Below, one piece after another: positions 1-64,000 of a stretch of 64,000 nucleotides of DNA. Positions within the stretch are counted from its first letter, which is position 1. Each line of letters opens with the position of its first letter. Source of the stretch: Alloalcanivorax gelatiniphagus (GTDB taxonomy: Bacteria; Pseudomonadota; Gammaproteobacteria; Pseudomonadales; Alcanivoracaceae); the NCBI RefSeq assembly GCF_005938655.1, contig NZ_VCQT01000044.1, forward strand, positions 186,001 to 250,000, written 5' to 3'. Below the pieces are notes generated by a model, which saw only the letters and a program-made list of their open reading frames with translations, ran no database searches and was not told the origin of the DNA. The position numbers and the translations under genes were made by a program.

Positions 1-1477
1 CCTTGCGGCTGCCGCAGGCGAAGCGGGTCTGCTGCACGATGATGTCCACCGCCGAGGCGATCTGTTCGCGGATGGCGTGCACCGGCAGTTCCATGCCGGA
101 CATCAGCACCAGTACTTCAAGGCGCGAGATGCAATCCCTCGGCGAGTTGGAGTGGATGGTGGTCAGGGAACCGTCATGGCCGGTGTTCATGGCCTGCAGC
201 ATGTCCAGGGCTTCGCCGCCCCGGCACTCGCCCACCACGATGCGGTCCGGGCGCATGCGCAGGCAGTTTCTCACCAGGTCGCGGATGGTGATGGCGCCCC
301 GGCCCTCCTGGTTGGCGGGCCGCGCTTCCAGGGACACCAGGTTGGGCTGGTAGAGCTTCAGCTCGGCGGCGTCCTCCACGGTGATGATGCGCTGGTTGTC
401 GGGAATAAAGTTGGACAGCACATTGAGCAGGGTGGTCTTGCCGGAGCCGGTGCCGCCGGAGATCACCACGTTCTTGCGATGGCGCACCGCCAGTTCCAGA
501 AACGCCACCATCTCGTCGCTGAGCGAACCGAAGCGGCGCATGTGCCGGGCGGTGAGGCGCTCCTTCATGAATTTACGGATGGTGATGTTGGGGCCCTTGA
601 GCGCCAGCGGTGGAATCACCGCGTTGACCCGGGAGCCGTCCTTGAGCCGGGCGTCCACCATCGGTGAACTTTCGTCGATGCGCCGACCCAGGGGCGAGAC
701 GATGCGCTCGATGGCGGACAGCACCGCGGTGTCGTCGGTGAAGGTCACCCGGGATTGGTTAAGCCGGCCGTTGCGCTCGTAGTAAATCTGGTCGCGGGCA
801 TTGACCATGATTTCCGAGATGCTGTCGTCGGCCAGCAAGGGCTCCAGGGGGCCCAGGCCCACCGCCTCCGCCAGCACCTGGCGGGCCAGCTCGTCCTTGT
901 CGATGTCCGCGTCGATGCCGTCCTGATCACGAATGATCTTGTCGATGGCGCCGGCGGTGAAGTGGCGCAGTTCCTGGTCGCTCATGTCGGCCACGTTGAC
1001 CCGGCGCAGGTCCATGTAATCCACCAGCGAACGGCGGATCAGTTCCCGCCAATGGGTGACGCGGGCTTCGTGCTCGTGGGAGCGCGGCGCTTCCTCCGGT
1101 TCCTGGTAGCGCGGTGCTTGCTCCGCTTCATCGGGCTGGTCCGCCATGGTGGTGGCCGGCGACGGGCGCAGCGCCGCCGGGGTGTTGAGCAGGCGGCAAC
1201 TGAGCCGGTAGTCGCTGATCTCGATCACGTCCTCTTCGTCCAGCGGCCCGTACTCCGTCACCTTGCGACCATTAACGCTGGTGCCGGTGCGATGCCCCTG
1301 ATCGATAACGTGGAGGCCATCCTCCCGGCATTGCAGGCGCGCATGCAGCCCCGCCACCTTCCAGCCGGCCATCGGCACCAGGCTTTCCTTGTCCTTGCCG
1401 AGCACGCATTCCACCTGCTCGCAGGTGTAGCTGCCCACCAGGGTACCTTTGCGGGTTTTCACCAGAACGCTGAACAT
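1..1477 (-). CDS. cpaF: CpaF/TadA-type pilus assembly ATPase with N-terminal FHA domain (partial)
   Basis: Motor ATPase of a Flp/Tad pilus system, which powers pilin polymerisation at the inner membrane. About 492 codons are visible; the C-terminus lies beyond the window edge. Residues 1-100 look like an FHA phosphothreonine-binding domain (GHRTGTSVNGRKV), followed by an acidic Pro/Glu linker and the secretion-ATPase core. Visible motifs are Walker A GGTGSGKT, the Asp box ITVEDAAEL, the Walker B region PDRIVVGECRGGE and the His box TTIHSNS. It starts 6 bp after the secretin gene stop, so it is the last visible gene of the operon. FHA fusion is unusual, since classical CpaF lacks it. The family call is secure; the FHA call rests on motif reading. 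Confidence 0.93.
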   Translation of the reverse strand, partial: MFSVLVKTRKGTLVGSYTCEQVECVLGKDKESLVPMAGWKVAGLHARLQCREDGLHVIDQGHRTGTSVNGRKVTEYGPLDEEDVIEISDYRLSCRLLNTPAALRPSPATTMADQPDEAEQAPRYQEPEEAPRSHEHEARVTHWRELIRRSLVDYMDLRRVNVADMSDQELRHFTAGAIDKIIRDQDGIDADIDKDELARQVLAEAVGLGPLEPLLADDSISEIMVNARDQIYYERNGRLNQSRVTFTDDTAVLSAIERIVSPLGRRIDESSPMVDARLKDGSRVNAVIPPLALKGPNITIRKFMKERLTARHMRRFGSLSDEMVAFLELAVRHRKNVVISGGTGSGKTTLLNVLSNFIPDNQRIITVEDAAELKLYQPNLVSLEARPANQEGRGAITIRDLVRNCLRMRPDRIVVGECRGGEALDMLQAMNTGHDGSLTTIHSNSPRDCISRLEVLVLMSGMELPVHAIREQIASAVDIIVQQTRFACGSRK

Positions 1478-1483
1478 GTTTCG

Positions 1484-2794
1484 TTACTCCATCAACAGCG
1501 CGTCGATTTCCATATCCTTGCGGATCGATTCCACTTCACCGCGCACCCGCTCCACCAACTGCTGGTTGGTTTCCTCATTGGCATCGACGATGCGCGGTGT
1601 GACCATCACCAGCACTTCGCTTTCATCGATGCGGTCCTCGGTGGTGCTGAACAGCTTGCCGAGAATCGGGATATCGCCGAGGAAGGGCACTTTCTGTGTC
1701 TGTTTGGAAAGATTGCCGGCCACCAGACCGGAGATCACGATGGTGTCCTGGTCCTTCACATTGATGGTGGTCAGCGCCCGCCGCACCAGCACCCCCGGCA
1801 CGCCGTTCACCTGGGTGGCCAGGTCGATATTGCTGACCTCCGCTTCCACCGTGGCTTTGATGTCGTCGCCGGACACCACCGGCTGGATGTTGAGGATGAT
1901 GCCGTACTCGCGGAAGTTGACGTCGATAAAGCCGTCCTGGTTGATCACCGGAATCGGGTAATCCCCGCCGGAGCGGAACTCGGCCTTGTCACCGCTGCGC
2001 GCCACCAGGCGCGGCGCCGACAGGATGCGCGCGTCGCCCACCTCGGCCAGGGCCTCGATGGTGGAGCCGATGCCCGAGGTGATGCCGAAGTATTGAAAGG
2101 TGTCGTAACTGTCGAAATTGAAGTTGGCGTTGTTCAGTGCTTCGGCGATCTCGCCGGGCAGGCCGTTCTCGGCGGTGCTGTACACGCCGAAGATCGGATT
2201 GGTGGTGGCGGCGGAGTGGATGCCGTAGGCGGGGCCGCCGATCTGATCGTCCCAGCGGATGCCCAGCCGTTGCAGATCCTGGCGGCCGATCTCCACGATC
2301 TTCACATCCATGCGCACCATCTCGGACACTTCGAAGCCGTCGCCGCGCACCATATTGATGGCGTTGGGCATCTGCTCGCTGAGCTTCTTGATGATCTCCA
2401 GAAAGCGCTGTTCCACGCGCCCTTTGAACACCACGTACTTGCCGACCTGCTCCACCTCCAGGCCATGGAACAGTTCCGCCAGCTTCTGCGAGACGCTCAG
2501 TTGCCGGTCCACCGGCAGTTCGGAGACGGTGATTTCCAGGGTGTCCTTGCGGCCACCGCGCTTCCACACCGACACATTGGAGACCCCCTTGCTGACCCCG
2601 ATCAGCAACAGGGAGCCATCATCCAGCACCTTGTAATTGAGCACGCCGGGGCTGCCCACGGCGACCCGGGTAATGGTGCCCAGGGAAAAGGAGCGCGCCT
2701 CACCGGCGTACAGGTCCAGATAACGGGTGCCGGCGGATGCCAGCGAGGACCACAGGCTGGCGGCCAACAACGCCACCACGATGCTACTTCTCAT
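1484..2794 (-). CDS. cpaC: CpaC/RcpA-like outer-membrane secretin of Flp pilus
   Basis: Forms the outer-membrane pore through which the Flp pilus exits. The 436-residue product starts at ATG (MRSSIVVALLAASLWSS) with an AxA-type signal peptide. An N-terminal pilus-formation/BON-like region (residues about 25-130) is followed by the secretin core, with RILSAPRLVARSG, a VPGVLVRRA segment and the terminal VPFLGDIPILGKLF signature typical of secretins. A GGAG ribosome site lies about 10 bases before the chosen ATG. A longer upstream reading frame exists but overlaps cpaB entirely and lacks a signal peptide. The start overlaps the 3' end of cpaB by 11 bp, which suggests translational coupling. No CpaE/TadZ gene separates it from cpaF. 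Confidence 0.93.
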   Translation of the reverse strand: MRSSIVVALLAASLWSSLASAGTRYLDLYAGEARSFSLGTITRVAVGSPGVLNYKVLDDGSLLLIGVSKGVSNVSVWKRGGRKDTLEITVSELPVDRQLSVSQKLAELFHGLEVEQVGKYVVFKGRVEQRFLEIIKKLSEQMPNAINMVRGDGFEVSEMVRMDVKIVEIGRQDLQRLGIRWDDQIGGPAYGIHSAATTNPIFGVYSTAENGLPGEIAEALNNANFNFDSYDTFQYFGITSGIGSTIEALAEVGDARILSAPRLVARSGDKAEFRSGGDYPIPVINQDGFIDVNFREYGIILNIQPVVSGDDIKATVEAEVSNIDLATQVNGVPGVLVRRALTTINVKDQDTIVISGLVAGNLSKQTQKVPFLGDIPILGKLFSTTEDRIDESEVLVMVTPRIVDANEETNQQLVERVRGEVESIRKDMEIDALLME

Positions 2795-3683
2795 TACTTT
2801 CACTCCCAGCCTCCGTATCCCAAGGGTCGGCCGCCATCTGGTAGACCCGGCCCTGCCCCGCGGTTTGCTCGCTCCAGTAGTTTCGTTCGCTGTTGCCGAT
2901 GCGATAGATGCCCGAGTTGAGCTGGCCCTGGTCCGCCTCGCCGCCGGCCAGCACCTCGATGCCGATGCCCGGCGCGCGGCGCACCTGCCCGTAATTGGCG
3001 GTGCGCTCGTCATCCGGGTGGCGCAACAGGAAGCCCAGTTCTCCCGCCGAGCGGGCGCGCAGCATGTTGGCCACGTCTTCCACCGGCACCCCCACGGTGA
3101 TCGAGGAGTAGGCCCGGCCGTCGCCGCCGAAGCCCATGTCCGCCATGGTGCGCGGCCCGGTGGCCAGCACCGTCACGTTGTCGAGCAGCTTTTCCATATG
3201 GAAGGCCTGGCCCTGGTCGCTGACCCGGATCAGGTCGATATGGTCACCGGCCTGCAGCAGCCCCTCGGCGGAATCCAGCGGGCTGGCGTCCACGGTGATG
3301 GCGCGCTCGCCGGGGCGCAGCAGTTCGGAGAACGAACCCACCCCCTGCATGCCGGCGATAAAGGCGGAGATCAGCGCGGTGCCGTCCTTCATGGGCATCT
3401 TCAGGCGCAGGCCGGATACCGCGTCGTACTGGGCCACGCTGATCGCCCCGGACGGCACGAACTCCCTGGGGATCTCGCGGATCGCCATGGTGCTGCCGTC
3501 AATCGGATCGCCGGGGTAGAGGTCGCGGGCGGCGACCACCACCTGCACCGGCTCCTTCTGGCGGGCCAGTTCGCTGCGAATCGAGGCTTCGCGGTTCTCC
3601 AGATAGGTGAGACCGAGCCAGCCGGCGAGAACGGCCAGGCCGACGGCGATCACCAGCATGATGATTGCGGTGTATTTCTTCAT
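2784..3683 (-). CDS. cpaB: Flp pilus assembly protein CpaB/RcpC
   Basis: Periplasmic, membrane-anchored accessory protein of the Flp pilus, thought to interact with the secretin and peptidoglycan. The 299 residues begin with a signal anchor (MKKYTAIIMLVIAVGLAVL), then an SAF-type domain (VVAARDLYPGDPIDGSTM, residues about 48-110) and a C-terminal CpaB/RcpC region ending in a predicted disordered tail. Length and domain order fit the family. The neighbours are the pilin-like gene upstream (16-bp gap) and cpaC downstream (overlapping). Nothing looks degraded. Confidence 0.93.
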   Translation of the reverse strand: MKKYTAIIMLVIAVGLAVLAGWLGLTYLENREASIRSELARQKEPVQVVVAARDLYPGDPIDGSTMAIREIPREFVPSGAISVAQYDAVSGLRLKMPMKDGTALISAFIAGMQGVGSFSELLRPGERAITVDASPLDSAEGLLQAGDHIDLIRVSDQGQAFHMEKLLDNVTVLATGPRTMADMGFGGDGRAYSSITVGVPVEDVANMLRARSAGELGFLLRHPDDERTANYGQVRRAPGIGIEVLAGGEADQGQLNSGIYRIGNSERNYWSEQTAGQGRVYQMAADPWDTEAGSESNEK

Positions 3684-3699
3684 TGCGTTACGAAACCCA

Positions 3700-3873
3700 T
3701 TAGCCAGGGACCGACATGGCCCAAATGTAGGATTCTTGATTGGCCTGAAACGCCTGCATCAGCAGGCCGATGGCGCTGTCGCCGCCGAACACCGGCGCCA
3801 GCAGCGCGCCGATGACCAGCACCGCGCCCACCAGATATTCCGCCTGCGCCTGGCCGCGCTGCCGCTTGCTCAT
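3700..3873 (-). CDS. 57-residue Flp-type pilin-like protein
   Basis: Small protein beginning MSKRQRGQAQAEYLVGAVLV. A short basic leader, a Gly, then QAQAEY with Glu at position +5 after the presumed cleavage, and a single hydrophobic helix reproduce the Flp/type IVb prepilin layout. It would be processed by a prepilin peptidase and could be a minor pilin or initiator. Its ATG overlaps the stop of the upstream gene (ATGA), and it lies 16 bp before cpaB, so it sits squarely in the operon. It is very short for a pilin, with only about 20 residues after the helix. The reading is clear; the role is inferred. Confidence 0.75.
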   Translation of the reverse strand: MSKRQRGQAQAEYLVGAVLVIGALLAPVFGGDSAIGLLMQAFQANQESYIWAMSVPG

Positions 3874-4535
3874 GGCCCCACCTCCACCAACATGATGTTG
3901 ACGTCACCCTCGTCCCTCTTGATGACGATGCTCATTTCCCGGTCGTCCCTGGCCAGGTGGATACTGGCGCCACGGCGCTCCTGATCCAGGTTCTTGCGCA
4001 CCACGGTCCAGTTCCGGCCGCGATAGCGGTTGAGGTAGTAGTTGTAGTTGCTGCCCACCGAATGCCGGTTGCGCACGATCACCGTGCGCGAGGCGCGGCC
4101 GGCATCGTCGGCGGTGATATCACTGATCACCTGGCTGCGCGGCAGCACCGGAAACCCTTCCCCCGGCGGCGCCGAGGTTTGCAGGTCGCCGATCCGGCTG
4201 ACGCCCACCTGGGCATAGGCATGGCCGCGCAGATCGGTGATCTGCACGGTGGTGTAGTAATCGCCGCTCAGGCTGCTGAGCACCCACCACTGGCCCTGAC
4301 GGCTTTGCTTGTGCTCGCGGCCACGCCGGTCCCAGGCGCTGATGTAGAACTGGCGCAGCGCGTCCACGCCGGCGTCGTAGCGGTAGGTGAAGATGCGCAT
4401 GGCCACGCCGTTGAAAATCATGCGGTCGGCCACCCACTCCCGTTTCACGCCATCGGGCACCGGCACATCCGGCCAGTCATCGGCCACGGCGGCGCCACTC
4501 AATAGCAAAGCGATGATCATCAAAATCCGTTTCAT
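3870..4535 (-). CDS. Exported protein of unknown function in the Tad operon
   Basis: The 221-residue product has a clean signal peptide (MKRILMIIALLLSGAAVADD) and no further membrane segment, so it is probably periplasmic. I do not recognise a named family. The mature part is rich in aromatic residues and Arg (for example GQWWVLSSLSGDYYTTVQ and SNYNYYLNRYRGRNW), which suggests a beta-rich fold. It starts 2 bp after the TadE-like gene and overlaps the small pilin-like gene by 4 bp, so it is almost certainly co-translated with pilus components. A role in pilus biogenesis or pilus-tip modification is inference from context only. Confidence 0.8.
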   Translation of the reverse strand: MKRILMIIALLLSGAAVADDWPDVPVPDGVKREWVADRMIFNGVAMRIFTYRYDAGVDALRQFYISAWDRRGREHKQSRQGQWWVLSSLSGDYYTTVQITDLRGHAYAQVGVSRIGDLQTSAPPGEGFPVLPRSQVISDITADDAGRASRTVIVRNRHSVGSNYNYYLNRYRGRNWTVVRKNLDQERRGASIHLARDDREMSIVIKRDEGDVNIMLVEVGP

Positions 4536-4537
4536 GA

Positions 4538-5341
4538 TTACTCCAGACAGGCCTTCGGCGCGTCGGTCTTGCCCCGCTCGTAGCGGGCCAGGCGCTGACA
4601 GGGCGCCACCTCCACATCCACCTTGCCGAGTTGAAAATTCTCCGGGCTCAGGTCATCGAAAACGAAGCCCACGATGCTCTGCACCGTGCGAATCACCTCG
4701 TTGTCGAGCAGGGCGGTGGGCACCAGACGGCGGATCGAATCCCGCGCACGCTGTGGCGAGCCGGCGTTCCAAGCGTCATCGAGCAGCACGTAACGGGTGT
4801 CCAGGGTGAGCGGTTCGAGCGGCAGATAATCCGGATTGGCACGGATCAGCGGCACCTCCACCGTGGCCTGCCGGTAGCCCTTGCTTTCCAGCTTGAGAAC
4901 GCTGGCGGCCCGTTCATTGAGCCTGGCCAGGGTGCCGCCCGGTGCCAGCGCCGAGGTGGTAACCTGCACGCCGGAGTGGCTGTCGGAAAGATCCGCCAGT
5001 AACGGCTGGCGACCGCGCTGCTCGCCATAGGTGGTGTAGGCCATGGTGTCCAGGCTCTGGTTGTCCTGGTTGAGCTTGTCCTTTTCCGAATCGATGGCCG
5101 CGTCGCCCCGGGCGAACACCCGGTTGCGCACCTCCCAACCGATTTCGCCATCGCCCTTGGCATGGCTCTCGGATTTCCAGACCGTCTTTTCCCAGGCCGC
5201 GTAGCGCGAGGCTTCCCGGGCGCGAAAGGTCATGTCGCCGGTCTTGGCGAGCAGGCTCAGGGCGATAAAGGCCGGCAGCAGAATAAAGGCGGCGGACACC
5301 AGAAAGCCGGCCATGGACTGCCCTCTCTGCGCCTGTCTCAC
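4538..5341 (-). CDS. TadE-like pseudopilin/minor pilin assembly protein
   Basis: The 267-residue protein opens MRQAQRGQSMAGFLVSAAF, a basic leader plus one hydrophobic helix like TadE/TadG pseudopilins, followed by a large soluble domain (residues about 45-265). The residue equivalent to the conserved Glu is replaced here (SMAGF), so processing may be atypical. Four Cys-poor regions and a C-terminal segment with two Cys (APCQRLARYERG and KACLE) may form one disulfide. Its ATG overlaps the stop of the TadG-like gene by 4 bp. The TadE label is based on architecture and neighbourhood rather than strong motif identity. Confidence 0.75.
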   Translation of the reverse strand: MRQAQRGQSMAGFLVSAAFILLPAFIALSLLAKTGDMTFRAREASRYAAWEKTVWKSESHAKGDGEIGWEVRNRVFARGDAAIDSEKDKLNQDNQSLDTMAYTTYGEQRGRQPLLADLSDSHSGVQVTTSALAPGGTLARLNERAASVLKLESKGYRQATVEVPLIRANPDYLPLEPLTLDTRYVLLDDAWNAGSPQRARDSIRRLVPTALLDNEVIRTVQSIVGFVFDDLSPENFQLGKVDVEVAPCQRLARYERGKTDAPKACLE

Positions 5342-6732
5342 AGCCCCAGCTCCGCCATCGCCGCCGCTTTTTCCACGCTGTTCAAAGGCGCCAGCGACGG
5401 CTGCCAGAACGGATTGTAGAGGCTGCCGTACTCACGCCGGCCATCGCGCCGGGGGAACAGATCGTTGGGGTAACGGAAGTGCACCCGCGCCTTGGAAATG
5501 GACGCCATGCGGCCGTTGAGGAAATGTTCCCGGCCGCCGAACTTCATGCGCTCCTTCGCGCCGGTGATGTCCGAGGCGGTCTCCACGCCCTGGGAGCCGG
5601 ACGGCTTGGTCAGGGTGATGATGATGCCCGGCCCTTCCTCCAGCAGCCCGTCCTGTTTCAGGGCGCTGAAGCGGCGCATGCCCCGATAGTTGTGCTGCAC
5701 GTTGGAGCGCCAGTATTCCGCGTTCGCCGCCCGGGACGCCCGGCTGTTGTCGCGCCAGTAGCCCTGGCGGCCATGAATGCCGTCCAGGTTGTACTGGCGG
5801 CGGGTATTACTCTGCGCGCTCTGCGACGCACCCCAGCCCACCGGCAGTTCTTCATGTTCCTTGCCCCAGGGCGTCAGCGCCCAGGTGTGCACGGAAAGCG
5901 TGTCCACCGCCGACCAGGTGTAGTAGTCGCCCCGGCGCTGCCGGGTGTCCGCCAGCTCGGTGCCGCCGCGCTTGCGGATCTCCACGCCGAACAGGCCGAA
6001 GAAGTTGACCACGTCCAGGTCCTGGTTGCGCCCGCTGGTGAAATTGTCGCGGCTGGCCAGCAGCACATTGCGGAATTCATCGCTGCGCCGCCGGTGGTCC
6101 TGGTTGCCGCGCCGGCCACGGTAAGCGTGGGCCCGGTCCGGGTTGTAGCGGCCCACCATGGCGGTGTGCGCGCGGGCGAAGGAGGCCAGGGAGGTGAGCG
6201 TATAGGCGGTGTCCACCTGGGGATCATTCTCCTCCACCACTTCCTCGAACACCTGCCGCGCCAGCGCCAGGGTCTGCACATGGGAGAAGTCCTGAATACC
6301 GGAGATCAGACCGATCACCTTATCCAGACTGTTCACCGCCACGCGCATCATGTTTTCGATGACGGTGGCGCTGCGGTCCAGCACTTTCTCCACGGCGGTC
6401 ATCGCCTGGCCGAGGTAGGGAATCCACTTGGTGACCAGGGAAATATTGCGCGTGGTGTTGTGCAGCCAGCGAGTCCAACTGACCAGGGTCACCGCCTGGG
6501 CCACCGCCACGTGATTGGCGATCATGGCCCGGTTGGCGTAGGCCTGCACATTGAGATTGCGTGCTTCCACCGCCGCCACGCTGTAGGCCGCGGCATCCGC
6601 CGTGGCTTGCAGACGGGTTTTCTCATTGCTGATGTTGTAGGCGTCGTGGACGAAGTAGATCGCGGCGGCCACGGCAAACAACATCACCAGGACATAGACG
6701 GTCATCTGCCCGGTCTGATAGTGGCGGTTCAT
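5338..6732 (-). CDS. TadG-like Flp pilus-associated protein
   Basis: The 464-residue protein begins MNRHYQTGQMTVYVLVMLFA, giving a short leader, a hydrophobic helix and then TRLQATADAAAYSVAAVEAR. This helix-plus-AD-rich segment is typical of TadG/TadE-like proteins, where 'ADAAA' after the membrane helix is recurrent. The remainder (residues 60-464) is a large periplasmic domain without a von Willebrand MIDAS that I can see. It follows the pilin gene after a 57-bp gap containing a perfect hairpin and is coupled to the TadE-like gene downstream. The likely role is minor pilin or envelope anchoring of the pilus. Confidence 0.77.
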   Translation of the reverse strand: MNRHYQTGQMTVYVLVMLFAVAAAIYFVHDAYNISNEKTRLQATADAAAYSVAAVEARNLNVQAYANRAMIANHVAVAQAVTLVSWTRWLHNTTRNISLVTKWIPYLGQAMTAVEKVLDRSATVIENMMRVAVNSLDKVIGLISGIQDFSHVQTLALARQVFEEVVEENDPQVDTAYTLTSLASFARAHTAMVGRYNPDRAHAYRGRRGNQDHRRRSDEFRNVLLASRDNFTSGRNQDLDVVNFFGLFGVEIRKRGGTELADTRQRRGDYYTWSAVDTLSVHTWALTPWGKEHEELPVGWGASQSAQSNTRRQYNLDGIHGRQGYWRDNSRASRAANAEYWRSNVQHNYRGMRRFSALKQDGLLEEGPGIIITLTKPSGSQGVETASDITGAKERMKFGGREHFLNGRMASISKARVHFRYPNDLFPRRDGRREYGSLYNPFWQPSLAPLNSVEKAAAMAELGL

Positions 6733-6754
6733 GCTTTCCCCCGAAGAAACAAGC

Positions 6755-6779
6755 GGTGTGCCCGTGTGCCGGGCACACC
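6755..6779 (-). terminator. Intercistronic hairpin between flp and the TadG-like gene
   Basis: Perfect 10-bp inverted repeat GGTGTGCCCG/CGGGCACACC with a 5-base loop in the 57-bp gap after the pilin gene. On the minus strand it is followed by a weak T-containing stretch (GCTTGTTTCTT), so it would act as a partial terminator or 3' mRNA stabiliser. That would keep major pilin mRNA in excess over downstream assembly genes. Confidence 0.6.
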
Positions 6780-6789
6780 CGTGGTGCTT

Positions 6790-7050
6790 TTACTTCTGGT
6801 TCCCTTCGCCGTAGTTGCTCAGATCCTTGGCCGAGCCGGCCTGGGAGGAAGCCTCGTTCGCCGAGGTCTGCGCCTTGCTGACTTCCTGATCGCTTTCCTG
6901 CCCGGACATCTCCTTGGCGAGGCCGGCGGTCTGGTTGCGCAGCGTGTCACCGAAAAGGCGGTAAACGCCGATCGCCGCCACGGCGATCAGTGCCACGATG
7001 ATGATGTACTCGGTCATTCCCTGTCCTAGCTGGCGATTGCGAAACTTCAT
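6790..7050 (-). CDS. flp: Flp/Fap-type major pilin
   Basis: The 86-residue type IVb prepilin reads MKFRNRQLGQGMTEYIIIVA. A short leader ends in Gly, the mature part has Glu at +5 (QGMTEY), then one hydrophobic helix and a 45-residue polar tail rich in Gln, Ser and Ala. The start was chosen because a strong GAGGGGAG ribosome site lies just upstream; a longer frame adds 22 residues without a leader peptide. It is the first pilus gene of the operon. The tail is longer than in the shortest Flp pilins (50-60 aa), but the motif is unambiguous. Confidence 0.93.
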   Translation of the reverse strand: MKFRNRQLGQGMTEYIIIVALIAVAAIGVYRLFGDTLRNQTAGLAKEMSGQESDQEVSKAQTSANEASSQAGSAKDLSNYGEGNQK

Positions 7051-7128
7051 ACTCCCCTCTCTCAATTGGGTCATTGATAGGACCACCGGCAAGCGGCGGT
7101 GAATACGGCTATTCAAGCGCGTTCCGCG

Positions 7129-8070
7129 CTACTGCTCCGCCAGCAAGAGATAGGCGCTTTCCAGTTCCGCCATCCCTTCCTGGATCGCGGCTTCGCCGTC
7201 CGGATAGGTTCCGTTAAACCAGTCCAGGCGGATCTCCGCCGCGTCGATGTACCAGCGTGCATGGGCTCTCGCCATGGCACGCAGATACGCCGGCAGTTCT
7301 TTTTTGTACCGTTCGGCGGCGGCCGCCTTCCCGGGCCGGTGTTCGGCCACCAGGCCGGCCAGTTCCGGTACTTTCCGTTCCGCGTCCGCCTTCATCAGGG
7401 CGGCCACATTGAGCAGGTGGCGGTTGCGGTCGTCGTGACCGGCGGTCACGCCCTCGGCACCGGAGCCGCCCTGATAAGCGCGGCGCTGTTCGCTATAGCG
7501 CTGGCCGGCATCCCGATACAGGCGATCCCGTTCGCCGGCCAGGGCCACGTTCAGGTCATGCAGCACCAGCCTCGGCTGGCGGTGGCGGAATACCCGCTCG
7601 GGGGAGGGCGTTTCGCTTTCGCATACCGGCGGCATGAAGAAAAAGCGGTTTTCGTCCGCGTCAAAGGCGATGCGGGCGTCGTCGGGCAGCTGCGCGTGGC
7701 CCTCGCCGTCCTTCAGCCAACCGGCTTCCTTGGTGAGCCGGGCATGCCACTGATGCAGCGACACACCGTCGCCGGTGGTTTCAATCTCGGTTTGCTCGTC
7801 GTTCCAGGAAGGCGGCACCTCGAGGCGGTCCACGGCGGCGTAGACCGGCTCGGGCCCTTGGCCGCGAACCAGCAGGAAGTAGTTACTGCCCTGGGCCCGG
7901 GCGGTGAAATCCACCGCCACCGGCCCCAGGCCGTTGCAACGTTGTGCCGCTTCATAAGTGCCGGACAAACGCTGGCTGCGCTCGCCACCGCCATGCACCG
8001 GCGAGGTGTCACCACCGTCGCAGGCGGACACCACCAGGGAAGTCAAAAACAACGCCAATACCCGATTCAT
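7129..8070 (-). CDS. Lipoprotein of unknown function
   Basis: The 313-residue protein has a lipoprotein signal (MNRVLALFLTSLVVSAC, lipobox VSAC) and a mature domain I cannot assign. The first half is beta-rich; the second half is helical, with charged repeats (YSEQRRAYQGGSG, AAAAERYKKELPAYL). It ends 78 bp before flp on the same strand, so it may share a transcript with the pilus genes, but no coupling is seen. There is no catalytic signature. An envelope role is implied only by the lipobox. Confidence 0.72.
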   Translation of the reverse strand: MNRVLALFLTSLVVSACDGGDTSPVHGGGERSQRLSGTYEAAQRCNGLGPVAVDFTARAQGSNYFLLVRGQGPEPVYAAVDRLEVPPSWNDEQTEIETTGDGVSLHQWHARLTKEAGWLKDGEGHAQLPDDARIAFDADENRFFFMPPVCESETPSPERVFRHRQPRLVLHDLNVALAGERDRLYRDAGQRYSEQRRAYQGGSGAEGVTAGHDDRNRHLLNVAALMKADAERKVPELAGLVAEHRPGKAAAAERYKKELPAYLRAMARAHARWYIDAAEIRLDWFNGTYPDGEAAIQEGMAELESAYLLLAEQ

Positions 8071-8280
8071 CGAAAGCCCCTTATCTTGTGGCGGGGAACA
8101 TAGAGAAGCGGCGGCGCCTTTTCCATTAAAGGTAGATGACGGTCCCTTTTTTTATTAACCAGGTCACACCGCCTGATCGTAAAACCGGAACCAGTTGGCT
8201 TTGAAGGTGAGGCATTGAACGGAGGGCAGCAGGGGGAAACAGCTTGTTTTATAGGGTTTTTCTAAAGCTCTCGAACAGGC

Positions 8281-8307
8281 GGAGCGCGGTGTTTTCCGCC
8301 GCGCTCC
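8281..8307 (-). terminator. GC-rich hairpin downstream of the 114-residue exported protein gene
   Basis: Inverted repeat GGAGCGCGG/CCGCGCTCC with a 9-base loop, located 12 bp after the stop of the gene transcribed leftward. There is no clean T tract after it, so termination is possible but unproven. The surrounding region back to the lipoprotein gene (about 210 bp) shows no other feature I can support. Confidence 0.4.
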
Positions 8308-8319
8308 GATTATAAATAC

Positions 8320-8664
8320 TTAAAGTTCGCCACATTCTTTTCGGAATATTTTCCTATATTCAGCCTCTGCTTTTTCATGTTCGCCGGTTTGGATCGGGTG
8401 CGACGGATCCATCGGTTTGCTGTTTTCCGCTTTGCGGGCCACTTCCAGCATGCCGTCCAGTTGCTCAGCCATGGACGGCGCCTGATCCCGCAGTGCCGCC
8501 AGTTTCTGGCGCGCGGCGGGCAACTCCCCCATGCCCAGCATGGCCATTTCCACGTCGGCCACCGCCTGGTTGATACGAAAGCAGGTGTCCTCGTCAACGC
8601 CCTCGGCGGCCACCGGGCCGGCCAGGGTCAGCAGGGCGGCGGCCAGCATTGCTTCTGTTTTCAC
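8320..8664 (-). CDS. Small exported protein of unknown function
   Basis: The 114-residue product has an AxA signal peptide (MKTEAMLAAALLTLAGPVAA). The mature domain is helical and charged, with two Cys (DTCFRINQ near the N-terminus and RKECGEL at the C-terminus) that could pair. A good ribosome site (AAGGAG) precedes the ATG. It is probably periplasmic. It stands alone, facing away from the DUF3617 gene on its right. No family is recognised. Confidence 0.7.
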   Translation of the reverse strand: MKTEAMLAAALLTLAGPVAAEGVDEDTCFRINQAVADVEMAMLGMGELPAARQKLAALRDQAPSMAEQLDGMLEVARKAENSKPMDPSHPIQTGEHEKAEAEYRKIFRKECGEL

Positions 8665-8848
8665 GGGTTTCTCCTTGTCTTCGCTAGCGGGAACAAGATG
8701 CAGACCTTACCACCGCGCCCCGGCTCCGTCCGGGCCGGAAACGTGACCAATTGCGCACAACCACGCTTTGTCACAGGGCTGCCGTGGTTCCAGCGGGTGT
8801 CGCGCGGTTACACTGGCCAGCGATTTTTTCAGTGTTTGAGGATGAACC

Positions 8849-9274
8849 ATGAAAAAAACCTGCATCACCCTCGCCGTGGCCCTGTCAGCGCTGGCCGGAC
8901 CCGCGCTGGCCGCCGACATCAAACCGGGCAAATGGGAAGTCACCCAACGGGTGGCCGGCGATCAGGTACCGCCGGGCATGGATAAGGAAAAGAAGCGTTC
9001 GCGCTGTGTCACCGCCGAGGAAGCGGCGGACATCGAGGAAACCCTGCGCCAGAACTGGATGCGCAACGGTTGTGAAAGCCCGGACACCGACTGGGACGGC
9101 GACACCCTGGAATGGTCCACCCAGTGCCAGTCCGGTGAGCGGACGGTGCAATCCAGCGGCACCATGACCGTGGAGAGTGACGAGCACTACACCACGGAGA
9201 TCACCACCGGCACCGCCCAGGGCCAGCTTACCATCGAGGCGGAAGCCCGCTGGGCCGGCCCCTGCGACTCCTGA
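8849..9274 (+). CDS. DUF3617 family periplasmic protein
   Basis: The 141-residue exported protein (signal MKKTCITLAVALSALAG, cleavage after ALAA) has the DUF3617 hallmarks: the opening IKPGKWEVTQRV, a 'CVTAEEA' cysteine segment, a second conserved Cys region and the late SSGTMTV strand. The family is a small beta-barrel-like periplasmic fold of unknown function. It is monocistronic, convergent with the PfpI-like gene, with only 9 bp between stops. Confidence 0.85.
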   Translation: MKKTCITLAVALSALAGPALAADIKPGKWEVTQRVAGDQVPPGMDKEKKRSRCVTAEEAADIEETLRQNWMRNGCESPDTDWDGDTLEWSTQCQSGERTVQSSGTMTVESDEHYTTEITTGTAQGQLTIEAEARWAGPCDS

Positions 9275-9283
9275 GCATCGCGC

Positions 9284-9958
9284 TTATTCGGAGTACAACA
9301 CCTCAACCACCGCCTCGGCGGTGACCTTGCTGGACGGAGGGTTCTGGCCGGTGACCAGACGCCCGTCGGTGACCGCCTGGGCCTGGAACTTGCCCTTGTT
9401 CTCGATGCGGGCACCCAGTTCCTCCAGGCGGGTTTCCAGCAGGAAGGGCATGACCTCCTCAAGCCCTACTTCCCGCTCCTCCTCGTTGGTGAAGCAGGAT
9501 ACCCGGCGGCCCTTGACCAGCGGCACGCCGTCCTCATCGCAGGCCCCGATCAGGGCCGCCGGGCCGTGGCAGACCGCGGCCACCACCCCGCCCTGGGTCC
9601 AGGTCCGTTGCAGTACGCCGGCCACCAGGGGATTGTCGGGCATATCGAACATGGCGCCGTGGCCACCGGGTACGAACACGGCCACGAAGCCGTCTTCCCA
9701 GATTTCCTCCAGGGGACGGGTGTCCCGCAGCTCGGCGATGGCGTCCTTCCAGGCTTCCTTCTGGTCGTCATCGGGTACCGAACGGGGATCGATGGGGATC
9801 TTGCCACCGCTGGGGCTGGCCACCCGCACCGGAATATTGTTGTCCTTGAACACCTGATAGGGCACCGCGAATTCTTCCAGCCACAGGCCGGTTTGCTGGC
9901 CCTGGCCCATTTGCGAAGCGCTGGTGACCAGCATCAGTAGCGGCTTGTCCAGATTCAT
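9284..9958 (-). CDS. DJ-1/PfpI superfamily (type 1 glutamine amidotransferase-like) protein
   Basis: The 224-residue DJ-1/PfpI protein carries the nucleophile elbow VVAAVCHGPAAL, with the conserved Cys followed by His (class I Hsp31/YhbO-like), the upstream FVPGGHGAMFD loop and a Glu in the N-terminal segment. Members act as glyoxalase III/deglycase-like or chaperone enzymes; the substrate cannot be read from sequence. The start is MNLDKPLLMLVTSAS; a much longer upstream frame runs antisense to dgt and is not coding. It is convergent with DUF3617 and divergent from dgt, about 180 bp away. Confidence 0.88.
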   Translation of the reverse strand: MNLDKPLLMLVTSASQMGQGQQTGLWLEEFAVPYQVFKDNNIPVRVASPSGGKIPIDPRSVPDDDQKEAWKDAIAELRDTRPLEEIWEDGFVAVFVPGGHGAMFDMPDNPLVAGVLQRTWTQGGVVAAVCHGPAALIGACDEDGVPLVKGRRVSCFTNEEEREVGLEEVMPFLLETRLEELGARIENKGKFQAQAVTDGRLVTGQNPPSSKVTAEAVVEVLYSE

Positions 9959-10135
9959 AACGACTCCTTGCTGTGTCTGTCGGTGGCCCGCGCCGGGCAC
10001 CGTCCAGATTTCCCTTGACGCTGACAGGCTGCGCATCAAGATAGGATCAATACCCACAGCGTTGGGGGCGGCGGCACCTATTTCAACGGGTACCGCCGGC
10101 CACCGATCCTCAGCGGCAATCAGACAAGGGCGCGG

Positions 10136-11488
10136 ATGAACTGGGAACAGCTGCTCAACAAGGCCCGCCTGGGCGGGCGTGATGCCAAGGACGAGACCGG
10201 CCGCACCGCCTTTCTCCGCGATCACGACAAGATCATCTTTTCCGGGGCCTTCCGGCGTCTGGCGCGCAAAACCCAGGTGCATCCGCTGGCCACCAACGAC
10301 CATGTGCACAACCGCCTGACCCATTCCCTGGAAGTGTCCTGCGTGGGCCGCACCCTGGGCATCCGCGCCGGCGAGCGGCTGGCGCGGCTGGGCCACCTGC
10401 CGGACAGCGTCAACGCCACCGACCTGGGCGACATCGTGCAGTCCGCCTGCCTGGCCCACGATATCGGCAACCCGCCGTTCGGGCATACCGGTGAGCGCGC
10501 CATCCGCGCCTGGTTCCAGGAGCGCGGCCAGCGCTACCTGGAATTGTTGTCCCCGGAACAGCAGAGCGACCTGATCGATTTCGAGGGCAATGCCCAGGGC
10601 TTTCGCATTCTCACCAAAAGCGAATACCACCAGTACGACGATGGCATGCGCCTGACCTATGCCACCCTGGCCACCTTTCTCAAATACCCCTGGCTGTCGT
10701 CCCGGGCCGGGGAAAGTGGCGCCAAACCTGGTAAATACAGCGCTTTTCTGTCCGAGGCGGCGGCCTTCAACGAAGTGTGCCAGGCCACCGGCCTGCACCA
10801 GCTGGCGCCGGGGCGTCATTGCCGGCATCCGCTGGCCTATCTGATGGAGGCGGCGGACGACTTCTGCTACGCCATCATCGACCTGGAAGACGGCCTGGAA
10901 ATGGACCTGCTGCACTGGGACGAGGTCTATGCGCTGCTGTCTCCGGCGCTGCCCGACAACGCCGAGGTGCGCCAGCTGGTGCGCTCGGAAATGCGCGACG
11001 GCCGCAAGGCGGCGCTGCTGCGCGGCAAGATCATCGAGCGCTTTATCGAGGCCGGCGTGGAGGCGTTCGTGGCCAACCACGACGCCCTGCTGGCGGGCCG
11101 CATGGAAGGCGACCTGCTCCACCACTGCGAGCCGGCGGTGCACGATGTGGTGGAGAACGCCAAGCAGCTGGCCCGTGGCAAGGTGTTCGAGCACCCGCGC
11201 AAGATCGAACTGGAGATCGGCGCCTTCGAGGTGATGGGCGCCCTGCTCGACGGCCTGGTGCAAGCGGCCCTGTCCCATGCCCGGGGCACGACGCGCAATT
11301 ACCGGCACGAACGGATCATCGACCTGATCGGCCGGCACAGTTTCCCGGACGGCCTGGAGGCGCTGGACGACCGGGAGCGCGTCTACCAGTGCATCATGCG
11401 GGCGTTGGACTTTCTTTCCGGCATGACCGACAACTATGCCACCTATCTGGCCAAGCAGTTCTCGGGCATGGCCGAAACCCGCTACTGA
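10136..11488 (+). CDS. dgt: Deoxyguanosinetriphosphate triphosphohydrolase-like protein
   Basis: HD-domain dNTPase that hydrolyses dGTP (or other dNTPs) to nucleoside and tripolyphosphate, controlling dNTP pools. The 450 residues start MNWEQLLNKARLGG. They include the signature FSGAFRRLARKTQVHPL, the first metal His in NRLTHSLEV, the HD pair in CLAHDIGNPPFGHTGE and a distal Asp in the helical C-terminal half. The length fits the dGTPase type I/dNTPase group (440-500 aa). Its 3' end overlaps the converging GGCT-like gene by 7 bp. Confidence 0.93.
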   Translation: MNWEQLLNKARLGGRDAKDETGRTAFLRDHDKIIFSGAFRRLARKTQVHPLATNDHVHNRLTHSLEVSCVGRTLGIRAGERLARLGHLPDSVNATDLGDIVQSACLAHDIGNPPFGHTGERAIRAWFQERGQRYLELLSPEQQSDLIDFEGNAQGFRILTKSEYHQYDDGMRLTYATLATFLKYPWLSSRAGESGAKPGKYSAFLSEAAAFNEVCQATGLHQLAPGRHCRHPLAYLMEAADDFCYAIIDLEDGLEMDLLHWDEVYALLSPALPDNAEVRQLVRSEMRDGRKAALLRGKIIERFIEAGVEAFVANHDALLAGRMEGDLLHHCEPAVHDVVENAKQLARGKVFEHPRKIELEIGAFEVMGALLDGLVQAALSHARGTTRNYRHERIIDLIGRHSFPDGLEALDDRERVYQCIMRALDFLSGMTDNYATYLAKQFSGMAETRY

Positions 11489-11832
11489 GGGAAGGGCCGG
11501 CGGCGCCAGTCGCCGTCAAACAGCAACCGCGCGGCCGGCGCCCGCCGGCGGCGGTACACCCAGGCGCGGCCCCAGCCGGTGGGGATCAACACCCGGCCGT
11601 AGTCGGCGGGATATCCCTCCAGCACATCCAGCTGGTCCAGGATCAGACGGTTGATGGCATACACCTCGCCGCGCACGGCGGTGCGCCCGCCCAGGGCCAG
11701 CACCGGATAGGGGCCGGTATCCACCAGCCGGTAGCGTGGCGCCGTGGTCCAGTTCCCCAGGTAACGGCCCCCGGCCAGCCATCCGTGGTTGCACTCCCCG
11801 GCCAGCAGGGTGCCATAGACAAACACTCTCAA
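11482..11832 (-). CDS. Gamma-glutamylcyclotransferase-like (YtfP/AIG2) protein
   Basis: The 116-residue GGCT-fold protein has the fold-defining MRVFVYGTLLAGECNHGWL nucleotide/substrate loop and the LDQLDVLEGYPADYGR segment, which holds the candidate catalytic Glu. Family members cyclise gamma-glutamyl peptides or act on related amides, but YtfP-type proteins are functionally uncertain. The unusual tail (RRRRAPAARLLFDGDW) is basic. It is convergent with dgt (7-bp overlap) and divergent from the LuxR gene. Confidence 0.85.
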   Translation of the reverse strand: MRVFVYGTLLAGECNHGWLAGGRYLGNWTTAPRYRLVDTGPYPVLALGGRTAVRGEVYAINRLILDQLDVLEGYPADYGRVLIPTGWGRAWVYRRRRAPAARLLFDGDWRRRPFPQ

Positions 11833-11876
11833 CGGACCAGCACTCCCAACGATTCCTCCCCAGCCACCCGGGGCGC

Positions 11877-11903
11877 GTTAACGGCGGGTTGCCGCCGGTT
11901 AAC
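11877..11903. promoter_or_regulatory. Inverted repeat in the GGCT-like/luxR divergent intergenic region
   Basis: Near-perfect dyad GTTAACGGCGG - GTTG - CCGCCGGTTAAC, one base longer on the right arm. It lies about 100 bp before the LuxR start and 45 bp before the GGCT-like start. It could be an operator, for example for the adjacent LuxR protein, or a small hairpin. No T tract follows, so a terminator is unlikely. Confidence 0.4.
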
Positions 11904-12003
11904 CGACCACACCGCTTGGTGGCTTTTTGATATCACACGGTCGTTGCCTTCAGCGGTTTGTGACATAGTTCCCTTCGGGGAACAAGACGATCTGGGGGAA
12001 ACC

Positions 12004-13191
12004 ATGGAAGCATCCAATGTACTTCCATACCGGGGGACCGCCTACGAGGGTCTGCTGGACACGCTCTATGCCACGCCCATGGACCCGCAATGCTGGCCGG
12101 CCTTTCTGGAGCAGCTGGTACGCGTGAGCCGTTCGCGCTCGGCGCGGCTGCTGGTCATGGATACGGCGGCGGAGCAGGTGATCTCCAGCGCCAAGGTGAA
12201 CATCGACGACGCCGCCCACCGCGACTATGTGGACTACTTCGTCAACGCCTGCCCCTGGCGCCCGGAGTTGCGGGATAAACCGAGCGGCCGCCTTTATTCC
12301 ACCTACCTGGATTTTTCCTGCCGCCAGAAACGCTTCTATGGCACCGAGTTCTACAACGACTGGGCCCGGCAGCTGGATATTCACCACGGCGTCTGCGGCA
12401 CCGTCCACCGGGACCATGACCACACCATCCAGCTGCTGGTGCAGCGCACCGGCGGCCAGGGCCCCTACGACCAACCGGATACCGCCTGGTTCAACCATCT
12501 GGTGCCCCATGTGCGCCGGGCCATCGAACTCAACCGCCACGGGCAACGGCTGCGCTGGCAGGGGACGGCGGCGGCGGTGGCCGGTTGCCGGCCCTACGCG
12601 GTGGTGGGCGCCCATGGCCGGGTGGAGTATCTGTGCGAGCGGGCGCGCATCCTGGTGGCCAATGAACCGCAGCTGATCCACCACCACGGCCGCCTGACGC
12701 CGCGCCCGCCCCGGCTGCGGGAACACTTCCGGCAATTGCTGCACGACGTGCTCGCCGGCGCCGGCCGGGGCTGGAGCCATGCCGGCGGCGCCCTGGCGAT
12801 ACCGCGCCCGGGCCAGCGGCCGTTGGTGTGCGTGGTCAGCCCGTTGGCGCCGGAAGTGGCGCGCGCCCTGCTGCCCGGCGGCGGCCGGGCGCTGGTCTAT
12901 TTCCATCTGCCGGAACAGGAAGGCCGGGTGGACGAAAGCCAGCTGGCCGCCCTGTTCGACCTTACCCCGGCGGAGGCCCGCATCGCCCGGGGCGTGGCGG
13001 AGGGCCACGATCTCGCCGGCCTGGCGCGGGCACGGGGGGTTTCGGTGCAGACCGTGCGTGCCCAGCTCAAGGCGGTGTTCCGCAAAACCGGCACCTCGCG
13101 GCAGAACGAACTGGCCGCCTGCATTCTCAAATCCCCGGCCCTGCGACCGGCGGAAGCGGCGCCCATCACCCTGCCCCATGGCGGGCCATAA
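12004..13191 (+). CDS. LuxR-family transcriptional regulator
   Basis: The 395-residue regulator has a C-terminal LuxR/FixJ helix-turn-helix at about 325-385 (LFDLTPAEARIARGVAEG ... GVSVQTVRAQLKAVFRKTG). The first 300 residues contain no receiver Asp pocket, so it is not a response regulator; a PAS- or GAF-like sensor is possible but not recognisable. The start is ATG at MEASNVLPYRGTAYEG, after GGGGGAAACC. An upstream open frame continues across dgt but is a shadow. It is monocistronic, convergent with the EEP gene (6-bp gap). The ligand is unknown. Confidence 0.87.
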   Translation: MEASNVLPYRGTAYEGLLDTLYATPMDPQCWPAFLEQLVRVSRSRSARLLVMDTAAEQVISSAKVNIDDAAHRDYVDYFVNACPWRPELRDKPSGRLYSTYLDFSCRQKRFYGTEFYNDWARQLDIHHGVCGTVHRDHDHTIQLLVQRTGGQGPYDQPDTAWFNHLVPHVRRAIELNRHGQRLRWQGTAAAVAGCRPYAVVGAHGRVEYLCERARILVANEPQLIHHHGRLTPRPPRLREHFRQLLHDVLAGAGRGWSHAGGALAIPRPGQRPLVCVVSPLAPEVARALLPGGGRALVYFHLPEQEGRVDESQLAALFDLTPAEARIARGVAEGHDLAGLARARGVSVQTVRAQLKAVFRKTGTSRQNELAACILKSPALRPAEAAPITLPHGGP

Positions 13192-13197
13192 CAGGCG

Positions 13198-14097
13198 CTA
13201 GTCGATCAACGGCAGACGGTATTCCAGGGTGGCGGCACGCACCGCATCCGGGATGCGGATCTCGGTGGCCAGCGGCAGATGGTCGGAGAGCCGGCAGTCG
13301 GTGAGTACCCGGGTGTGGCGCACTTCCAGCTCCGGCGACATCAGAATGTGGTCGATGTGCCGGTCCGGGGCCCAACTGGGGAAGGTATAGAGGTCGCCTT
13401 CCAGGGCACGCAGCTCCAGTTCGGCGATCGGTGAGTTGGTGAGGTGTTCCAGCCGGCAGTTGAAGTCGCCCATCACCACCGCGTAGCGGTAGGGGCGCAG
13501 CAACCTGGTCACATAGCCCAGCTGGGTGTTGCGCATTTTCTCACCCAGGGCCAGATGCACCACCGCCACCACCAGCGGCTGCACCGGGTGCCCGAATTTG
13601 ATCAGGATAGCGCCCCGGCCGGGCAGGCCGGGCAGGGTGTGATCCTCCACCGCGAACGGCGTGAGGCGGCTCAGGAAGCCGTTGCTGAACTGTCCCAGGC
13701 GCCCCAGATTGCGGTTGAGCTGCTGGTGCCAGAACGGAAAGTCCGCCATCGAGGCCAGGTGCACCAGCTGATTGACGTTGCGCGAGCGCAGGCTGCCGCC
13801 GTCCACTTCCTGGAGCCCGACCACGTCGAAGTTACGCACCACCTGGGCGATCTGCTCGATGGTTTCCACACTGCGCGGATGCGCCACCAGGTGCTTCCAG
13901 CTGCCGGTCACATAGTCGCGGAAGCGACTGGTGCCGATGCCCGCCTGGATGTTGAAGCTGAGCAGTCTGATGCTGTCTTCCGGCAGCGTTACCTCGCGCA
14001 CCCGCCGGGTGCGGCGGTGTCCCTCACGGGCAAACGAAAAGCCCGCGGGGCGGGCCTTCCAGGTTTGATAGGCGATGCGTGCGCGGTCCAGCAACAT
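13198..14097 (-). CDS. Endonuclease/exonuclease/phosphatase family protein
   Basis: The 299-residue EEP-fold protein has IRLLSFNIQAGIG (Asn ligand), GLQEVDGGS (metal Glu), VVHLALG (His), VVMGDFNCR (Asp-x-Asn) and the terminal LSDHLPL His. These are all the residues of a functional metal-dependent phosphoesterase. The substrate could be nucleic acid, phospholipid or inositol phosphate; sequence does not decide. There is no signal peptide. It follows dsbA by 19 bp on the same strand, as in Pseudomonas, where an EEP gene also neighbours dsbA. Confidence 0.9.
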   Translation of the reverse strand: MLLDRARIAYQTWKARPAGFSFAREGHRRTRRVREVTLPEDSIRLLSFNIQAGIGTSRFRDYVTGSWKHLVAHPRSVETIEQIAQVVRNFDVVGLQEVDGGSLRSRNVNQLVHLASMADFPFWHQQLNRNLGRLGQFSNGFLSRLTPFAVEDHTLPGLPGRGAILIKFGHPVQPLVVAVVHLALGEKMRNTQLGYVTRLLRPYRYAVVMGDFNCRLEHLTNSPIAELELRALEGDLYTFPSWAPDRHIDHILMSPELEVRHTRVLTDCRLSDHLPLATEIRIPDAVRAATLEYRLPLID

Positions 14098-14116
14098 GAA
14101 CCCTCGGCGCCTCCGG

Positions 14117-14764
14117 CTACTGCTTGCTTTCTTTCGCCACCAGATAATCGATGACGTCGAACATTTCCTCGTTGCTCTTCAGCCCTTCGCGCAGCACCAG
14201 GTACTTGCCGTTGACCACGAAGGAGGGCACGCCACGGATTTCATAGTCGCGGGCCAGAGCATCGGCCTGACGCAGCTTGGTGGACACCCCGAAGGAGCCG
14301 TACAGCTGGTTGAATTCGTCCTTGTCGACACCGTACTTGGCGAAGAAATCGGCCAGGGCGGTGGGCGTGAACAGCGGTTCCCGGTGCTTGTGGATGGCAT
14401 CGAAGATCGGCTTGTGCACCTCGTCCACCATGTCCAGCACCTCGGCCACATAGTAGGCGCGGGCCAGCGGCTCGCCGTTGCGCAGGAAGGTGACCGGGGT
14501 ACGCACGTAGTTCACGTTGTCCGGCTTGTTCTCCAGCCAATCGTCCACCAGCGGCTCCATGGCGTAGCAATGGGGGCAGATGTAGGAGAAGAACTCCCGC
14601 ACTTCCACCTTGCCCGGCTCGGCCACATTGCCCTGGGCATCGAGTATCTTGTAATGGGTCCCTTCCGCATAGCGCACATGGTCGCCGGATTCCGCGGCCA
14701 CCGACGTACCGGCCAGGGCCAACCCCCCCAGCAGCGCCATCGCTGTCATGAGCTTCCGCAGCAT
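14117..14764 (-). CDS. dsbA: Thiol:disulfide interchange protein DsbA
   Basis: Periplasmic oxidase that donates disulfides to exported proteins. The 215 residues start MLRKLMTAMALLGGLALAG, with AAGGAG six bases upstream and an AxA signal cleavage. The thioredoxin fold contains the active site FFSYICPHCYAMEP (CPHC), the inserted helical domain and the cis-Pro loop RGVPSFVV. It is the Pseudomonas-type DsbA by length and neighbourhood (next to cytochrome c4). It is probably transcribed together with the EEP gene downstream. Confidence 0.95.
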   Translation of the reverse strand: MLRKLMTAMALLGGLALAGTSVAAESGDHVRYAEGTHYKILDAQGNVAEPGKVEVREFFSYICPHCYAMEPLVDDWLENKPDNVNYVRTPVTFLRNGEPLARAYYVAEVLDMVDEVHKPIFDAIHKHREPLFTPTALADFFAKYGVDKDEFNQLYGSFGVSTKLRQADALARDYEIRGVPSFVVNGKYLVLREGLKSNEEMFDVIDYLVAKESKQ

Positions 14765-14896
14765 GAAATTCTCCTTGTTGTCGACTTGGTCCACTCTGTG
14801 ACCGCGCGGAGCGGCAAACGCTCCCCACGGCCCGGTTTTTCATTATGACGTCTTAGCGGGGCGCTTGCCCACGCCGGGTTTGCGTAAAAATCGTGC

Positions 14897-14921
14897 AAAA
14901 AAAAGGCAGCCACTGGCTGCC
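14897..14921 (-). terminator. Rho-independent terminator after the cytochrome c4 gene
   Basis: Stem GGCAGCC/GGCTGCC with loop ACT, followed on the minus strand by eight T residues. It ends the cytochrome c5/c4 transcript before dsbA; the T-rich right flank (CTTCCTTTTT) may also let it work weakly on the plus strand. Confidence 0.88.
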
Positions 14922-14947
14922 TTCCTTTTTATGCCCGGCGAATGCGG

Positions 14948-15601
14948 TTATTCCGCAGCCGCCTGACCTTCGGACAGACCGGACACGAAGCTGGCCACCG
15001 CCTTGATCTGGGCGTCGCTCATCTTGCCCGCCACGGTGCGCATCATCGCCTGCGGATCGTTGCTCCGCTTGGCCATATCGCCAATCGACTCGTTGCCGGC
15101 GGCGCGGAAGGCTTTCAGCTGCACCTCCACGTAATCCGCGTGCTGGCCGGCCAGCGCCGGGAAGCCGGCGGCGTCGACGCCCTGGCCCGCCGGGCCATGG
15201 CAGCCGGAACAGGCGGGGATGTCCTTGCTCACGTCACCGCCCCGGTAGAGGCGTTCGCCCTGCTCAACCCAGTCCGGGCTGGCCTGGCCGGTGGTGATGT
15301 CCTGCTTGGCGAAGTAAACCGCCAGGTCCTGCATGTCCTGGTCGCTGAGATTGGCCACCTGACCCTGCATGATGGCGTTTTCCCGGGCGCCGGACTTGAA
15401 GGCGTGGAGCTGTTCCACCAGATATTTCTCACCCTGGCCCGCCAGGCTCGGGTACATACCGGACGGAGAATTGCCGTCGGGCCCGTGACAGGCCGCGCAG
15501 GTCTGGGATTTTTCCTGGCCGGCTTCGGCATTACCCTGCGCCAGCGCGAAAGGAGCGACCGCCATGGCGGTCAGCAGCACGATCAGCTTGAAACACTTCA
15601 T
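14948..15601 (-). CDS. Diheme cytochrome c4
   Basis: The 217-residue exported protein has a signal peptide (MKCFKLIVLLTAMAVAPFALA) and two class I cytochrome c domains. The first heme site is QTCAACHGPDGN and the second IPACSGCHGPAGQG, each with a distal Met loop (PSGMYPSLAGQ in domain 1). Cytochrome c4 shuttles electrons to terminal oxidases, including cbb3. Domain duplication and length are typical. It lies immediately after the c5-like gene and shares its transcript. Confidence 0.93.
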   Translation of the reverse strand: MKCFKLIVLLTAMAVAPFALAQGNAEAGQEKSQTCAACHGPDGNSPSGMYPSLAGQGEKYLVEQLHAFKSGARENAIMQGQVANLSDQDMQDLAVYFAKQDITTGQASPDWVEQGERLYRGGDVSKDIPACSGCHGPAGQGVDAAGFPALAGQHADYVEVQLKAFRAAGNESIGDMAKRSNDPQAMMRTVAGKMSDAQIKAVASFVSGLSEGQAAAE

Positions 15602-15625
15602 GGCCTTTCCTTCAAAAACAGCGAC

Positions 15626-15922
15626 TTACTTCGACATGTATTCGATAAGAGCGCGATATTCCTCGTCGGAGCAGTCCCCGCACATGCCGCCCGGCGGCAT
15701 CGCGTTGTAGCCCTCTTTGACGTGCTTGACCAGCGTATCCATGCCCTTCTCCAGGCGCGGCTTCCAGGCAGCCTGGTCACCGGTTTTGGGGGCGCCGGCG
15801 GCACCGCTGGAGTGACAATAGGTACAACTCTGATCGTACCGTTCCTTAACGGCATCGGCCTGGGCGCCGGTGGTCAGGCTCAAGGTAAACATCAGGGCAA
15901 GCCCTGCGATCAAACCTTTCAT
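15626..15922 (-). CDS. Cytochrome c5-like monoheme cytochrome
   Basis: The 98-residue protein starts MKGLIAGLALMFTLSL, with GGGGAG upstream. One heme-binding CTYCH follows the signal peptide, a distal-Met region NAMPPGGMCGDCSDEE carries the extra Cys pair typical of the c5 family, and a helical C-terminus ends EYRALIEYMSK. It is likely a small periplasmic electron carrier working with the adjacent c4. An upstream in-frame extension of 37 codons lacks a signal sequence and was not used. Confidence 0.9.
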   Translation of the reverse strand: MKGLIAGLALMFTLSLTTGAQADAVKERYDQSCTYCHSSGAAGAPKTGDQAAWKPRLEKGMDTLVKHVKEGYNAMPPGGMCGDCSDEEYRALIEYMSK

Positions 15923-16139
15923 GCGGTATCTCCCCGTGGAGCTGGCGACATGCTGGCTTTTATTCTGCGTCTTTGTTCCCGGCGTTGTCTTTGATTTGCC
16001 TTTAAAGACAAAGACCTGTAGAACATCGGCCACGCGGCGAACGCGCGACGGCGCGCATTATATACCAGAGGTCCGCTCCCGTCATATGCCTTATTAAGGG
16101 TGCGGGTTTTCCGCCCCCGGCCCACAGCGAGATCCGGCC

Positions 16140-16775
16140 ATGCCCCAAGACCCCACCCAGCGCCTGCTGCACCAGGCCCAGTTCCTGAAAAGCGCCCAGA
16201 CCGTGGAGCAATGCCCCCCGGACGAAGGCTTCGAGGTGGCGTTCGCGGGGCGCTCCAACGCCGGCAAATCCAGCGCCATCAACCGGCTCACCGGCCAGCG
16301 CTCCCTGGCCCGCACGTCCAAGACCCCGGGCCGCACCCAGCTGCTGAACTTCTTCGAACTGGACGAGCAGCGCCGGCTGGTGGATCTGCCCGGCTACGGT
16401 TACGCCAAGGTGGACAAGCAGACCCGGCTGCAGTGGCAACGTCACCTGGACGACTACCTGGCCCGGCGCCGCTGCCTCACCGGCCTGGTGCTGCTGATGG
16501 ACATTCGCCACCCGCTCAAGGAATTCGACCAGCTGATCCTGGACTGGTCGGCCCAGGCCGGCATGCCCCTGCATCTGCTGATCACCAAGGCCGACAAGCT
16601 CAAGTTCGGCGCCGCCAAGAGCACCCTGCTGCAGGTCCGCAAGACCCTCAAGGATCATCCGGCGCCGCTCACCGCCCAGCTGTTCTCCGCCACCGCCGGC
16701 ACCGGCTGCGACGAGGCCTGGGCCCGGCTCGGCCAATGGCTGCGGGTGCCGGCGGACGACACACCGGCACGCTGA
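16140..16775 (+). CDS. engB: Ribosome biogenesis GTPase EngB/YihA
   Basis: The 211-residue TRAFAC GTPase is required for 50S subunit assembly. Motifs: G1 [10 protein letters not shown]2 region around KTPGRTQ, G3 [11 protein letters not shown]4 TKADK and G5-like SATAG. Length and order match EngB. It is transcribed away from the cytochrome genes and toward the candidate small RNA. In Pseudomonas and E. coli its other neighbour is polA, which here is 44 kb away. Confidence 0.95.
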
Positions 16776-17057
16776 CCACCGGACGGCCAGACCGCCCGAC
16801 TGCCCCACCCTGTCACAATGCCGACGCTTTTCGGCACTATATTGATGACCGTCAAGGCGGCGCCCTCTCGCCTCCCCTATCGTAAGCACCTGTTTTTAAA
16901 GGAATACGAAGCTGCGCCGTAAAGGCGGCACGGGGTTTGCTTATTTAGTGGCAAAGGCAGCCCGGGCATGTGGGGACATGGCCGGAAGTCACCCGGGTAA
17001 TGGGTGGAATACGCCGAGAACGGAACACCGAAGGGGGGGAAGCCTGTTTCGACAGGC
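16776..17057. other. Intergenic region after engB without a recognised gene
   Basis: About 280 bp between engB and the candidate small RNA terminator. The only open frame is a 60-codon minus-strand one, with poor codon usage and no ribosome site. The plus strand is unusually rich in GGA triplets (GGGGACA, CGGAAG, TGGAAT, CGGAAC, GGGGGAAG) from about 16970 on, and a short palindrome GCCTG-TTTCGA-CAGGC sits at the right end. No gene call is supported. Confidence 0.5.
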
Positions 17058-17205
17058 AAAAAAAATCCCTGGCAGCAAGTGGGGGGAAGGGAACGACTGC
17101 GCTGCCAGGGAGGCTTGCCGCCCCAGCCTCCTGGGGGAGAGGCTGGGGTGTCCAGAAGCTACGAACCGGTGAGGGTACTGGGGGATCGGGGGTACCGGTC
17201 CGCAG
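17058..17205 (-). ncRNA. Candidate small regulatory RNA at the polA-engB (Spot 42/ErsA) locus
   Basis: The strongest sign is a textbook rho-independent terminator on the minus strand: an 11-bp perfect stem TCCCTGGCAGC/GCTGCCAGGGA followed by T8. Upstream of it in the same direction lie two further hairpins: CCCCAGCCTC/GAGGCTGGGG with a loop of TCCCCCAG, and GGTAC/GTACC with a C-rich loop CCCCGATCCCCCA. The terminator loop also carries C6, so C-rich single strands appear three times. The gene converges on engB, the orientation of Spot 42 and of Pseudomonas ErsA relative to engB. The 5' end is an estimate (TCCTAACTAAT near 17205, with an AAACTT element 17 bp upstream). The family identity is inferred from locus and C-rich loops. 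Confidence 0.65.
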
Positions 17206-17293
17206 CCATTAGTTAGGACCGGCCGCCATTCAAAAAAGTTTCCCGGTAATCTCACGTTTTACAAATTTCATCTTTTCTCTCGAATCCAAGCTC

Positions 17294-17317
17294 CGGCGCG
17301 CTCGCGCGCCGTCTTTT
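17294..17317 (+). terminator. Rho-independent terminator on the plus strand
   Basis: Stem CGGCGCG/CGCGCCG with loop CTCG, followed by TCTTTT on the plus strand. It could end rightward transcripts from engB, which would then be antisense to the small RNA, before the converging mrp operon. The minus-strand flank has no T tract, so it is not the mrp terminator. Confidence 0.6.
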
Positions 17318-17343
17318 CCCAACGCCTGTTTTTACTGCTCCCG

Positions 17344-17676
17344 TTACTGCTTCCAGGGCCGGCCCCGGGTGTCTTCCCGGTGGCGCAGCTGACGGTGCAT
17401 GGCCGCCTTGGCCAGCATGTGCGCCGACACCGGCGCGGTAATGAACAGGAACAGCACGATCAGCAGCTCCTGCAGCCTCAATCCCTGCTCCTGCCATGAG
17501 AAGAACAGCAGCGAAGCGAAGATGGTGCCGCCCACGCCCAGGGTGGTGGCCTTGGTGGGGCCATGCAGCCTGAGATAGAAATCCGGCAGCCGCGCCAGCC
17601 CGATGGACCCGATCAGGGCGAACACACCGCCCACCAGAATGGCGGCGCTGACCAGAAACTCAACCAGGGTATCCAT
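17344..17676 (-). CDS. mrpG: Mrp-type Na+(K+)/H+ antiporter subunit G
   Basis: The 110-residue membrane protein has three hydrophobic helices and the PhaG/MnhG signature (LIGSIGLARLPDFYLRLHGP, TKATTLGVGG). It is the smallest accessory subunit of the hetero-oligomeric antiporter and the last gene of the operon. The basic soluble tail (HRQLRHREDTRGRPW) is cytoplasmic. The start is 17 bp after mrpF. Confidence 0.93.
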   Translation of the reverse strand: MDTLVEFLVSAAILVGGVFALIGSIGLARLPDFYLRLHGPTKATTLGVGGTIFASLLFFSWQEQGLRLQELLIVLFLFITAPVSAHMLAKAAMHRQLRHREDTRGRPWKQ

Positions 17677-17693
17677 AACGTTCTCCCGTACCG

Positions 17694-17963
17694 CTACTCG
17701 ATGATGTCGCCGCGGGTCATGTATTTGGCCACCGCCACGGTGCTGACGAAGCCGATCAGGGCGATCAGCATGCCGGCCTCGAAATACAGCTTGCTGTTGT
17801 TGGCGATGCCGTACAGCACGATCAGGGCGATGGCGTTGATGTACATGGTGTCCAGCGCCAGGGCCCGGTCCGGCAGGGTGGGTCCGCGCAGCAGCCTGTA
17901 CAGATTGAGCACCAGGGCCGCCACGATCAGGCCGAAACCAATGGGCAGGGCGATCTCTAGCAT
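17694..17963 (-). CDS. mrpF: Mrp-type Na+(K+)/H+ antiporter subunit F
   Basis: The 89-residue, three-helix subunit carries the MnhF/PhaF landmarks LLRGPTLPDRALALDTMYIN and LYFEAGMLIALIGFVSTVA. The conserved DRALALD Asp lies in the membrane-facing loop. It overlaps mrpE by 7 bp, which points to translational coupling. Confidence 0.93.
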   Translation of the reverse strand: MLEIALPIGFGLIVAALVLNLYRLLRGPTLPDRALALDTMYINAIALIVLYGIANNSKLYFEAGMLIALIGFVSTVAVAKYMTRGDIIE

Positions 17964-18442
17964 TCGAAAATCTCCTTCAAGGGCCGCTCATAGCGCTGCT
18001 TGATCTGCGCCACCAAGGCCGCCTCGTCTTCCATATCCAGGGTATGGATCAGCAGCGTGCGGTGATCCTCGCTGACATCGGCGCTGACCGTGCCCGGCGT
18101 CAACGAGATGGTGCTGGTCAGCAGGGTGATGGCGAAGTCGTCCTCCAGGTCCAGGGGCAACTCCACGAACGCCGGCCGCAGCTTGCGCGGCGAGCGCAGG
18201 ATCAGCCGCGCCACCGCCACGTTGGCGGTGATGATGTCCCAGTGCACCACCAGCACGAACCGCACCAGCTTGGGGAAATTGCGCAGGTGCGGCACATTCG
18301 GCCAGAACGGCCGGGTGCCCAGGGGCAGCACCACCGCCAGCACCAGGCCCAGTAGGCCGTGGCCCCAGGAAAAGCCATTCAGCAGCAGCCAGCTCAGCCA
18401 CAGCAGCAGGCTCAGCATCGGAAACGGTAACAGGCGTCTCAT
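17957..18442 (-). CDS. mrpE: Mrp-type Na+(K+)/H+ antiporter subunit E
   Basis: The 161-residue subunit starts MRRLLPFPMLSLLLWLSW at the ATGA overlap with mrpD; an upstream extension lies wholly inside mrpD and was rejected. Two N-terminal helices are followed by the family's cytoplasmic domain, with VHWDIITANVAVARLIL and the SLTPGTVSADVSED motif. It belongs to the complex but is not a proton-conducting subunit. Confidence 0.92.
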   Translation of the reverse strand: MRRLLPFPMLSLLLWLSWLLLNGFSWGHGLLGLVLAVVLPLGTRPFWPNVPHLRNFPKLVRFVLVVHWDIITANVAVARLILRSPRKLRPAFVELPLDLEDDFAITLLTSTISLTPGTVSADVSEDHRTLLIHTLDMEDEAALVAQIKQRYERPLKEIFEC

Positions 18443-19920
18443 ACTCCTCCTCCCAGCACCGCGTCGATGTAAAGCTCCGGCTGCGCCCACTGCGCCGCCA
18501 CCGCCACGGTGGCGCGCAGCACCGGCTCCGCCCAGATCGCCAGCAGCGGCGCGGCGGCCAGCAGCAGCAGGGTGGCCGCCAGACGGGGCCGGTCCACCCG
18601 GCGCTCGGCGCCGTCACCGGTGGCGCGCCAGAACAGGGTGGAGCCGGCGCGGCTCATCCCCACCAGGGCCAGCAAGCCGCCGCCCAGCAGGAACAGCCAG
18701 TACAACGGCGCCGGCACCGTTTGCAGCAGGGCCACCTTGCCCATGAAGCCGGACAGCGGCGGCAGCCCGATCACCGCCACCGCGCCGATAAAGAACAGCA
18801 CGCCGAGACCGGCGCGGCCGGCGGGCGCCGGCCCGGCCACCAGTTGATCACCGAGCTTGCCACGGCCCCGGGCCACCAGGTCGGCGAGCAGGAACAGCCC
18901 GCCGCTGACCAGGGTGGTGTGGATCAGGTAATAGAGCATGGCGCCGAACGACTCCGGGGTGGCCCACGCCAGGCCGGCCATCAGGGTGCCCACCGACATT
19001 ACCACCATATAGGCCACCACCTCGCCCAGGCGCCGGGCACCAAGCACGCCGATGGCGGCCAGCACCAGGGTCAGCAGGGCCATCACCCAGAGCGCATCGC
19101 GGCCAAGCCCGGCCAGGGCACCGTCGGCGAAGGCCAGGCCGTAAACCCGCGCCACCGAATAAACCCCCACCTTGGTCATGATGGCGAACAACGCCGCCAC
19201 CCCGGCGGTGGCGTTGGCGTAGGCCGCCGGCAGCCAGAAGTAGAGCGGGAACAGCGCCGCCTTGAGGCCGAACACCACCCACATCAACAGCCCGCCGATG
19301 CGAGCCAGTTCCAGGGCGCCGCCGTCGAGCTGGTTCACCTTGACCGCGAAGTCCGCCATGTTGAGCGTGCCGGTGGTGCCGTACACCAACCCCAGCGCCA
19401 CCAGGAACAGCGCCGAGCCGATCAGGTTGAGCACCACGTAATGGATGCCGGCGCGTACCCGGGCCGGGCCGCGCCCGTGCAGGACCAGCCCGTAGGAGGC
19501 AATCAGCAGCACCTCGAAGAACACGAACAGGTTGAACAGGTCACCGGTGAGGAAGGCGCCGTTGATGCCCATCAGCTGGAACTGGAACAGGGCATGGAAG
19601 TTGGCGCCGCGCTTGTCGTCCGCCCGGCAGGCATAGAGCAGCGCCGGCACCGCCAGCGCGGTGCACAGCAGCACCATCAGAGCACTGAGCTTGTCGAGCA
19701 CCAGCACAATGCCGAACGGCGCCGCCCAGTCCCCCAGCCGGTAGACCTGAATCTCGCCGCCGGCGGCCTGCTGGTAGAGCGCCAGCGCCACCGGCACCAG
19801 GGCCAGCACCGACAGCATGCCGGTGAAGCGGCGCAGCGGCTGATGCTCGCGCACCTCCAGCAGCAGCAACATGCCGGCGAAGGCGGGGATCAGAATCGGC
19901 GCGATGATCAGATGTTCCAT
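18439..19920 (-). CDS. mrpD: Mrp-type Na+(K+)/H+ antiporter subunit D
   Basis: The 493-residue, about 14-helix protein is of the NuoN/MrpD proton-translocating family. Visible signatures are the Glu-containing FVFFEVLLIASYGL helix, the Lys in FGLKAALFPLYFWLPAAYA and the central KVGVYSVARVYG helix, all expected for the ion path. Length is typical. It overlaps mrpC by one base and mrpE by four. Confidence 0.94.
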   Translation of the reverse strand: MEHLIIAPILIPAFAGMLLLLEVREHQPLRRFTGMLSVLALVPVALALYQQAAGGEIQVYRLGDWAAPFGIVLVLDKLSALMVLLCTALAVPALLYACRADDKRGANFHALFQFQLMGINGAFLTGDLFNLFVFFEVLLIASYGLVLHGRGPARVRAGIHYVVLNLIGSALFLVALGLVYGTTGTLNMADFAVKVNQLDGGALELARIGGLLMWVVFGLKAALFPLYFWLPAAYANATAGVAALFAIMTKVGVYSVARVYGLAFADGALAGLGRDALWVMALLTLVLAAIGVLGARRLGEVVAYMVVMSVGTLMAGLAWATPESFGAMLYYLIHTTLVSGGLFLLADLVARGRGKLGDQLVAGPAPAGRAGLGVLFFIGAVAVIGLPPLSGFMGKVALLQTVPAPLYWLFLLGGGLLALVGMSRAGSTLFWRATGDGAERRVDRPRLAATLLLLAAAPLLAIWAEPVLRATVAVAAQWAQPELYIDAVLGGGV

Positions 19921-20255
19921 CAGCCCTCCCCTCCGTCGTCGCGTTTGCCGTCCACATGGTCGGTGCCGGTTTCGCCCTGGCCGCGCAGGGCCAGCACCAC
20001 CAGGAAGGCGGTCATGGCGAAGCCGATCACGATGGCGGTCAGCACCAGTGCCTGGGGCAGCGGGTCGGAGGCCGGCCCGTTACCGACAATGGCCGGCTGG
20101 TTCACGGCCAGACGGCCGGAGATGAATACGAACAGATTGACCCCGTAGCTGAGCAGGGTAATGCCCAGAATCACCGGGAAGGTGCGCGCGCGCAGCACCA
20201 GGTAGACGCCGGTGCCCACCAGCACCGCGATCATGACGGCAACCAAGGCTTCCAT
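19920..20255 (-). CDS. mrpC: Mrp-type Na+(K+)/H+ antiporter subunit C
   Basis: The 111-residue, three-helix NuoK-like subunit has LGITLLSYGVNLFVFISG and PLPQALVLTAIVIGFAMTA, where the PQALVLTAIVI stretch is diagnostic of MnhC/MrpC. Stop and start share bases with mrpD and mrpA/B, giving one tightly packed operon. Confidence 0.94.
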   Translation of the reverse strand: MEALVAVMIAVLVGTGVYLVLRARTFPVILGITLLSYGVNLFVFISGRLAVNQPAIVGNGPASDPLPQALVLTAIVIGFAMTAFLVVLALRGQGETGTDHVDGKRDDGGEG

Positions 20256-23053
20256 CAGGCACCCTCCTTCGCTTTGTCATCCAGCATGGACAGCTTGCCC
20301 AGGTTGGCGAGCATCAACAGGGTGGCGCCGACCACGGTCAGGAACACGCCAATGTCGAACAGCATGGCACTGGCCACCTCGAACTTGCCCACCAGGGGCC
20401 AGTACAGGTAGTCAAAGGTGCTGGTCAGGAACGGATGGCCGAAGAACCAGGATGCCACGCCGGTGATACCGGCCAGCAACAAGCCCACCGCCACCACCGG
20501 GTGGTAGTCGCCGGGCAGGCGCCGGTGCACCCAGGCCACCCCGGAGGCCACGTATTGCAGCAGCAGCGCCACCGAGGTGATCAGCCCGGCGATGAAACCG
20601 CCGCCGGGCAGATTGTGGCCGCGCAGGAAGATGTACACCGAGATCAGCAGCGCCAGGGGCAGCAGCGGCCGGGAGATGGTCACCAGCACCAGCGGATGGG
20701 CATCGCGCGCCCAGGGCCGGCCCAGGGAATCACTGGACGCGGAGCGCAGGTCCAGATCGCGCAGCAGCGCGTAGATGCCCAGGGCGGCGATGCCCAGCAC
20801 GGTGATCTCACCGAAGGTATCGAAGCCCCGGAAGTCCACCAGGATCACGTTGACCACATTGGTGCCACCGCCGCCGGATTTGGCGTTGTCCAGGAAGTAG
20901 CCGCTGATCGACTGGAAGTCGCTGGTCATCATGGCGAACGCCATCACCCCCACGCCGCCGCCGATCACCACCGCCAGCACCATGTCACGGAGCACCCTCG
21001 GCCAGCCGGACTCCATCTGAGTGCGCACCGGCAGGAAATACATGGCCAGCATCAGCAGCAGCAGGGTGACGATTTCCACCGACAGCTGGGTCAGCGCCAG
21101 ATCCGGCGCCGACAGCCGCACGAACGCCAGGGACACCACCAGGCCCACCGCGCTCAGGGACATGATCGCCGTCATCCGGTGGCGATGCAGAATGGCGGTG
21201 ATCAGCGCCGCCACCACCAGCATGGCGCCGGCCAGCAGCGATACCCCATCCAGCGGCAGCAGCTGACGCTGCCCGTCCAGCACCGCCGGCGACAGGTACA
21301 CCAGCAGCACCAACGCCACCAGCGCCAGCAACCAGGCCGCGTAGCTTTGCAGCGAGCCATTGCGCAGGGTGTCGCTGAGCGCCGAGGCGGCCCGCACCAG
21401 CCTCTGCATGCGGCCCTCGAAAATCAGGTTGGCGTTGATCTCCGGCAAGCGCTCGTACTGCCGGAACAGCCAGTTCCGCTGGCTGTACACCGCCACGCCC
21501 CCGAGCAGGGCCACCACGCTCATCAGCAGCGGCAGGTTGAAGCCGTGCCAGATGGACAGATGGTAGGCCGGCAGATCGCCGCCCAGGGTGGCGCTGGCCG
21601 CCACCGCCAGCAGGCCGGACACGGTGATCGACGGCAACACCCCCACCGCCACGCACAGGGCCACCAGAATCTCCACCGGCACCTTCATATAGCGGGGCGG
21701 CTCATGGGGCGGAAACTTGGGCAGGTTGACCGGCTCGCCGTTAAAGAACACGTCGTGGATAAAGCGCGCCGAATAGGCCACCGAGAACACCCCGCCCAGG
21801 GTGGCGCCCAGCGGCAGCACCCAGCTCATGGCGCCCAGCCGGCCGGATTCCAGGGTCTCGGCGAAGAACATTTCCTTGGACAGGAAGCCGTTCAGCAGCG
21901 GCACCCCGGCCATGGCCGCCGAAGCCACCATGGCCAGCACCGCGGTGTAGGGCATGTACTTCCACAGGCCGTTGATGCGGCGCATGTCGCGGGTGCCGGT
22001 CTCGTGGTCGATGATGCCGGCGGCCATGAACAGGCTGGCCTTGAAGGTGGCGTGGTTGATGATGTGGAACACCGCCGCCACCGCCGCCAGCTCGGTATTG
22101 AGGCCGAACAGCAGGGTGATCAGGCCCAGGTGGCTGATGGTGGAATACGCCAGCAGGCCCTTCAGATCGTGCTGGAACAGGGCCGCCGCCGCCCCCCACA
22201 GCAGGGTGATCATGCCGGCCAGGGAGACCACATCGAACCACAGGTCGGTGCCGGCCAGCATCGGGTAGAAGCGGGCCAGCAGGAAGACCCCGGCCTTGAC
22301 CATGGTGGCGGAATGTAAGTAAGCGCTCACAGGCGTGGGCGCCGCCATGGCATGGGGCAACCAGAAGTGGAACGGGAACTGGGCACTCTTGGTGAAGATG
22401 CCCAGCAACACCAGCCCCAGAATCAGCGGATAGAGCCCGCTGGCACGGATTGCGTCGCCACTGGCCAGGGCGTCCCCCAGGGAATAGCTGCCCACCACCT
22501 GGCCGATCAGCAGCACCCCGGCGAGCAGCGCCAGCCCGCCCATGCCGGTGATGGTCATCGCCATGCGCGCGCCCTTGCGGGCGGTGCTCTGGTGGGACCA
22601 GAAGCCGATCAGCAGGAAGGAACTGAGGCTGGTCAGCTCCCAGAACAGCACCAGCAGCAGCAGGTTGTCGCTGGTCACCACGCCCAGCATGGCGCCCATG
22701 AACAGCAACAGGAAAGCGAAGAAGCGGCCCGCCTTTTCCTTGGCGGACAGGTAGTAGCGGGCGTAGAGAATCACCAGCAGACCAATGCCCAGCACCAGCA
22801 AGGCGAACAGCAGCGCCAGGCCATCCAGCCGGAAAGCCAGCTCCAGGCCCAGGCTCGGCACCCAGGGCACCAGGGCATGCACGGTCTGCCCGTCGAACAC
22901 CGCCCCGGCCGGGCCGATCAGCAACACCAGCGCCAGCGCGGGCATCAGGGCGGCGCTCAGCGACAGCACCGTGCGCGAGGCGCCCAGACGCTCGGCCAGG
23001 GGGGGCAGCACCGCTCCCAGAAAGGGCAGCAGCACCAGAATAGCGAGAGTCAT
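20255..23053 (-). CDS. mrpA: Fused MrpA/MrpB Na+(K+)/H+ antiporter subunit
   Basis: The 932-residue protein joins a NuoL-like MrpA part (residues 1-750; PFHFWLPHAMAAPTPVSAYLHSAT, HDLKGLLAYSTISHLGL, NHATFKASLFM) to a C-terminal MrpB domain (about 790-925; LLISVYIFLRGHNLPGGGF). In group 2 mrp operons A and B are fused, giving six genes instead of seven, as here. The complex exports Na+ or K+ in exchange for protons and supports alkali and salt tolerance. First gene of the operon; a 200-bp leader separates it from the DUF815 gene. Confidence 0.94.
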   Translation of the reverse strand: MTLAILVLLPFLGAVLPPLAERLGASRTVLSLSAALMPALALVLLIGPAGAVFDGQTVHALVPWVPSLGLELAFRLDGLALLFALLVLGIGLLVILYARYYLSAKEKAGRFFAFLLLFMGAMLGVVTSDNLLLLVLFWELTSLSSFLLIGFWSHQSTARKGARMAMTITGMGGLALLAGVLLIGQVVGSYSLGDALASGDAIRASGLYPLILGLVLLGIFTKSAQFPFHFWLPHAMAAPTPVSAYLHSATMVKAGVFLLARFYPMLAGTDLWFDVVSLAGMITLLWGAAAALFQHDLKGLLAYSTISHLGLITLLFGLNTELAAVAAVFHIINHATFKASLFMAAGIIDHETGTRDMRRINGLWKYMPYTAVLAMVASAAMAGVPLLNGFLSKEMFFAETLESGRLGAMSWVLPLGATLGGVFSVAYSARFIHDVFFNGEPVNLPKFPPHEPPRYMKVPVEILVALCVAVGVLPSITVSGLLAVAASATLGGDLPAYHLSIWHGFNLPLLMSVVALLGGVAVYSQRNWLFRQYERLPEINANLIFEGRMQRLVRAASALSDTLRNGSLQSYAAWLLALVALVLLVYLSPAVLDGQRQLLPLDGVSLLAGAMLVVAALITAILHRHRMTAIMSLSAVGLVVSLAFVRLSAPDLALTQLSVEIVTLLLLMLAMYFLPVRTQMESGWPRVLRDMVLAVVIGGGVGVMAFAMMTSDFQSISGYFLDNAKSGGGGTNVVNVILVDFRGFDTFGEITVLGIAALGIYALLRDLDLRSASSDSLGRPWARDAHPLVLVTISRPLLPLALLISVYIFLRGHNLPGGGFIAGLITSVALLLQYVASGVAWVHRRLPGDYHPVVAVGLLLAGITGVASWFFGHPFLTSTFDYLYWPLVGKFEVASAMLFDIGVFLTVVGATLLMLANLGKLSMLDDKAKEGA

Positions 23054-23262
23054 AGAAGTTCCGTTATCCGTCGCGGCAAGGCCGCTTTGAGCTTAACAGG
23101 TCGAGGCTCAGCGACAACGGGGCGGGTCGGGGAAATAGGGGCGGCGCCCGCGTCGTGGACAGTGCGCGGGCGTGATCATCATCCGATTGTGGGGCGAATG
23201 GCGCTCCATGGACGAGACTCTGACGAAATGAAGCCTCAGTATGCCATGAGTGCCGGCCGCTG

Positions 23263-24027
23263 TCAGAACTCGCCGATGAACTGGTTGTAAAACTGACGGG
23301 CGGTGCGCCCGGAGCGCACGCCCCGCTCCATGGAGAAACGGCGCGCGCGGATATGCAACGTCTCCGGGTCGGCCACCGGGCCGAACAGGTGGTCCACCAT
23401 CTCGAAATAGCGTTCCTCGTTGATCGGGTAGAAGCTCAGCGACAGGCCGAAGCGGTCCGCCAGAGAGATCTTCTCCTCCACCACGTCGCCGTGATGCATC
23501 TCGGTGCCCACCACCCGGCTCTGGTCGTTGTCCGACCGGTACTCACTGACCAGGTGGCGGCGGTTGCTGGTGGCGTACAGCTTGACGTTGGCCGGCGGCA
23601 ATTCCAGGGACCCCTCCAGCACGCTTTTCAGGTGCTTGTATTGGTTGTCGCCGTCCTCGAAGGCCAGGTCATCGCAATAGATCACGAAACGCTGGGCCCG
23701 CTCGCGGATGTCGTCAACGATCTCCGGCAGGTCCACCAGGTCGTGCTTTTCCACCTCGATAACACGCAGGCCGTTGGCCGCGTAGGCATTGAGCAGCGCC
23801 TTCACCAGCGACGATTTGCCGGTGCCCCGGCTGCCCCACAGCAGCGCGTGGTTGGCGGGCTTGCCGGCCAGAAAACGTTCGGTGTTCTGGATCAGCTTGG
23901 CTTTCTGGGTTTCGATACCCAGCAGGTCGTCCAGGCGCACCGGGTCCAGATTGCGCACCGGACGCAGCCGCTGCTGACGGGACCGCCAGATGGCCGCCAC
24001 TTCGTTTCGCCAATCCACCTCGTTCAT
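23263..24027 (-). CDS. DUF815 family AAA-like ATPase
   Basis: The 254-residue P-loop ATPase has Walker A LLWGSRGTGKSSLVKALL, Walker B RFVIYCDDLAFEDGD and sensor 1 KLYATSNRRHL, followed by a lid with many Arg. This is the DUF815 group, single AAA+-like modules of unknown target. There is no signal or membrane segment. It stands alone, transcribed away from the Kazal-like lipoprotein gene. The function is unknown; ATPase activity is well supported. Confidence 0.9.
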   Translation of the reverse strand: MNEVDWRNEVAAIWRSRQQRLRPVRNLDPVRLDDLLGIETQKAKLIQNTERFLAGKPANHALLWGSRGTGKSSLVKALLNAYAANGLRVIEVEKHDLVDLPEIVDDIRERAQRFVIYCDDLAFEDGDNQYKHLKSVLEGSLELPPANVKLYATSNRRHLVSEYRSDNDQSRVVGTEMHHGDVVEEKISLADRFGLSLSFYPINEERYFEMVDHLFGPVADPETLHIRARRFSMERGVRSGRTARQFYNQFIGEF

Positions 24028-24168
24028 GCTCCGGAGTCCTCTTTACCTGGGTATCGGGGCCCAATGATAAGGTCAACGGGCTTGTCTTGGCACCCGTGCG
24101 CAAACGGTGGCCCCCAAACGTCCGCCCACGCGGTACCATGGATGCCTGATCGCAATAAGGAGAGTTCG

Positions 24169-24426
24169 ATGCCCCGTTTACTGCCCCCGCTGCTGCTCGC
24201 GCTGGCCGCCCTGGCCAGCGGCTGTGCCCAACAGCCCGCCGCTCAGTTACCCGAGGAAGCCCGGGTCTGCCCGGAGTCACGCCCGCAGATGTGCACCATG
24301 GAATATCGTCCGGTGATCGGCTACGACCGCGCCGGTGAACCGGTGGGCAAATTCGGCAATGCCTGCCACGCCTGTGGCCAGGAAAACGTTCACTACACCC
24401 TGCCCGAGGGCAAGGAGACGCGCTAA
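24169..24426 (+). CDS. Small Kazal-like lipoprotein
   Basis: The 85-residue lipoprotein starts MPRLLPPLLLALAALASGC (lipobox ASGC), with AAGGAG upstream. The mature part has four Cys in a Kazal-like spacing: CPESRPQMC, then MEYRPVIGYDRAG and FGNACHAC. The Y-x-P-V-x-G-x-D and F/Y-G-N-x-C residues follow the serine protease inhibitor consensus, although the Cys that normally follows P-V is Ile here. It directly precedes the DUF2868 gene, with no gap. Inhibitor function is a possibility, not shown. Confidence 0.75.
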   Translation: MPRLLPPLLLALAALASGCAQQPAAQLPEEARVCPESRPQMCTMEYRPVIGYDRAGEPVGKFGNACHACGQENVHYTLPEGKETR

Positions 24427-25764
24427 TTGTCATCGTCACCCCTGCGTCTGCTGCTGGATTTCGACGCCCAATACCGCCGCGACCGTGACCAGACCCCGGC
24501 CTTTCTGCACCGGCGGGACCGCCGCCTGGCCCTGGTGCGTGAACAGGCCGGCGCCACCCCGCCGTCCCTGGCGGAGTGGCTGCACGCGGTGGGCAACGGC
24601 CGCCACGACACCACCTCCCTGCGCCGCTGGCGGCGCCTGAACGGCGGTCTGCTGCTGGCCGGTGGCGTGCTCGGCGTGCTGACCATGCTCGGCCTGCTGT
24701 ATGTCACCGGCCCGGCGCGCATCAACGTGACCCTGTTTCTGGCGCTGGTACTGATGCAGCTGCTGCTGGCGCTGGCCACCACCGGCCAGGCCCTGGTGGG
24801 CTGGCGTCCCTGGGGCGGGCTGCTGGGCCGGGGCGGCCCCGAGCAGGGCGCCCCGGCGCTGCGCCAACTGCAACCGCAGCTGGCGGCCCGCGCCGCCCAG
24901 ACCGGCGGCCTGGCGTTCGCGGTCACCGCCCTGCTCACCCTGCTGGCCCAGATTCTGGTGCGCGACCTGGCGTTCGGCTGGAGCACCACCCTGCAAACCT
25001 CGGCGCCGGCCTATCACCGCCTGGTGGAAACCCTGGCCTGGCCCTGGCGCGGCTGGCTGCCCGGGGCGGTGCCGGGCCTGGAGCTGGTGGCCCAATCCCG
25101 CTACTTCCGGCTGGAGAGCGGCGCGCCGGCGGACCCGGCGTTGCTTGGCGGCTGGTGGCCATTTCTGGTGATGACCTGGCTCACCTATGTGGTGATGCCC
25201 CGGCTGGCCCTGCTGCTGCTCGCCCAGGCGCACCTGCGCCGCCGGGCCCGGCGCCTGCTGCGCGACCATCCCGGCGTGGCCGCCCTGCGCGAACGCTTCG
25301 CCACCCCCTGGGTGGACAGCGGCGACGAGGCCCCCGCCGCCACGCCCCTGACCACCCCGGCGGCGGCCCCGGCACCGCCCCCGCCGGCGGACACCGGCAC
25401 CCTGATTCGCTGGGCCGGCGCCGGCGACGGCGACCTGGTCCGCCACCTGGTGGGCGAGGTGCCAATATTGGACGCCGGTGGCGCCGCCACCCTGGAGCAG
25501 GACCGCGACACCCTGAACCGGGCCGACGGCGGCCGCCCGGTGGTGATTCTGGTGCGCGCCTGGGAACCGCCCACCGGCGATCTGGCCGATTTTCTCGATG
25601 ACGCCCGCGCCCACTGGGGCCCGGCCACCCCGATCCTGCTGCAACCCCTGGCCACCGACGACCAGGCCCTGGCCCCCTGGCAGCGCTTTCTCGCCCGCCG
25701 CCAGGACCCGGCCCTGCAACTGTGCCCGCCGCTGGCGCCGGACCGGGAGGCCGCCACGCCATGA
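24427..25764 (+). CDS. DUF2868 membrane protein
   Basis: The 445-residue protein uses TTG, chosen because it directly follows the lipoprotein stop with AAGGAG nine bases upstream, and no ATG fits. A soluble N-terminal segment is followed by four or five hydrophobic helices (near residues 80-105, 110-125, 160-180 and 235-265), a Pro/Ala-rich linker (APAPPPPADTGT) and a C-terminal soluble domain. This is DUF2868, which in gammaproteobacteria is regularly paired with the DUF3482 GTPase, as here with a 4-bp ATGA overlap. Its function is unknown. Confidence 0.85.
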   Translation: MSSSPLRLLLDFDAQYRRDRDQTPAFLHRRDRRLALVREQAGATPPSLAEWLHAVGNGRHDTTSLRRWRRLNGGLLLAGGVLGVLTMLGLLYVTGPARINVTLFLALVLMQLLLALATTGQALVGWRPWGGLLGRGGPEQGAPALRQLQPQLAARAAQTGGLAFAVTALLTLLAQILVRDLAFGWSTTLQTSAPAYHRLVETLAWPWRGWLPGAVPGLELVAQSRYFRLESGAPADPALLGGWWPFLVMTWLTYVVMPRLALLLLAQAHLRRRARRLLRDHPGVAALRERFATPWVDSGDEAPAATPLTTPAAAPAPPPPADTGTLIRWAGAGDGDLVRHLVGEVPILDAGGAATLEQDRDTLNRADGGRPVVILVRAWEPPTGDLADFLDDARAHWGPATPILLQPLATDDQALAPWQRFLARRQDPALQLCPPLAPDREAATP

Positions 25765-27194
25765 CCGCCCCACCCCGCTTCGCCGTGGTCGGCCACCCCA
25801 ACAAGGGCAAGTCGAGCATCGTCGCCACCCTGGCCCAGAACGACGGCATCGCCATCGCCCTGGAGCCCGGCACCACCCGGGACAGCCACCGCTATCCGTT
25901 AAGCGTGGACGGCCATGTTCTCTACGAGCTGATCGACACCCCCGGCTTCCAGCGCCCGCGCAGGGTGCTGGCCTGGCTGCAGGCGCACAGCGCCAGCGCC
26001 TCGGACCGGCCGGAAACGGTGCGCGCCTTCGTCACCCAGCACCGGGACGACCCACGCTTCCACGATGAATGCGAACTGCTCACGCCGATCCTGGAGGGCG
26101 CCGGCATTCTCTATGTGGTGGACGGCGCCGTGCCCTACAGCCCGGAACAGGAAGCGGAAATGGAGATCCTGCGCTGGACCGGCCGCCCCAGCCTGGCGCT
26201 GATCAACCGCATCGGCGACGGCGATCACCTGGCCGACTGGCGCGCCGCCCTGGGCCAGTACTTCCAGATCGTGCGCGACTTCGACGCGGTCAACGCGCCC
26301 TTCGACACCCACCTGAGCCTGCTGCGCGGCTTTGGCCAGCTGGCACCGGACTGGGAAGGCCCCCTGGAAGAGGCGGCGAACCATCTGCGCGACCAGCGGC
26401 ACCACCGCCAGCACCGCGCCCTGGCCCTGATCGCCGAGGCCCTGGCGGACATGCTCACCCACGCGGAAAGCGCCCGCTTCGGCGAGCACGACAACCGCGA
26501 CGCCCTGGAACATGACCTGGCCCGCCGCTGGCGGGACCGCCAGCGGCAACGCGAACAGAGCCTGCGTCGGGACGTGGAAGCCCTCTACCGCCACCGCCAT
26601 CTGCACCGGCGGGAACAGGCGCTGGACTGGGAACCGGGCCAGGACCTGTTCAGCGACCAGGCGCGCCGGGCCTGGGGCGTGAGCCGCACCTACCTGGCCA
26701 CCGCCGGCTTCGGCGCCGGCGCCCTCGGCGGTGCCGGCATCGACGCCCTGGCCGCCGGCCACTCCCTGGGCACCGGCGCCCTGATCGGCGGCGTGCTGGG
26801 CGCCGCCGGCAGCCTCTACTACGGCGGCAAGTACGCCGACAAACTGGGCGCCCTGAAACTGCTGGCACCCCTGGCCGGCGGCGGCCGCCGGGCGGAATTC
26901 GGCCCGGTGCGCGACCCGCAGTTCGGCTATGTGGTGCTGGGCCGCGCCCTGGAGCACTGGTTCCAGGTCAGCCACCGCAACCACGCCGGCCGCGCCCCCC
27001 TGACCCTGGACCACGGCGACCGGCACTGGCTCGAACAACTGCCCCGCGCCGACCGCCAGCGCCTGCAAAAAGCCCTGCAAAACCCGCCCCGCCACCCCAG
27101 CGACGGCAAACGCCGCCAGGCCCTGGAACAGGCGGTGGAAAACGCCGGCGGCGCTTTTCTGCAATGGCGAAGCGGCAATGAAGATTCCGAATAA
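25761..27194 (+). CDS. DUF3482 family GTPase
   Basis: The 477-residue protein starts MTAPPRFAVVGHPNKGKSS. It has G1 GHPNKGKSS, a switch I region EPGTTRDSH, G3 LIDTPGFQRPR and an NRIG segment at the G4 position, followed by a long helical arm and a Gly/Ala-rich hydrophobic hairpin (about residues 315-365) that could insert in a membrane. The DUF3482 C-terminal domain completes it. It is coupled to the DUF2868 membrane partner, so the pair may form a membrane-remodelling or stress GTPase unit (inference). Confidence 0.88.
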   Translation: MTAPPRFAVVGHPNKGKSSIVATLAQNDGIAIALEPGTTRDSHRYPLSVDGHVLYELIDTPGFQRPRRVLAWLQAHSASASDRPETVRAFVTQHRDDPRFHDECELLTPILEGAGILYVVDGAVPYSPEQEAEMEILRWTGRPSLALINRIGDGDHLADWRAALGQYFQIVRDFDAVNAPFDTHLSLLRGFGQLAPDWEGPLEEAANHLRDQRHHRQHRALALIAEALADMLTHAESARFGEHDNRDALEHDLARRWRDRQRQREQSLRRDVEALYRHRHLHRREQALDWEPGQDLFSDQARRAWGVSRTYLATAGFGAGALGGAGIDALAAGHSLGTGALIGGVLGAAGSLYYGGKYADKLGALKLLAPLAGGGRRAEFGPVRDPQFGYVVLGRALEHWFQVSHRNHAGRAPLTLDHGDRHWLEQLPRADRQRLQKALQNPPRHPSDGKRRQALEQAVENAGGAFLQWRSGNEDSE

Positions 27195-27221
27195 TCTGGT
27201 TACGAATGAGGTTTGAAACAG

Positions 27222-27806
27222 ATGGGATGGATTCCACGGAAAAGCCTACACGCCTGGATCATGGCAACAAGTACGCTACTTTTTTTATTTGTTTTTCCAG
27301 CTCTGGCCAACGCCGCCTCCAAGGAGCAACCCGGCCCGCCTGATATCGAGGCACCAGCTCTGCCCGCCCCCCTCAAAGTCGTGCTTGGCCCATTGAGGCT
27401 ACTCCTACCCGAACACGGCCTGGAAACCATCGCTCACCGTGACGGCATCGTTATCGTCCAGTACGCGAACGGGAATACGCTCACTCACAGAACGCTCAGC
27501 GAGAAAGAGTCCGCGCTGTACAAAGATGGCCATACTGAAGCACAACGAGCCAAAAAAATTCTCCTTCCTTCGATAGAGCCAGGGAAGAAATCCACCACGG
27601 TGCTCCCTCCGGAAATCCGCGTAAGGAAGATCGGAGGTTCTTCGCTGTACCTGCGGACCACGAAGAACTCCGCAGGATATCGCACTATGCTTTTTACGAA
27701 TAAGAAAACGCACTACATTGATCTTTTGATGGGTGAAGCCGAAGCCCTCCAACTCTTTCAAACGGCCACGATCAACTCAATATCCTCCGAAAAAGCAGGA
27801 AGGTGA
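27222..27806 (+). CDS. Exported protein of unknown function in an AT-richer island
   Basis: The 194-residue product has a signal peptide (helix STLLFLFVFPALANA). The start is the ATG of MGWIPRKSLHAW, preceded by GAGG; an internal ATG at MATSTLL is an alternative that would give a shorter signal peptide. The mature part is basic, with no Cys and no family I recognise. Codon use and base composition are clearly less GC-rich than in neighbouring genes, suggesting recent acquisition. It converges with, and overlaps by 35 bp, the 49-residue gene on the other strand. Confidence 0.68.
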   Translation: MGWIPRKSLHAWIMATSTLLFLFVFPALANAASKEQPGPPDIEAPALPAPLKVVLGPLRLLLPEHGLETIAHRDGIVIVQYANGNTLTHRTLSEKESALYKDGHTEAQRAKKILLPSIEPGKKSTTVLPPEIRVRKIGGSSLYLRTTKNSAGYRTMLFTNKKTHYIDLLMGEAEALQLFQTATINSISSEKAGR

Positions 27807-27921
27807 TCAAGATCGTGGCCGCCGCCGAGGAAGCGCGGAACACCCAGCTATCCCGGTCCTTGAAGTACCAGACCGTGCTTATCGCGGCGAGAATCCAGAA
27901 ACAAACCCTAAGAAAATCCAT
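27772..27921 (-). CDS. 49-residue two-helix membrane protein
   Basis: Small product MDFLRVCFWILAAISTVWYF, then KDRDSW and a second hydrophobic helix ending FLLFRRILS. Two helices joined by a short charged loop suggest a hairpin inner-membrane peptide. Its ATG follows the stop of the 115-residue gene by only three bases, so the two are probably co-translated. No family is recognised. A holin, toxin or immunity role cannot be told apart from sequence. Confidence 0.58.
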   Translation of the reverse strand: MDFLRVCFWILAAISTVWYFKDRDSWVFRASSAAATILITFLLFRRILS

Positions 27922-27924
27922 ATC

Positions 27925-28272
27925 TCACAGGCCCATAAGAGCAAGTACCAGCGGGCTTTTCCAGTTCAAAGCGGCCTGACTCAAGCAGGCTCGGTAGGTA
28001 ACACTCCCTTCGACCGCGGACAACCAGGTATTCAAGGCTTCGAAATAGTGCTTAACAATATTTCGTGGCAATATCCAAGCGCCTCCGATCACCGCTAAAA
28101 AACTCAAGGTTCCAGAAAAGTTCTCTGAGCACTGGTAAGATTGATTGAGAACGGAATCAACGATATCCGCTACAGCTTCGGTAATCTGGCTCGGCGAAGA
28201 ACTCACCGACCCTGACCATATAGATTGTATTAAATCGTGGTAACGCTGTTTTTCTTCCATTGAAAGGGCCAT
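27925..28272 (-). CDS. 115-residue protein of unknown function
   Basis: The product starts MALSMEEKQRYHDLIQS, with an ideal AAGGAG seven bases upstream. It has a soluble helical first half (Ser-rich), a hydrophobic segment around LSFLAVIGGAWIL and another at the C-terminus (SPLVLALMGL). Two Cys are present. Low GC relative to neighbours. It is the first gene of a two-gene unit with the 49-residue protein, and its leader holds a run of nine G residues. No homolog family is recognised. Confidence 0.65.
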   Translation of the reverse strand: MALSMEEKQRYHDLIQSIWSGSVSSSPSQITEAVADIVDSVLNQSYQCSENFSGTLSFLAVIGGAWILPRNIVKHYFEALNTWLSAVEGSVTYRACLSQAALNWKSPLVLALMGL

Positions 28273-28294
28273 TTTCTCTCCTTGTCATTAACCA

Positions 28295-28303
28295 CCCCCC
28301 CCC
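28295..28303. repeat. Homopolymer tract C9 (G9 on the coding strand)
   Basis: Nine consecutive C residues lie 22 bases before the start codon of the 115-residue gene, between an AT-rich probable promoter stretch and the ribosome site. Runs this long are rare in the window. Slipped-strand changes here would alter leader spacing, so it is a candidate phase-variation tract. Confidence 0.6.
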
Positions 28304-28408
28304 TTATGAAATGAATATTTTTTTGCATTACAAATTTTTGTTTATATTTTGAGAACCATTGCACAGGCGGCCGGCCGATCGTTACCCATTCCCGCATAAT
28401 CCTCGCCG

Positions 28409-29533
28409 CTATCGCGGCAGATCCGGAATCTTGAAGTACGGTGTTTTTTGGTTGTCCAGGCTGTGCAGAAAAGCTTCCAGGTCGGCGAGATCGGTCTGGC
28501 TCAGCCGAAGCGGTTTGAGCAACGGGCTGGTCACCGGAAACAACGGATCATCCTGCTCGGCGCCCTTGGGGCGTGGATGCACGCCGCCGGCGTTATAGAG
28601 GGAGAGGATGCCGTGCATCTTTGTGAACTTGCCGTTGTGCATCCAGGGCGCGGTGGCCATCACGTTGCGCAGGCCCGGGGTCTTGAAGGCGCCCATATCC
28701 TGCTTGCGGCCGGTGGCGGCATAACGGCCCTGGTCCTCGTTTTTGCGACCGTAGAAATGCAGCCCCAGGTTGTGGAACTGACCGTCGGTGAACAACGGGC
28801 CGTGGTGGCAGTTCATGCAGCCGGCGCTGGTGCGGAACAGATCCAGGCCACGAATCTCCGCTTCGCTGAGGGCGTCCGCATCGCCGCCGTAAAACAGGTC
28901 GAAGCGGGTGGGGCCGGTGACCACCGTGGTCAGATAGGCGGCCAGGGCGTCGGCCAGCCGCTCCGGGTTCAGGGTGGCTTCGCCAAAGGCATCGCGGACC
29001 AGGGGGGCGTAACCGGGCACCGCGTTGATCGATGCCACCGCCCCGTCCGGCGTGCCGTGCATCTCCTCCGGATTGGCGATGGGCATCAGCACCTGCTCGC
29101 GCAGGGTGGCGGCGCGGCCGTCCCAGAACTGGGCCTGCTGAAAGGCCGCGTTGGCGACGCTGGGCGTATTGCGCCGGCCCCGTTGACGGTCGTGGCCGTA
29201 GGGCACCTGGCGGCCATCCGCCCAGCCCCATTCCGGATCGTGGCAGGAGGCACAGGCGATCTGTCCGGAACCGGACAGGCGCGGATCGAAGAACAGGGTT
29301 TCGCCCAGGTCGCGCAGCGCCCGGTCCACTTTCGGCGTGGGCGGCAGCGGCCCCAGCGGCCGCGCGTCCACACTGGCGTCCACCTGGATCGCCGGCCAGC
29401 AGGCCGGCCCGGCGCGGTAACGGTCCAGACGATCCGCGTTGGCATCGGGGCAGGCGTCGGCGGCCAACGCCAAGGCCGGTAACATCGCACCGAGCAAACC
29501 ACCCACCGCCGCCCACCGCAACCTCAACGTCAT
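28409..29533 (-). CDS. Diheme cytochrome c peroxidase/MauG-like protein
   Basis: The 374-residue exported protein (signal ending ALALAAD) has two heme-binding motifs, CASCH (about residue 95) and CMNCH (about 240), in the CcpA/MauG layout, plus the RNTPSVANA and PGLRNVMATAPWMHNG segments typical of the superfamily. Such enzymes reduce peroxide or oxidatively modify a protein partner. It is last in a coupled three-gene operon: its ATG overlaps the receptor stop by 4 bp. Context suggests it acts on the co-encoded lipoprotein or an imported metal ligand (inference). Confidence 0.9.
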   Translation of the reverse strand: MTLRLRWAAVGGLLGAMLPALALAADACPDANADRLDRYRAGPACWPAIQVDASVDARPLGPLPPTPKVDRALRDLGETLFFDPRLSGSGQIACASCHDPEWGWADGRQVPYGHDRQRGRRNTPSVANAAFQQAQFWDGRAATLREQVLMPIANPEEMHGTPDGAVASINAVPGYAPLVRDAFGEATLNPERLADALAAYLTTVVTGPTRFDLFYGGDADALSEAEIRGLDLFRTSAGCMNCHHGPLFTDGQFHNLGLHFYGRKNEDQGRYAATGRKQDMGAFKTPGLRNVMATAPWMHNGKFTKMHGILSLYNAGGVHPRPKGAEQDDPLFPVTSPLLKPLRLSQTDLADLEAFLHSLDNQKTPYFKIPDLPR

Positions 29534-32004
29534 AGCCGCACCTTCATACCCAGCCAGTAATTGCGGCCAATCTCGATGCCGGAATCATAGGTGTTGGGGT
29601 TACCGTCATCGGCGGTGTAGGTGCGCGCGTTGAACACATTGTTGATCTGCGCGTCCAGCACCAGACCCGGCTTACGGGTGACCTGCCAGGTCAGTTTCAG
29701 ATTGCTGATCCAGGTGGCCGGCCGCTGCCGGTCCTCGTACACCGGCAGGGATTCGGTCACCGTCTGGCCATTCGGCAAGGTAATGGTTTCGCCCTTTTGC
29801 GAGCGGCCGGAGTTGGCGATATAGCGTTGCTCATCCCGCCAGGTGGTGACCAGGCTGGCGCGCAGGTTGCGATGGAGATCCGCCGCCAGGCTGACGGTGG
29901 CGACCAGAGGGCGGTTGTAGTCATAGCGGACCTGCTCCAGTTCGCCCTGGCGCATGCGCTTGCCCCGGTAATAGATGTATTCATCGGCGAGCGGATTATC
30001 GGCGCTTACGTCGTAGTCCGAGTTGGAGGTTTCCGCCTCCGACCAGGTGGTGCTCAGCCCCAGATGGTAACGGCCGAAGGTGCGGTACCAGGCCAGGGAA
30101 ATGCCCTGGTAACGACTGCTGCCGTCGTTGCTGAGCCGGTACAGTTCGAAGCCATCTTCCTGGATGTCCGTGCGTTGCTGGGAGAGTTCGTCGCGGCCTT
30201 CCCGGTGCACGTATTTCAGATCAACAATGCCGCCCAGGAATGCCTGCTTCAGGCCCACGGAAAGTTCGTCGCTGTAGGGCGTATTCAGGTCCGAGAACAC
30301 ATAGCGGGTGCGGGCGCCGCCGGAATCGCTTTCCCAGTCGCCCACCACGTTGGCCACGGAACCCCGGTATTCCGTGTAGTGGGGCTGGCGTGCTTCGCGC
30401 AGTTTGTAGGAAAGCAGCGGCGCGCCGTAGTAACGGTTGGCGCCGAAGGTCAGGTTGGTGCGGCCATTGCCGAACATATCGAAGGCGCCGCGAAAGCGCG
30501 GGGAAAAATTAAGGTTGCCGAGAAAATCATCGTAATCGTAGCGGGCACCGAACACCGTCTTGACCCGCCCCCAATGGGTAGAGGCTTCGGTGTAGGCGGC
30601 GGCCTGGGCCAGGCCCACGTCCAGGTCGTGGGCCGCGTACACATTGCGGGTGGAAAAGAATTGCTCGCCGTCCACGCAATCCAGGCTGACGCCCCGGCAT
30701 TGGATCTCCGTGTTGACGATGCCGTTCTGGTAAATGTAGGAGGTGGCCGGCCGGTCCTCGATCACCCGCACATAACTCAGGTCGACGCCGTACTCCAGGT
30801 TCCAGCGGCGCCCCAGCCAGCGGACCGGCTGGCGCTGGGCGTCCAAGCCGAAGGTGTAGCGTTGCTGCTCGCGGTCCAGGTCACCGAAGCCGCCCTGGCG
30901 ACTGAAAGCCAGATCATTTTCGATGCCCCAGTGGCGGCTCGGGCTGTTTTGCCAGTTGAAAAAGTGTTGCGGGGAGCGACGACTGTTCTCGCTTAACGAC
31001 ACCGCCAGGCGGGCGGTGATGTCGTGGCGGTCGGTGAGCCAGGACAGCTTGCCGTTGCCGGTTAGGCCACCGCCGCGCACGCTGAAGTCACTGTCCTTGG
31101 CGTCCTTGATAAAGTACTCACCTTTGTAGGGCGCCACCGCCAGCCCCAGGTCCAGCCAGCCCTGGTCCCATACCGGCGTGTAGAAGCGGCCGCTAAGCCC
31201 CAGGTTCTCCTGTTCCTGATCCTTGATCTCGCCCAGCGACACATCCGGGTTGCGCGAATAGGAGCGGGTGGCACCCAGATAAACGCCGCGCCCACCGGCC
31301 AGCGGCTGGTCCACGCTGATGCCCATCCGTTCGCGCTTGAAGGAGTCCGGCTCCGGCGGCTCCTTGGGGTTCTCGGCGTCGTCCGGCACATGGTGGAACA
31401 CCCGGTAGTCCACCCAATCGGAACGGGTGGTGCTGTAGGACAGATTGACCCGCCGCGGCCCCTGGCCGGCACGGCGGGTTTTCATGTCCACCACGCCGCC
31501 GGTGAAATTACCGAAGCGCGCCGGCACGTTGCTGTCGTAGACGGTCACCGATTCCAGCATGTCCTCGTCAATAAACAGCGACTGCTCATGGCCGGGCACG
31601 TCGGTGATCGAGTTGGGCTTGTCCGCCAGTGGATCGAGCCGGCTGTTGATGTCCACGCCATCCAGCTGGAAGTTATTCTCGTAGGCACGGCCGCCGGAAA
31701 TGGAAATCGATGCCGGTTTCAGATCGTAGAGGCTTTCCGGTTTATAACGATCCTCGCTGAACTGAATATTGGGCAACACCTCCAGGGCTTCCGTAACGCT
31801 GCCGTTGGCGCTGCCATAGTCGTCCAGCATGTGCCGGTCCAGCCGGTAGCTGCCCTCCGGCTCGGTGGTCACCGGCTGGGCGGCGCCGTCGCCGTGCACA
31901 TAGACCGGATTGAGGGTTTCCACGTCGTCCTCGGCGTGGGCGGAGAGCACGAAAAAAAACAGGCCGGCGGTCAGTGCCGCCGGCCAAAAAGAGTAGTCAG
32001 TCAT
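29530..32004 (-). CDS. TonB-dependent outer-membrane receptor
   Basis: The 824-residue receptor has a signal peptide (helix LTAGLFFFVLSAHAED), a TonB-box-like region (ETLNPVYVHG), a plug domain (MLDDYGSANGSVTEALEVL ... GVDINSRLDPL) and a 22-strand barrel ending in aromatic WLGMKVRL. There is no N-terminal signalling extension. It starts two bases after the lipoprotein stop and overlaps the MauG-like gene. A Fur-like site precedes the operon. The substrate is not predictable from sequence; an iron or other metal complex is likely. Confidence 0.93.
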   Translation of the reverse strand: MTDYSFWPAALTAGLFFFVLSAHAEDDVETLNPVYVHGDGAAQPVTTEPEGSYRLDRHMLDDYGSANGSVTEALEVLPNIQFSEDRYKPESLYDLKPASISISGGRAYENNFQLDGVDINSRLDPLADKPNSITDVPGHEQSLFIDEDMLESVTVYDSNVPARFGNFTGGVVDMKTRRAGQGPRRVNLSYSTTRSDWVDYRVFHHVPDDAENPKEPPEPDSFKRERMGISVDQPLAGGRGVYLGATRSYSRNPDVSLGEIKDQEQENLGLSGRFYTPVWDQGWLDLGLAVAPYKGEYFIKDAKDSDFSVRGGGLTGNGKLSWLTDRHDITARLAVSLSENSRRSPQHFFNWQNSPSRHWGIENDLAFSRQGGFGDLDREQQRYTFGLDAQRQPVRWLGRRWNLEYGVDLSYVRVIEDRPATSYIYQNGIVNTEIQCRGVSLDCVDGEQFFSTRNVYAAHDLDVGLAQAAAYTEASTHWGRVKTVFGARYDYDDFLGNLNFSPRFRGAFDMFGNGRTNLTFGANRYYGAPLLSYKLREARQPHYTEYRGSVANVVGDWESDSGGARTRYVFSDLNTPYSDELSVGLKQAFLGGIVDLKYVHREGRDELSQQRTDIQEDGFELYRLSNDGSSRYQGISLAWYRTFGRYHLGLSTTWSEAETSNSDYDVSADNPLADEYIYYRGKRMRQGELEQVRYDYNRPLVATVSLAADLHRNLRASLVTTWRDEQRYIANSGRSQKGETITLPNGQTVTESLPVYEDRQRPATWISNLKLTWQVTRKPGLVLDAQINNVFNARTYTADDGNPNTYDSGIEIGRNYWLGMKVRL

Positions 32005-32006
32005 GA

Positions 32007-35000
32007 TCAGCCATCACAGGACGCGCAGAAGGGCGTGGAATCCTCATCGTCCGTGATGCCGTCACCGTCCAGATCGTTATCCAGCTGCAAAGCACTGGCC
32101 GCGATGTCCTCCGCGTCGACCCCGAGGTTGAAAAAGTCCGGGCGGCCATCGCCATCCGTATCCCGTACCGCGATGGCGCCCTTGGCGAAATCGTTTTCAC
32201 CGGTCATTGCCGTGGCGATACTTTGCAGCATCAGATTGCGGTCGTTGTTGGAGAGGCCATCCTTCTCGGTGAGCGCCACCGCCTCGTCGTAGTAGCGGGC
32301 TTTGGCCAGCACCAGCACGGCCTGATTCAGATAGGTCAGCCGTGAGCTGTCGGACAGCTGCGCGTCGGCCAGGTTGGCCACGCCCAGCTGGTTACCGTTA
32401 CCCAGAATCAGATCCCGCGCCGCCGCCCGGGCGTCCGCCACGTTTTGCTGGTCGGTGACGTTTAGTGCACCGGCACGCAGAGCCATGCGGCCCGCCTGTT
32501 CGGCGACCTGGTTCAGGCTGGTGGCCAACGACAGGCCACCGGACATGGCCGAGCTGCGGGTGCTGTCGTTGGTGGCGCCCGCCGCTTCCTGGAAGTAGCG
32601 GGTTTGCGCTTCGCGGCCGTAGTCCAGCGCCAGGCCCAGGTTGTCGTTGTCCAGCGACAGAGAGATCAACCGTAGTAATGCTTTGTCGTAATCCCTTCCC
32701 AACATGGCGGAGATCTCACTTTCCGCCCGGGCAATAGTGGCGCTCCCCTCGGCAATCAGCCCCAGGCGATTCTGGTAGATGGCAATCCCGGTAAGAATTG
32801 CAAATCTCTCATCCTTGCCTGTGATACTTTTCAGAATCTCATCCGCAACGGAGGCACAATTGCCCATCCAGCTGCGGGCGGTATCAATGTCGCCCCAATT
32901 TTCCGCGAACTGAACCAGTCTCAAACAACCGTTACCGAGCAAGGCGTTGTAATCTTGCACGTACGTATCCCGATATTCGTCGGATAGATAGAAGTTCCAG
33001 GCAGCGCCTCTTACCTGATCGCCAAGCAAAACATAGCCATTTCTGTAGAGAGCCTCCGCGAGCCCGTGCGCGGTACCCGACTGATCAATCAGGTACCCCA
33101 GATATTCCTCCGGCTCTGGGTAGTTCCGCCGCAAGCCGTCGAGAGCCCCTTGCAGATCTCCTTCCACGACAGCCTCAAACGCTATTCCGACATTGATGTT
33201 CTGCAAAGCATCTTCAATCTCGCGAGGATCCGTAATGGTTTCTTCTACCTGTTGAAGGTAACGGTCCACTTGATCGGTTGCGACGTAGTACGCAGCCATC
33301 CTTTCCACGTAGACATCCGTCTGCTCCAGGTTACATGGCGTTAAATTTCTGGTTTGCTCGAAAAGATCGATGATATTTTCGAGCTCCTGGTCCGCACCTA
33401 ACGCGTAGTAGTAACCGGCCGAATAGGTAAGATAGAAAGTACGCAGCTTATAGTGCGTGCAACCACTTCTGACCTGGTATCCGGTGCCGAGAACAAATCG
33501 AGTGAAAAGATCGACACTCTGTATGGCATCATTCAGAAAGGGCTCTACAAGCTCCTGTTCAACCGCTTTTTCTACTGATAATTCAGCGTTATCACGTATT
33601 GCCGTCAGCAGCTTTCCGTAAACCGACTGATAAGGGCGCCCCTCATAGAGGGAGACGTAATCGATCACGTTATCGATGGCCCTCTGTGAAGCTTCAATCT
33701 CTCCCAGTCGCCGGTAGTCCAGCACCAGCGAGTTGTAAAGATCGGCTTCCGGGGCAGTAAGGTTTTCCAATCCCTTTGCCTCGATAATTCCGTCCAACTC
33801 GGAGAGGGAAGTATCGACCATCGCTTTCGCTTCGTTATGCGAACCCGTCTCGATCAGCCTGTACGCGATCCTTTGCGCCGTCCTCGCGCGCAGGAAAGGC
33901 TGGAAGACGCGGGTCCTTAGAACAGTTTTTGCTTCGCCAACTTGGCCGGCGAAGGCCAACCCTTCGGCGATTTCTTCATACACCGGGTCGAGGATAAGGT
34001 CGTCGAGCACGCCATCAAACAGCCGTTCGGCGCGATGGAACGGGGACAGATCGGAGGCGTAGAAGTATTCCCGGCGGGCGTCGCTGTCCATGCCGAGTTT
34101 TTCCGCGTTGGTCAGCGGAATGCGGTGGTCCAGGGCGCGCAGGCCGGTGATGCGGGCGATGTCACTGTCGCCGCCGAGGCCGGCGGGGACGGTGAAGCCG
34201 CTTTGCGACAGTGCGGCCGGGTCAAGCTGGTAGCTTTGCAGCACATAGCGCATCAGGTTACGAATCTGGGCGCCGCCGGCGGGAACGCCGGCGCCACCGT
34301 TGGCGCTGATCAGGGTGTCGGCCAGGGCGGCGATGTTGGCCTGGCTGGTCTCGTCGTCGGTGTTTTGCCCGAACGCATCGCGCAGGTAGAGGGTGATGCC
34401 CTGGCGCACCGCGATGCGTTTGGCGGCGGCCACCACCGCGTCGGCGCCCTGGCCCGGGGCGGCTTCGGCCACCGCCTGGAATTGCTGTTCCAGCCCGATG
34501 ATGCGCTGGCGGCTGGCCTCGGTAAGTTTGGGATCGGTGGCCAGCCATTCACGGGCGGCGTCCAGGTCGCCGGTGTCGCGCAGGGCGTCGACCAGCCAGG
34601 TCATGGGCCGGCTTTCCCGGTTAAGGGCCACGCCCAGCAGCGTGAGCCGCAGGGACTGGCGTTGCAGGTCGCCGTCGGTGGCCGGGTCGTCCAGCACCCG
34701 GGTGGCGTCCAGGCCGAGCCAGCCGGCCACGGTCTGGCCGGCGCTGTCGAGATCGCTGCCGTCGTCCACCAGCGCCATCACCAGGGTACTCACCGGCGTG
34801 GCCAGGCCGTTGCCGCCGGACACCGGCCCCACCAGGGTCAGCCCGGTGAAGTCCTGCCCGGTTTGCGAATCCACGCCACCCTGGGCCACCACCCGGGCAC
34901 CGCTCAGGTTGGCGCCGGAGGAGACGGAGAACCGGAAGCCGCCGTTGGCGTCGCTGCGCACCGGTACCGCCAGGGCGTTACCGCTGGCGCTTTGCAGCTT

Positions 35001-35174
35001 GACCAACGCCCCGGCAATGCCGGGATCGGTGACGCGGCCGGACACGCCGGCTGAGCCGCTTGCGCCTCCGTCCCCCCCGCCACTGCTACCCCCACCGCCG
35101 CCGCAGGCGGCCAGCAGGGCAAGAAAAAGGGCCACGGCCACGGGCCGTGCCCAGCGCGTGCATCGCTGATACAT
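32007..35174 (-). CDS. 1055-residue surface lipoprotein with Ig-like, helical-repeat and Ca-binding tail regions
   Basis: Lipoprotein (signal ends ALLAAC, then a Gly/Ser-rich linker). Residues about 45-115 resemble a carboxypeptidase-regulatory/Ig-like fold (SGRVTDPGIAGALVKLQ). Residues 180-980 are mostly helical, with TPR-like repeats. The C-terminus has thrombospondin type 3/EF-like acidic loops (DTDGDGRPDFF and DNDLDGDGITDDEDS) and a final CASCDG. The central part (about 32.65-33.95 kb) is much less GC-rich than both ends, so the gene is mosaic. First gene of the operon with receptor and MauG-like peroxidase. No named family is recognised. Confidence 0.85.
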   Translation of the reverse strand: MYQRCTRWARPVAVALFLALLAACGGGGGSSGGGDGGASGSAGVSGRVTDPGIAGALVKLQSASGNALAVPVRSDANGGFRFSVSSGANLSGARVVAQGGVDSQTGQDFTGLTLVGPVSGGNGLATPVSTLVMALVDDGSDLDSAGQTVAGWLGLDATRVLDDPATDGDLQRQSLRLTLLGVALNRESRPMTWLVDALRDTGDLDAAREWLATDPKLTEASRQRIIGLEQQFQAVAEAAPGQGADAVVAAAKRIAVRQGITLYLRDAFGQNTDDETSQANIAALADTLISANGGAGVPAGGAQIRNLMRYVLQSYQLDPAALSQSGFTVPAGLGGDSDIARITGLRALDHRIPLTNAEKLGMDSDARREYFYASDLSPFHRAERLFDGVLDDLILDPVYEEIAEGLAFAGQVGEAKTVLRTRVFQPFLRARTAQRIAYRLIETGSHNEAKAMVDTSLSELDGIIEAKGLENLTAPEADLYNSLVLDYRRLGEIEASQRAIDNVIDYVSLYEGRPYQSVYGKLLTAIRDNAELSVEKAVEQELVEPFLNDAIQSVDLFTRFVLGTGYQVRSGCTHYKLRTFYLTYSAGYYYALGADQELENIIDLFEQTRNLTPCNLEQTDVYVERMAAYYVATDQVDRYLQQVEETITDPREIEDALQNINVGIAFEAVVEGDLQGALDGLRRNYPEPEEYLGYLIDQSGTAHGLAEALYRNGYVLLGDQVRGAAWNFYLSDEYRDTYVQDYNALLGNGCLRLVQFAENWGDIDTARSWMGNCASVADEILKSITGKDERFAILTGIAIYQNRLGLIAEGSATIARAESEISAMLGRDYDKALLRLISLSLDNDNLGLALDYGREAQTRYFQEAAGATNDSTRSSAMSGGLSLATSLNQVAEQAGRMALRAGALNVTDQQNVADARAAARDLILGNGNQLGVANLADAQLSDSSRLTYLNQAVLVLAKARYYDEAVALTEKDGLSNNDRNLMLQSIATAMTGENDFAKGAIAVRDTDGDGRPDFFNLGVDAEDIAASALQLDNDLDGDGITDDEDSTPFCASCDG

Positions 35175-35218
35175 GACGGGTTCCCCCAGGTTCGCTTCGG
35201 TGTAAGGACGCCGGGGAA

Positions 35219-35249
35219 GATAATCTAAGTGATAATGATTCGCAATATT
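35219..35249 (-). promoter_or_regulatory. Fur-box-like tandem site upstream of the lipoprotein/TonB/MauG operon
   Basis: The 19-mer GATAATGATTCGCAATATT (from 35231) matches the Fur consensus GATAATGATAATCATTATC at 14 of 19 positions by eye. Another GATAAT hexamer lies 12 bases upstream (35219), which fits tandem Fur dimers. It sits 45-75 bp before the lipoprotein start and overlaps the last two bases of the araC-type gene. Repression by Fe-Fur is the natural reading. Confidence 0.65.
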
Positions 35250-36177
35250 ATGTAGGAAGTTGACCGCCGGCCAGATGCTCCCGGCGGTAGTCCCGGGGCG
35301 CCATGCCCATCACTTTCTTGAACAGGCGCGAGAAGTAGTAGGGGTCGTCGTGGCCCAGTTGCTGGGCGATGTCGGCCACGCTCAGGTCGGTGATGTCGAG
35401 CAGGTAGCAGGCGCGGCTGACCTTGAGATGCTGAAAGGCCTGCATCGGGGTCTGGCCGGTCTGGCGTTTGTATTCGCGGATGAAGTGGTAGCGGGACAGG
35501 TCGCTGGTGGCGGCCACCAGGGTGTCCAGGTCCACCCGTTCGTGCAGCCGCAAGCGCAGCCAGGCCTGCACCCGGGCCACGTCCAGGGCGTCGCTGCGCT
35601 CCTGGCGCTGGCGGCGCATCAGGGCCATGTAGGAGAGCAGGCTTTTCAGCAGGTTGGCGGCGTAGATCAGGTGGTCGCCGCGAAAGCGGGTCACGGTGAC
35701 CAGCAGGGCGTCCAGGTCTTCGGTAAGGCGCGGGTGATGGCCGACATGGGCGGCAAAGGCGTCCGGCCGGTCCAGCACCGCGTCGAAATAGTCGTCCACC
35801 CGGTCGCCGCCCAGGTGGGCCCAGTAGATGGTCCAGGGGTCGTCCGGGTTGGCCCGGTAGCGGTGCGGGCGGCCCTCACGGAACAGCAGCACGTCGCCGG
35901 CGCTGACCGGCCGCCAGCGGCCCTCCAGGCGCGCCTCCCCGGACCCGGCCAGGCAATAGATCAACAGGTGGTCCCGGGGGGCCCGGCGATCCATGTGATG
36001 GCCGGCGGCGCTGGGGTAAAAACCGGCGCCGAGGGGCAGGCAGTCACGGCACAGCGGGTGCGTCGCCAGCTCCGCCACCAGGCTCTGGGGAATCACCACC
36101 CGCCGGCCGCTTTCCGGCAGCGGCCACTGGGAGGTTTCCACCTGTGAACCGGTTCCGCTCATAGCAATTCTGTCCAT
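35248..36177 (-). CDS. mmsR: AraC-family regulator, probable MmsR
   Basis: The 309-residue activator has an N-terminal cupin-like sensor (residues 60-150; YPSAAGHHMDRR, VLLFREGRPHRY) and a C-terminal double helix-turn-helix with the AraC signature LSVADIAQQLGHDDPYYFSRLFKKVMG followed by PRDYRR. It is divergent from the GntP-mmsA-acyl-CoA dehydrogenase-mmsB operon, as mmsR is from mmsAB in P. aeruginosa, where it activates those genes in response to valine metabolites. The symbol rests on that context and the family. Confidence 0.82.
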   Translation of the reverse strand: MDRIAMSGTGSQVETSQWPLPESGRRVVIPQSLVAELATHPLCRDCLPLGAGFYPSAAGHHMDRRAPRDHLLIYCLAGSGEARLEGRWRPVSAGDVLLFREGRPHRYRANPDDPWTIYWAHLGGDRVDDYFDAVLDRPDAFAAHVGHHPRLTEDLDALLVTVTRFRGDHLIYAANLLKSLLSYMALMRRQRQERSDALDVARVQAWLRLRLHERVDLDTLVAATSDLSRYHFIREYKRQTGQTPMQAFQHLKVSRACYLLDITDLSVADIAQQLGHDDPYYFSRLFKKVMGMAPRDYRREHLAGGQLPT

Positions 36178-36303
36178 CCCCCATCAATTAAAGCCATCTT
36201 ATCGCCCATTGGGCTGTGGTACACCATAGCAATAATTGAAAAACGCGATGGTGCCGAACCTGCCTCATCGGAAGAACAACAACAGGATAAACAGGGAGAG
36301 CTC

Positions 36304-37614
36304 ATGCTTGTAGCCAGCTTCCTCGGGCTGTTCGCCGGCCTGGCGTTACTGGTGGTGCTGACCATGCGAGGCGTCAACATCATCATCTCCGCGGTGCTGT
36401 GCGCCATGCTGGTGGCGGTGTGCAGCGGCCTGCCACTGGACCAGGCCATGCTGGAGAGTTACATGGCCGGTTTCACCGGCTTCTTCACCGCCTGGTTTCC
36501 GGCCATTCTGCTGGGCGCCATCTTCGGCCAGCTGATGGACGACAGCGGCGCCGCCAAGGCCATCGCCCGCCAGTCCAGCCATTGGTTTGGCGAGAAGCGC
36601 GCCATCATGGCGGTGGTGGGCGCCTCGGCGATCCTCACCTACGGCGGGGTCAGCGTGTTCGTGGTCGGTTTCAGCGTTTACCCCATCGCCTTCGAGTTGT
36701 TCAAGGCGGCCAACCTGCCCCACCGCTTTATTCCCGGCGCCATGGTGTTCGGGTCGATCTCGTTCACCATGACCTCCCCCGGGTCGCCGGAAGTACAGAA
36801 CCTGATTCCCACCGAGCATTTCGGCACCACCGCGGTGGCCGGCGGCATGATCGGGGTGATCTGCGCGCTGACCATTCTGGTGCTGGGCGCCTGGGCAATC
36901 CGCCACCGGGTGCGCCGGGCGGTGAACGCCGGCGAGACCTTCGACCCGCCGGCGGCGGCGGTGCGCCAGCACGGCCGGGACGACGGCGTGGCGGTGCCCA
37001 CCTGGGCGGCCCTGTTGCCCCTGCTGGTGCTGGTGGGCGGTTTCAACCTGCTGTCGCTGGCCCTGGGCATGCGCCCGGTGGAGGCCCTGCTGGTGGCCAT
37101 GGGCGCCAGCCTGCTGCTCGGCTTCGTGCTGTTCCGCCGTCCTCTTCATCAGCGCGCCCGCACCCTGGGCACCGGCGCCGACAACGCGCTGGTGGCCACC
37201 GCCAATACCTGCGCGGTGGTGGGCTTCGGCGCGGTGGCGGCACTGACGCCGGCGTTCAAGGAAATCGTGGCGGTGCTCACCGGCCTGCCCGGGCTGGAAT
37301 ACGCCGGCCTGGCCATGGCGGTGACGGTGATCGCCGGCATCACCGGCTCCGCCTCCGGCGGCCTGGGCATCGCCCTGCCGATCCTGGCGCCGATCTACCA
37401 GGGCATGGGCCTGGACAACGGCGCCATGCACCGGATTTCGGCGCTGGCTTCCGGCGGTCTGGATTCGCTGCCGCACAACGGCTACGTGGTCACCACCATC
37501 CGCGCGGTCTGCAAGGAAACCCACCAGCGGGCCTACCCGATGGTGTTCATCGCCAGTGTGCTGGTGCCCTCGGTGGTGCTGGTATTGGCGGTGGTTCTGT
37601 ATACGCTGGTGTAA
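36304..37614 (+). CDS. GntP-family permease in the valine-degradation operon
   Basis: The 436-residue integral membrane protein has about 12 helices. GntP hallmarks are LTYGGVSVFVVGFSVYP, FTMTSPGSPEVQNLIPT and ITGSASGGLGIALPI. The family carries gluconate, hydroxybutyrate and other organic acids by H+ symport. Because it heads the mmsA-acyl-CoA dehydrogenase-mmsB unit and faces an MmsR-like regulator, a branched C4 acid such as 3-hydroxyisobutyrate is a plausible substrate (inference). A GGGAGAG ribosome site precedes the ATG. Confidence 0.88.
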   Translation: MLVASFLGLFAGLALLVVLTMRGVNIIISAVLCAMLVAVCSGLPLDQAMLESYMAGFTGFFTAWFPAILLGAIFGQLMDDSGAAKAIARQSSHWFGEKRAIMAVVGASAILTYGGVSVFVVGFSVYPIAFELFKAANLPHRFIPGAMVFGSISFTMTSPGSPEVQNLIPTEHFGTTAVAGGMIGVICALTILVLGAWAIRHRVRRAVNAGETFDPPAAAVRQHGRDDGVAVPTWAALLPLLVLVGGFNLLSLALGMRPVEALLVAMGASLLLGFVLFRRPLHQRARTLGTGADNALVATANTCAVVGFGAVAALTPAFKEIVAVLTGLPGLEYAGLAMAVTVIAGITGSASGGLGIALPILAPIYQGMGLDNGAMHRISALASGGLDSLPHNGYVVTTIRAVCKETHQRAYPMVFIASVLVPSVVLVLAVVLYTLV

Positions 37615-37662
37615 CGACGCCGGCCTCCGAATACGGCCAAAAAAATGCAAGGAGAAAGCGTT

Positions 37663-39168
37663 ATGAGCAACCGACTTCCGCAACTGATTCAGGGCGAGTT
37701 CCGACAAAGCGCCACCGACACCTGGATCCCCGTGACCAACCCGGCCAGCGGCGAAGTGCTGTGCGAAGCGCCGGCGGCCACCGCCGACGAAATGGAGCAG
37801 GCCATCGCCGCCGCCAAGGCCGCCTTTCTGGAATGGCGTGACGTGCCGGTGTCCGAGCGTGCCCGGCTGATGCTGCGCTATCAGCATCTGCTCAAGGAGC
37901 GCCATGACGACATCGCCAAGGTCCTGGCCAAGGAAACCGGCAAGGTATTCGCCGACGCCAAGGGCGACGTGTGGCGGGGCATTGAAGTGGTGGAACACGC
38001 CGCCAACATCGCCTCGTTGATGATGGGCGAAACGGTGGAGAACGTGGCCCGTGGCATCGACAGCCATTCCTGGACCCAGCCCCTGGGCGTGTGCGCCGGT
38101 ATCACCCCGTTCAACTTCCCGGCGATGATTCCGCTGTGGATGTTCCCCATGGCCATCGCCTGCGGCAACAGCTTCGTGCTCAAGCCCTCGGAACAGGACC
38201 CGATGACCCCCAACCTGCTGGCCGAGCTGTTCCTGGAGGCCGGCGCGCCGAAGAACCTTCTGCAGGTGGTGCACGGTGGCAAGACCCAGGTGGACACCCT
38301 GCTCACCCATGCGGAGATCAAGGCGGTGTCGTTCGTCGGCTCGGTGCCGGTGGGCCAGCACGTGTACCGCACCGCCACCGACCATCTGAAGCGCGCCCAG
38401 TGTTTCGCCGGCGCCAAGAACCACATGGTAGTGATGCCCGACGCCCGCAAGGACCAGGTGCTCAGCAACCTGGTGGGTTCCGCCTGCGGTGCCGCCGGCC
38501 AGCGTTGCATGGCGATCAGCGTGGCGGTGTTCGTGGGTGATTCGAAACAATGGCTGGACGAACTCAAGGACCAGTTCGCGGCGGTGCGCCCGGGCGCCTG
38601 GGACGACGACCAGGCCGCCTATGGCCCGCAGATCAGCGCCAAGGCCCGGGAGCGCATTCTCACCCTGATCCAACAGGGCAAGGAAGAAGGCGCCACCTGC
38701 CTGCTGGACGGCTCCGAGTGCAGCGTGGAGGGCTTGCCGGATGGCCACTGGGTGGGCCCCACCCTGTTCTCCGATGTGACGCCCCAAATGGCGCTGTATC
38801 GGGAGGAAATCTTCGGGCCGGTGCTGTGCTGCATGTGCGTGGACACCCTCGACGAAGCCATCGAGCTGGTCAACAACAGCCCCTATGGCAACGGCACCTC
38901 GATCTTCACCGCCAACGGCGCGGCGGCGCGCAAGTTCCGCCATGAGATCGAAGTGGGCCAGGTGGGCATCAACGTGCCGATTCCGGTGCCGCTACCGTTC
39001 TTCAGCTTTACCGGCTGGAAGGGTTCCTTCTACGGTGACCAGCACGCCTACGGCAAGCAGGCGGTGCGCTTCTACACCGAGACCAAGACGGTCACCAGCC
39101 GCTGGTTCGACGACGATATTCCGGACGCCACCCATGGCGGGCCGAACATGACCATTAACCTGAAATGA
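37663..39168 (+). CDS. mmsA: Methylmalonate-semialdehyde dehydrogenase (acylating)
   Basis: CoA-dependent aldehyde dehydrogenase that converts methylmalonate semialdehyde to propionyl-CoA in valine catabolism. 501 residues from [13 protein letters not shown], with AAGGAG upstream; an ATG six codons earlier lacks spacing. The Rossmann region holds [21 protein letters not shown]; the catalytic Cys is in GAAGQRCMA, as in other MmsA. The C-terminal half has the family's [14 protein letters not shown]. Order within the operon and the AraC-type regulator support the assignment. Confidence 0.95.
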
Positions 39169-39171
39169 TGA

Positions 39172-39223
39172 TCGCGGCTGAAGCCGCTCCTACAGGTATC
39201 GGTGGGAGCGGCTTCAGCCGCGA
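39172..39223. repeat. REP-type palindromic element between mmsA and the acyl-CoA dehydrogenase gene
   Basis: Two inverted copies of TCGCGGCTGAAGCCGCTCCTAC-type sequence (GGGAGCGGCTTCAGCCGCGA on the right), separated by about 7 bases. They form a long hairpin in the intercistronic gap. Three further loci in the window carry the same unit, so it is a dispersed REP family. Confidence 0.88.
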
Positions 39224-39239
39224 ACCGCGAGGATCAAAC

Positions 39240-40391
39240 GTGGATTTCGCCCTCAACGAAGAACAACTGGCGTTCCGGGACACGGCACGCCAGTTCGCCG
39301 ACAAGGAGCTGGCGCCGTTCGCCGCCGAGTGGGACGCGGGCAGCGTGTTTCCCAAGGACACCATCCGCCGCGCCGGCGAGCTGGGTTTCTGCGCGCTGTA
39401 CTGCGACGAGGAACACGGCGGCCTGGGGCTGAGCCGGCTGGACGCGGCGCTGGTGTTCGAGCAGCTGGCCGCCGGCTGCACCTCCACCACCGCCTTTATC
39501 ACCATCCACAACATGGCCACCTGGATGCTGACCCACTTCGGCGGTGAGGCGGTGCGGGCGCGCTGGGCGGCACCGCTGATCAGCGGCGAGGCGCTGGCCT
39601 CCTACTGCCTCACCGAGCCCAACGCCGGCTCCGACGCCGCCTCGCTGAGCACCACCGCGAAGCGCGACGGCGATGACTATGTGATCAACGGCGCCAAGGT
39701 GTTTATCTCCGGCGCCGGTGACACCGACGTGCTGGTGCTGATGGCGCGCACCGGCGGGCCCGGCGCCGGTGGCATTTCCTGCTTCGCCATTCCGGCGGAC
39801 GCGGCCGGCGTCAGCTATGGCCGCAACGAAGAAAAGATGGGCTGGAAGAGCCAGCCCACCCGGGCCATCACCCTGGAGAACGTGCGGGTGCCGGCGGACC
39901 AGCGCATCGGTGACGAGGGCCAGGGCTTTCGTATCGCCATGGCCGGCCTGGACGGCGGCCGCATCAATATCGCCAGCTGCTCCCTGGGCGCCGCCACCGC
40001 CGCCCTCACCCAGGCGCAGAGCTACGTGGGCGAGCGCAAGCAGTTCGGGCAAGCCATCGCCGAGTTCCAGAACACCCAGTTCAGCCTGGCGGACATGGCC
40101 ACCCACCTGGTGGCGGCGCAACAGCTGGTGCGGCTGGCGGCCTGGAAGCTGGACCAGGGCGACGCGGACAAAAGCACCTACTGCGCCATGGCCAAACGGC
40201 TGGCCACGGATTTGTGTTTTGACGTCTGCAACCAGGCGCTGCAGCTGCATGGCGGCTACGGCTACATCAAGGAGTACCCGCTGGAGCGCTATGTGCGCGA
40301 CAGCCGGGTGCATCAGATTCTGGAAGGCACCAACGAAATCATGCGGGTAATCATCGCCCGCCGGGTGCTCAAGGATTTGTCGTTTTTATAA
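39240..40391 (+). CDS. Acyl-CoA dehydrogenase, probable isobutyryl-CoA dehydrogenase
   Basis: FAD-dependent dehydrogenase, 383 residues. The start is GTG (VDFALNEEQLAFRDTARQ), with GAGG six bases upstream; the longer ATG-initiated frame would translate the REP element. Motifs: YCLTEPNAGSDAASL and WKSQPTRAI near FAD/CoA sites, RKQFGQAIAEFQ, and the C-terminal RVHQILEGTNEIMR carrying the active-site Glu of the isobutyryl/short-chain group. In the valine pathway it makes methacrylyl-CoA. Located between mmsA and mmsB. Confidence 0.91.
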   Translation: MDFALNEEQLAFRDTARQFADKELAPFAAEWDAGSVFPKDTIRRAGELGFCALYCDEEHGGLGLSRLDAALVFEQLAAGCTSTTAFITIHNMATWMLTHFGGEAVRARWAAPLISGEALASYCLTEPNAGSDAASLSTTAKRDGDDYVINGAKVFISGAGDTDVLVLMARTGGPGAGGISCFAIPADAAGVSYGRNEEKMGWKSQPTRAITLENVRVPADQRIGDEGQGFRIAMAGLDGGRINIASCSLGAATAALTQAQSYVGERKQFGQAIAEFQNTQFSLADMATHLVAAQQLVRLAAWKLDQGDADKSTYCAMAKRLATDLCFDVCNQALQLHGGYGYIKEYPLERYVRDSRVHQILEGTNEIMRVIIARRVLKDLSFL

Positions 40392-40399
40392 ACGCCGGA

Positions 40400-40420
40400 T
40401 CGCGGCTGAAGCCGCTCCTG
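40400..40420. repeat. Single REP half-element before mmsB
   Basis: One copy of TCGCGGCTGAAGCCGCTCCTG in the 56-bp gap between the dehydrogenase stop and mmsB, matching the arms of the paired element upstream. It contains an internal short dyad (CGGCT/AGCCG) and could fold alone. Confidence 0.82.
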
Positions 40421-40447
40421 CGGCCCGAGAACAATAAGGAGATCATC

Positions 40448-41341
40448 ATGAAAATCGGTTTCTTCGGCGTGGGCAACATGGGCGGCCCGATGGCCGCCAA
40501 CCTGGCCGCCGCCGGCCACGACGTGACCGCCTTCGATCTGGTGCCCGCCCTGCTGGTGGCCGCCGAGGAAAGTGGCGTGCACACCACCGACACCCCGGCG
40601 GACGCCCTGGATGGCGCCGAGGTGGTGATCAGCATGCTGCCCTCGGCGGCGGCGGTCACCGGCCTGTACCTGGGCGACGACGGCATCCTGCCGGCGATCG
40701 GCGCGGACGCGCTGATCATTGACTGCTCCACCATCGACGCGGCCACCAGCCGGCGGGTGGCGGAAGCCGCCGAGGCGTCCGGGCGGCAGATGATCGACGC
40801 GCCGGTGTCCGGCGGCGTGGGCGGCGCCCGCGCCGGCACCCTGACCTTTATCTGCGGCGGCAGCGAAGCGGCGGTGGAACGGGCCCGGCCGATTCTCGAC
40901 GTGATGGGCAAGAACGTGTTCCGCGCCGGCCCGCCGGGGGCCGGACAGGTGGCGAAAATCTGCAACAACATGCTGCTCGCCGTGCACATGATCGGCACCG
41001 CCGAAGCGCTGCAGATGGGTGCCGACCACGGCCTGGACCCCAGGGTGCTGTCGGAGATCATGCGCGTCAGTTCCGGCGGCAACTGGTCCCTGGAGGTCTA
41101 CAACCCCTGGCCCGGCGTGATGCCCAACGTGCCGGCGTCCAACAATTACGACGGCGGCTTCGGCGTCAATCTGATGAACAAGGACCTGGGCCTGGCCCTG
41201 GAAGCGGCGCTGGCCTCGCGCTCCGCCACGCCCATGGGGGCCCTGGCGCGCAGCCTCTATGCCAGCCACGCCAACCAGGGTTACGGCAATAAGGACTTTT
41301 CCAGCATCCTGGCGCAGTTCAAGCGCAAGGAAGAAAGCTGA
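40448..41341 (+). CDS. mmsB: 3-hydroxyisobutyrate dehydrogenase
   Basis: NAD-dependent beta-hydroxyacid dehydrogenase, 297 residues. It has an N-terminal Rossmann motif IGFFGVGNMGGPMAANLAAAGH, the substrate loop DAPVSGGVGGARAGTLTF, and the catalytic Lys in GAGQVAKICNNMLLA. It oxidises 3-hydroxyisobutyrate to methylmalonate semialdehyde, the substrate of MmsA. AAGGAG precedes the ATG. Last gene of the valine operon; the amidase stop on the other strand abuts its end. Confidence 0.95.
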   Translation: MKIGFFGVGNMGGPMAANLAAAGHDVTAFDLVPALLVAAEESGVHTTDTPADALDGAEVVISMLPSAAAVTGLYLGDDGILPAIGADALIIDCSTIDAATSRRVAEAAEASGRQMIDAPVSGGVGGARAGTLTFICGGSEAAVERARPILDVMGKNVFRAGPPGAGQVAKICNNMLLAVHMIGTAEALQMGADHGLDPRVLSEIMRVSSGGNWSLEVYNPWPGVMPNVPASNNYDGGFGVNLMNKDLGLALEAALASRSATPMGALARSLYASHANQGYGNKDFSSILAQFKRKEES

Positions 41342-42772
41342 TCAGGCGTCCTGAATGCGCCGCCAGGGACGGGCGGCCTCCAGTTCATAGGCCAGTTCCA
41401 GCAGGGTACGCTCGCCGCCCTGCACCGCCGCCAGCTGCACGCCGATGGGCAGCCCCTCGGCGCTGGCACCCAGCGGCAACGAAATCGCCGGGCTGCCGGA
41501 AGCGTTGTTGGCCGGCGTGAAGCTGGCGTATTTGATCAGCCGGTCGATCAGCGTCTCGAACGGCAGGGTCGGGCTCAGGTAACCCAGCTCCGGCACGGTA
41601 CGGGCCAGCACCGGCGACAGCACCACGTCATAGTGGCGGAAGCTGTCCGCGTACTCCTGCCAGGTGCGGCGCAGGCGGTAGAGCACCGCCGGCGTCTTCC
41701 ACAGCCGGCGGCGATAGTAGGCCGCCAGGCCCAGGGTCAGATCGTCCAGCCGGTCGGCCTGGAACCCGGCGCCGAACAGCCGCGCGCCGAAACGGCTGAC
41801 CATGAACGCCATCATCCCGTAGTAGGTGACGAAGTCGTCGATGAACGAGGGCTTCAGCGGGATCGGTGCTTCTTCCACATGGTGTCCCAGGTCCGCCAGC
41901 AGCCGGGCGCTGTCCTCCACCGCCGCGCGGGTGTCCGCGTCGGTGGCGCTGCCGGTAATGGAATCCAGCACCAGCCCCACCTTCAGCCGGCGCCGGCCCG
42001 GGCCGGTGACCTCGCCGATGGCCGGCAGTTTGGGGTTGCGGTAATAGCGCTCGGCGGCGGCGAAGAAAGCGGCGGTGTCGCGGACGCTGCGGGTCAGCAC
42101 CCCTTCGCTGATCAGATCCACCGGCAGGGACTGGGAGGCCTCCGACTTCACCAGCCGGCCCCGGGTGGGTTTGAGCCCCACCAGGCCGCAGCAGGCGGCG
42201 GGAATGCGGATCGAACCGCCGCCGTCATTGCCGTGGGCGATGGGCAGAGCACCAGCGGCCACCAGGGCGCCGGCGCCGCCGGAAGAGGCGCCAGAGGAAT
42301 AGCCGGTGTGCCAGGGATTGCGGGTGGCCGGCTGGTCCATGAACTCGGTGCTGGCGCTGAAACCGAAGTCCGGCAGCCGGCTCTTGCCCAGCAGAACGAA
42401 ACCCTGGGCAAGAAACTGGCGGGTGAAATCGCTGTCCTTGTCCGCCGGCCGGGTGTGCACCGCCGCCGAGCCGTGGCCGGTGGCCAGGCCGGCCACGTCG
42501 ATGTTGTCCTTGATCAGGGTGGGCACGCCGGCAAAGGCGCCGCCGCCGCAACGGGCCGCCTCGCCACGGCCGCGCTCGAAGGTCTCCAGGGCCACCGCGT
42601 GCAGTTGCGGGTCCACCCGGCCGATGCGCTCGATGGCGGCTTCGGTCACTTCAACGGCGCTGACCGCGCCCTGCTTGATCAGCGAGGCCAGCCCGGTGGC
42701 ATCGTGATCGCCCAGGGCGTCGTCGGTAAAGGCGTGCAGGCGTTGGCGCGGATCGCTCATCGGGGTGCCCAT
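41342..42772 (-). CDS. Amidase signature family protein
   Basis: The 476-residue amidase has catalytic Lys in PTLIKDNIDVAG, the Ser-cisSer pair in the Gly-rich GYSSGASSGGAGALVAAG and the downstream GSIRIPAACCGLVGLKPTRG, so the Ser-Ser-Lys triad is complete. The start at MGTPMSDPRQRL has AGGAGG six bases upstream. There is no signal peptide. The substrate could be an amide, nitrile product or cyclic imide. It is convergent with mmsB and divergent from an SDR gene. Confidence 0.9.
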   Translation of the reverse strand: MGTPMSDPRQRLHAFTDDALGDHDATGLASLIKQGAVSAVEVTEAAIERIGRVDPQLHAVALETFERGRGEAARCGGGAFAGVPTLIKDNIDVAGLATGHGSAAVHTRPADKDSDFTRQFLAQGFVLLGKSRLPDFGFSASTEFMDQPATRNPWHTGYSSGASSGGAGALVAAGALPIAHGNDGGGSIRIPAACCGLVGLKPTRGRLVKSEASQSLPVDLISEGVLTRSVRDTAAFFAAAERYYRNPKLPAIGEVTGPGRRRLKVGLVLDSITGSATDADTRAAVEDSARLLADLGHHVEEAPIPLKPSFIDDFVTYYGMMAFMVSRFGARLFGAGFQADRLDDLTLGLAAYYRRRLWKTPAVLYRLRRTWQEYADSFRHYDVVLSPVLARTVPELGYLSPTLPFETLIDRLIKYASFTPANNASGSPAISLPLGASAEGLPIGVQLAAVQGGERTLLELAYELEAARPWRRIQDA

Positions 42773-42949
42773 GGTGGCCCTCCTGTTGTTGGCCGCTTGT
42801 TGTGGCCGCTTGTTGTTATGTGGCCGCCGTTTCGCGGAAGTATCAGCACCTGAATGTACCATGGTGCCAAATTCAGAGCGGGCCAATTGCGGCTGCCCGG
42901 GGGCCCGGTTGGGCGTACAGTTGGGCTTTCGTTTTACGGGAGAGAGACC

Positions 42950-43702
42950 ATGCAATTCGACTTCAATGGCCGGCGGGTGATCGTGGCCGGCGGTAGCAAG
43001 GGCATCGGCCGCGCCATCGCTCTGGGCTTCGCCCGGGCCGGCGCCCGCGTGTCGGTGTGCGCCCGGGGCGAGGCCGCCCTGGAGACCCTGCGCGAGGACG
43101 CCGCCGGCGACGGCCTGGCCCTGCACACCGCGCCCTGCGATATCGGCGACAAGGCGTCCCTGGAAGGCTATCTGGAAACCGCCCTGGCCGAACTGGGGGG
43201 CCTGGACGTGCTTGTCAATTGCGCCTCCGCGTTCGGCCGCGACGACAACGAGGACGGCTGGATGCGCAGCGTGGAGGTGGACCTGATGGGCACCGTGCGC
43301 GCCGCCCATCTGTGCCTGCCCCACCTGAAACAAAGCCCGGGGGCCACCGTCATCAATATCGCCTCCATCGCCGCCCTGCACGCGTCCACCCGCACCGCCC
43401 CCTACGCCGCCATCAAGGCGGCGGTGGCGCACTACACCGGCAGCTTGGCGGTGGCCATGGCGCCCCACGGGGTACGCGTCAACGGCCTGGCGCCGGGCTC
43501 CATCGAGTTCCCCGGCGGCGTCTGGGACCAGGCCCGCCAGCACAATCCGGATCTCTATCAACGGATACGCGGCGGCATTCCGTTCGGGCGCCTTGGTACC
43601 CCGGAGGAGGTGGCCAACGTGGCCCTGTTCCTGGCCTCCGATCTGGCCAGCTGGATCACCGGCCAGACCCTGGTGGTGGACGGCGGCCAGGTTCTGTCCT
43701 GA
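42950..43702 (+). CDS. Short-chain dehydrogenase/reductase
   Basis: The 250-residue classical SDR has cofactor motif VAGGSKGIGRAIALG, VNCASAFG in place of the NNAG motif, and catalytic Ser in INIASIAAL with Y-A-A-I-K downstream. The C-terminal SITGQTLVVDGG-like segment reads WITGQTLVVDGGQVL. Substrate unknown. It has a GGGAGAGAGA ribosome site before the ATG. Divergent from the amidase, separated by about 177 bp with a short repeated GGCCGCTTGTTG. Confidence 0.9.
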   Translation: MQFDFNGRRVIVAGGSKGIGRAIALGFARAGARVSVCARGEAALETLREDAAGDGLALHTAPCDIGDKASLEGYLETALAELGGLDVLVNCASAFGRDDNEDGWMRSVEVDLMGTVRAAHLCLPHLKQSPGATVINIASIAALHASTRTAPYAAIKAAVAHYTGSLAVAMAPHGVRVNGLAPGSIEFPGGVWDQARQHNPDLYQRIRGGIPFGRLGTPEEVANVALFLASDLASWITGQTLVVDGGQVLS

Positions 43703-43710
43703 GCCCCGCC

Positions 43711-43727
43711 CCGGGCCGAAGGCCCGG
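43711..43727. terminator. Short hairpin between convergent SDR and HAD genes
   Basis: Perfect CCGGGCC-GAA-GGCCCGG stem in the 35-bp gap between two converging stops. No T tract on either side, so it is at best a weak or rho-assisted bidirectional terminator. Confidence 0.4.
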
Positions 43728-43737
43728 CGGCGCGCGC

Positions 43738-44568
43738 TCAGGCCCGCGCCCGTTCCACCCGTTTGCCGTTGGCCAGCATCCGCCGGGCCAGACGGGTGAG
43801 CCCGCCGATGCTGTCCACCACCGCGTCAGGCCGGTGCGGGTGGGTGACGGTGCCGGGGAAGATTTTGTCCAGCCAGCTTTGCGACCAATGGGCGCCGTTG
43901 TAGAAAATGGCGGTGACGCCGGCGTCCTTGGCGGCGATCACATCGGTGGTGCTGTCGCCGGCATACCAGCAATGCTCGCCGGGCGTCAGGCCGAGCTGGT
44001 CCAGGGCCTTGAGCAGCATGTCCGGCGCCGGCTTGCGGTTCTCCACGTCGTCCCCGCACACGGTCACATCGAACAGGTCCTCCCAACCGTTGCCGTCCAC
44101 GATGCGCAGCTCGTGTTCAAAGAAATCCCGCTTGCGGTTGGAGATCACCCCCACCGGCACCCCGGCGGCCCGCAGCCGTTCCAGCTGCGGGCGGATATCC
44201 GGCTCCAGCGGGTGCACGTCGTCCACGTAGTTTTTGTAGCAGGCATCGAAGGCCTCATGGATACGCCGTTTGGCGTCGCCGTCGGCGCCGAACAGCACCT
44301 CGAAGATGTCGGTCCGTGAAATCTTGCGCTGGGCGGTGATCTTCGGGTGCAGCTTGTGATGCTCGCGGACGTATTTCACCAGCTTGGCGTCCTCGATGGT
44401 CTTGGACTCCTGGGGCTCCAGCAGCCGGTCCCACAGACCCAATTCCTCCAGACGCGGCAGCACATCGTCCACGGCGTGGTACATGGCGTCGTGGGTGTCC
44501 ACCAGGGTGGCGTGCCAGTCGATCAGCACCGCCGTCGGCGGTGCGTGGGGCAGTTGCAGAATACTCAC
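43738..44568 (-). CDS. HAD-superfamily hydrolase with altered motif I
   Basis: The 276-residue HAD protein has a phosphoglycolate-phosphatase-like cap (residues 30-130). Motif I reads LIDWHATLVDTHD, giving Asp-x-His where most phosphatases have Asp-x-Asp. Motif II is VGVISNRKRDF, motif III Lys in VENRKPAPDML, and motif IV WYAGDSTTDV. The lost second Asp is the usual general acid/base, so the chemistry may differ, as in phosphonatases where that site also varies. No operon partner. Confidence 0.85.
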   Translation of the reverse strand: MSILQLPHAPPTAVLIDWHATLVDTHDAMYHAVDDVLPRLEELGLWDRLLEPQESKTIEDAKLVKYVREHHKLHPKITAQRKISRTDIFEVLFGADGDAKRRIHEAFDACYKNYVDDVHPLEPDIRPQLERLRAAGVPVGVISNRKRDFFEHELRIVDGNGWEDLFDVTVCGDDVENRKPAPDMLLKALDQLGLTPGEHCWYAGDSTTDVIAAKDAGVTAIFYNGAHWSQSWLDKIFPGTVTHPHRPDAVVDSIGGLTRLARRMLANGKRVERARA

Positions 44569-44670
44569 GGTAGCGCGTCTCCTCGCTGTCCCTTACTCGA
44601 ATGACCTTAACGCAAACCGGCCGGCGGCGCCGCTCATGCCGCCCGGCCTGCGCGGGCGGACGCGGCGGGC

Positions 44671-45105
44671 CTATTTGGCGGCGGCCATTTCCTCCCGGTA
44701 GGTGCCGGCCAGACGGGTTTTGGCTTGCTCATCCAGGGCGCGGCCGGCCAGCTGGAACACTTCCTGTTCCTCTTCGTCCAGGTGGTGGGTGACCAGATGC
44801 TGGAGTTTTTTGGCGGTGGCCACCCAGCCCGGTGAACTGAAGTCGGTGTTCTCCAATTCTTCCACCAGCTCATCGATCTCGTGGTGTTCGGCCACGCTGT
44901 GGCGGGCTTTTTCCTGGGTCAGGTCCTGCTCCATCATCGGCACGTACAGGGCCCGCTCCTCGGCGGCGGCATGGGCGGAGAGTTCCTTCTTCACCTTCTC
45001 GAACAGTTCCTCGCGGCCTTCGCTATCACCGTGGGTTTTGACCAGCAGATCCAGCAGCGTTCGCTGGGTGTCGTGATCGGCGCGCAGCGCTTCGAACAGA
45101 TTCAT
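44671..45105 (-). CDS. Hemerythrin HHE-domain protein
   Basis: The 144-residue four-helix bundle has the diiron-binding His/Glu set: RADHDTQRTLLDLL (helix 1), AHAAAEERALY (HxxxE, helix 2), HHEIDELVEELE (helix 3) and LVTHHLDEEEQEVF (HxxxE, helix 4). It is cytoplasmic. Such proteins bind O2 or NO or buffer iron. The start MNLFEALRADH has AAGGAG nine bases upstream; an ATG three codons earlier sits too close to the site. Neighbour of soxR, fitting a redox-stress theme. Confidence 0.9.
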   Translation of the reverse strand: MNLFEALRADHDTQRTLLDLLVKTHGDSEGREELFEKVKKELSAHAAAEERALYVPMMEQDLTQEKARHSVAEHHEIDELVEELENTDFSSPGWVATAKKLQHLVTHHLDEEEQEVFQLAGRALDEQAKTRLAGTYREEMAAAK

Positions 45106-45190
45106 GGTCTCCATCTCCTTGGCGTTTGCAGGGTTATTACTGTACCGCCAAAGCGCCGCCACGCCGTCCCCGCTTTACCGGAATTTACCC

Positions 45191-45703
45191 TTATTCATCG
45201 CCGCTGCTTTCCCAGCGGCGGGCGCCGGCGCCGGTCTCGGCCAGGGTGTCCCCCGGATTGCGCAGGCGGCAGGCGGTGAGCGACAGGCAGCCGCAGCCAA
45301 TGCAATCGTCGAGCTGGTCGCGCAGCTGGGTGAGATGCTCGATACGCTCGTCCAGATCCTGACGCCAGCGCGCCGACAGGCGCGACCAGTCCCGGGCCGT
45401 GGGACTGCGTCCGGGCGGCAGCGCGGCCAGGGCACCGGCCACCTCCGCCAGCGGAATACCGATCCGTTGCGCCACCTTGATCACCGCCACCCGGCGCAGC
45501 ACGTCGCGGTGGTAGCGGCGCTGGTTGCCGGCGCTGCGGTGGCTTTCGATCAGGCCCTTGCGCTCATAAAAGTGCAGCGCGGACACCGCCACGCCGCTGC
45601 GTTTGGCCACCTCGCCCACGGTCAGGGCCTTGCCCATATCGATGGCCGGCGGGTCCATGGGAGCCTGGCCGGTGACTCCGCCTTGCCGGGTGTTTTTCGT
45701 CAT
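45191..45703 (-). CDS. soxR: Redox-sensitive transcriptional activator SoxR
   Basis: The 170-residue MerR-family regulator has the helix-turn-helix [26 protein letters not shown] and the [2Fe-2S] cluster signature [12 protein letters not shown] near the C-terminus, which together are diagnostic of SoxR. The start at MTKNTRQGG lies within the divergent promoter region; a shorter start at MGKALTV is possible. It is oxidised by superoxide or redox-active compounds and then activates a MerR-type promoter. One such promoter faces the ABC exporter next door. Confidence 0.95.
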
Positions 45704-45705
45704 TG

Positions 45706-45736
45706 TTGACCTCAATATTGGTTAAGCTTTTATGCT
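45706..45736 (+). promoter_or_regulatory. MerR/SoxR-type promoter with 19-bp spacer before the ABC exporter genes
   Basis: Consensus-like -35 TTGACC and -10 TATGCT are separated by exactly 19 bp, the over-long spacer that MerR-family activators correct. The spacer holds CCTCAATATTGGTTAAG, sharing CCTCAA with the SoxR-box left half. It lies between soxR (left) and the ABC ATPase gene (right), about 65 bp before its GTG. Confidence 0.72.
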
Positions 45737-45804
45737 GCCTTCCCTTTCGTCACGCCACAAGACGTAGAATGGCGTTTTCATCCGTTCAGCCGCGAGGAGC
45801 GTAC

Positions 45805-46743
45805 GTGTCCGACATCATCGCCATCGACGGGCTCAGCAAGACCTACGAGTCCGGGTTCACCGCCCTGCGCGATGTGAACCTGCACATCCGCAAGGGCGAA
45901 ATATTCGCGTTGTTGGGCCCCAACGGCGCGGGTAAGACCACCTTGATCAGTATTGTCTGCGGCATCGTCAACCCGGGGTCGGGCACCGTGACCGTGGATG
46001 GCCATGACATCCGCCGGGACTACCGGGCGGCCCGGGGCCGCATCGGGCTGGTGCCCCAGGAGCTGTCCACCGATGCCTTCGAGACGGTGTGGGCCACGGT
46101 GAGCTTCAGCCGGGGCCTGTTCGGCAAGCCCGCCAATCCGGCCTATGTGGAAAAAGTGCTGCGCGATCTGTCGCTGTGGGATAAGCGCAAGGACAAGATC
46201 ATGGCGCTGTCCGGCGGCATGAAACGGCGGGTGATGATCGCCAAGGCGCTGGCCCATGAACCGGACATTCTGTTTCTCGACGAGCCCACCGCCGGTGTGG
46301 ACGTGGAGCTGCGCCGGGATATGTGGAATCTGGTACGCGGCCTGCGCGAGCGGGGCGTGACCATTATTCTCACCACCCACTATATCGAGGAGGCGGAGGA
46401 AATGGCCGACCGGGTGGGCGTGATCAGCGGTGGCCAGATCATCGTGGTGGAGCACACCCGCACCCTGATGGAAAAGCTGGGCCGCAAGGAACTGCGCCTG
46501 CAATTGGCCGCGCCCCTGGAAACGGTCCCGGCGGCGTTGGCGGATCTGAACCTGGCCGTGGAAGCGGACGGTTACGAACTGGTGTACAGCTTCGACGCCC
46601 GCCACGACCAGGGCGACATCGCCGGGCTGCTGCGCCGGCTCGGCGAACAGGGCATCGAGTTCCGCGATCTGCGCACCCGCGAAAGTTCGCTGGAGGATAT
46701 CTTCGTGGACCTGGTCCACCACCGTGGCACGGGAGACCAGTGA
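45805..46743 (+). CDS. ABC transporter ATP-binding protein (YadG-like exporter)
   Basis: The 312-residue ATPase starts GTG ([16 protein letters not shown]) with GAGGAG upstream; an ATG 12 codons earlier lacks a ribosome site. Walker A is GPNGAGKT, signature LSGGMKRR, Walker [13 protein letters not shown], switch His in [11 protein letters not shown]. Closest architecture is YadG/NodI/DrrA-type ABC-2 exporters. Its stop overlaps the permease start (TGATG). It is probably activated by SoxR, so it likely exports a redox-active or toxic small molecule. Confidence 0.92.
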
Positions 46744-47504
46744 TGAACCTGCATGGCGTAAAGGCAATCTACCTGTTCGAGATGGCGCGCACCTGGCGCA
46801 CCCTGCTGCAAAGCATCGCCTCACCGGTGATTTCCACCTCGTTGTATTTCGTGGTGTTCGGCTCGGCGATCGGTTCGCGGATGGTGGAGATCGACGGCAT
46901 CAGCTATGGCGCCTTTATCATTCCCGGTCTGATCATGCTGATGCTGCTCAACGAGAGTATTTCCAACGCGTCCTTCGGCATCTACATGCCCAAGTTCACC
47001 GGCACCATCTATGAGGTGCTGTCGGCGCCAATCTCACCGTTGGAAATCGTGCTCGGCTATGTGGGCGCGGCGGCCAGCAAGTCGATCATTCTGGGCTTGC
47101 TGATTCTGGCCACGTCGCGGCTGTTCGTGGATTTCAGTATTGCCCATCCGTTCGCCATGGTCGGCTTTCTGATGCTCACGGCGGTGACCTTCAGCCTGTT
47201 CGGTTTCATTATCGGGGTGTGGGCGGACGGCTTTGAGAAGCTGCAGATCATTCCCATGATGATCGTCACGCCGCTGACCTTTCTGGGCGGCACCTTCTAC
47301 TCGGTGAACATGCTGCCACCACTCTGGCAGACGGTGACGCTGTTCAATCCGGTGGTGTATCTGGTCAGTGGTTTTCGCTGGAGTTTCTATGGCGTGGCCG
47401 ACGTGCATCTGGCCGTGAGCCTGGGCATGACGCTGCTGTTCATGCTGTTGTGCGTGGGGCTGATTACCTGGATCTTTAAAACCGGCTACCGGTTGCGAAC
47501 CTGA
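46743..47504 (+). CDS. ABC-2 type permease (YadH-like)
   Basis: The 253-residue permease has six hydrophobic helices and the ABC-2 landmarks [30 protein letters not shown] and [18 protein letters not shown]. It pairs with the ATPase encoded just upstream to form a homodimeric exporter. The gene overlap ensures coupling. A REP element follows the stop and separates it from the converging catalase gene. Confidence 0.92.
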
Positions 47505-47520
47505 GCCTGCCCACTCCCCG

Positions 47521-47564
47521 TAGGAGCGGCTTTAGCCGCGATCGCGGTTGAAACCGCTCCTACC
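47521..47564. repeat. REP-type palindromic element between the ABC permease and catalase genes
   Basis: Paired element TAGGAGCGGCTTTAGCCGCG and CGCGGTTGAAACCGCTCCTA, inverted, in the gap between two convergent genes. The arms differ slightly from the mms-operon copies (T for C changes). Confidence 0.85.
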
Positions 47565-47581
47565 GGGCAGGCGGCGAAGGG

Positions 47582-49039
47582 CTATTTCTTCTCGGCGCGT
47601 ACCTTTTCCTCGATGCGCTTGCCGATGGTTTCGTCCACGTTGCGCCAGTATTCAAACACCCGGGACAGCACCGGCTCTTCCACGCCGTCCAGCACATGGC
47701 CGGCCACATTGTTCACCAGCCGGTCCCGGGCGGCGTCATCCATCACCTTGTTCACCAAGTCGTTGGCCTGGTTGAAGTCGCCGTCGTCCGGGCGCAGCGT
47801 GTAGGCGGCGCGCACGAACTCGCCGTCCGCCGCCCATACCGCCTGTTCCGGATAACGTTCCGGGTCCGCCGCCGGGCCGCCCTTGGAGTTCAGGGCATAG
47901 ACCGGGTCGCTGGCGTTACGCATGCGCATGGCGCCGCCCTTGCTGTAACTGTGCACCGGGCATTTCGGTTCGTTGACCGGAATCTGGCGATAGTTCACGC
48001 CCAGCCGGGCGCGGTGGGCGTCGGCGTAGGAGATGGCCCGCGCCAGCAGCATCTTGTCCGGGGAAAGGCCGGTGCCGGGCACGAAGTTGTTGGGCTCGAA
48101 GGCGGCCTGCTCGATTTCGCTGTGGAAGTCGCTGGGGTTGCGGTCCAGGGTCAGCTTGCCCACCTCGTGCAACGGGTAGTCGTCGTGGGGCCATACCTTG
48201 GTCAGGTCGAACGGGTTGATGCGGTAGGTTTTCGCATCCTCGAACGGCATGATCTGCACATGCAGGGTCCAGCTCGGGTGGTCGCCCCGCTTGATCGACT
48301 GGAACAGGTCGCGGCGGTGGTAGTCGGCGTCGCTGCCGGCCATTTCGTCCGCCTGCTGCTGGGTCATGCACTTGATGCCCTGGTCGGTCTTGAAGTGGTA
48401 CTTCACCCAGAACCGCTCGCCGTCGGCGTTCACCCACATGTAGGTATGGCTGGAGTAGCCGTTCATGTGACGCCAGGTGGCGGGCACGCCCCGGTCGCCC
48501 ATCAGCCAGGTGACCTGGTGGGCGGATTCCGGCGCGTTGGTCCAGAAATCCCATTGCATGTCGTTGTCGCGCAGGCCGTTGTCGGCGCGGCGTTTCTGGG
48601 AATGAATAAAGTGCTGGAACTTCATCGGGTCGCGCACGAAAAACACCGGCGTGTTATTGCCGACCATGTCGAAGTTGCCCTGCTCGGTGTAGAACTTCAC
48701 CGCGAAACCGCGCGGATCGCGCCAGGTATCCGGGCTGCCGGCTTCACCGGCCACCGTGGAGAAGCGGATCAGCACGTCGGTTTTCTTGCCCGGTTGCAGG
48801 AAATCCGCCTTGGTGTAGCGGCTCATGTCCCGGGTCACCTGGAAGTGGCCGAAGGCGCCGCCGCCCTTGGCGTGGGGCTGGCGGTCGGGAATCATCTCCC
48901 GGTTGAAGGCGGCCATTTGTTCCATGAGGTAGTGATCGTGCAGTACGATCGGACCATCCGGCCCCACGGACAGGGAATGTTCATCGCTGGCGACCGGGAT
49001 ACCGGCGTCGGTGGTGGTTGGCTTGCGATTGTCACTCAT
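47582..49039 (-). CDS. Monofunctional heme catalase (clade 3, KatA-type)
   Basis: The 485-residue small-subunit catalase has active-site His in [13 protein letters not shown], distal Asn in [12 protein letters not shown], and proximal heme Tyr in [16 protein letters not shown]. The start at [12 protein letters not shown] has AGGAGG upstream. It is cytoplasmic and dismutates H2O2. Convergent with the SoxR-linked ABC exporter genes, though no OxyR or SoxR site before it is visible. Confidence 0.95.
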
Positions 49040-49319
49040 TACGGGTTCTCCCTCCTGCTGTCCGCGCACCCGCATGAACCATCCGGCGGCGCGGCACCAA
49101 AAAACGGCGAGCAGCGGCCCCGGGAATTCCAGGCCGCTTCAATTGCCGTCACGCTTTGGGATACAGTCGCAGGGCATGGCGACCACGGATAGAGGCCGCC
49201 AATCGAACTTTACAAGAATTAATGAACGGTGGGATGGCCCGCGCCACCGGCTCGGCGACCATGGCCAGCCCGGCCGCCGCCGCTTACCATGACTGGAATT
49301 GCAGACAGCGACGACGCCC

Positions 49320-49661
49320 GTGAACCTCGCCCTTACCGACATTTTGCTGCTGGCCGCCCTGGTGATCATGGCGGCGCTGTTCTGGCGCGCCCAGCGCATC
49401 CGCGAGACGGCGCTGCGCGCCACCCGCCGGCATTGCGAACAGGAGCAGGTGTTGTTGCTCGACCAGACCGTGGGCCTCAAGCGGTTGCGGCCGCGCCGCG
49501 ATGAACACGGCCGCCTGCGCCTGTGGCGGCTTTACGAGTTTGAGTTCACGGTCACCGGTGGCGAGCGCTATAAGGGCGAAACGGAAGTGCTGGGGGAGCG
49601 GGTGCGGCGGGTGGTGCTGCCACCACACCGCTTCACCCGCGAGCCGGACCAGCTGCACTGA
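49320..49661 (+). CDS. DUF3301 family membrane protein
   Basis: The 113-residue protein has one N-terminal helix (LTDILLLAALVIMAALFW) and a basic cytoplasmic domain with GLKRLRPRRDEHGRLRLWR and the YEFEFTV strand, as in DUF3301. GTG start chosen because it places the helix at the extreme N-terminus; a TTG seven codons upstream is the alternative. The function of the family is unknown. Convergent with the MscS gene. Confidence 0.82.
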   Translation: MNLALTDILLLAALVIMAALFWRAQRIRETALRATRRHCEQEQVLLLDQTVGLKRLRPRRDEHGRLRLWRLYEFEFTVTGGERYKGETEVLGERVRRVVLPPHRFTREPDQLH

Positions 49662-49671
49662 GCCCGGGGGC

Positions 49672-50514
49672 TCAGACCCGCTGGGCCTCGGCGGCCGGTT
49701 CCGGCTGCTCCAGGTGCACGTCCATTTGCGGGAACGGAATGGCAATGCCGGCCTCGTCGAAGCGCCCTTTGACGCGCTCGGTCAGCGCCCATTTCACCGC
49801 CCAGTAGTCGGCGGTTTTCACCCACGGCCGGCACACCAGGTTGACCGAGCTGTCCGCCAGTTCGCTGACCGCGATGGTGGGGGCCGGCTCCGGCAGGCAG
49901 CGCTCCTCGGCGGCCACCACCTCTTCCAGAATCCGCTTCACCTGGCTCAGGTCCGCGTCATAGGCCACGCCGAACACCAGGTCCAGGCGCCGGGTGGGCT
50001 TCTCGGAATAGTTGACGATGTTGCCGGCCATGATCTTGCCGTTGGGCACCGTGATCACCTTGTTGTCGGCGGTGGTCAGCACGGTGGCGAAGATGCGGAT
50101 CTCGCTGACCGTGCCGGCGGTGCCGGCCACTTCCACGTAGTGCCCTTCCCGGAACAGTCGGAACAGAATCAACATGACGCCGGAAGCGAAGTTGCTCAGG
50201 GAATCCTTCAGGGCCAGGCCCACCGCCAGGCCGGCGGCGCCGACGATGGCCACCAGGGAGGTGGTCTGCACCCCCAGCCGGTCCAGGGCCGCGATCACCA
50301 CGAACAGGAACAGCACCACATGCACCAGGCGGCCGAGAAAACGGGCCACGGTGCTGTCCAGGCGCCGCCCGAGGAGCGTCTGTATCCAGTTGCTGAGGCG
50401 GCCCACGATCCACAGGCCGATCAGGAAGACCAGCAGGGCCGCCAGGATGTTCCAGACGTAGGGCACCAGGTTCTCATTCAGGAAGGCTTGCAGCTGCCCG
50501 GTGTATTGATCCAT
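49672..50514 (-). CDS. Small-conductance mechanosensitive channel (MscS family)
   Basis: The 280-residue channel has three N-terminal helices, with pore helix AIVGAAGLAVGLALKDSLSN followed by the beta domain (HYVEVAGTAGTVSEI) and ITVPNGKIMAGNIVN, all MscS family features. It opens under membrane tension to release osmolytes. The ATG at MDQYTGQL is preceded by GGAG; an ATG five codons earlier is possible. Length matches E. coli MscS (286 aa). Confidence 0.93.
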   Translation of the reverse strand: MDQYTGQLQAFLNENLVPYVWNILAALLVFLIGLWIVGRLSNWIQTLLGRRLDSTVARFLGRLVHVVLFLFVVIAALDRLGVQTTSLVAIVGAAGLAVGLALKDSLSNFASGVMLILFRLFREGHYVEVAGTAGTVSEIRIFATVLTTADNKVITVPNGKIMAGNIVNYSEKPTRRLDLVFGVAYDADLSQVKRILEEVVAAEERCLPEPAPTIAVSELADSSVNLVCRPWVKTADYWAVKWALTERVKGRFDEAGIAIPFPQMDVHLEQPEPAAEAQRV

Positions 50515-50629
50515 CGATACGCGCTCCATTCAGGCGTGAAAAAAGCATAAACATACCCGCCGGCGGCGGGCTGTCCAGACCCGGGTGACTTTTTTTGTTG
50601 ATTAGGCGCCGCGAAGGCTGGAAAGCAAT

Positions 50630-50696
50630 GTAGGAGCGGCTTCAGCCGCGATCCGTGGTGGCGTGCCATCCGCATCGCGGCTGAAGCCGCTCCTAC
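50630..50696. repeat. REP-type palindromic element downstream of the 671-residue lipoprotein gene
   Basis: Two inverted arms, TAGGAGCGGCTTCAGCCGCGAT and ATCGCGGCTGAAGCCGCTCCTA, enclose about 20 bases. They are the most perfect copy in the window and can form a long stem. It lies in the 250-bp gap between the lipoprotein and MscS genes. Confidence 0.9.
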
Positions 50697-50712
50697 GGTG
50701 AACTGGCGGGAC

Positions 50713-50738
50713 AAAAAAAGCCCCGGCGAAGCCGGGGC
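50713..50738 (-). terminator. Rho-independent terminator of the 671-residue lipoprotein gene
   Basis: Stem GCCCCGGC/GCCGGGGC with loop TTC on the minus strand, followed by T7. It sits 30 bp after the lipoprotein stop and matches the canonical layout. Confidence 0.92.
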
Positions 50739-50767
50739 ATAGGCACTTACGGAGAGAGAGGGAGAAT

Positions 50768-52783
50768 TCAGCCCCAGCCGAACAGCCCGTCGAGCAGGCC
50801 ACCGAGCAGGTCGCCCAGGCCGGGAATGCCTTCCAGCACATCGGAGATCGGGGCAAGAACGGTTTCCAGCAGGCCCTCGTCGCCGGCCACGGTGTCCAGC
50901 ACCATCACCAGCGGCTCACCCAGGGCGGGAATCTGCTCCAGCAGAGCGCCCACCGCCGGAATCAGCGCGAAGTCCTGATCGAGCAGACCGCCCAGCAGGT
51001 TTTCCAGGCCGGCTTCGCCGTCCAGGGGGCCGCCGCTGAGCAGGCCGCCGAGCAGTTCGTTGGTCAGGTCGCCCAGCACCGGCACTTCTTCGAGCAGGCC
51101 CAGGGCCGGGTTGAGCAGGTCGCCCGGGTTGCTCGGGTCGACACCGCCTTCGCCGCCCAGCAGGGTGCCCAGCACTTCGTTGAGCAGCTCACCGGCCACC
51201 GGCAGTTGGTCCAGCGCGCCGGTCAGGTTGGCCAGCGGGTCGCCGCCTTCACCGCCGCCATCGACCGCGCCCATCAGGGTGCCGAGCAGCGGGTTGAGCA
51301 GGTCGCCGAGTACCGGTACTTCGCCCAGCAGTTCGGGGAACTGGCCAAGCTGGTCGCTGGCGGAGGTCAGGCATTGCAGCGGGTCACCGGATTCGCAGTT
51401 CACCGCGCCGAGCAGCTGGCCGACCAGCGGGCCCAGTACCGGCACCTGGTCCAGCACTTCCTGCACCGGCTCGCTCAGTTGTGACAGATCGCCGCTGGTC
51501 AGTGCCTGGGACAGGGCTTCCAGGTCCAGGCTGTCCAGGGGCAGGCCACCGGCATCGCCACCGGCCAGGCCGTTGAGCAGGTCGCCCAGCACCGGCACTT
51601 CCGCCACCATCTCCGGCAGGCCTTGCAGTTGTTCCAGCAGCGCGAATAGCGGGTTGGCGTCTTCACCGCCGCCGTTTTCCAGGGCTTCGCCGATCAGGTC
51701 ACCCACTACCGGGATGCCGGCCAGCAGTTGCGGCAGGGTTTCCAGCAGGTCCAGGTTGCCCGGATCGCTATCGATGGCGCCCAGCAGGCTGTTCACCAGT
51801 TCGCCGGCCACCGGCACCTCGCCCAGAGCATCGGTCACCGGGGCCAGCAGTTCGCCGGATTCCAGCAGACAGGTCAGCGGATCGGCGGTGGCGCCGCAGA
51901 TCTGGTCCACGCCGGGCAGGCCGCTCAGGTTGAGCACCGAGCCCACGCCCTGCAGCACCTGGGTGATACAGGCCTGGGGATCAAACTCGCCGGCATTGCT
52001 GGCCAGCGGGCACACCGCGGTGGTCAGGGTGTTGGCGGTGCTGATCAGCAGCTCGCCGCTGGCCAGGTTGTTGGCCACTCCGGTGAGGCAGGTTTGCGGG
52101 TTCAGGGCGTCCTCGCAGCCGAGCACGGTGAACACGCTCTGCAGGGTCTCCGGGGTGGTTTCCAGCACGTCCACCACGCACAGCACCGGGTTGTCCGCGT
52201 CCGGGCACAGCGCCTGGGTCACCGGGCTGGTACCGTCCAGCAGGCCGGTGATGGTGTCGCGCAGGTAAACGGTGCTTTCCATCACGCAGTTGGGCAGGAA
52301 TTCCACGTCGGACAGGCTTTCCACCAGGGCGGTGTCGGTGCCGGCCACCGTGTCGGCGCACACCAGGCCGAGCAGGTTGTCGTTGCCCAGGGAGATATCG
52401 GTGAGCGCTTCGTTTTCACAGGTCACCACGTCGATGGCCTGGCCCAGCGGCACGTTCAGCACCGTGCTGGGGCAAACGGAAGCGGTGAAATGGTTGCTGG
52501 AGTCGATCAGACCGACGGTGGCTGCGCGCTCCTCGTCGTCCATATCGTCACCGGGGTTGCCCGGTTGGTCCGGATCGTCCGGGTCGCCGGGGTTGCCCGG
52601 ATCACCAGGATCGCCCGGGTCGCCGGGATCACCCGGGTTATCCGGATTATCGGGGTTGTTGGGCGTTTCCGCGCCGCCATTACCCGTTGAGCCGCCGCCG
52701 CTGCTGCCGCCGCCGCCACCACAGGCGGCCAGAGCCGCCAACATCATCATCAAAACCAGTGTTTTCGCCAGGGACCGGAACAT
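50768..52783 (-). CDS. 671-residue lipoprotein with collagen-like linker and internal VPVLGDLLN repeats
   Basis: Lipoprotein (lipobox AALAAC) followed by Gly/Ser and then a Gly-Asp-Pro/Asn-Pro-Asp linker (NPGDPGDPGDPGDPGNPGDP). Residues about 80-300 carry regularly spaced Cys (VCPSTVLN, TCENEAL, VCADTV, ALCPDAD). Residues 300-670 hold at least six degenerate repeats of about 40-55 residues centred on E-V-P-V-L-G-D-L-(L/T)-N. The low-charge, Leu/Gly-rich repeats suggest a solenoid or amphipathic surface protein. No family recognised. It has a strong AAGGAGG site and its own terminator. Confidence 0.82.
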   Translation of the reverse strand: MFRSLAKTLVLMMMLAALAACGGGGGSSGGGSTGNGGAETPNNPDNPDNPGDPGDPGDPGDPGNPGDPDDPDQPGNPGDDMDDEERAATVGLIDSSNHFTASVCPSTVLNVPLGQAIDVVTCENEALTDISLGNDNLLGLVCADTVAGTDTALVESLSDVEFLPNCVMESTVYLRDTITGLLDGTSPVTQALCPDADNPVLCVVDVLETTPETLQSVFTVLGCEDALNPQTCLTGVANNLASGELLISTANTLTTAVCPLASNAGEFDPQACITQVLQGVGSVLNLSGLPGVDQICGATADPLTCLLESGELLAPVTDALGEVPVAGELVNSLLGAIDSDPGNLDLLETLPQLLAGIPVVGDLIGEALENGGGEDANPLFALLEQLQGLPEMVAEVPVLGDLLNGLAGGDAGGLPLDSLDLEALSQALTSGDLSQLSEPVQEVLDQVPVLGPLVGQLLGAVNCESGDPLQCLTSASDQLGQFPELLGEVPVLGDLLNPLLGTLMGAVDGGGEGGDPLANLTGALDQLPVAGELLNEVLGTLLGGEGGVDPSNPGDLLNPALGLLEEVPVLGDLTNELLGGLLSGGPLDGEAGLENLLGGLLDQDFALIPAVGALLEQIPALGEPLVMVLDTVAGDEGLLETVLAPISDVLEGIPGLGDLLGGLLDGLFGWG

Positions 52784-53115
52784 GATCCACCCTCCTTGAG
52801 TTTTATCCGTATCAGTCGCTGTCCCCTCCCCCCTACAACCGGACTAGAAGGGCGACAGTGCACAATTGGAATGTACAAAGGGTGGCAATGAAAAAATGTC
52901 GGCCTTGCTTTAAGAGCTGTTACGGCGCCACTCAAACGCAACCCGGGCGCTTCAAAATGTGTGCGGCATGTAACGTCTTGGTAATGTTTTACGTTCCGGA
53001 CGGGCCAAAATAGCGGAATGTGCTGGATATCTTGTTATTTATAACCAAAAGCGTGCTATGCGCGGATCGAGGCGCCTTGCCGCCCGTCTGTCGCAAAAAG
53101 ACAACGCCCCAAACG
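52784..53115. other. Intergenic region between the lipoprotein and peroxiredoxin genes
   Basis: Roughly 330 bp upstream of the leftward lipoprotein gene. It contains that gene's ribosome site (AAGGAGGGTGG) and presumably its promoter, but I cannot place -10/-35 boxes with confidence. Composition drops toward AT around 52860-53050. No open frame with coding character is visible. Confidence 0.5.
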
Positions 53116-53150
53116 AAAAGGGGCGCGCCGATTGGCACCGGCACGCCCCT
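53116..53150 (-). terminator. Rho-independent terminator of the peroxiredoxin gene
   Basis: Stem AGGGGCGTGCCG/CGGCGCGCCCC with an 8-base loop, followed by TTTTC on the minus strand, about 35 bp after the stop. One mismatch in the stem. A competing small hairpin CGCCCC/GGGGCG overlaps its left side. Confidence 0.75.
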
Positions 53151-53184
53151 CACTTTCCCGTGCCTGGCACGGGGGAGAACCGGG

Positions 53185-53658
53185 TCAGAGCTGCTTGAGC
53201 ACGGTCTCGGCGCTGCTTTCCTCCACACCCTTGGCGTCCACGCCCAGGTACTCCACCACGCCGTCATTGGCGATCAGCGCGAAGCGCTTGCTGCGGATGC
53301 CCAGGCCGGCACCACTGGCGTCCAGTTCCAGCCCCAGCGCCTTGGTGAACTGGGCGTTGCCGTCGGCCAGCATGGTGATCTTCTCGGCGTTCTGGTTGTC
53401 CTGCCAGGCGCCCATCACGAAGGCGTCGTTCACCGCCATGCAGCCAATGGCGTCGACTTTCTCAAGAATCTCGTCCGCGTTCACCACGAAGCCCGGCATG
53501 TGGGTATTGGAGCAACCGGGAGTGAAGGCGCCCGGCACCGCGAACAACACCACCTTGCGGCCCTTGAAGAAGTCGCCGGTGGACAGGTCCTCGGGGCCTT
53601 TGGCGCCGTTGGTCTTGATGGTCACGTCGGGGAGTTTGTCGCCTACGGCAATGGTCAT
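53185..53658 (-). CDS. Peroxiredoxin (Prx5/AhpE-like, 1-Cys or atypical 2-Cys)
   Basis: The 157-residue thioredoxin-fold peroxidase has peroxidatic Cys in VPGAFTPGCSNTHMPGF, the Prx5 signature, with Thr three residues before the Cys. A second Cys (DAIGCMAVN) could serve as resolving residue. It reduces H2O2 or alkyl hydroperoxides. The start at MTIAVGDKLPDV has AGGA upstream; a longer upstream frame is a non-coding extension. Monocistronic with its own terminator. Confidence 0.94.
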   Translation of the reverse strand: MTIAVGDKLPDVTIKTNGAKGPEDLSTGDFFKGRKVVLFAVPGAFTPGCSNTHMPGFVVNADEILEKVDAIGCMAVNDAFVMGAWQDNQNAEKITMLADGNAQFTKALGLELDASGAGLGIRSKRFALIANDGVVEYLGVDAKGVEESSAETVLKQL

Positions 53659-53750
53659 GGTCGTGTCCTGTGAATTGCGGAAAGGACCACGAATGTAACA
53701 GACCCGGCCGTGCCGCGCCGAGCCCGGACCGGCGCATCGGCGCCGGGGGT

Positions 53751-53769
53751 AACGTAAAAGAGTGTTGCC
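53751..53769. repeat. Direct repeat copy 1 flanking the chemoreceptor gene
   Basis: 19-bp sequence AACGTAAAAGAGTGTTGCC, identical and in the same orientation as the copy upstream of the chemoreceptor gene 1982 bp away. It lies in the gap between the peroxiredoxin and the end of the chemoreceptor gene. Confidence 0.85.
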
Positions 53770-53792
53770 GGGAACCGAAGGAGCGCCTGCGA

Positions 53793-55580
53793 TCAGAACG
53801 TTTCCCACTCGTCCTCGTTATCGGCCTCCCTTTGGGCCTTTGCGGGTGCCGGTGCAGGTGCGGACGCGGCCTTGGCCGGCGGCGGAGAAAGCACCTTTGG
53901 CCCGGCGTCCTGGACAGGTGCCGCGTCATCGTCCCCCAACACGAAGGCATCAAGCATTTGCTGCAGTTGATCCGCCTGATCGCGCATCCGGCTGGCGGTA
54001 ACGCTCGACTGGTGGACCATGGCCGCATTCTGCTGGGTCATGGCGTCCATTTCCGCCACCGCCGTATTAACCTGGCCGATACCGGTGCTCTGTTCCTTGG
54101 CGCCGGCGGAAATTTCACCGATCACATCGGTCACCTTGGCCACGCTCTCGGCGATCTCCTGCATGGTGGCCCCCGCATCACGCACCAGCTTGGCCCCCGA
54201 TTCGGTATGGGCGGCCGAGGCATCGATCAGGGCACGAATCTCCTTGGAGGCGGTGCTTGAGCGCTGCGCCAGGGTGCGCACTTCTTGCGCCACCACCGCG
54301 AAGCCACTGCCGTGCTCACCGGCACGGGCGGCCTCCACCGAGGCGTTCAGTGCCAGAATATTGGTCTGAAAGGCGATCGAGTCGATCATGCTGATGATGT
54401 CACTGACCTTGCTGGAGGAATCGTGGATATCCGCCATGGTTCGCTCCACATCCTGCATGGCCGACTCGCCACGGCGTGCCACTTCACCGGTGCCCAGCAC
54501 CAGCTGATTAGCCTGTTGAGCCGACTGGGCGCTGTGATCCACGGTGGAGGTGATCTCCTCCATGGAAGCGGAAGTCTGCTGCAGGTTGGCGGACGCCTGC
54601 TCGGTGCGCGAGGCCAGTTCCTCGCTGCCCTGCGCCATTTGCGTCGCGGCTTCACGCACATGGCGGGTACTCGCGCGCACCTCACGAAGGGTGTCCTGCA
54701 TCCGCGACGCAAAGAGGTTGAAGCCCCTGGCCAACTGGCCAACCTCGTCGTGGGTGGAGACGTCGATGCGCTGCGTCAGATCACCCTTACCGCTGGCGAT
54801 GCTCTCCATGGTCCGGGCGGCCAGGCGAATCGGTTGCACGGTGCGCTTGACCAGATAGCCCGCCAACAGCGCGACGGCGATAAACAGCGTCAACGCCGTG
54901 AGCAACGAGCTGATGATTGAGCTTCGCAGATTGTCGTTGGCCGCCGCCCGAACCTCGGCCATGTCTTCATCAACATCCACCGCAAAGACGCCGGCGCCCA
55001 GCATCCAGCCCCATTTATCCAGCCCTACCGAATAGGAATACTTGGCTTCGTCTTTTTGTGTTCCCGGGTGCGGCCAGACGTACTGATAGAAACCGCCGCC
55101 GGCCTTGGCTTTCTCGATCAGCCCACGAATGAAGTAATCACCGTCGGGGCCCTGCGTGTCGATCATGTTCTTGCCTTCGAGATCGGGGTTGATGTGCACA
55201 ACGCCGGTGCCCTCGTAATCAAAGACGAAGAGGTAGTTATTGCCGTCAAAACGAATCGACCGCAGCATCTCAGCCGCACGGGCCTTGGCGTCCGCGTCGT
55301 CGGGGCCCGCCTGGTCATAAATGGGGGCGATGGCGGTCTTGGCCGCCAGCACCACGTCCTTCACCGCTTGTTCCCGGCTTTTCAGCAGTTCTTCTTTCTG
55401 GTGCGCCAGGTTTTGCTGGCTGGCCTCAATGCTCTGATAGGTCTCCATCCCCACCAGGATGAGCGTGACCAAGAGCATGGGAACCAGCACCAGAGTCATG
55501 GTCTTGGTGTTCAGATTCCAGCGGCTGAGTTTGGATTTTTCCGTTTGCATCAAGGTCTTTTCCATATCGATACGCGGCAT
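53793..55580 (-). CDS. Methyl-accepting chemotaxis protein with single Cache sensor
   Basis: The 595-residue chemoreceptor has TM1 at residues about 30-50 ([16 protein letters not shown]), an extracytoplasmic sCache_2-type domain (about 55-215; [20 protein letters not shown]), TM2 near 225-245, a HAMP domain and the signalling hairpin with tip [16 protein letters not shown]. The C-terminus is EWETF, an xWxxF pentapeptide like the CheR/CheB docking tail. sCache_2 receptors often sense small carboxylates. The exact start is uncertain (ATG at residues 1, 6 or 11). Confidence 0.94.
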
Positions 55581-55732
55581 TTCTCAACGTATCGACATTC
55601 ACGTTGAGCAACTTTAGAACTATCGAATAAAGACCCTGGAAAGTGGTTTTTCACGCACGCAATAATGCAAATTTACGCTATGAATAAAATTATCTTTTCG
55701 ACCAATACGACAACAAGCCGCCCACCGTGGGC

Positions 55733-55751
55733 AACGTAAAAGAGTGTTGCC
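55733..55751. repeat. Direct repeat copy 2 flanking the chemoreceptor gene
   Basis: Second identical AACGTAAAAGAGTGTTGCC. The two copies bracket the chemoreceptor gene and its promoter region. A degenerate third form (ACGTAAAAGAGGGTCTC) occurs near 59300. Confidence 0.85.
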
Positions 55752-55764
55752 TTTGCCCTCCGCG

Positions 55765-55790
55765 GTTTGAACCGGCGACCTCCGGACCCC
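55765..55790 (-). other. tRNA-like fragment (variable loop and T-arm half)
   Basis: On the minus strand the string GGTCCGGAGGTCGCCGGTTC followed by AAA resembles the end of the anticodon stem, variable loop and T-arm of a bacterial tRNA. The 3' half of the T stem does not pair and no acceptor stem follows, so it is at most a remnant. It lies 14 bp from direct-repeat copy 2. Confidence 0.25.
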
Positions 55791-55836
55791 AGGCTGTTGC
55801 CCACGCATTCATTGCAACGGCAAAGGAGACAGTGCC

Positions 55837-56517
55837 ATGAGTCAGACCATCGTCATCACCGGCGCCAACCGGGGCATCGGCTACGACATGGCGCGCCTGT
55901 GGAAGGCGCGGGGCAACCACGTCATCGCGGTGTGCCGCAGCCCGGCGGAAAAGAAAGGCAAGGAAGACCTGCACGATCTCGGCATCCGCGTACTGGAAGG
56001 CTATGACGTGAGCAAAGCGGAGGACGTGGCGGCGCTCAAGGAAGAGCTGGGCGACACGCAGGTGGACGTGCTCTACAACAACGCCGGCATGATGGAGAAC
56101 GAGACCCTGGAGGAGATGAACTTCGACACCATGCGCCAGCAGTTCGAGGTGAACACCCTGGGCCCGCTGCGTGTCACCCACGCGCTGCTCGACAATATGC
56201 GCGAGGGCAGCCGGGTGGGCCTGATGACCTCGCGCATGGGGTCCGTGGAGGATAACGATTCCGGCGGCCGCTACGGCTACCGGGTCAGCAAGGCCGGCCT
56301 GAACGCCGCCGGCAAGTCCCTGGCCGTGGACCTGAAGGACCGGGGCATCCCGGTGGCGATCCTGCACCCGGGCTTCGTGAAGACCGATATGACCGGCAAC
56401 AACGGCGACATCACCGCCGAGCAGGCCGCCCACCGCCTGGTGCAGCGCATGGACGAGCTGAACCTGGACAACACCGGTACCTTCTGGCACTCCGATGGCT
56501 CGGTACTGCCCTGGTAA
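55837..56517 (+). CDS. Short-chain dehydrogenase/reductase (C-factor-like)
   Basis: The 226-residue SDR has TGANRGIGYDMARLW, LYNNAGMM and a catalytic Y-G-Y-R-V-S-K with upstream Ser in MTSRMGSV. The short length and NNAG/YxxxK layout fit the C-factor (CsgA-like) group. Substrate unknown. An AAAGGAGA site precedes the ATG. Convergent with the VIT/vWA gene; a 13-bp inverted repeat lies between. Confidence 0.9.
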   Translation: MSQTIVITGANRGIGYDMARLWKARGNHVIAVCRSPAEKKGKEDLHDLGIRVLEGYDVSKAEDVAALKEELGDTQVDVLYNNAGMMENETLEEMNFDTMRQQFEVNTLGPLRVTHALLDNMREGSRVGLMTSRMGSVEDNDSGGRYGYRVSKAGLNAAGKSLAVDLKDRGIPVAILHPGFVKTDMTGNNGDITAEQAAHRLVQRMDELNLDNTGTFWHSDGSVLPW

Positions 56518-56523
56518 AAATCA

Positions 56524-56584
56524 TACCGATCGGGAATATTTCGCTGATTGCATGTCCCGCAGGCAAAACTTTTCCCGATCGGTA
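56524..56584. repeat. 13-bp inverted repeat between convergent SDR and vWA genes
   Basis: Perfect arms TACCGATCGGGAA and TTCCCGATCGGTA separated by 35 bases; each arm itself contains CCGATCGG. AATTTTC follows the right arm and GATTTTTA follows the left arm on the opposite strand, so a bidirectional terminator is possible. A protein-binding site is an alternative. Confidence 0.6.
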
Positions 56585-56603
56585 ATTTTCTGGACCGGCT
56601 GGC

Positions 56604-58676
56604 CTAGCGCCGGCGGCGCAGCAGGCCGGCCACGCCCATGACCAGGAACGGCAGCAAGGACCAGGGGCCGGCGGCACCGCCGCTGCCGCCACCGCCCATG
56701 GACGGGCGCGGTTGCTGGAACATGGGCTGGCCATGGTCGGCCCGGTTGGCGGCCGGTGCCTGCGCCTGCCGCTGGGCCTTGGCCAGTTTTTCCAGGTCGC
56801 GGCGGTCCGCGTTGCGGCGCTCGATACCGTATTTCTCGAACATCTCGTCGCGCAGCACCACCATGGAGGTGTAGTCGGTGACCAGGCCGTATTCCAGGGC
56901 CAGGTCGGTGATGGCATCTTCCAGGTCCGCGTCGGCGCCGAAGTTGTCACGCCGGCGTTGCAGGTCCTGGATGGTGGCGTAGGCCCACAGCCGTTCCAGT
57001 TCCGGGTTGGCGCCGCCCTCGGCGGGGAACGGGAAGCGGGTTTGGTAGCGGCGGGTCTCGCCGCCGACCTTGGCGCTCAGGGTCACTTGCGCCGGGCCGT
57101 CGCCCCAGTAATGGCCGAGCACCACGATGCGTCCGCCCCGATAGATGGAGCCGATCCGCTCGGGGGTCAGGTCGGCGGTTTTCACGCCCTCGATGTCCAG
57201 GGTCACGTCGTTCATGGCCCGGTGGGTAAGCTTGCCGGTGGCCTGCATCAGCCGGCCAACGATGTCGTCGCTGTTGGAGACGCTCAGGGCAAAGCCATTA
57301 CTGGCGTCGGTGAGGGCGGTGAGCAGCGGCCGGTTGGCGCTGTTGCCCATGATGAAGGTGAACAGCCGCACGTCGTAACGGTCCAGCAACTCCAGAAAAC
57401 GCTTCTGCTCGGTGACGCCCACATTGGCCACCCCGTCGGTGACCAGGGCGATGCCGGTGGGCCGGTCCGCGTCCAGGGATTTCAGGCCGGCTTTCATGCC
57501 GTCGTAGAGGTTGGTGCCACCGCCGGATTGCAGCGTGGCCACCTTGTTCACGTAATCGCTCACCGCCTCCGGCGTCACCGCCACGAAGCCGGGGGTCAGT
57601 TCCCGGGTGCGGTCGTTGAACAGCACGATGCGGAAGCGGTCCTCCGGTTGCAGCCGGCCCAGCGCCTTGCCGACGCCGTCGGCCAGGGTGGCCAGCTTGC
57701 CGGCCATGGAGCCGGACACATCCAGCACGAACACCCAGTCGCGGCCGCCGGTGACCGGCGGCAGGTCGTCCCCGGGGGTCAGGCTCATCATAAAGGTCCC
57801 CCGGTCGCTGCCCGGCGCCTTGTAGGCCACCAGGTCCACGCTGCCGGGCAGGTCCGGCTGGTAGCGCCAGTAGACCACCAGGTCCCGGTCCAGGCGGAAC
57901 GCCGGCTGGTCATCGGAGGGGGTGGTTTCCGCCTCCGCCTCCGGCTCGCCAGCCGGCTCGCCGGCCCGCGACGCGGCGGCCCGGTTGTCCAGGGTCACCC
58001 GCCACTGGCGCGGCCCCTGCTGGGTAATGGCGGCGCCGGGCTGGTCCGGTACCCGCACCGCCGCCACCGGGTAGCCGGTGCGCAGGTTCAGGGTAAAGGT
58101 GAAATGCTCCTCCACCCGTTCGTTGGCGGTCCAGAAGTCCAGCTGGCGCTGGTCCACCCCGCCCTCCTCCAGCGGGTACAGGTAGCGGCCGACGCCGGTG
58201 TCCTCGTCCACCGGCTGCATGTACACCAGTCGCACCCGGGTGTCCTGGCCGGCCCGCACCGGGCTGACCAGCACGTCGAAGGCCTTGTAGCCGTCCTTCT
58301 CAGTGAGCCCGGCCTCCCGGCCGGCCGCTTTTTCCTGCTCGTAGACCTGACGGGCTTTCTCTTTCTTCAGCACCTCGCCCACCACCGGCTTGCCGTCGAT
58401 CCACACGGTGAACTCCGCCACCGTGCCCTTCTCCGGCACCGGGAAGCGGTAGTGGGCCTCCAGATCCCGGTCGTGGGGGTTGTGGAACACCTGCTCCACC
58501 TCGGTGACGGTGTAGCCGTCCTCCACGTCCACGGTGACGTGCTGCTCGCGCAGGGAAAGCGGCGGCGTATCGCCGTCGCTGGGGGTCATCAGCCCGGCCG
58601 CCCGGGCACCGGTGGCGGCCAGCATCAGCATCAATGCCCCGGCCAGCCAGCGGCTCAATGGATTCAACAAAGCCAT
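56604..58676 (-). CDS. VIT and vWA domain protein with GlyGly-CTERM-like sorting tail
   Basis: The 690-residue exported protein has an N-terminal VIT domain (residues 35-165; VEQVFHNPHDRDLEAHYRFP), a vWA domain with complete MIDAS (WVFVLDVSGSMAGK, TNLYDGMKAG, ALVTDGVAN) and a helical C-terminal part. The last 35 residues are Gly/Ser-rich (MGGGGSGGAAGPW), one hydrophobic helix and RRRR, the tripartite GlyGly-CTERM layout processed by rhombosortase. Likely surface-anchored after type II secretion. Start has CAGGAG upstream. Confidence 0.9.
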   Translation of the reverse strand: MALLNPLSRWLAGALMLMLAATGARAAGLMTPSDGDTPPLSLREQHVTVDVEDGYTVTEVEQVFHNPHDRDLEAHYRFPVPEKGTVAEFTVWIDGKPVVGEVLKKEKARQVYEQEKAAGREAGLTEKDGYKAFDVLVSPVRAGQDTRVRLVYMQPVDEDTGVGRYLYPLEEGGVDQRQLDFWTANERVEEHFTFTLNLRTGYPVAAVRVPDQPGAAITQQGPRQWRVTLDNRAAASRAGEPAGEPEAEAETTPSDDQPAFRLDRDLVVYWRYQPDLPGSVDLVAYKAPGSDRGTFMMSLTPGDDLPPVTGGRDWVFVLDVSGSMAGKLATLADGVGKALGRLQPEDRFRIVLFNDRTRELTPGFVAVTPEAVSDYVNKVATLQSGGGTNLYDGMKAGLKSLDADRPTGIALVTDGVANVGVTEQKRFLELLDRYDVRLFTFIMGNSANRPLLTALTDASNGFALSVSNSDDIVGRLMQATGKLTHRAMNDVTLDIEGVKTADLTPERIGSIYRGGRIVVLGHYWGDGPAQVTLSAKVGGETRRYQTRFPFPAEGGANPELERLWAYATIQDLQRRRDNFGADADLEDAITDLALEYGLVTDYTSMVVLRDEMFEKYGIERRNADRRDLEKLAKAQRQAQAPAANRADHGQPMFQQPRPSMGGGGSGGAAGPWSLLPFLVMGVAGLLRRRR

Positions 58677-58713
58677 GCGGTTCTCCTGTCTCTTATTTGA
58701 ACGTCCCTTAAAC

Positions 58714-58792
58714 GCCGTTCAATAGATACAGCAGAAACCGCCGTCTGCTAAACACCGTTCATTAACAAGACGTGTCGGGAGCCGTTCAATAG
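58714..58792 (-). promoter_or_regulatory. Three CCGTTCA(A/T)TA repeats upstream of the vWA gene
   Basis: GCCGTTCAATAG (58714), CACCGTTCATTAA (58753) and GCCGTTCAATAG (58781) lie in the leader of the vWA gene. With flanks the first two read TAAACRCCGTTCAWTA, resembling TetR-type operators (TGAAC-n-GTTTA on the other strand); a TTGAAC inverted to the first lies just before it. Confidence 0.5.
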
Positions 58793-58811
58793 CGCCGGCC
58801 CGCCCCCCGCA

Positions 58812-59201
58812 TCAGAGGTCGCAGCCCAACCCGAAGGCCGCCAGCCCCTCCACCAGATATTCCGCCAGCAGCGGGTGGCCCAGCAGGTAATCCGCGGTCT
58901 CCGGGGTCCACTCGTCCCGGGCCAGCCGCAGCGCGCCCTCCCAATCGTCCTCCTGGAAATCGCCGCGCCCCAGCCACATCAGCGCCACCACCTCGGTCTG
59001 CTGGTCCGGCTCCAGGTCGGCGATGATGGTGCGGAACTCCGCCTGGGATGGCTCACCGCCGCCGCTGGCCGGCGCCGGCGCGTCGCCGGGCTGATCGATG
59101 GGGTTGCTGCCGTCGTCCGGCAGGATGATGGCTTCCTGGGACTGGAACGCCTGGGCCAGCTCCACCAGCCGGCACACGGTCTCACTGCTGACATTGAGCA
59201 T
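58812..59201 (-). CDS. DUF3775 family protein
   Basis: The 129-residue protein starts MLNVSSETVCRLVELAQAF, with AAGGAG upstream. The central part (RTIIADLEPDQQTEVVALMWLGRGDF) and the C-terminal helices (ADYLLGHPLLAEYLVEGLAAFG) match DUF3775, a small soluble family of unknown function. No membrane segment. A Pro/Ala/Gly-rich linker divides the two parts. An in-frame upstream extension has no ribosome site and was not used. Confidence 0.8.
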   Translation of the reverse strand: MLNVSSETVCRLVELAQAFQSQEAIILPDDGSNPIDQPGDAPAPASGGGEPSQAEFRTIIADLEPDQQTEVVALMWLGRGDFQEDDWEGALRLARDEWTPETADYLLGHPLLAEYLVEGLAAFGLGCDL

Positions 59202-59328
59202 GGGATTCTCCTTCTCCTGGTCGGTTACCGCCGGCCCGGGGCCGGCGTCCACTGCATGGGAAAAGGGTGGCATGCCCGGGCCGGATCACAAGGTGAAGGA
59301 CGTAAAAGAGGGTCTCAGTGTGGGAGCG

Positions 59329-59589
59329 TCAAGCCACGTCGTGGTGGGGCTCGGTGACATCGCCGCGCCCCGCCAATAGGCCAGCGACGGAAATATCCTC
59401 GTCCAGTTCCTCCCAATGGAGCCCCTGGCCGGTATAGCTGATCCGGCAGCCCGCCCGCTGTTCCGGCGTGGCATGCAGCAATCTTGGGAACCAGGCCAAC
59501 GGGACCCCGAGAGCGCGACCGTCAGTCAGCTCCACCCACATGGTCTCGTTGTCGAAGGTCACTACCTTAGCGCTGGCTGAAGTGCTCAT
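59329..59589 (-). CDS. DUF2442 family protein
   Basis: The 86-residue protein holds the DUF2442 core: WVELTDGRALGVPLAWFPRL and HWEELDEDISVAGLLAG. DUF2442 genes normally follow a DUF4160 gene with overlapping ends, as a toxin-antitoxin-like pair. Here only the tail of DUF4160 is present upstream (overlapping 23 bp), so this is likely a solitary partner. A final HHDVA is unusual. Confidence 0.88.
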   Translation of the reverse strand: MSTSASAKVVTFDNETMWVELTDGRALGVPLAWFPRLLHATPEQRAGCRISYTGQGLHWEELDEDISVAGLLAGRGDVTEPHHDVA

Positions 59590-59683
59590 TCCAAGCCCTC
59601 TCGATCTCCTCGAAGTGTTCCGCTACCACTTTTACCAGTTCGGACAGTTGCTTTACTTTAGCGGATTCAGCCTCCAGGCCACC
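59567..59683 (-). pseudogene. Truncated DUF4160 fragment fused into the end of tpm
   Basis: A +1 frame at the end of tpm reads ESAKVKQLSELVKVVAEHF, then EEIERAWNEHFSQR, the C-terminal helix of DUF4160 partners of DUF2442 (usual pattern LVxExxxxxxxAWNEFF). The first two thirds of the protein are missing and there is no start codon, so it appears to be a deletion remnant. It overlaps the DUF2442 start as intact pairs do. Confidence 0.65.
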
Positions 59684-60309
59684 TGCACGAAAGAGGTGAC
59701 GCCGGCTTCCTTGAAGCGGTCCTGGCTGTCGATCACTTCCTGGCGGGACAGTTCTTCCAGGGTGTAGCGGTCGCCGTACAGTCGGTGGATTTCGTCGGGC
59801 TGGACCGGGAACGGCGGGCCGTCCATTTCCGCCGGGTCGTATTCGAAGCTGATCAGCAGCTGCGGGGCGTTGCCGGTCAGGGTCGCCAGATGGGGGGCGT
59901 AGCGGGCGCGCAGCGGCTCCGGCAGGGCCACCAGGGCGGCGCGGTCGTAGACCAGGTCCACCGGGCCGGGCTCGGCGGCGGTGAGCGCGAAGAGGTCGCC
60001 CTGGAACACGGTCAGGTCGCCATGGTGCCAGCAATGGCCGCCATCCCAGGAAGTTACCACGGGCTCAAACCCGAGTTCCTCGAACAGCTCCCGCACCGCC
60101 CGTTCGCTCAGTTCCGCGCCCACCACCGTGAAGCCCTGTTCCAGCAGCCAGCGGATGTCCAGGGTCTTGCCGCACAGCGGCACGAACACCCGGGCGCCGG
60201 CGGCCGGATTGAGGCCCGGCAGGTTACGTTTCAGCACCGGGTTAACGAACGGCAGGTGCCAGCCCAGTTCCCGGTTTTGCCATCTTTCCCGCCAGAATTG
60301 CTTTTCCAT
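59653..60309 (-). CDS. tpm: Thiopurine S-methyltransferase-like methyltransferase
   Basis: The 218-residue SAM-dependent enzyme of the TPMT family has WRERWQNRELGWHLPFVNPV, GARVFVPLCGKTLDIRWLL (SAM motif I region), GAELSERAV and DLVYDRAALVALP. Bacterial Tpm methylates thiopurines and selenium or tellurium compounds. Its 3' end overlaps the DUF4160 fragment. It may have lost or replaced its last residues at that junction. Upstream partner is the 168-residue membrane protein, 15 bp away. Confidence 0.92.
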   Translation of the reverse strand: MEKQFWRERWQNRELGWHLPFVNPVLKRNLPGLNPAAGARVFVPLCGKTLDIRWLLEQGFTVVGAELSERAVRELFEELGFEPVVTSWDGGHCWHHGDLTVFQGDLFALTAAEPGPVDLVYDRAALVALPEPLRARYAPHLATLTGNAPQLLISFEYDPAEMDGPPFPVQPDEIHRLYGDRYTLEELSRQEVIDSQDRFKEAGVTSFVQVAWRLNPLK

Positions 60310-60324
60310 GTTTGCCTCCCGGGC

Positions 60325-60831
60325 TCACTGGCCGCGCCGCAGAATCTGCTCGGTCTCTTTCAATAAAAGGGGGAAATCCGGCTTGGCCACCACCGCCAGG
60401 GTCAGGGTGTAGACGCCGTTGATCAGGCCGAGGGCGGCGTCGGCGTGCATAAAACTGAGCGCCACGATAATGAACGCCACCGCGTCCAGCATCCCCAGAA
60501 AGGCGAACATGGTGGTCTGGGTTTTGACCGCGGCCAGGGCCGCCGGGCCCTCCGGCGCCACGCGACCGGCCAGCGAGCGGCGGGCCACCGCCTCCGGTTT
60601 CATGATCAGGTTGCGCAGCGGGCGGGCCACCAAAAGGGTCAGGGCCATGGCGCCCAGCGACAGCTGCCAGAGGGTTTGCTGGGGCAGCAGTTCGGCGACG
60701 GGCTGGAAGGCTCCGAACCGCACCGCCAGCCACAGGGCCACGCCGATAAACATGGGCGCGGACAGGGTCACGAACCAGAGCAGGTTCAGCGCTCTGGGGG
60801 TGGGCGCGGGGGCGCCGGTTTTCTTCACCAT
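60325..60831 (-). CDS. Membrane protein of unknown function
   Basis: The 168-residue protein has four hydrophobic helices (about residues 18-40, 55-72, 108-125 and 130-150), with short loops and a charged end KETEQILRRGQ. No family recognised with confidence. It lies 15 bp before tpm on the same strand and 33 bp after polA, so it may be co-transcribed with either. Confidence 0.72.
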   Translation of the reverse strand: MVKKTGAPAPTPRALNLLWFVTLSAPMFIGVALWLAVRFGAFQPVAELLPQQTLWQLSLGAMALTLLVARPLRNLIMKPEAVARRSLAGRVAPEGPAALAAVKTQTTMFAFLGMLDAVAFIIVALSFMHADAALGLINGVYTLTLAVVAKPDFPLLLKETEQILRRGQ

Positions 60832-60864
60832 GGCAACAGCCTCTTGTTGTTGTTAATGGTCGGA

Positions 60865-63624
60865 TCAGTGCGCCTCTTCCCAGTTATCGCCAACGCCCAC
60901 ATCCACGGTCAGCGGTACCTTGAGTTCGGCGGCGGCTTCCATGTGTCGTTTCACTTCCTTGACCAGGGCATCCACCTGGCTTTCGGCCACTTCGAACACC
61001 AGTTCGTCGTGGACCTGCATGATCATCAGGGCGTCGAAGTCACTGTCGGTGAGCCAGCCGTCAACCTTGACCATGGCTTTCTTGATGATGTCGGCGGCGG
61101 TGCCCTGCATGGGCGCATTGATGGCGGTGCGTTCGGCGGCCTGGCGGCGTTGGCCGTTGCTGCTTTTGATTTCCGGCAGGTAGAGGCGGCGGCCGAACAG
61201 GGTTTCCACGTAGCCTTTTTCGGCGGCGTCGGCGCGGGTGCCGTCCATGTAGCGTTTCACGCCGGGGTAGCGGTCGAAGTAGCGGTCGATGTATTCCTGG
61301 GCTTCGCCACGGGGGATGCCGAGCTGGCGGGCCAGGCCGAAGGCGCTCATGCCGTAGATCAGGCCGAAGTTGATGGCCTTGGCGTTGCGGCGTTCGTTGT
61401 CGGAGACCTGGTCCAGCTGTTTGTCCCAGACTTCCGCGGCGGTGGCGCGGTGAATGTCCAGGTTGTTGGCGAAGGCGTGCAGCAGGCCGTCGTCACCGGA
61501 GAGGTGCGCCATGATGCGCAGTTCGATCTGCGAGTAGTCGAAGGCCACGATCTTGCGCGGCTCATTGCCTTGCGCCGGCGGGGGCGCCGAGAAGGCGAGC
61601 CGGATCTTGCGGCCTTCTTCGCTGCGCACCGGAATGTTCTGCAGGTTCGGATCACTGGAGGACAGCCGGCCGGTGGCGGTGACCGCCTGGTGGTAGGAGG
61701 TGTGCACGCGGCCGGTGCGGCGGTTGATCAGTTCCGGCAGTTTGTCGGTGTAGGTGTTCTTGAGTTTGGAGACACCCCGGTACTGCATGATCACTTCCGG
61801 CAGGGCGTGGCCGTCCAGGGCCAGTTCCTGGAGCACCCCTTCGGCGGTGGACGGAGCCCCCTTGGGGGTTTTCTTGATCACCGGAATTTCCAGCTTTTCG
61901 TAGAGGATTTCGCCCAGCTGCTTGGGCGACCCCAGATTGAATTCCTGGCCGGCGATATCGTATGCCTGCTGCTGCAGCTCCATCATCCGTTTGGCGAGAA
62001 ACTGGCTTTGCTTGCGCAGCATATCCGCGTCCACGTAGGTGCCGTTGCGCTCGATGCGGCTGAGCACCGGCAGCAGCGGCAGTTCGATGTCATCGAACAC
62101 GCTTTTCAGGCCGGCGATGCTTTCCAGTTGCGGCCACAGGGTCTGGTGCAGTCGCAGGGTGATGTCGGCGTCCTCGGCGGCGTATTCAGCGGCCTCCTCC
62201 AGGCCCACCTGGTTAAAGGTGAGCTGCTTGGCGCCTTTGCCAGCGATCTCCTCGAAGCTGACGGTCTTGTGGCCAAGATACTTGAGCGCCAGGGAGTCCA
62301 TGTCGTGGCGGGTGGCCACGGAATCCAGCACATAGGATTCCAGCATGGTGTCGAACCGCACGCCGCGCAGGGTGATGCCGGCGTTGGCCAGCACGCTCAT
62401 GTCGTACTTCAGGTTCTGGCCCACCTTTTTCACCGCCTCGTCTTCCAGCAGCGGTTTGAGTTTTTCCAGCACCAGGGCCTCGGGCAGCTGGTCCGGGGCG
62501 CCGGCGTAGTCGTGGCCGAAGGGAATGTAGGCGGCCTCGCCGGCGGCGGTGGCCATGCTGACCCCCACCAGGGCGGCGTCCATGTAGTTGAGGCTGGTGG
62601 TTTCGGTGTCGAAGGCGAACAGTTCCACGGCGCCCAGTTTTTTCACCCAGGCGTCCAGTTGCGCTTCATCGATCACGGTTTCGTAGCCGTCCCGGCTGAT
62701 CGCCGGTTCCTGGCCCGGGACGTCGGCGCCGTCGGCGGCCGGGTCCTGGCCGTCCAGCAGTTCCGCCAGCCAGCCTTTGAATTCCAGGTCCCGGTAATAG
62801 CCGGCCAGCGCGTCCACCTCCGGTGGGCGCAGCTTGAGTTCGTCCAGCCCTTCGTGGAGTTCGCAGTCCAGTTTGATGGTAGCCAGCTCATAGGAAAGAA
62901 ACGCCTGGTCCCGGTGCTCTTCCAGTTTCTTGCCCATGGTCTTGGCGCCACGGAACTCCAGCTCCGCCACCTTATCCAGGTTGTCGTAGATGTTGCGCAG
63001 CGAGCCCAGACCGGTGAGCAGGGCCAGGGCGGTCTTTTCGCCGACGCCGGGCACGCCGGGAATGTTGTCCACCTTGTCGCCCATCAGGGCCAGGAAGTCG
63101 ATGATCAGCTCCGGGCCGACGCCGAACTTCTTCTTCACGCCCTCGATGTCATAGAGGGCATCGTTCATGGTGTTGATCAGGGTGACGTGCGGGTTGACCA
63201 GCTGGGCCATGTCCTTGTCGCCGGTGGAGATCAGCACCGCTTTCTGTTCGGCGCTGAACTGGCGGGCGAAGGTGCCGATCACGTCGTCCGCTTCCACGCC
63301 TTCCTCGATGATCAGCGGCAGGCCCATGGCGCGGATCAGGTCGTGCAGGGGCTGCACCTGGGCGCGCAGGTCGTCGGGCATGGGCGGCCGGTTGGCCTTG
63401 TACTGCTCGAACAGCTCATCCCGGAAGGTCTTGCCCTTGGCGTCGAACACCACCGCCATGTAGTCCGGGTCGTAGTCCTTGATCAGTTTGCGCAGCATGG
63501 CCGCCACGCCACGCACCGCGCCGGTGGGCCGGCCATCGGAGGTGGTCAGCGGCGGCAGGGCGTGGAAGGCGCGGTACAGATAGGAGGAACCGTCGACGAG
63601 AATGATCGGTTTGCGGTCGGCCAT
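60865..63624 (-). CDS. polA: DNA polymerase I
   Basis: The 919-residue enzyme has three intact domains: 5'-3' nuclease (residues 1-290; [33 protein letters not shown]), 3'-5' proofreading (about 320-510; [14 protein letters not shown] keeps both acidic residues) and polymerase (about 520-919; motif [11 protein letters not shown], motif [14 protein letters not shown], motif [11 protein letters not shown]). Functions in Okazaki fragment processing and repair. The gene keeps the orientation expected relative to engB and the small RNA but is 44 kb away from both. Confidence 0.97.
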
Positions 63625-63706
63625 GAGGGTCCTTGGTCGGAGCGTGTGCGGGAGGGCATAGTGTAGCGCCAGGAGGGGGCGGGGTCAGGGGGGCGAACCG
63701 AGCGGC

Positions 63707-63803
63707 CAGCTTCAAGCCACAAGCTACAAGCCACAAGACACGCCCTCCAGCGCCCCGGTCGTGCCGCCGCTTGTGGCGGCTTGTAGCTTGCAGCTTGAAG
63801 CTG
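63707..63803. repeat. Imperfect inverted repeat between polA and the hydrolase gene
   Basis: Left arm CAGCTTCAAGCCACAAGCTA and onward, right arm ending TTGTAGCTTGCAGCTTGAAG CTG. About 32 bp arms with internal CACAAGC/GCTTGTG repeats and a 30-base centre. It ends one base before the hydrolase stop. A dispersed repeat or a large bidirectional terminator are both possible. Confidence 0.75.
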
Positions 63804-64000
63804 CTAAAGCCTCTCGCGGGCGTGGGCGAGGATTTCGTCCACCGCCCGGCGGGCGGTGGGGAGCGCGCCGCCCATGGTGATGAAACCGTGCACCAGCTTC
63901 GAGTAGTCCAGGTTGACCACCGGTACGCCCGCTTCGCGCAGTCGTTCGCCGTAGGCCAGGCCCTCGTCGCGGAGCGGGTCGGTGGCGGTGATCAGCAGGG
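63804..64000 (-). CDS. Alpha/beta hydrolase (HSL-type esterase), C-terminal part
   Basis: The last 65 residues of a protein that continues off the right edge: LLITATDPLRDEGLAYGERL, then VNLDYSKLVHGFITMGGALP and a helical end. The D-P-L-R-D-E-G loop carries the catalytic Asp and H-G-F the catalytic His of hormone-sensitive-lipase-like esterases. Nucleophile and oxyanion motif (HGGG) would be outside the window. Confidence 0.82.
   Translation of the reverse strand, partial: LLITATDPLRDEGLAYGERLREAGVPVVNLDYSKLVHGFITMGGALPTARRAVDEILAHARERL

Follow-up and report, generated by a model that had tools for sequence, protein, structure and literature searches.

We found that the 64-kb window, the whole stretch of Alloalcanivorax gelatiniphagus DNA that was analysed, carries a genuine operon encoding a giant lipoprotein (LIPO), a TonB-dependent transporter (TBDT) and a di-haem enzyme (Table 1). 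With a probability of about one half, we read this operon as an iron-regulated importer of the Fus type, in which LIPO would serve as capture protein or lid and the di-haem enzyme would oxidise the cargo in the slot of FusC. The computed features behind this reading are the order and linkage of the genes, the family of the TBDT, an axial Tyr in the enzyme, the predicted TPR fold of LIPO, and the finding that the enzyme and an M16 protease were never co-located in the loci examined. New here are the family of TPR-solenoid lipoproteins tied to a FusA-family TBDT, the MauG-type axial Tyr of the enzymes at FusA-family loci, and the observation that none of these enzymes has an M16 protease at its locus (0 of 79).

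Table 1. Features of the operon and its upstream region (positions in the window).
Feature	Coordinates	Strand	Description or basis
LIPO gene	35174..32007	minus	1055 aa lipoprotein
TBDT gene	32004..29530	minus	824 aa TonB-dependent transporter, FusA (ferredoxin receptor) family
Di-haem gene	29533..28409	minus	374 aa, MauG-type axial Tyr313, two CXXCH
Two GATAAT hexamers and Fur-box-like 19-mer	35219..35249		19-mer at 35231-35249, 15/19
LIPO, predicted structure	32007..35174	minus	giant TPR-solenoid lipoprotein; AlphaFold2 mean pLDDT 87.6
Low-GC mosaic module of LIPO, residues ~401-850, inside the TPR solenoid	32625..33974	minus	GC and identity
Conserved acidic loops, LIPO residues 1005-1055	32007..32162	minus	column conservation

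The LIPO and TBDT genes are separated by a 2-bp gap and the TBDT and di-haem genes overlap by 4 bp, in agreement with the 2-4 bp junctions noted in an earlier, sequence-only reading of this DNA. That reading had also placed tandem GATAAT elements and a Fur-like site before the operon; two GATAAT copies are indeed present (35219-35224 and 35231-35236), and the 19-mer matches 15 of 19 positions of the Fur-box consensus. It is the top site of the window, the runners-up being four sites with 13/19 each. A score of 15/19 was reached in 3 of 2000 Markov simulations of the region 35150-35270, and the value was 0.059 in a test on 35175-35247, a stretch that lacks 2 bp of the Fur-like site. The site is retained in the two closest relatives (L024, 15/19; L025, 14/19), and boxes of 14-16/19 were present in 10 of 35 scanned upstream stretches, those of L024, L025, L026 (di-haem gene), L029, L036, L039, L040 (first LIPO gene), L074, L128 and L130. 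The other 25, including L027, L028, L031, L037, L048, L129 and every one of the seven stretches of anaerobe-type loci, scored below 14/19. Judged by this sequence match, the operon is probably under iron/Fur control. The AraC-type gene at 35248-36177, presumably MmsR-like, was found in the loci of two of the eight relatives searched (L024, L025); we do not count it as part of the system and take it as the regulator of the adjoining catabolic genes.

By sequence and AlphaFold2 prediction, LIPO comprises a lipobox with a long Gly/Ser tether, an N-terminal beta-sandwich, a helical domain, the TPR solenoid and an acidic, Ca-loop-like C-terminal tail that ends in CASCDG. The lipobox (LAAC-G) provides the lipidation Cys C24, which is present in 26 of 27 aligned rows, and under the Asp +2 rule for lipoprotein sorting the absence of Asp at this position would mark LIPO as an outer-membrane lipoprotein. 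Its earlier description as a mosaic applies to residues ~401-850, where the GC content is 0.47-0.59 as compared to 0.61-0.74 in the remaining 50-residue blocks; identity to the relative L025 drops here to 44-58% (amino acids) and 32-36% (four-fold sites) from 74-94% (100% over the last 5 residues) and 73-76%, respectively, in the flanks. It is thus the TPR solenoid that varies and has been exchanged in LIPO, a pattern one would expect for a recognition module. The acidic Ca-binding-like loops that had been noticed before lie at the C-terminus, where the motifs D1005-D1013 and D1032-D1045 rank among the best-conserved columns (D1005 and D1009 in 27/27 rows, D1007 in 26/27). Among 20 LIPO members, one has a TSP_3 match, and SusD is absent from the 25 families that these members matched at E<=0.1; we found no Pfam or NCBIfam model for the LIPO family. 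Foldseek returned generic TPR scaffolds, including the CtpA-LbcA complex (8sxf), with low TM-scores; an assignment by fold was rejected, the TM-score (query length) being at most 0.19 among the 50 matches listed.

Searched against 177635 distinct PDB sequences, the TBDT profile matched at E<=0.01 only FusA (4zgv; 3.4e-111) and 6ofr (3.8e-80), and the protein is by this measure closer kin to FusA than to other TBDTs; its Plug domain, at 23.8 bits, is marginally short of the cut-off of 23.9. Only a few transporters, those of the FusA type among them, are known to bring whole proteins in.

The di-haem protein has an N-terminus that looks signal-peptide-like by eye, CXXCH motifs at residues 94 and 239, and a Tyr313 that aligns with Tyr294 of MauG (position counted from the printed alignment range); the two motifs and the axial Tyr confirm its earlier description as MauG-like. 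Classical bacterial cytochrome c peroxidases possess Met or His, not Tyr, at the axial position (PMC7567364, in excerpt), and the protein does not belong to them. Its scores are below the cut-offs for MauG (TIGR03791, 217.5 bits vs. 443.85) and MbnH (TIGR04039, 193.4 bits vs. 362.85). Besides the enzyme of the window, all 36 linked enzymes above 250 bits carry the axial Tyr. Two peroxidases below 250 bits (L074, L102), which adjoin neither a TBDT nor a LIPO gene, have a Met-type C-terminal sequence, the residues having been read directly as the match stopped short of the Tyr column. A Tyr-ligated haem is a requirement for bis-Fe(IV) in MauG and BthA.

The co-occurrence of the three genes elsewhere, which the sequence-only reading had proposed as a check, was borne out: LIPO homologues recovered by LIPO searches adjoin a FusA-family TBDT gene in 13/13 loci, of which 11 also contain a di-haem gene and one (L130) an M16 gene, and L135 has neither in the 18 kb fetched. 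There are only two CCP_MauG genes in the window's genome, which together with the 11 of 13 loci suggests that LIPO and the di-haem enzyme are linked beyond chance. No linked M16 protease FusC is found at the operon; the only PF00675 (M16) match of the genome, a 461-aa frame, sits on another contig (C40). In a second set of 79 FusA-family loci, found through the TBDT, 35 hold a di-haem enzyme, 19 an M16 protease and none both, a mutual exclusion that reaches significance only if relatedness is disregarded (Fisher 6e-7; median p 0.125 for independent pairs). Within this set, 23 of the 35 loci with the enzyme have no LIPO (in 3 of the 23 the contig stops upstream) and 12 of the 24 loci with LIPO have no enzyme (some of these being short contigs), only three of these 12 holding M16 (L050, L051, L052); the Desulfuromonadales and Deferribacteraceae loci with LIPO yielded no di-haem enzyme. 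Mapped on the tree, LIPO shows 3 changes (77 rows) and the state of the enzyme 17 (85 rows), which indicates that the processing gene is swapped while the LIPO-TBDT pair stays. Of 36 di-haem genes, 30 lie at most 300 bp from the TBDT gene, and the six more distant ones each have a LIPO gene no more than 170 bp away. Marinobacter daepoensis (L040) has two LIPO genes, each followed by its own di-haem gene, and in L026, L036, L037, L039, L074, L128 and L129 the LIPO and TBDT genes share one strand while the di-haem gene is on the other.

In the mechanism that we propose, the FusA-family TBDT would move a protein or peptide that bears iron across the outer membrane, and the lipid-anchored TPR solenoid of LIPO may capture this cargo at the cell surface or close the transporter like a lid. 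In the periplasm the di-haem enzyme, filling the slot of the M16 protease FusC in Pectobacterium, would oxidise the imported cargo with peroxide and thereby release its iron. Against this mechanism speak the reduction proposed by Grinter et al. for the peroxidases of FusA loci, the separate di-haem gene of each LIPO gene in L040, the di-haem genes on the other strand, the loss of significance of the mutual exclusion once relatedness is considered, and the many upstream stretches with low Fur scores. The iron-regulated metal acquisition envisaged in the sequence-only reading is in part supported by the gene set, the Fur-type box as read from the DNA, the iron-protein receptor family and the axial Tyr; not supported is its placing of LIPO in the 'partner slot', as the substrate of the enzyme.

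We consider it unlikely that the MauG-type enzyme oxidises LIPO residues in a maturation step that creates a metal-binding site, although the di-haem gene is found in 11/13 LIPO loci, L040 has two LIPO-enzyme pairs, 6/36 enzymes adjoin LIPO rather than the TBDT, the enzyme is of the Tyr type, and MbnP/MbnH and CorA/CorB provide a precedent (PMC3621798, in excerpt). Tyr519 and Tyr630 are commoner in enzyme-linked LIPO rows (15/17 vs. 4/10 and 14/17 vs. 1/10 in the others), whereas Tyr370 is present in 27/27 rows irrespective of the enzyme. In the 17 enzyme-linked rows all Trp columns stay below 60%, which led us to reject a Trp-based maturation, and this lack of a conserved Trp, together with the frequent separation of enzyme and LIPO (23/35 and 12/24 loci), weakens the case for maturation of LIPO by the enzyme. 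A C-terminal CxxC is present in 9/17 enzyme-linked full-length rows and in 0/10 others; it was discarded as a strict enzyme marker, since L135 ends in CxxC and yet has no di-haem gene in 18 kb. The occurrence of LIPO with either type of enzyme, and the low-scoring Foldseek match to CtpA-LbcA, would suit a periplasm-facing TPR scaffold that recruits the di-haem or M16 enzyme to the transporter in the way LbcA serves CtpA. This role appears improbable, as the di-haem enzyme is missing from 12 of 24 LIPO loci, of which no more than 3 have M16; moreover, the long Gly/Ser tether, the Ca-loop tail and the exchanged module would fit a location on the outside better.

The Tyr-ligated relative BthA turns H2O2 into water (PMC6405878, in excerpt), and the di-haem protein might similarly be a plain peroxidase that shields iron uptake from peroxide and acts on neither cargo nor lipoprotein; the LIPO loci from Desulfuromonadales and Deferribacteraceae, in which no such enzyme was detected, would agree with this. 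We doubt it in view of the tight linkage to a single transporter family, the lack of any locus with both enzyme and M16, and the Met type of the unlinked L074 and L102 peroxidases, so that the loci keep a separate kind. A modification of the TBDT itself is very improbable: most of the enzyme genes (30/36) lie close to the TBDT gene and five Trp columns are conserved in >70% of 84 TBDT rows, but enzyme-linked and M16-linked TBDTs could not be told apart by any column of W, Y, C, H or M (>70% vs. <35%), and enzyme-specific TBDT residues were dismissed at these thresholds.

Should a MauG-type enzyme indeed stand in for the protease of a Fus-type importer, high-valent di-haem chemistry would be put to a new use, and marine bacteria such as Alloalcanivorax and Marinobacter would draw iron from proteins that are left uncut. 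The LIPO family would extend lipid-anchored TPR capture or lid proteins beyond the Bacteroidota, and 'cytochrome c peroxidase' annotations near such TonB receptors would gain a testable role.

The Fus system also has a dedicated TonB (FusB) and an ABC transporter (FusD). Our operon resembles FusA/FusC, as far as the published account was covered, in the FusA-family TBDT with a processing-enzyme gene alongside, and differs from it in the TPR lipoprotein family tied to the TBDT and in the Tyr-ligated MauG type of the enzyme. In the passages covered, Grinter et al. (2019; PMC6793856) report a cytochrome c peroxidase gene at FusA loci where FusC is absent and propose reduction, not oxidation, for it; the Tyr-ligated MauG type suggests oxidation. 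The word 'lipoprotein' does not occur in the main text of that paper, and the gene contexts of its Fig 2 and S1 Table may list the gene. With the replacement of FusC by a peroxidase already in print there, the kind of system is known, and the earlier reading, which could not match the operon to a described system, is corrected on this point. Peroxidase-type terms do not occur in two Pseudomonas iron papers and occur in three passages, all unrelated, of the Alcanivorax borkumensis iron paper; the portions of the Caulobacter and Leptospira papers covered contain no match to the LIPO/TBDT/di-haem triad.

In MbnP/MbnH and CorA/CorB, a MauG-like di-haem enzyme is encoded beside its partner, sometimes near a TBDT (PMC3621798, in excerpt), and our operon shares this adjacency of enzyme and partner genes. 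It differs in that the enzyme is below the MbnH cut-off and LIPO is not MbnP, with no MbnP-family (TIGR04052) match listed at E<=1; the genuine MbnP of the genome lies elsewhere (contig C18), adjoined by the second CCP_MauG gene. The cut-offs and this separate pair rule out membership, as the sequence-only reading had rightly surmised for the partner. The enzyme has in common with MauG and BthA the Tyr axial ligand, on MauG Tyr294, and the two c-haem motifs; it differs from MauG in missing the curated cut-off, and no methylamine dehydrogenase gene turned up in the operon when its three proteins and the AraC gene were scanned. RagB is a 4-TPR lid encoded by a gene of 1.5 kb, and RagAB imports peptides (PMC11817032, in excerpt). 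As in RagAB/SusCD, in the parts of the literature covered, a TPR-built lipoprotein is encoded beside its TBDT; in contrast, LIPO has no SusD match, about twice the size of ragB, and beta-sandwich and Ca-loop ends, and its TBDT is FusA-like. Tentatively, the operon might represent a 'pedal bin' like that of RagAB, but proteobacterial and devoted to iron-bearing proteins or peptides, with a giant TPR lid on a FusA-type barrel and a swappable periplasmic module, here a MauG-type bis-Fe(IV) enzyme that would free the iron of the imported cargo by oxidation instead of proteolysis.

Within the window, the genes for a giant TPR-solenoid lipoprotein (LIPO), a FusA-family TonB-dependent transporter (TBDT) and a MauG-type di-haem protein are joined by a 2-bp gap (LIPO/TBDT) and a 4-bp overlap (TBDT/di-haem gene). 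These junctions, together with a 15/19 sequence match to the Fur consensus, bear out the sequence-only reading of a three-gene set behind a Fur-like site. This site is the best of the 64 kb, followed by four at 13/19; 15/19 or better was reached in 3 of 2000 simulations of 35150-35270, and a simulation on a stretch cutting the site gave 0.059. It is kept in the two nearest relatives (L024, 15/19; L025, 14/19), whereas at L026 (16/19) and L029 (15/19), whose gene order differs from that of the window, it is the di-haem gene that has the highest-scoring box upstream. With the same consensus, 10 of the 35 upstream stretches scanned held a match of at least 14/19; none of 7 stretches upstream of enzyme-less LIPO loci in Desulfobacterota-type and Deferribacteraceae records, and none of 10 at enzyme-only loci, reached this value. 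The 13/19 match at the enzyme-only locus L066 is rare in its own simulations. At 35248-39168, an AraC-type regulator is encoded beside permease-like and dehydrogenase-like genes, a set that may resemble mmsR/mmsA valine catabolism.

Features of the three-gene set and predicted parts of its lipoprotein
Feature	Position	Strand	Description or basis
LIPO	35174..32007	minus	1055 residues, lipoprotein
TBDT	32004..29530	minus	824 residues, TonB-dependent transporter
Di-haem protein	29533..28409	minus	374 residues, two CXXCH motifs
Fur-box-like 19-mer	35231-35249		15/19 against Fur consensus
LIPO signal peptide and Gly/Ser tether			predicted, low confidence, AlphaFold2
LIPO beta-sandwich	residues 42-125		predicted, AlphaFold2
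LIPO helices	residues 127-343		predicted, AlphaFold2
LIPO helical solenoid	residues 364-991		predicted, AlphaFold2
LIPO acidic tail	after solenoid		AlphaFold2

In searches of 57 relatives, 390 order-level genomes and 369 class-level genomes (overlapping sets), we found 13 LIPO genes besides the window's own, short matches discarded. A FusA-family TBDT adjoins LIPO in 13 of 13 loci and a di-haem gene is present in 11; at L130 an M16 protease gene takes its place, and L135 has neither within the 18 kb fetched. Strand and gene order vary. LIPO is scarce in the class, with 2 clear new loci among 369 genomes (the class tally of 4 also counts the LIPO of the window and a match confined to the N-terminus). 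The TBDT of a second triad in one genome (G011; L031:9823-12329) is split across two reading frames.

When compared with 177635 distinct PDB sequences (E<=0.01), a profile of eight TBDTs matched only the ferredoxin receptor FusA (4zgv, 3.4e-111) and 6ofr (3.8e-80), which we take to be YddB. Scanning genome contigs with the TBDT profile, the best 80 of 267 stretches encoding a relative gave 79 loci, several of them cut by contig ends and 6 on contigs that, judged by equal length, were also in the LIPO search of the 57 relatives. LIPO occurs in 24 of these loci, a di-haem enzyme above 250 bits in 35, both together in 12, and M16 in 19 (one BLAST cluster, one member checked with Pfam). Enzyme and M16 share none of the 79; L102 combines M16 with an unlinked Met-type peroxidase. 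This exclusion gave a Fisher value of 6e-7 in the 85-row tree set, whose rows are related; among independent pairs, an average of 3.7 in 10 showed M16 going opposite to the enzyme and none showed the two going together (median p 0.125). On the tree of that set (quick method, LG+G4), LIPO changed 3 times and the enzyme state 17 times. Enzyme-less LIPO among the 79 loci belongs to Desulfuromonadales, other Desulfobacterota-type records, one Deltaproteobacteria-titled record and Deferribacteraceae; these groups are mostly anaerobic, which would fit a peroxide-dependent enzyme and is confounded with ancestry. The FusA-family clusters of L050-L056 and L073 (Deferribacteraceae, Desulfobacterota-type) carry, by cluster representatives, differing sets of ABC ATPase, DUF4857, ExbB, TonB and M16 protease. 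At ten Desulfuromonadales-type loci (L043, L044, L046, L047, L049, L054, L057-L060), an LVIVD beta-propeller cluster protein (2 members checked with Pfam) adjoins the TBDT, and histidine kinase genes are often present too.

Since the window's enzyme scored below both curated cut-offs (MauG model, 217.5 bits against 443.85; MbnH model, 193.4 against 362.85), it counts as neither MauG nor MbnH by that measure. Its Tyr313 aligns with MauG Tyr294, and this axial column, in an alignment profile built from Tyr-bearing members, holds Tyr in the window's enzyme and in all 36 enzymes above 250 bits among 38 di-haem proteins scored at the 79 loci. A TBDT lies within 300 bp of 30 of these 36; the remaining 6 are within 170 bp of a LIPO. 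In the other two proteins (L074_2398 and L102_17125), which adjoin neither TBDT nor LIPO, the match stops before the Tyr column; IMG and LMA stand there, without Tyr, as in Met-ligated peroxidases, the Met presumably being the haem ligand. According to PMC6405878, the near-infrared bis-Fe(IV) feature in MauG and BthA requires the Tyr. Two enzymes carry long N-terminal extensions with Lcl_C-like matches (L074:4395-6623, 39.8 bits; L129:10776-13169, 29.3 bits, below the cut-off of 34.9), and the enzyme at L039:4224-6461 is as long. Elsewhere in the window's genome (G000:C18:11804-13324; L141:5586-7877), a genuine MbnP (TIGR04052, 201.5 bits, cut-off 140) is directly followed by that genome's second CCP_MauG gene.

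LIPO was modeled by AlphaFold2 from 20 sequences with a mean pLDDT of 87.6 and a pTM of 0.83. Foldseek against the PDB returned generic TPR scaffolds, with query TM-scores of at most 0.19 among the 50 matches listed. In 20 members, no Pfam or NCBIfam family covering LIPO and no SusD match were found; each TPR family matched at most 4, TSP_3 matched 1, and an NCBIfam anchoring-domain model matched 8 (best E 7.5e-4; residues 6-37 of the window's protein). The description of LIPO as a mosaic holds: GC is lower in the central module (about 401-850) than in the rest, and four-fold-site identity to L025 falls to 0.32-0.36 there, against 0.73-0.76 in the flanks. In the TBDT, no block drops so low in amino-acid identity; values per 75 residues are 80-97%. 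This contrast suggests that recombination has swapped the solenoid, as occurs in recognition proteins. In an alignment of 27 full-length rows, 17 enzyme-linked and 10 not, Tyr370 is present in all, and Cys750 and Cys773 in 16/17 enzyme-linked rows versus 1/10 others. A CxxC tail behind the acidic loops (window 32007-32036) occurs in 9/17 and 0/10, respectively; the LIPO of L135, which lacks a nearby di-haem gene, also ends in CxxC.

Most likely, Fur derepression at low iron would lead to production of all three proteins; LIPO, putatively on the outside, would capture a cargo or close the barrel, the cargo would enter through TBDT, and its periplasmic oxidation by the di-haem enzyme would release iron, the task of FusC elsewhere. 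The earlier proposal that the enzyme instead matures the lipoprotein is weakened by the lack of any Trp column conserved at 60% among the 17 enzyme-linked rows. In Marinobacter daepoensis, L040:1150-12472 is ordered LIPO, di-haem, LIPO, di-haem, TBDT: two lipoprotein genes, each trailed by its own di-haem gene, with one transporter. This arrangement fits lipoprotein maturation, or cargo-matched enzymes, and counts against the cargo-processing mechanism.

This kind of locus is already in print: Grinter et al. (2019; PMC6793856) describe a cytochrome c peroxidase at FusA loci lacking FusC and propose reduction. The word "lipoprotein" does not occur in its main text, and among the literature matches listed, a scope mostly excluding subscription papers, we recognized no description of the LIPO-TBDT-enzyme triad. 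We regard the set as a real, conserved and partly described variant of Fus-type importers, with a LIPO family unnamed in Pfam and NCBIfam and a MauG-type enzyme. In contrast to the reduction proposed by Grinter et al., the presence of the axial Tyr favors oxidation as the probable chemistry of the enzyme.
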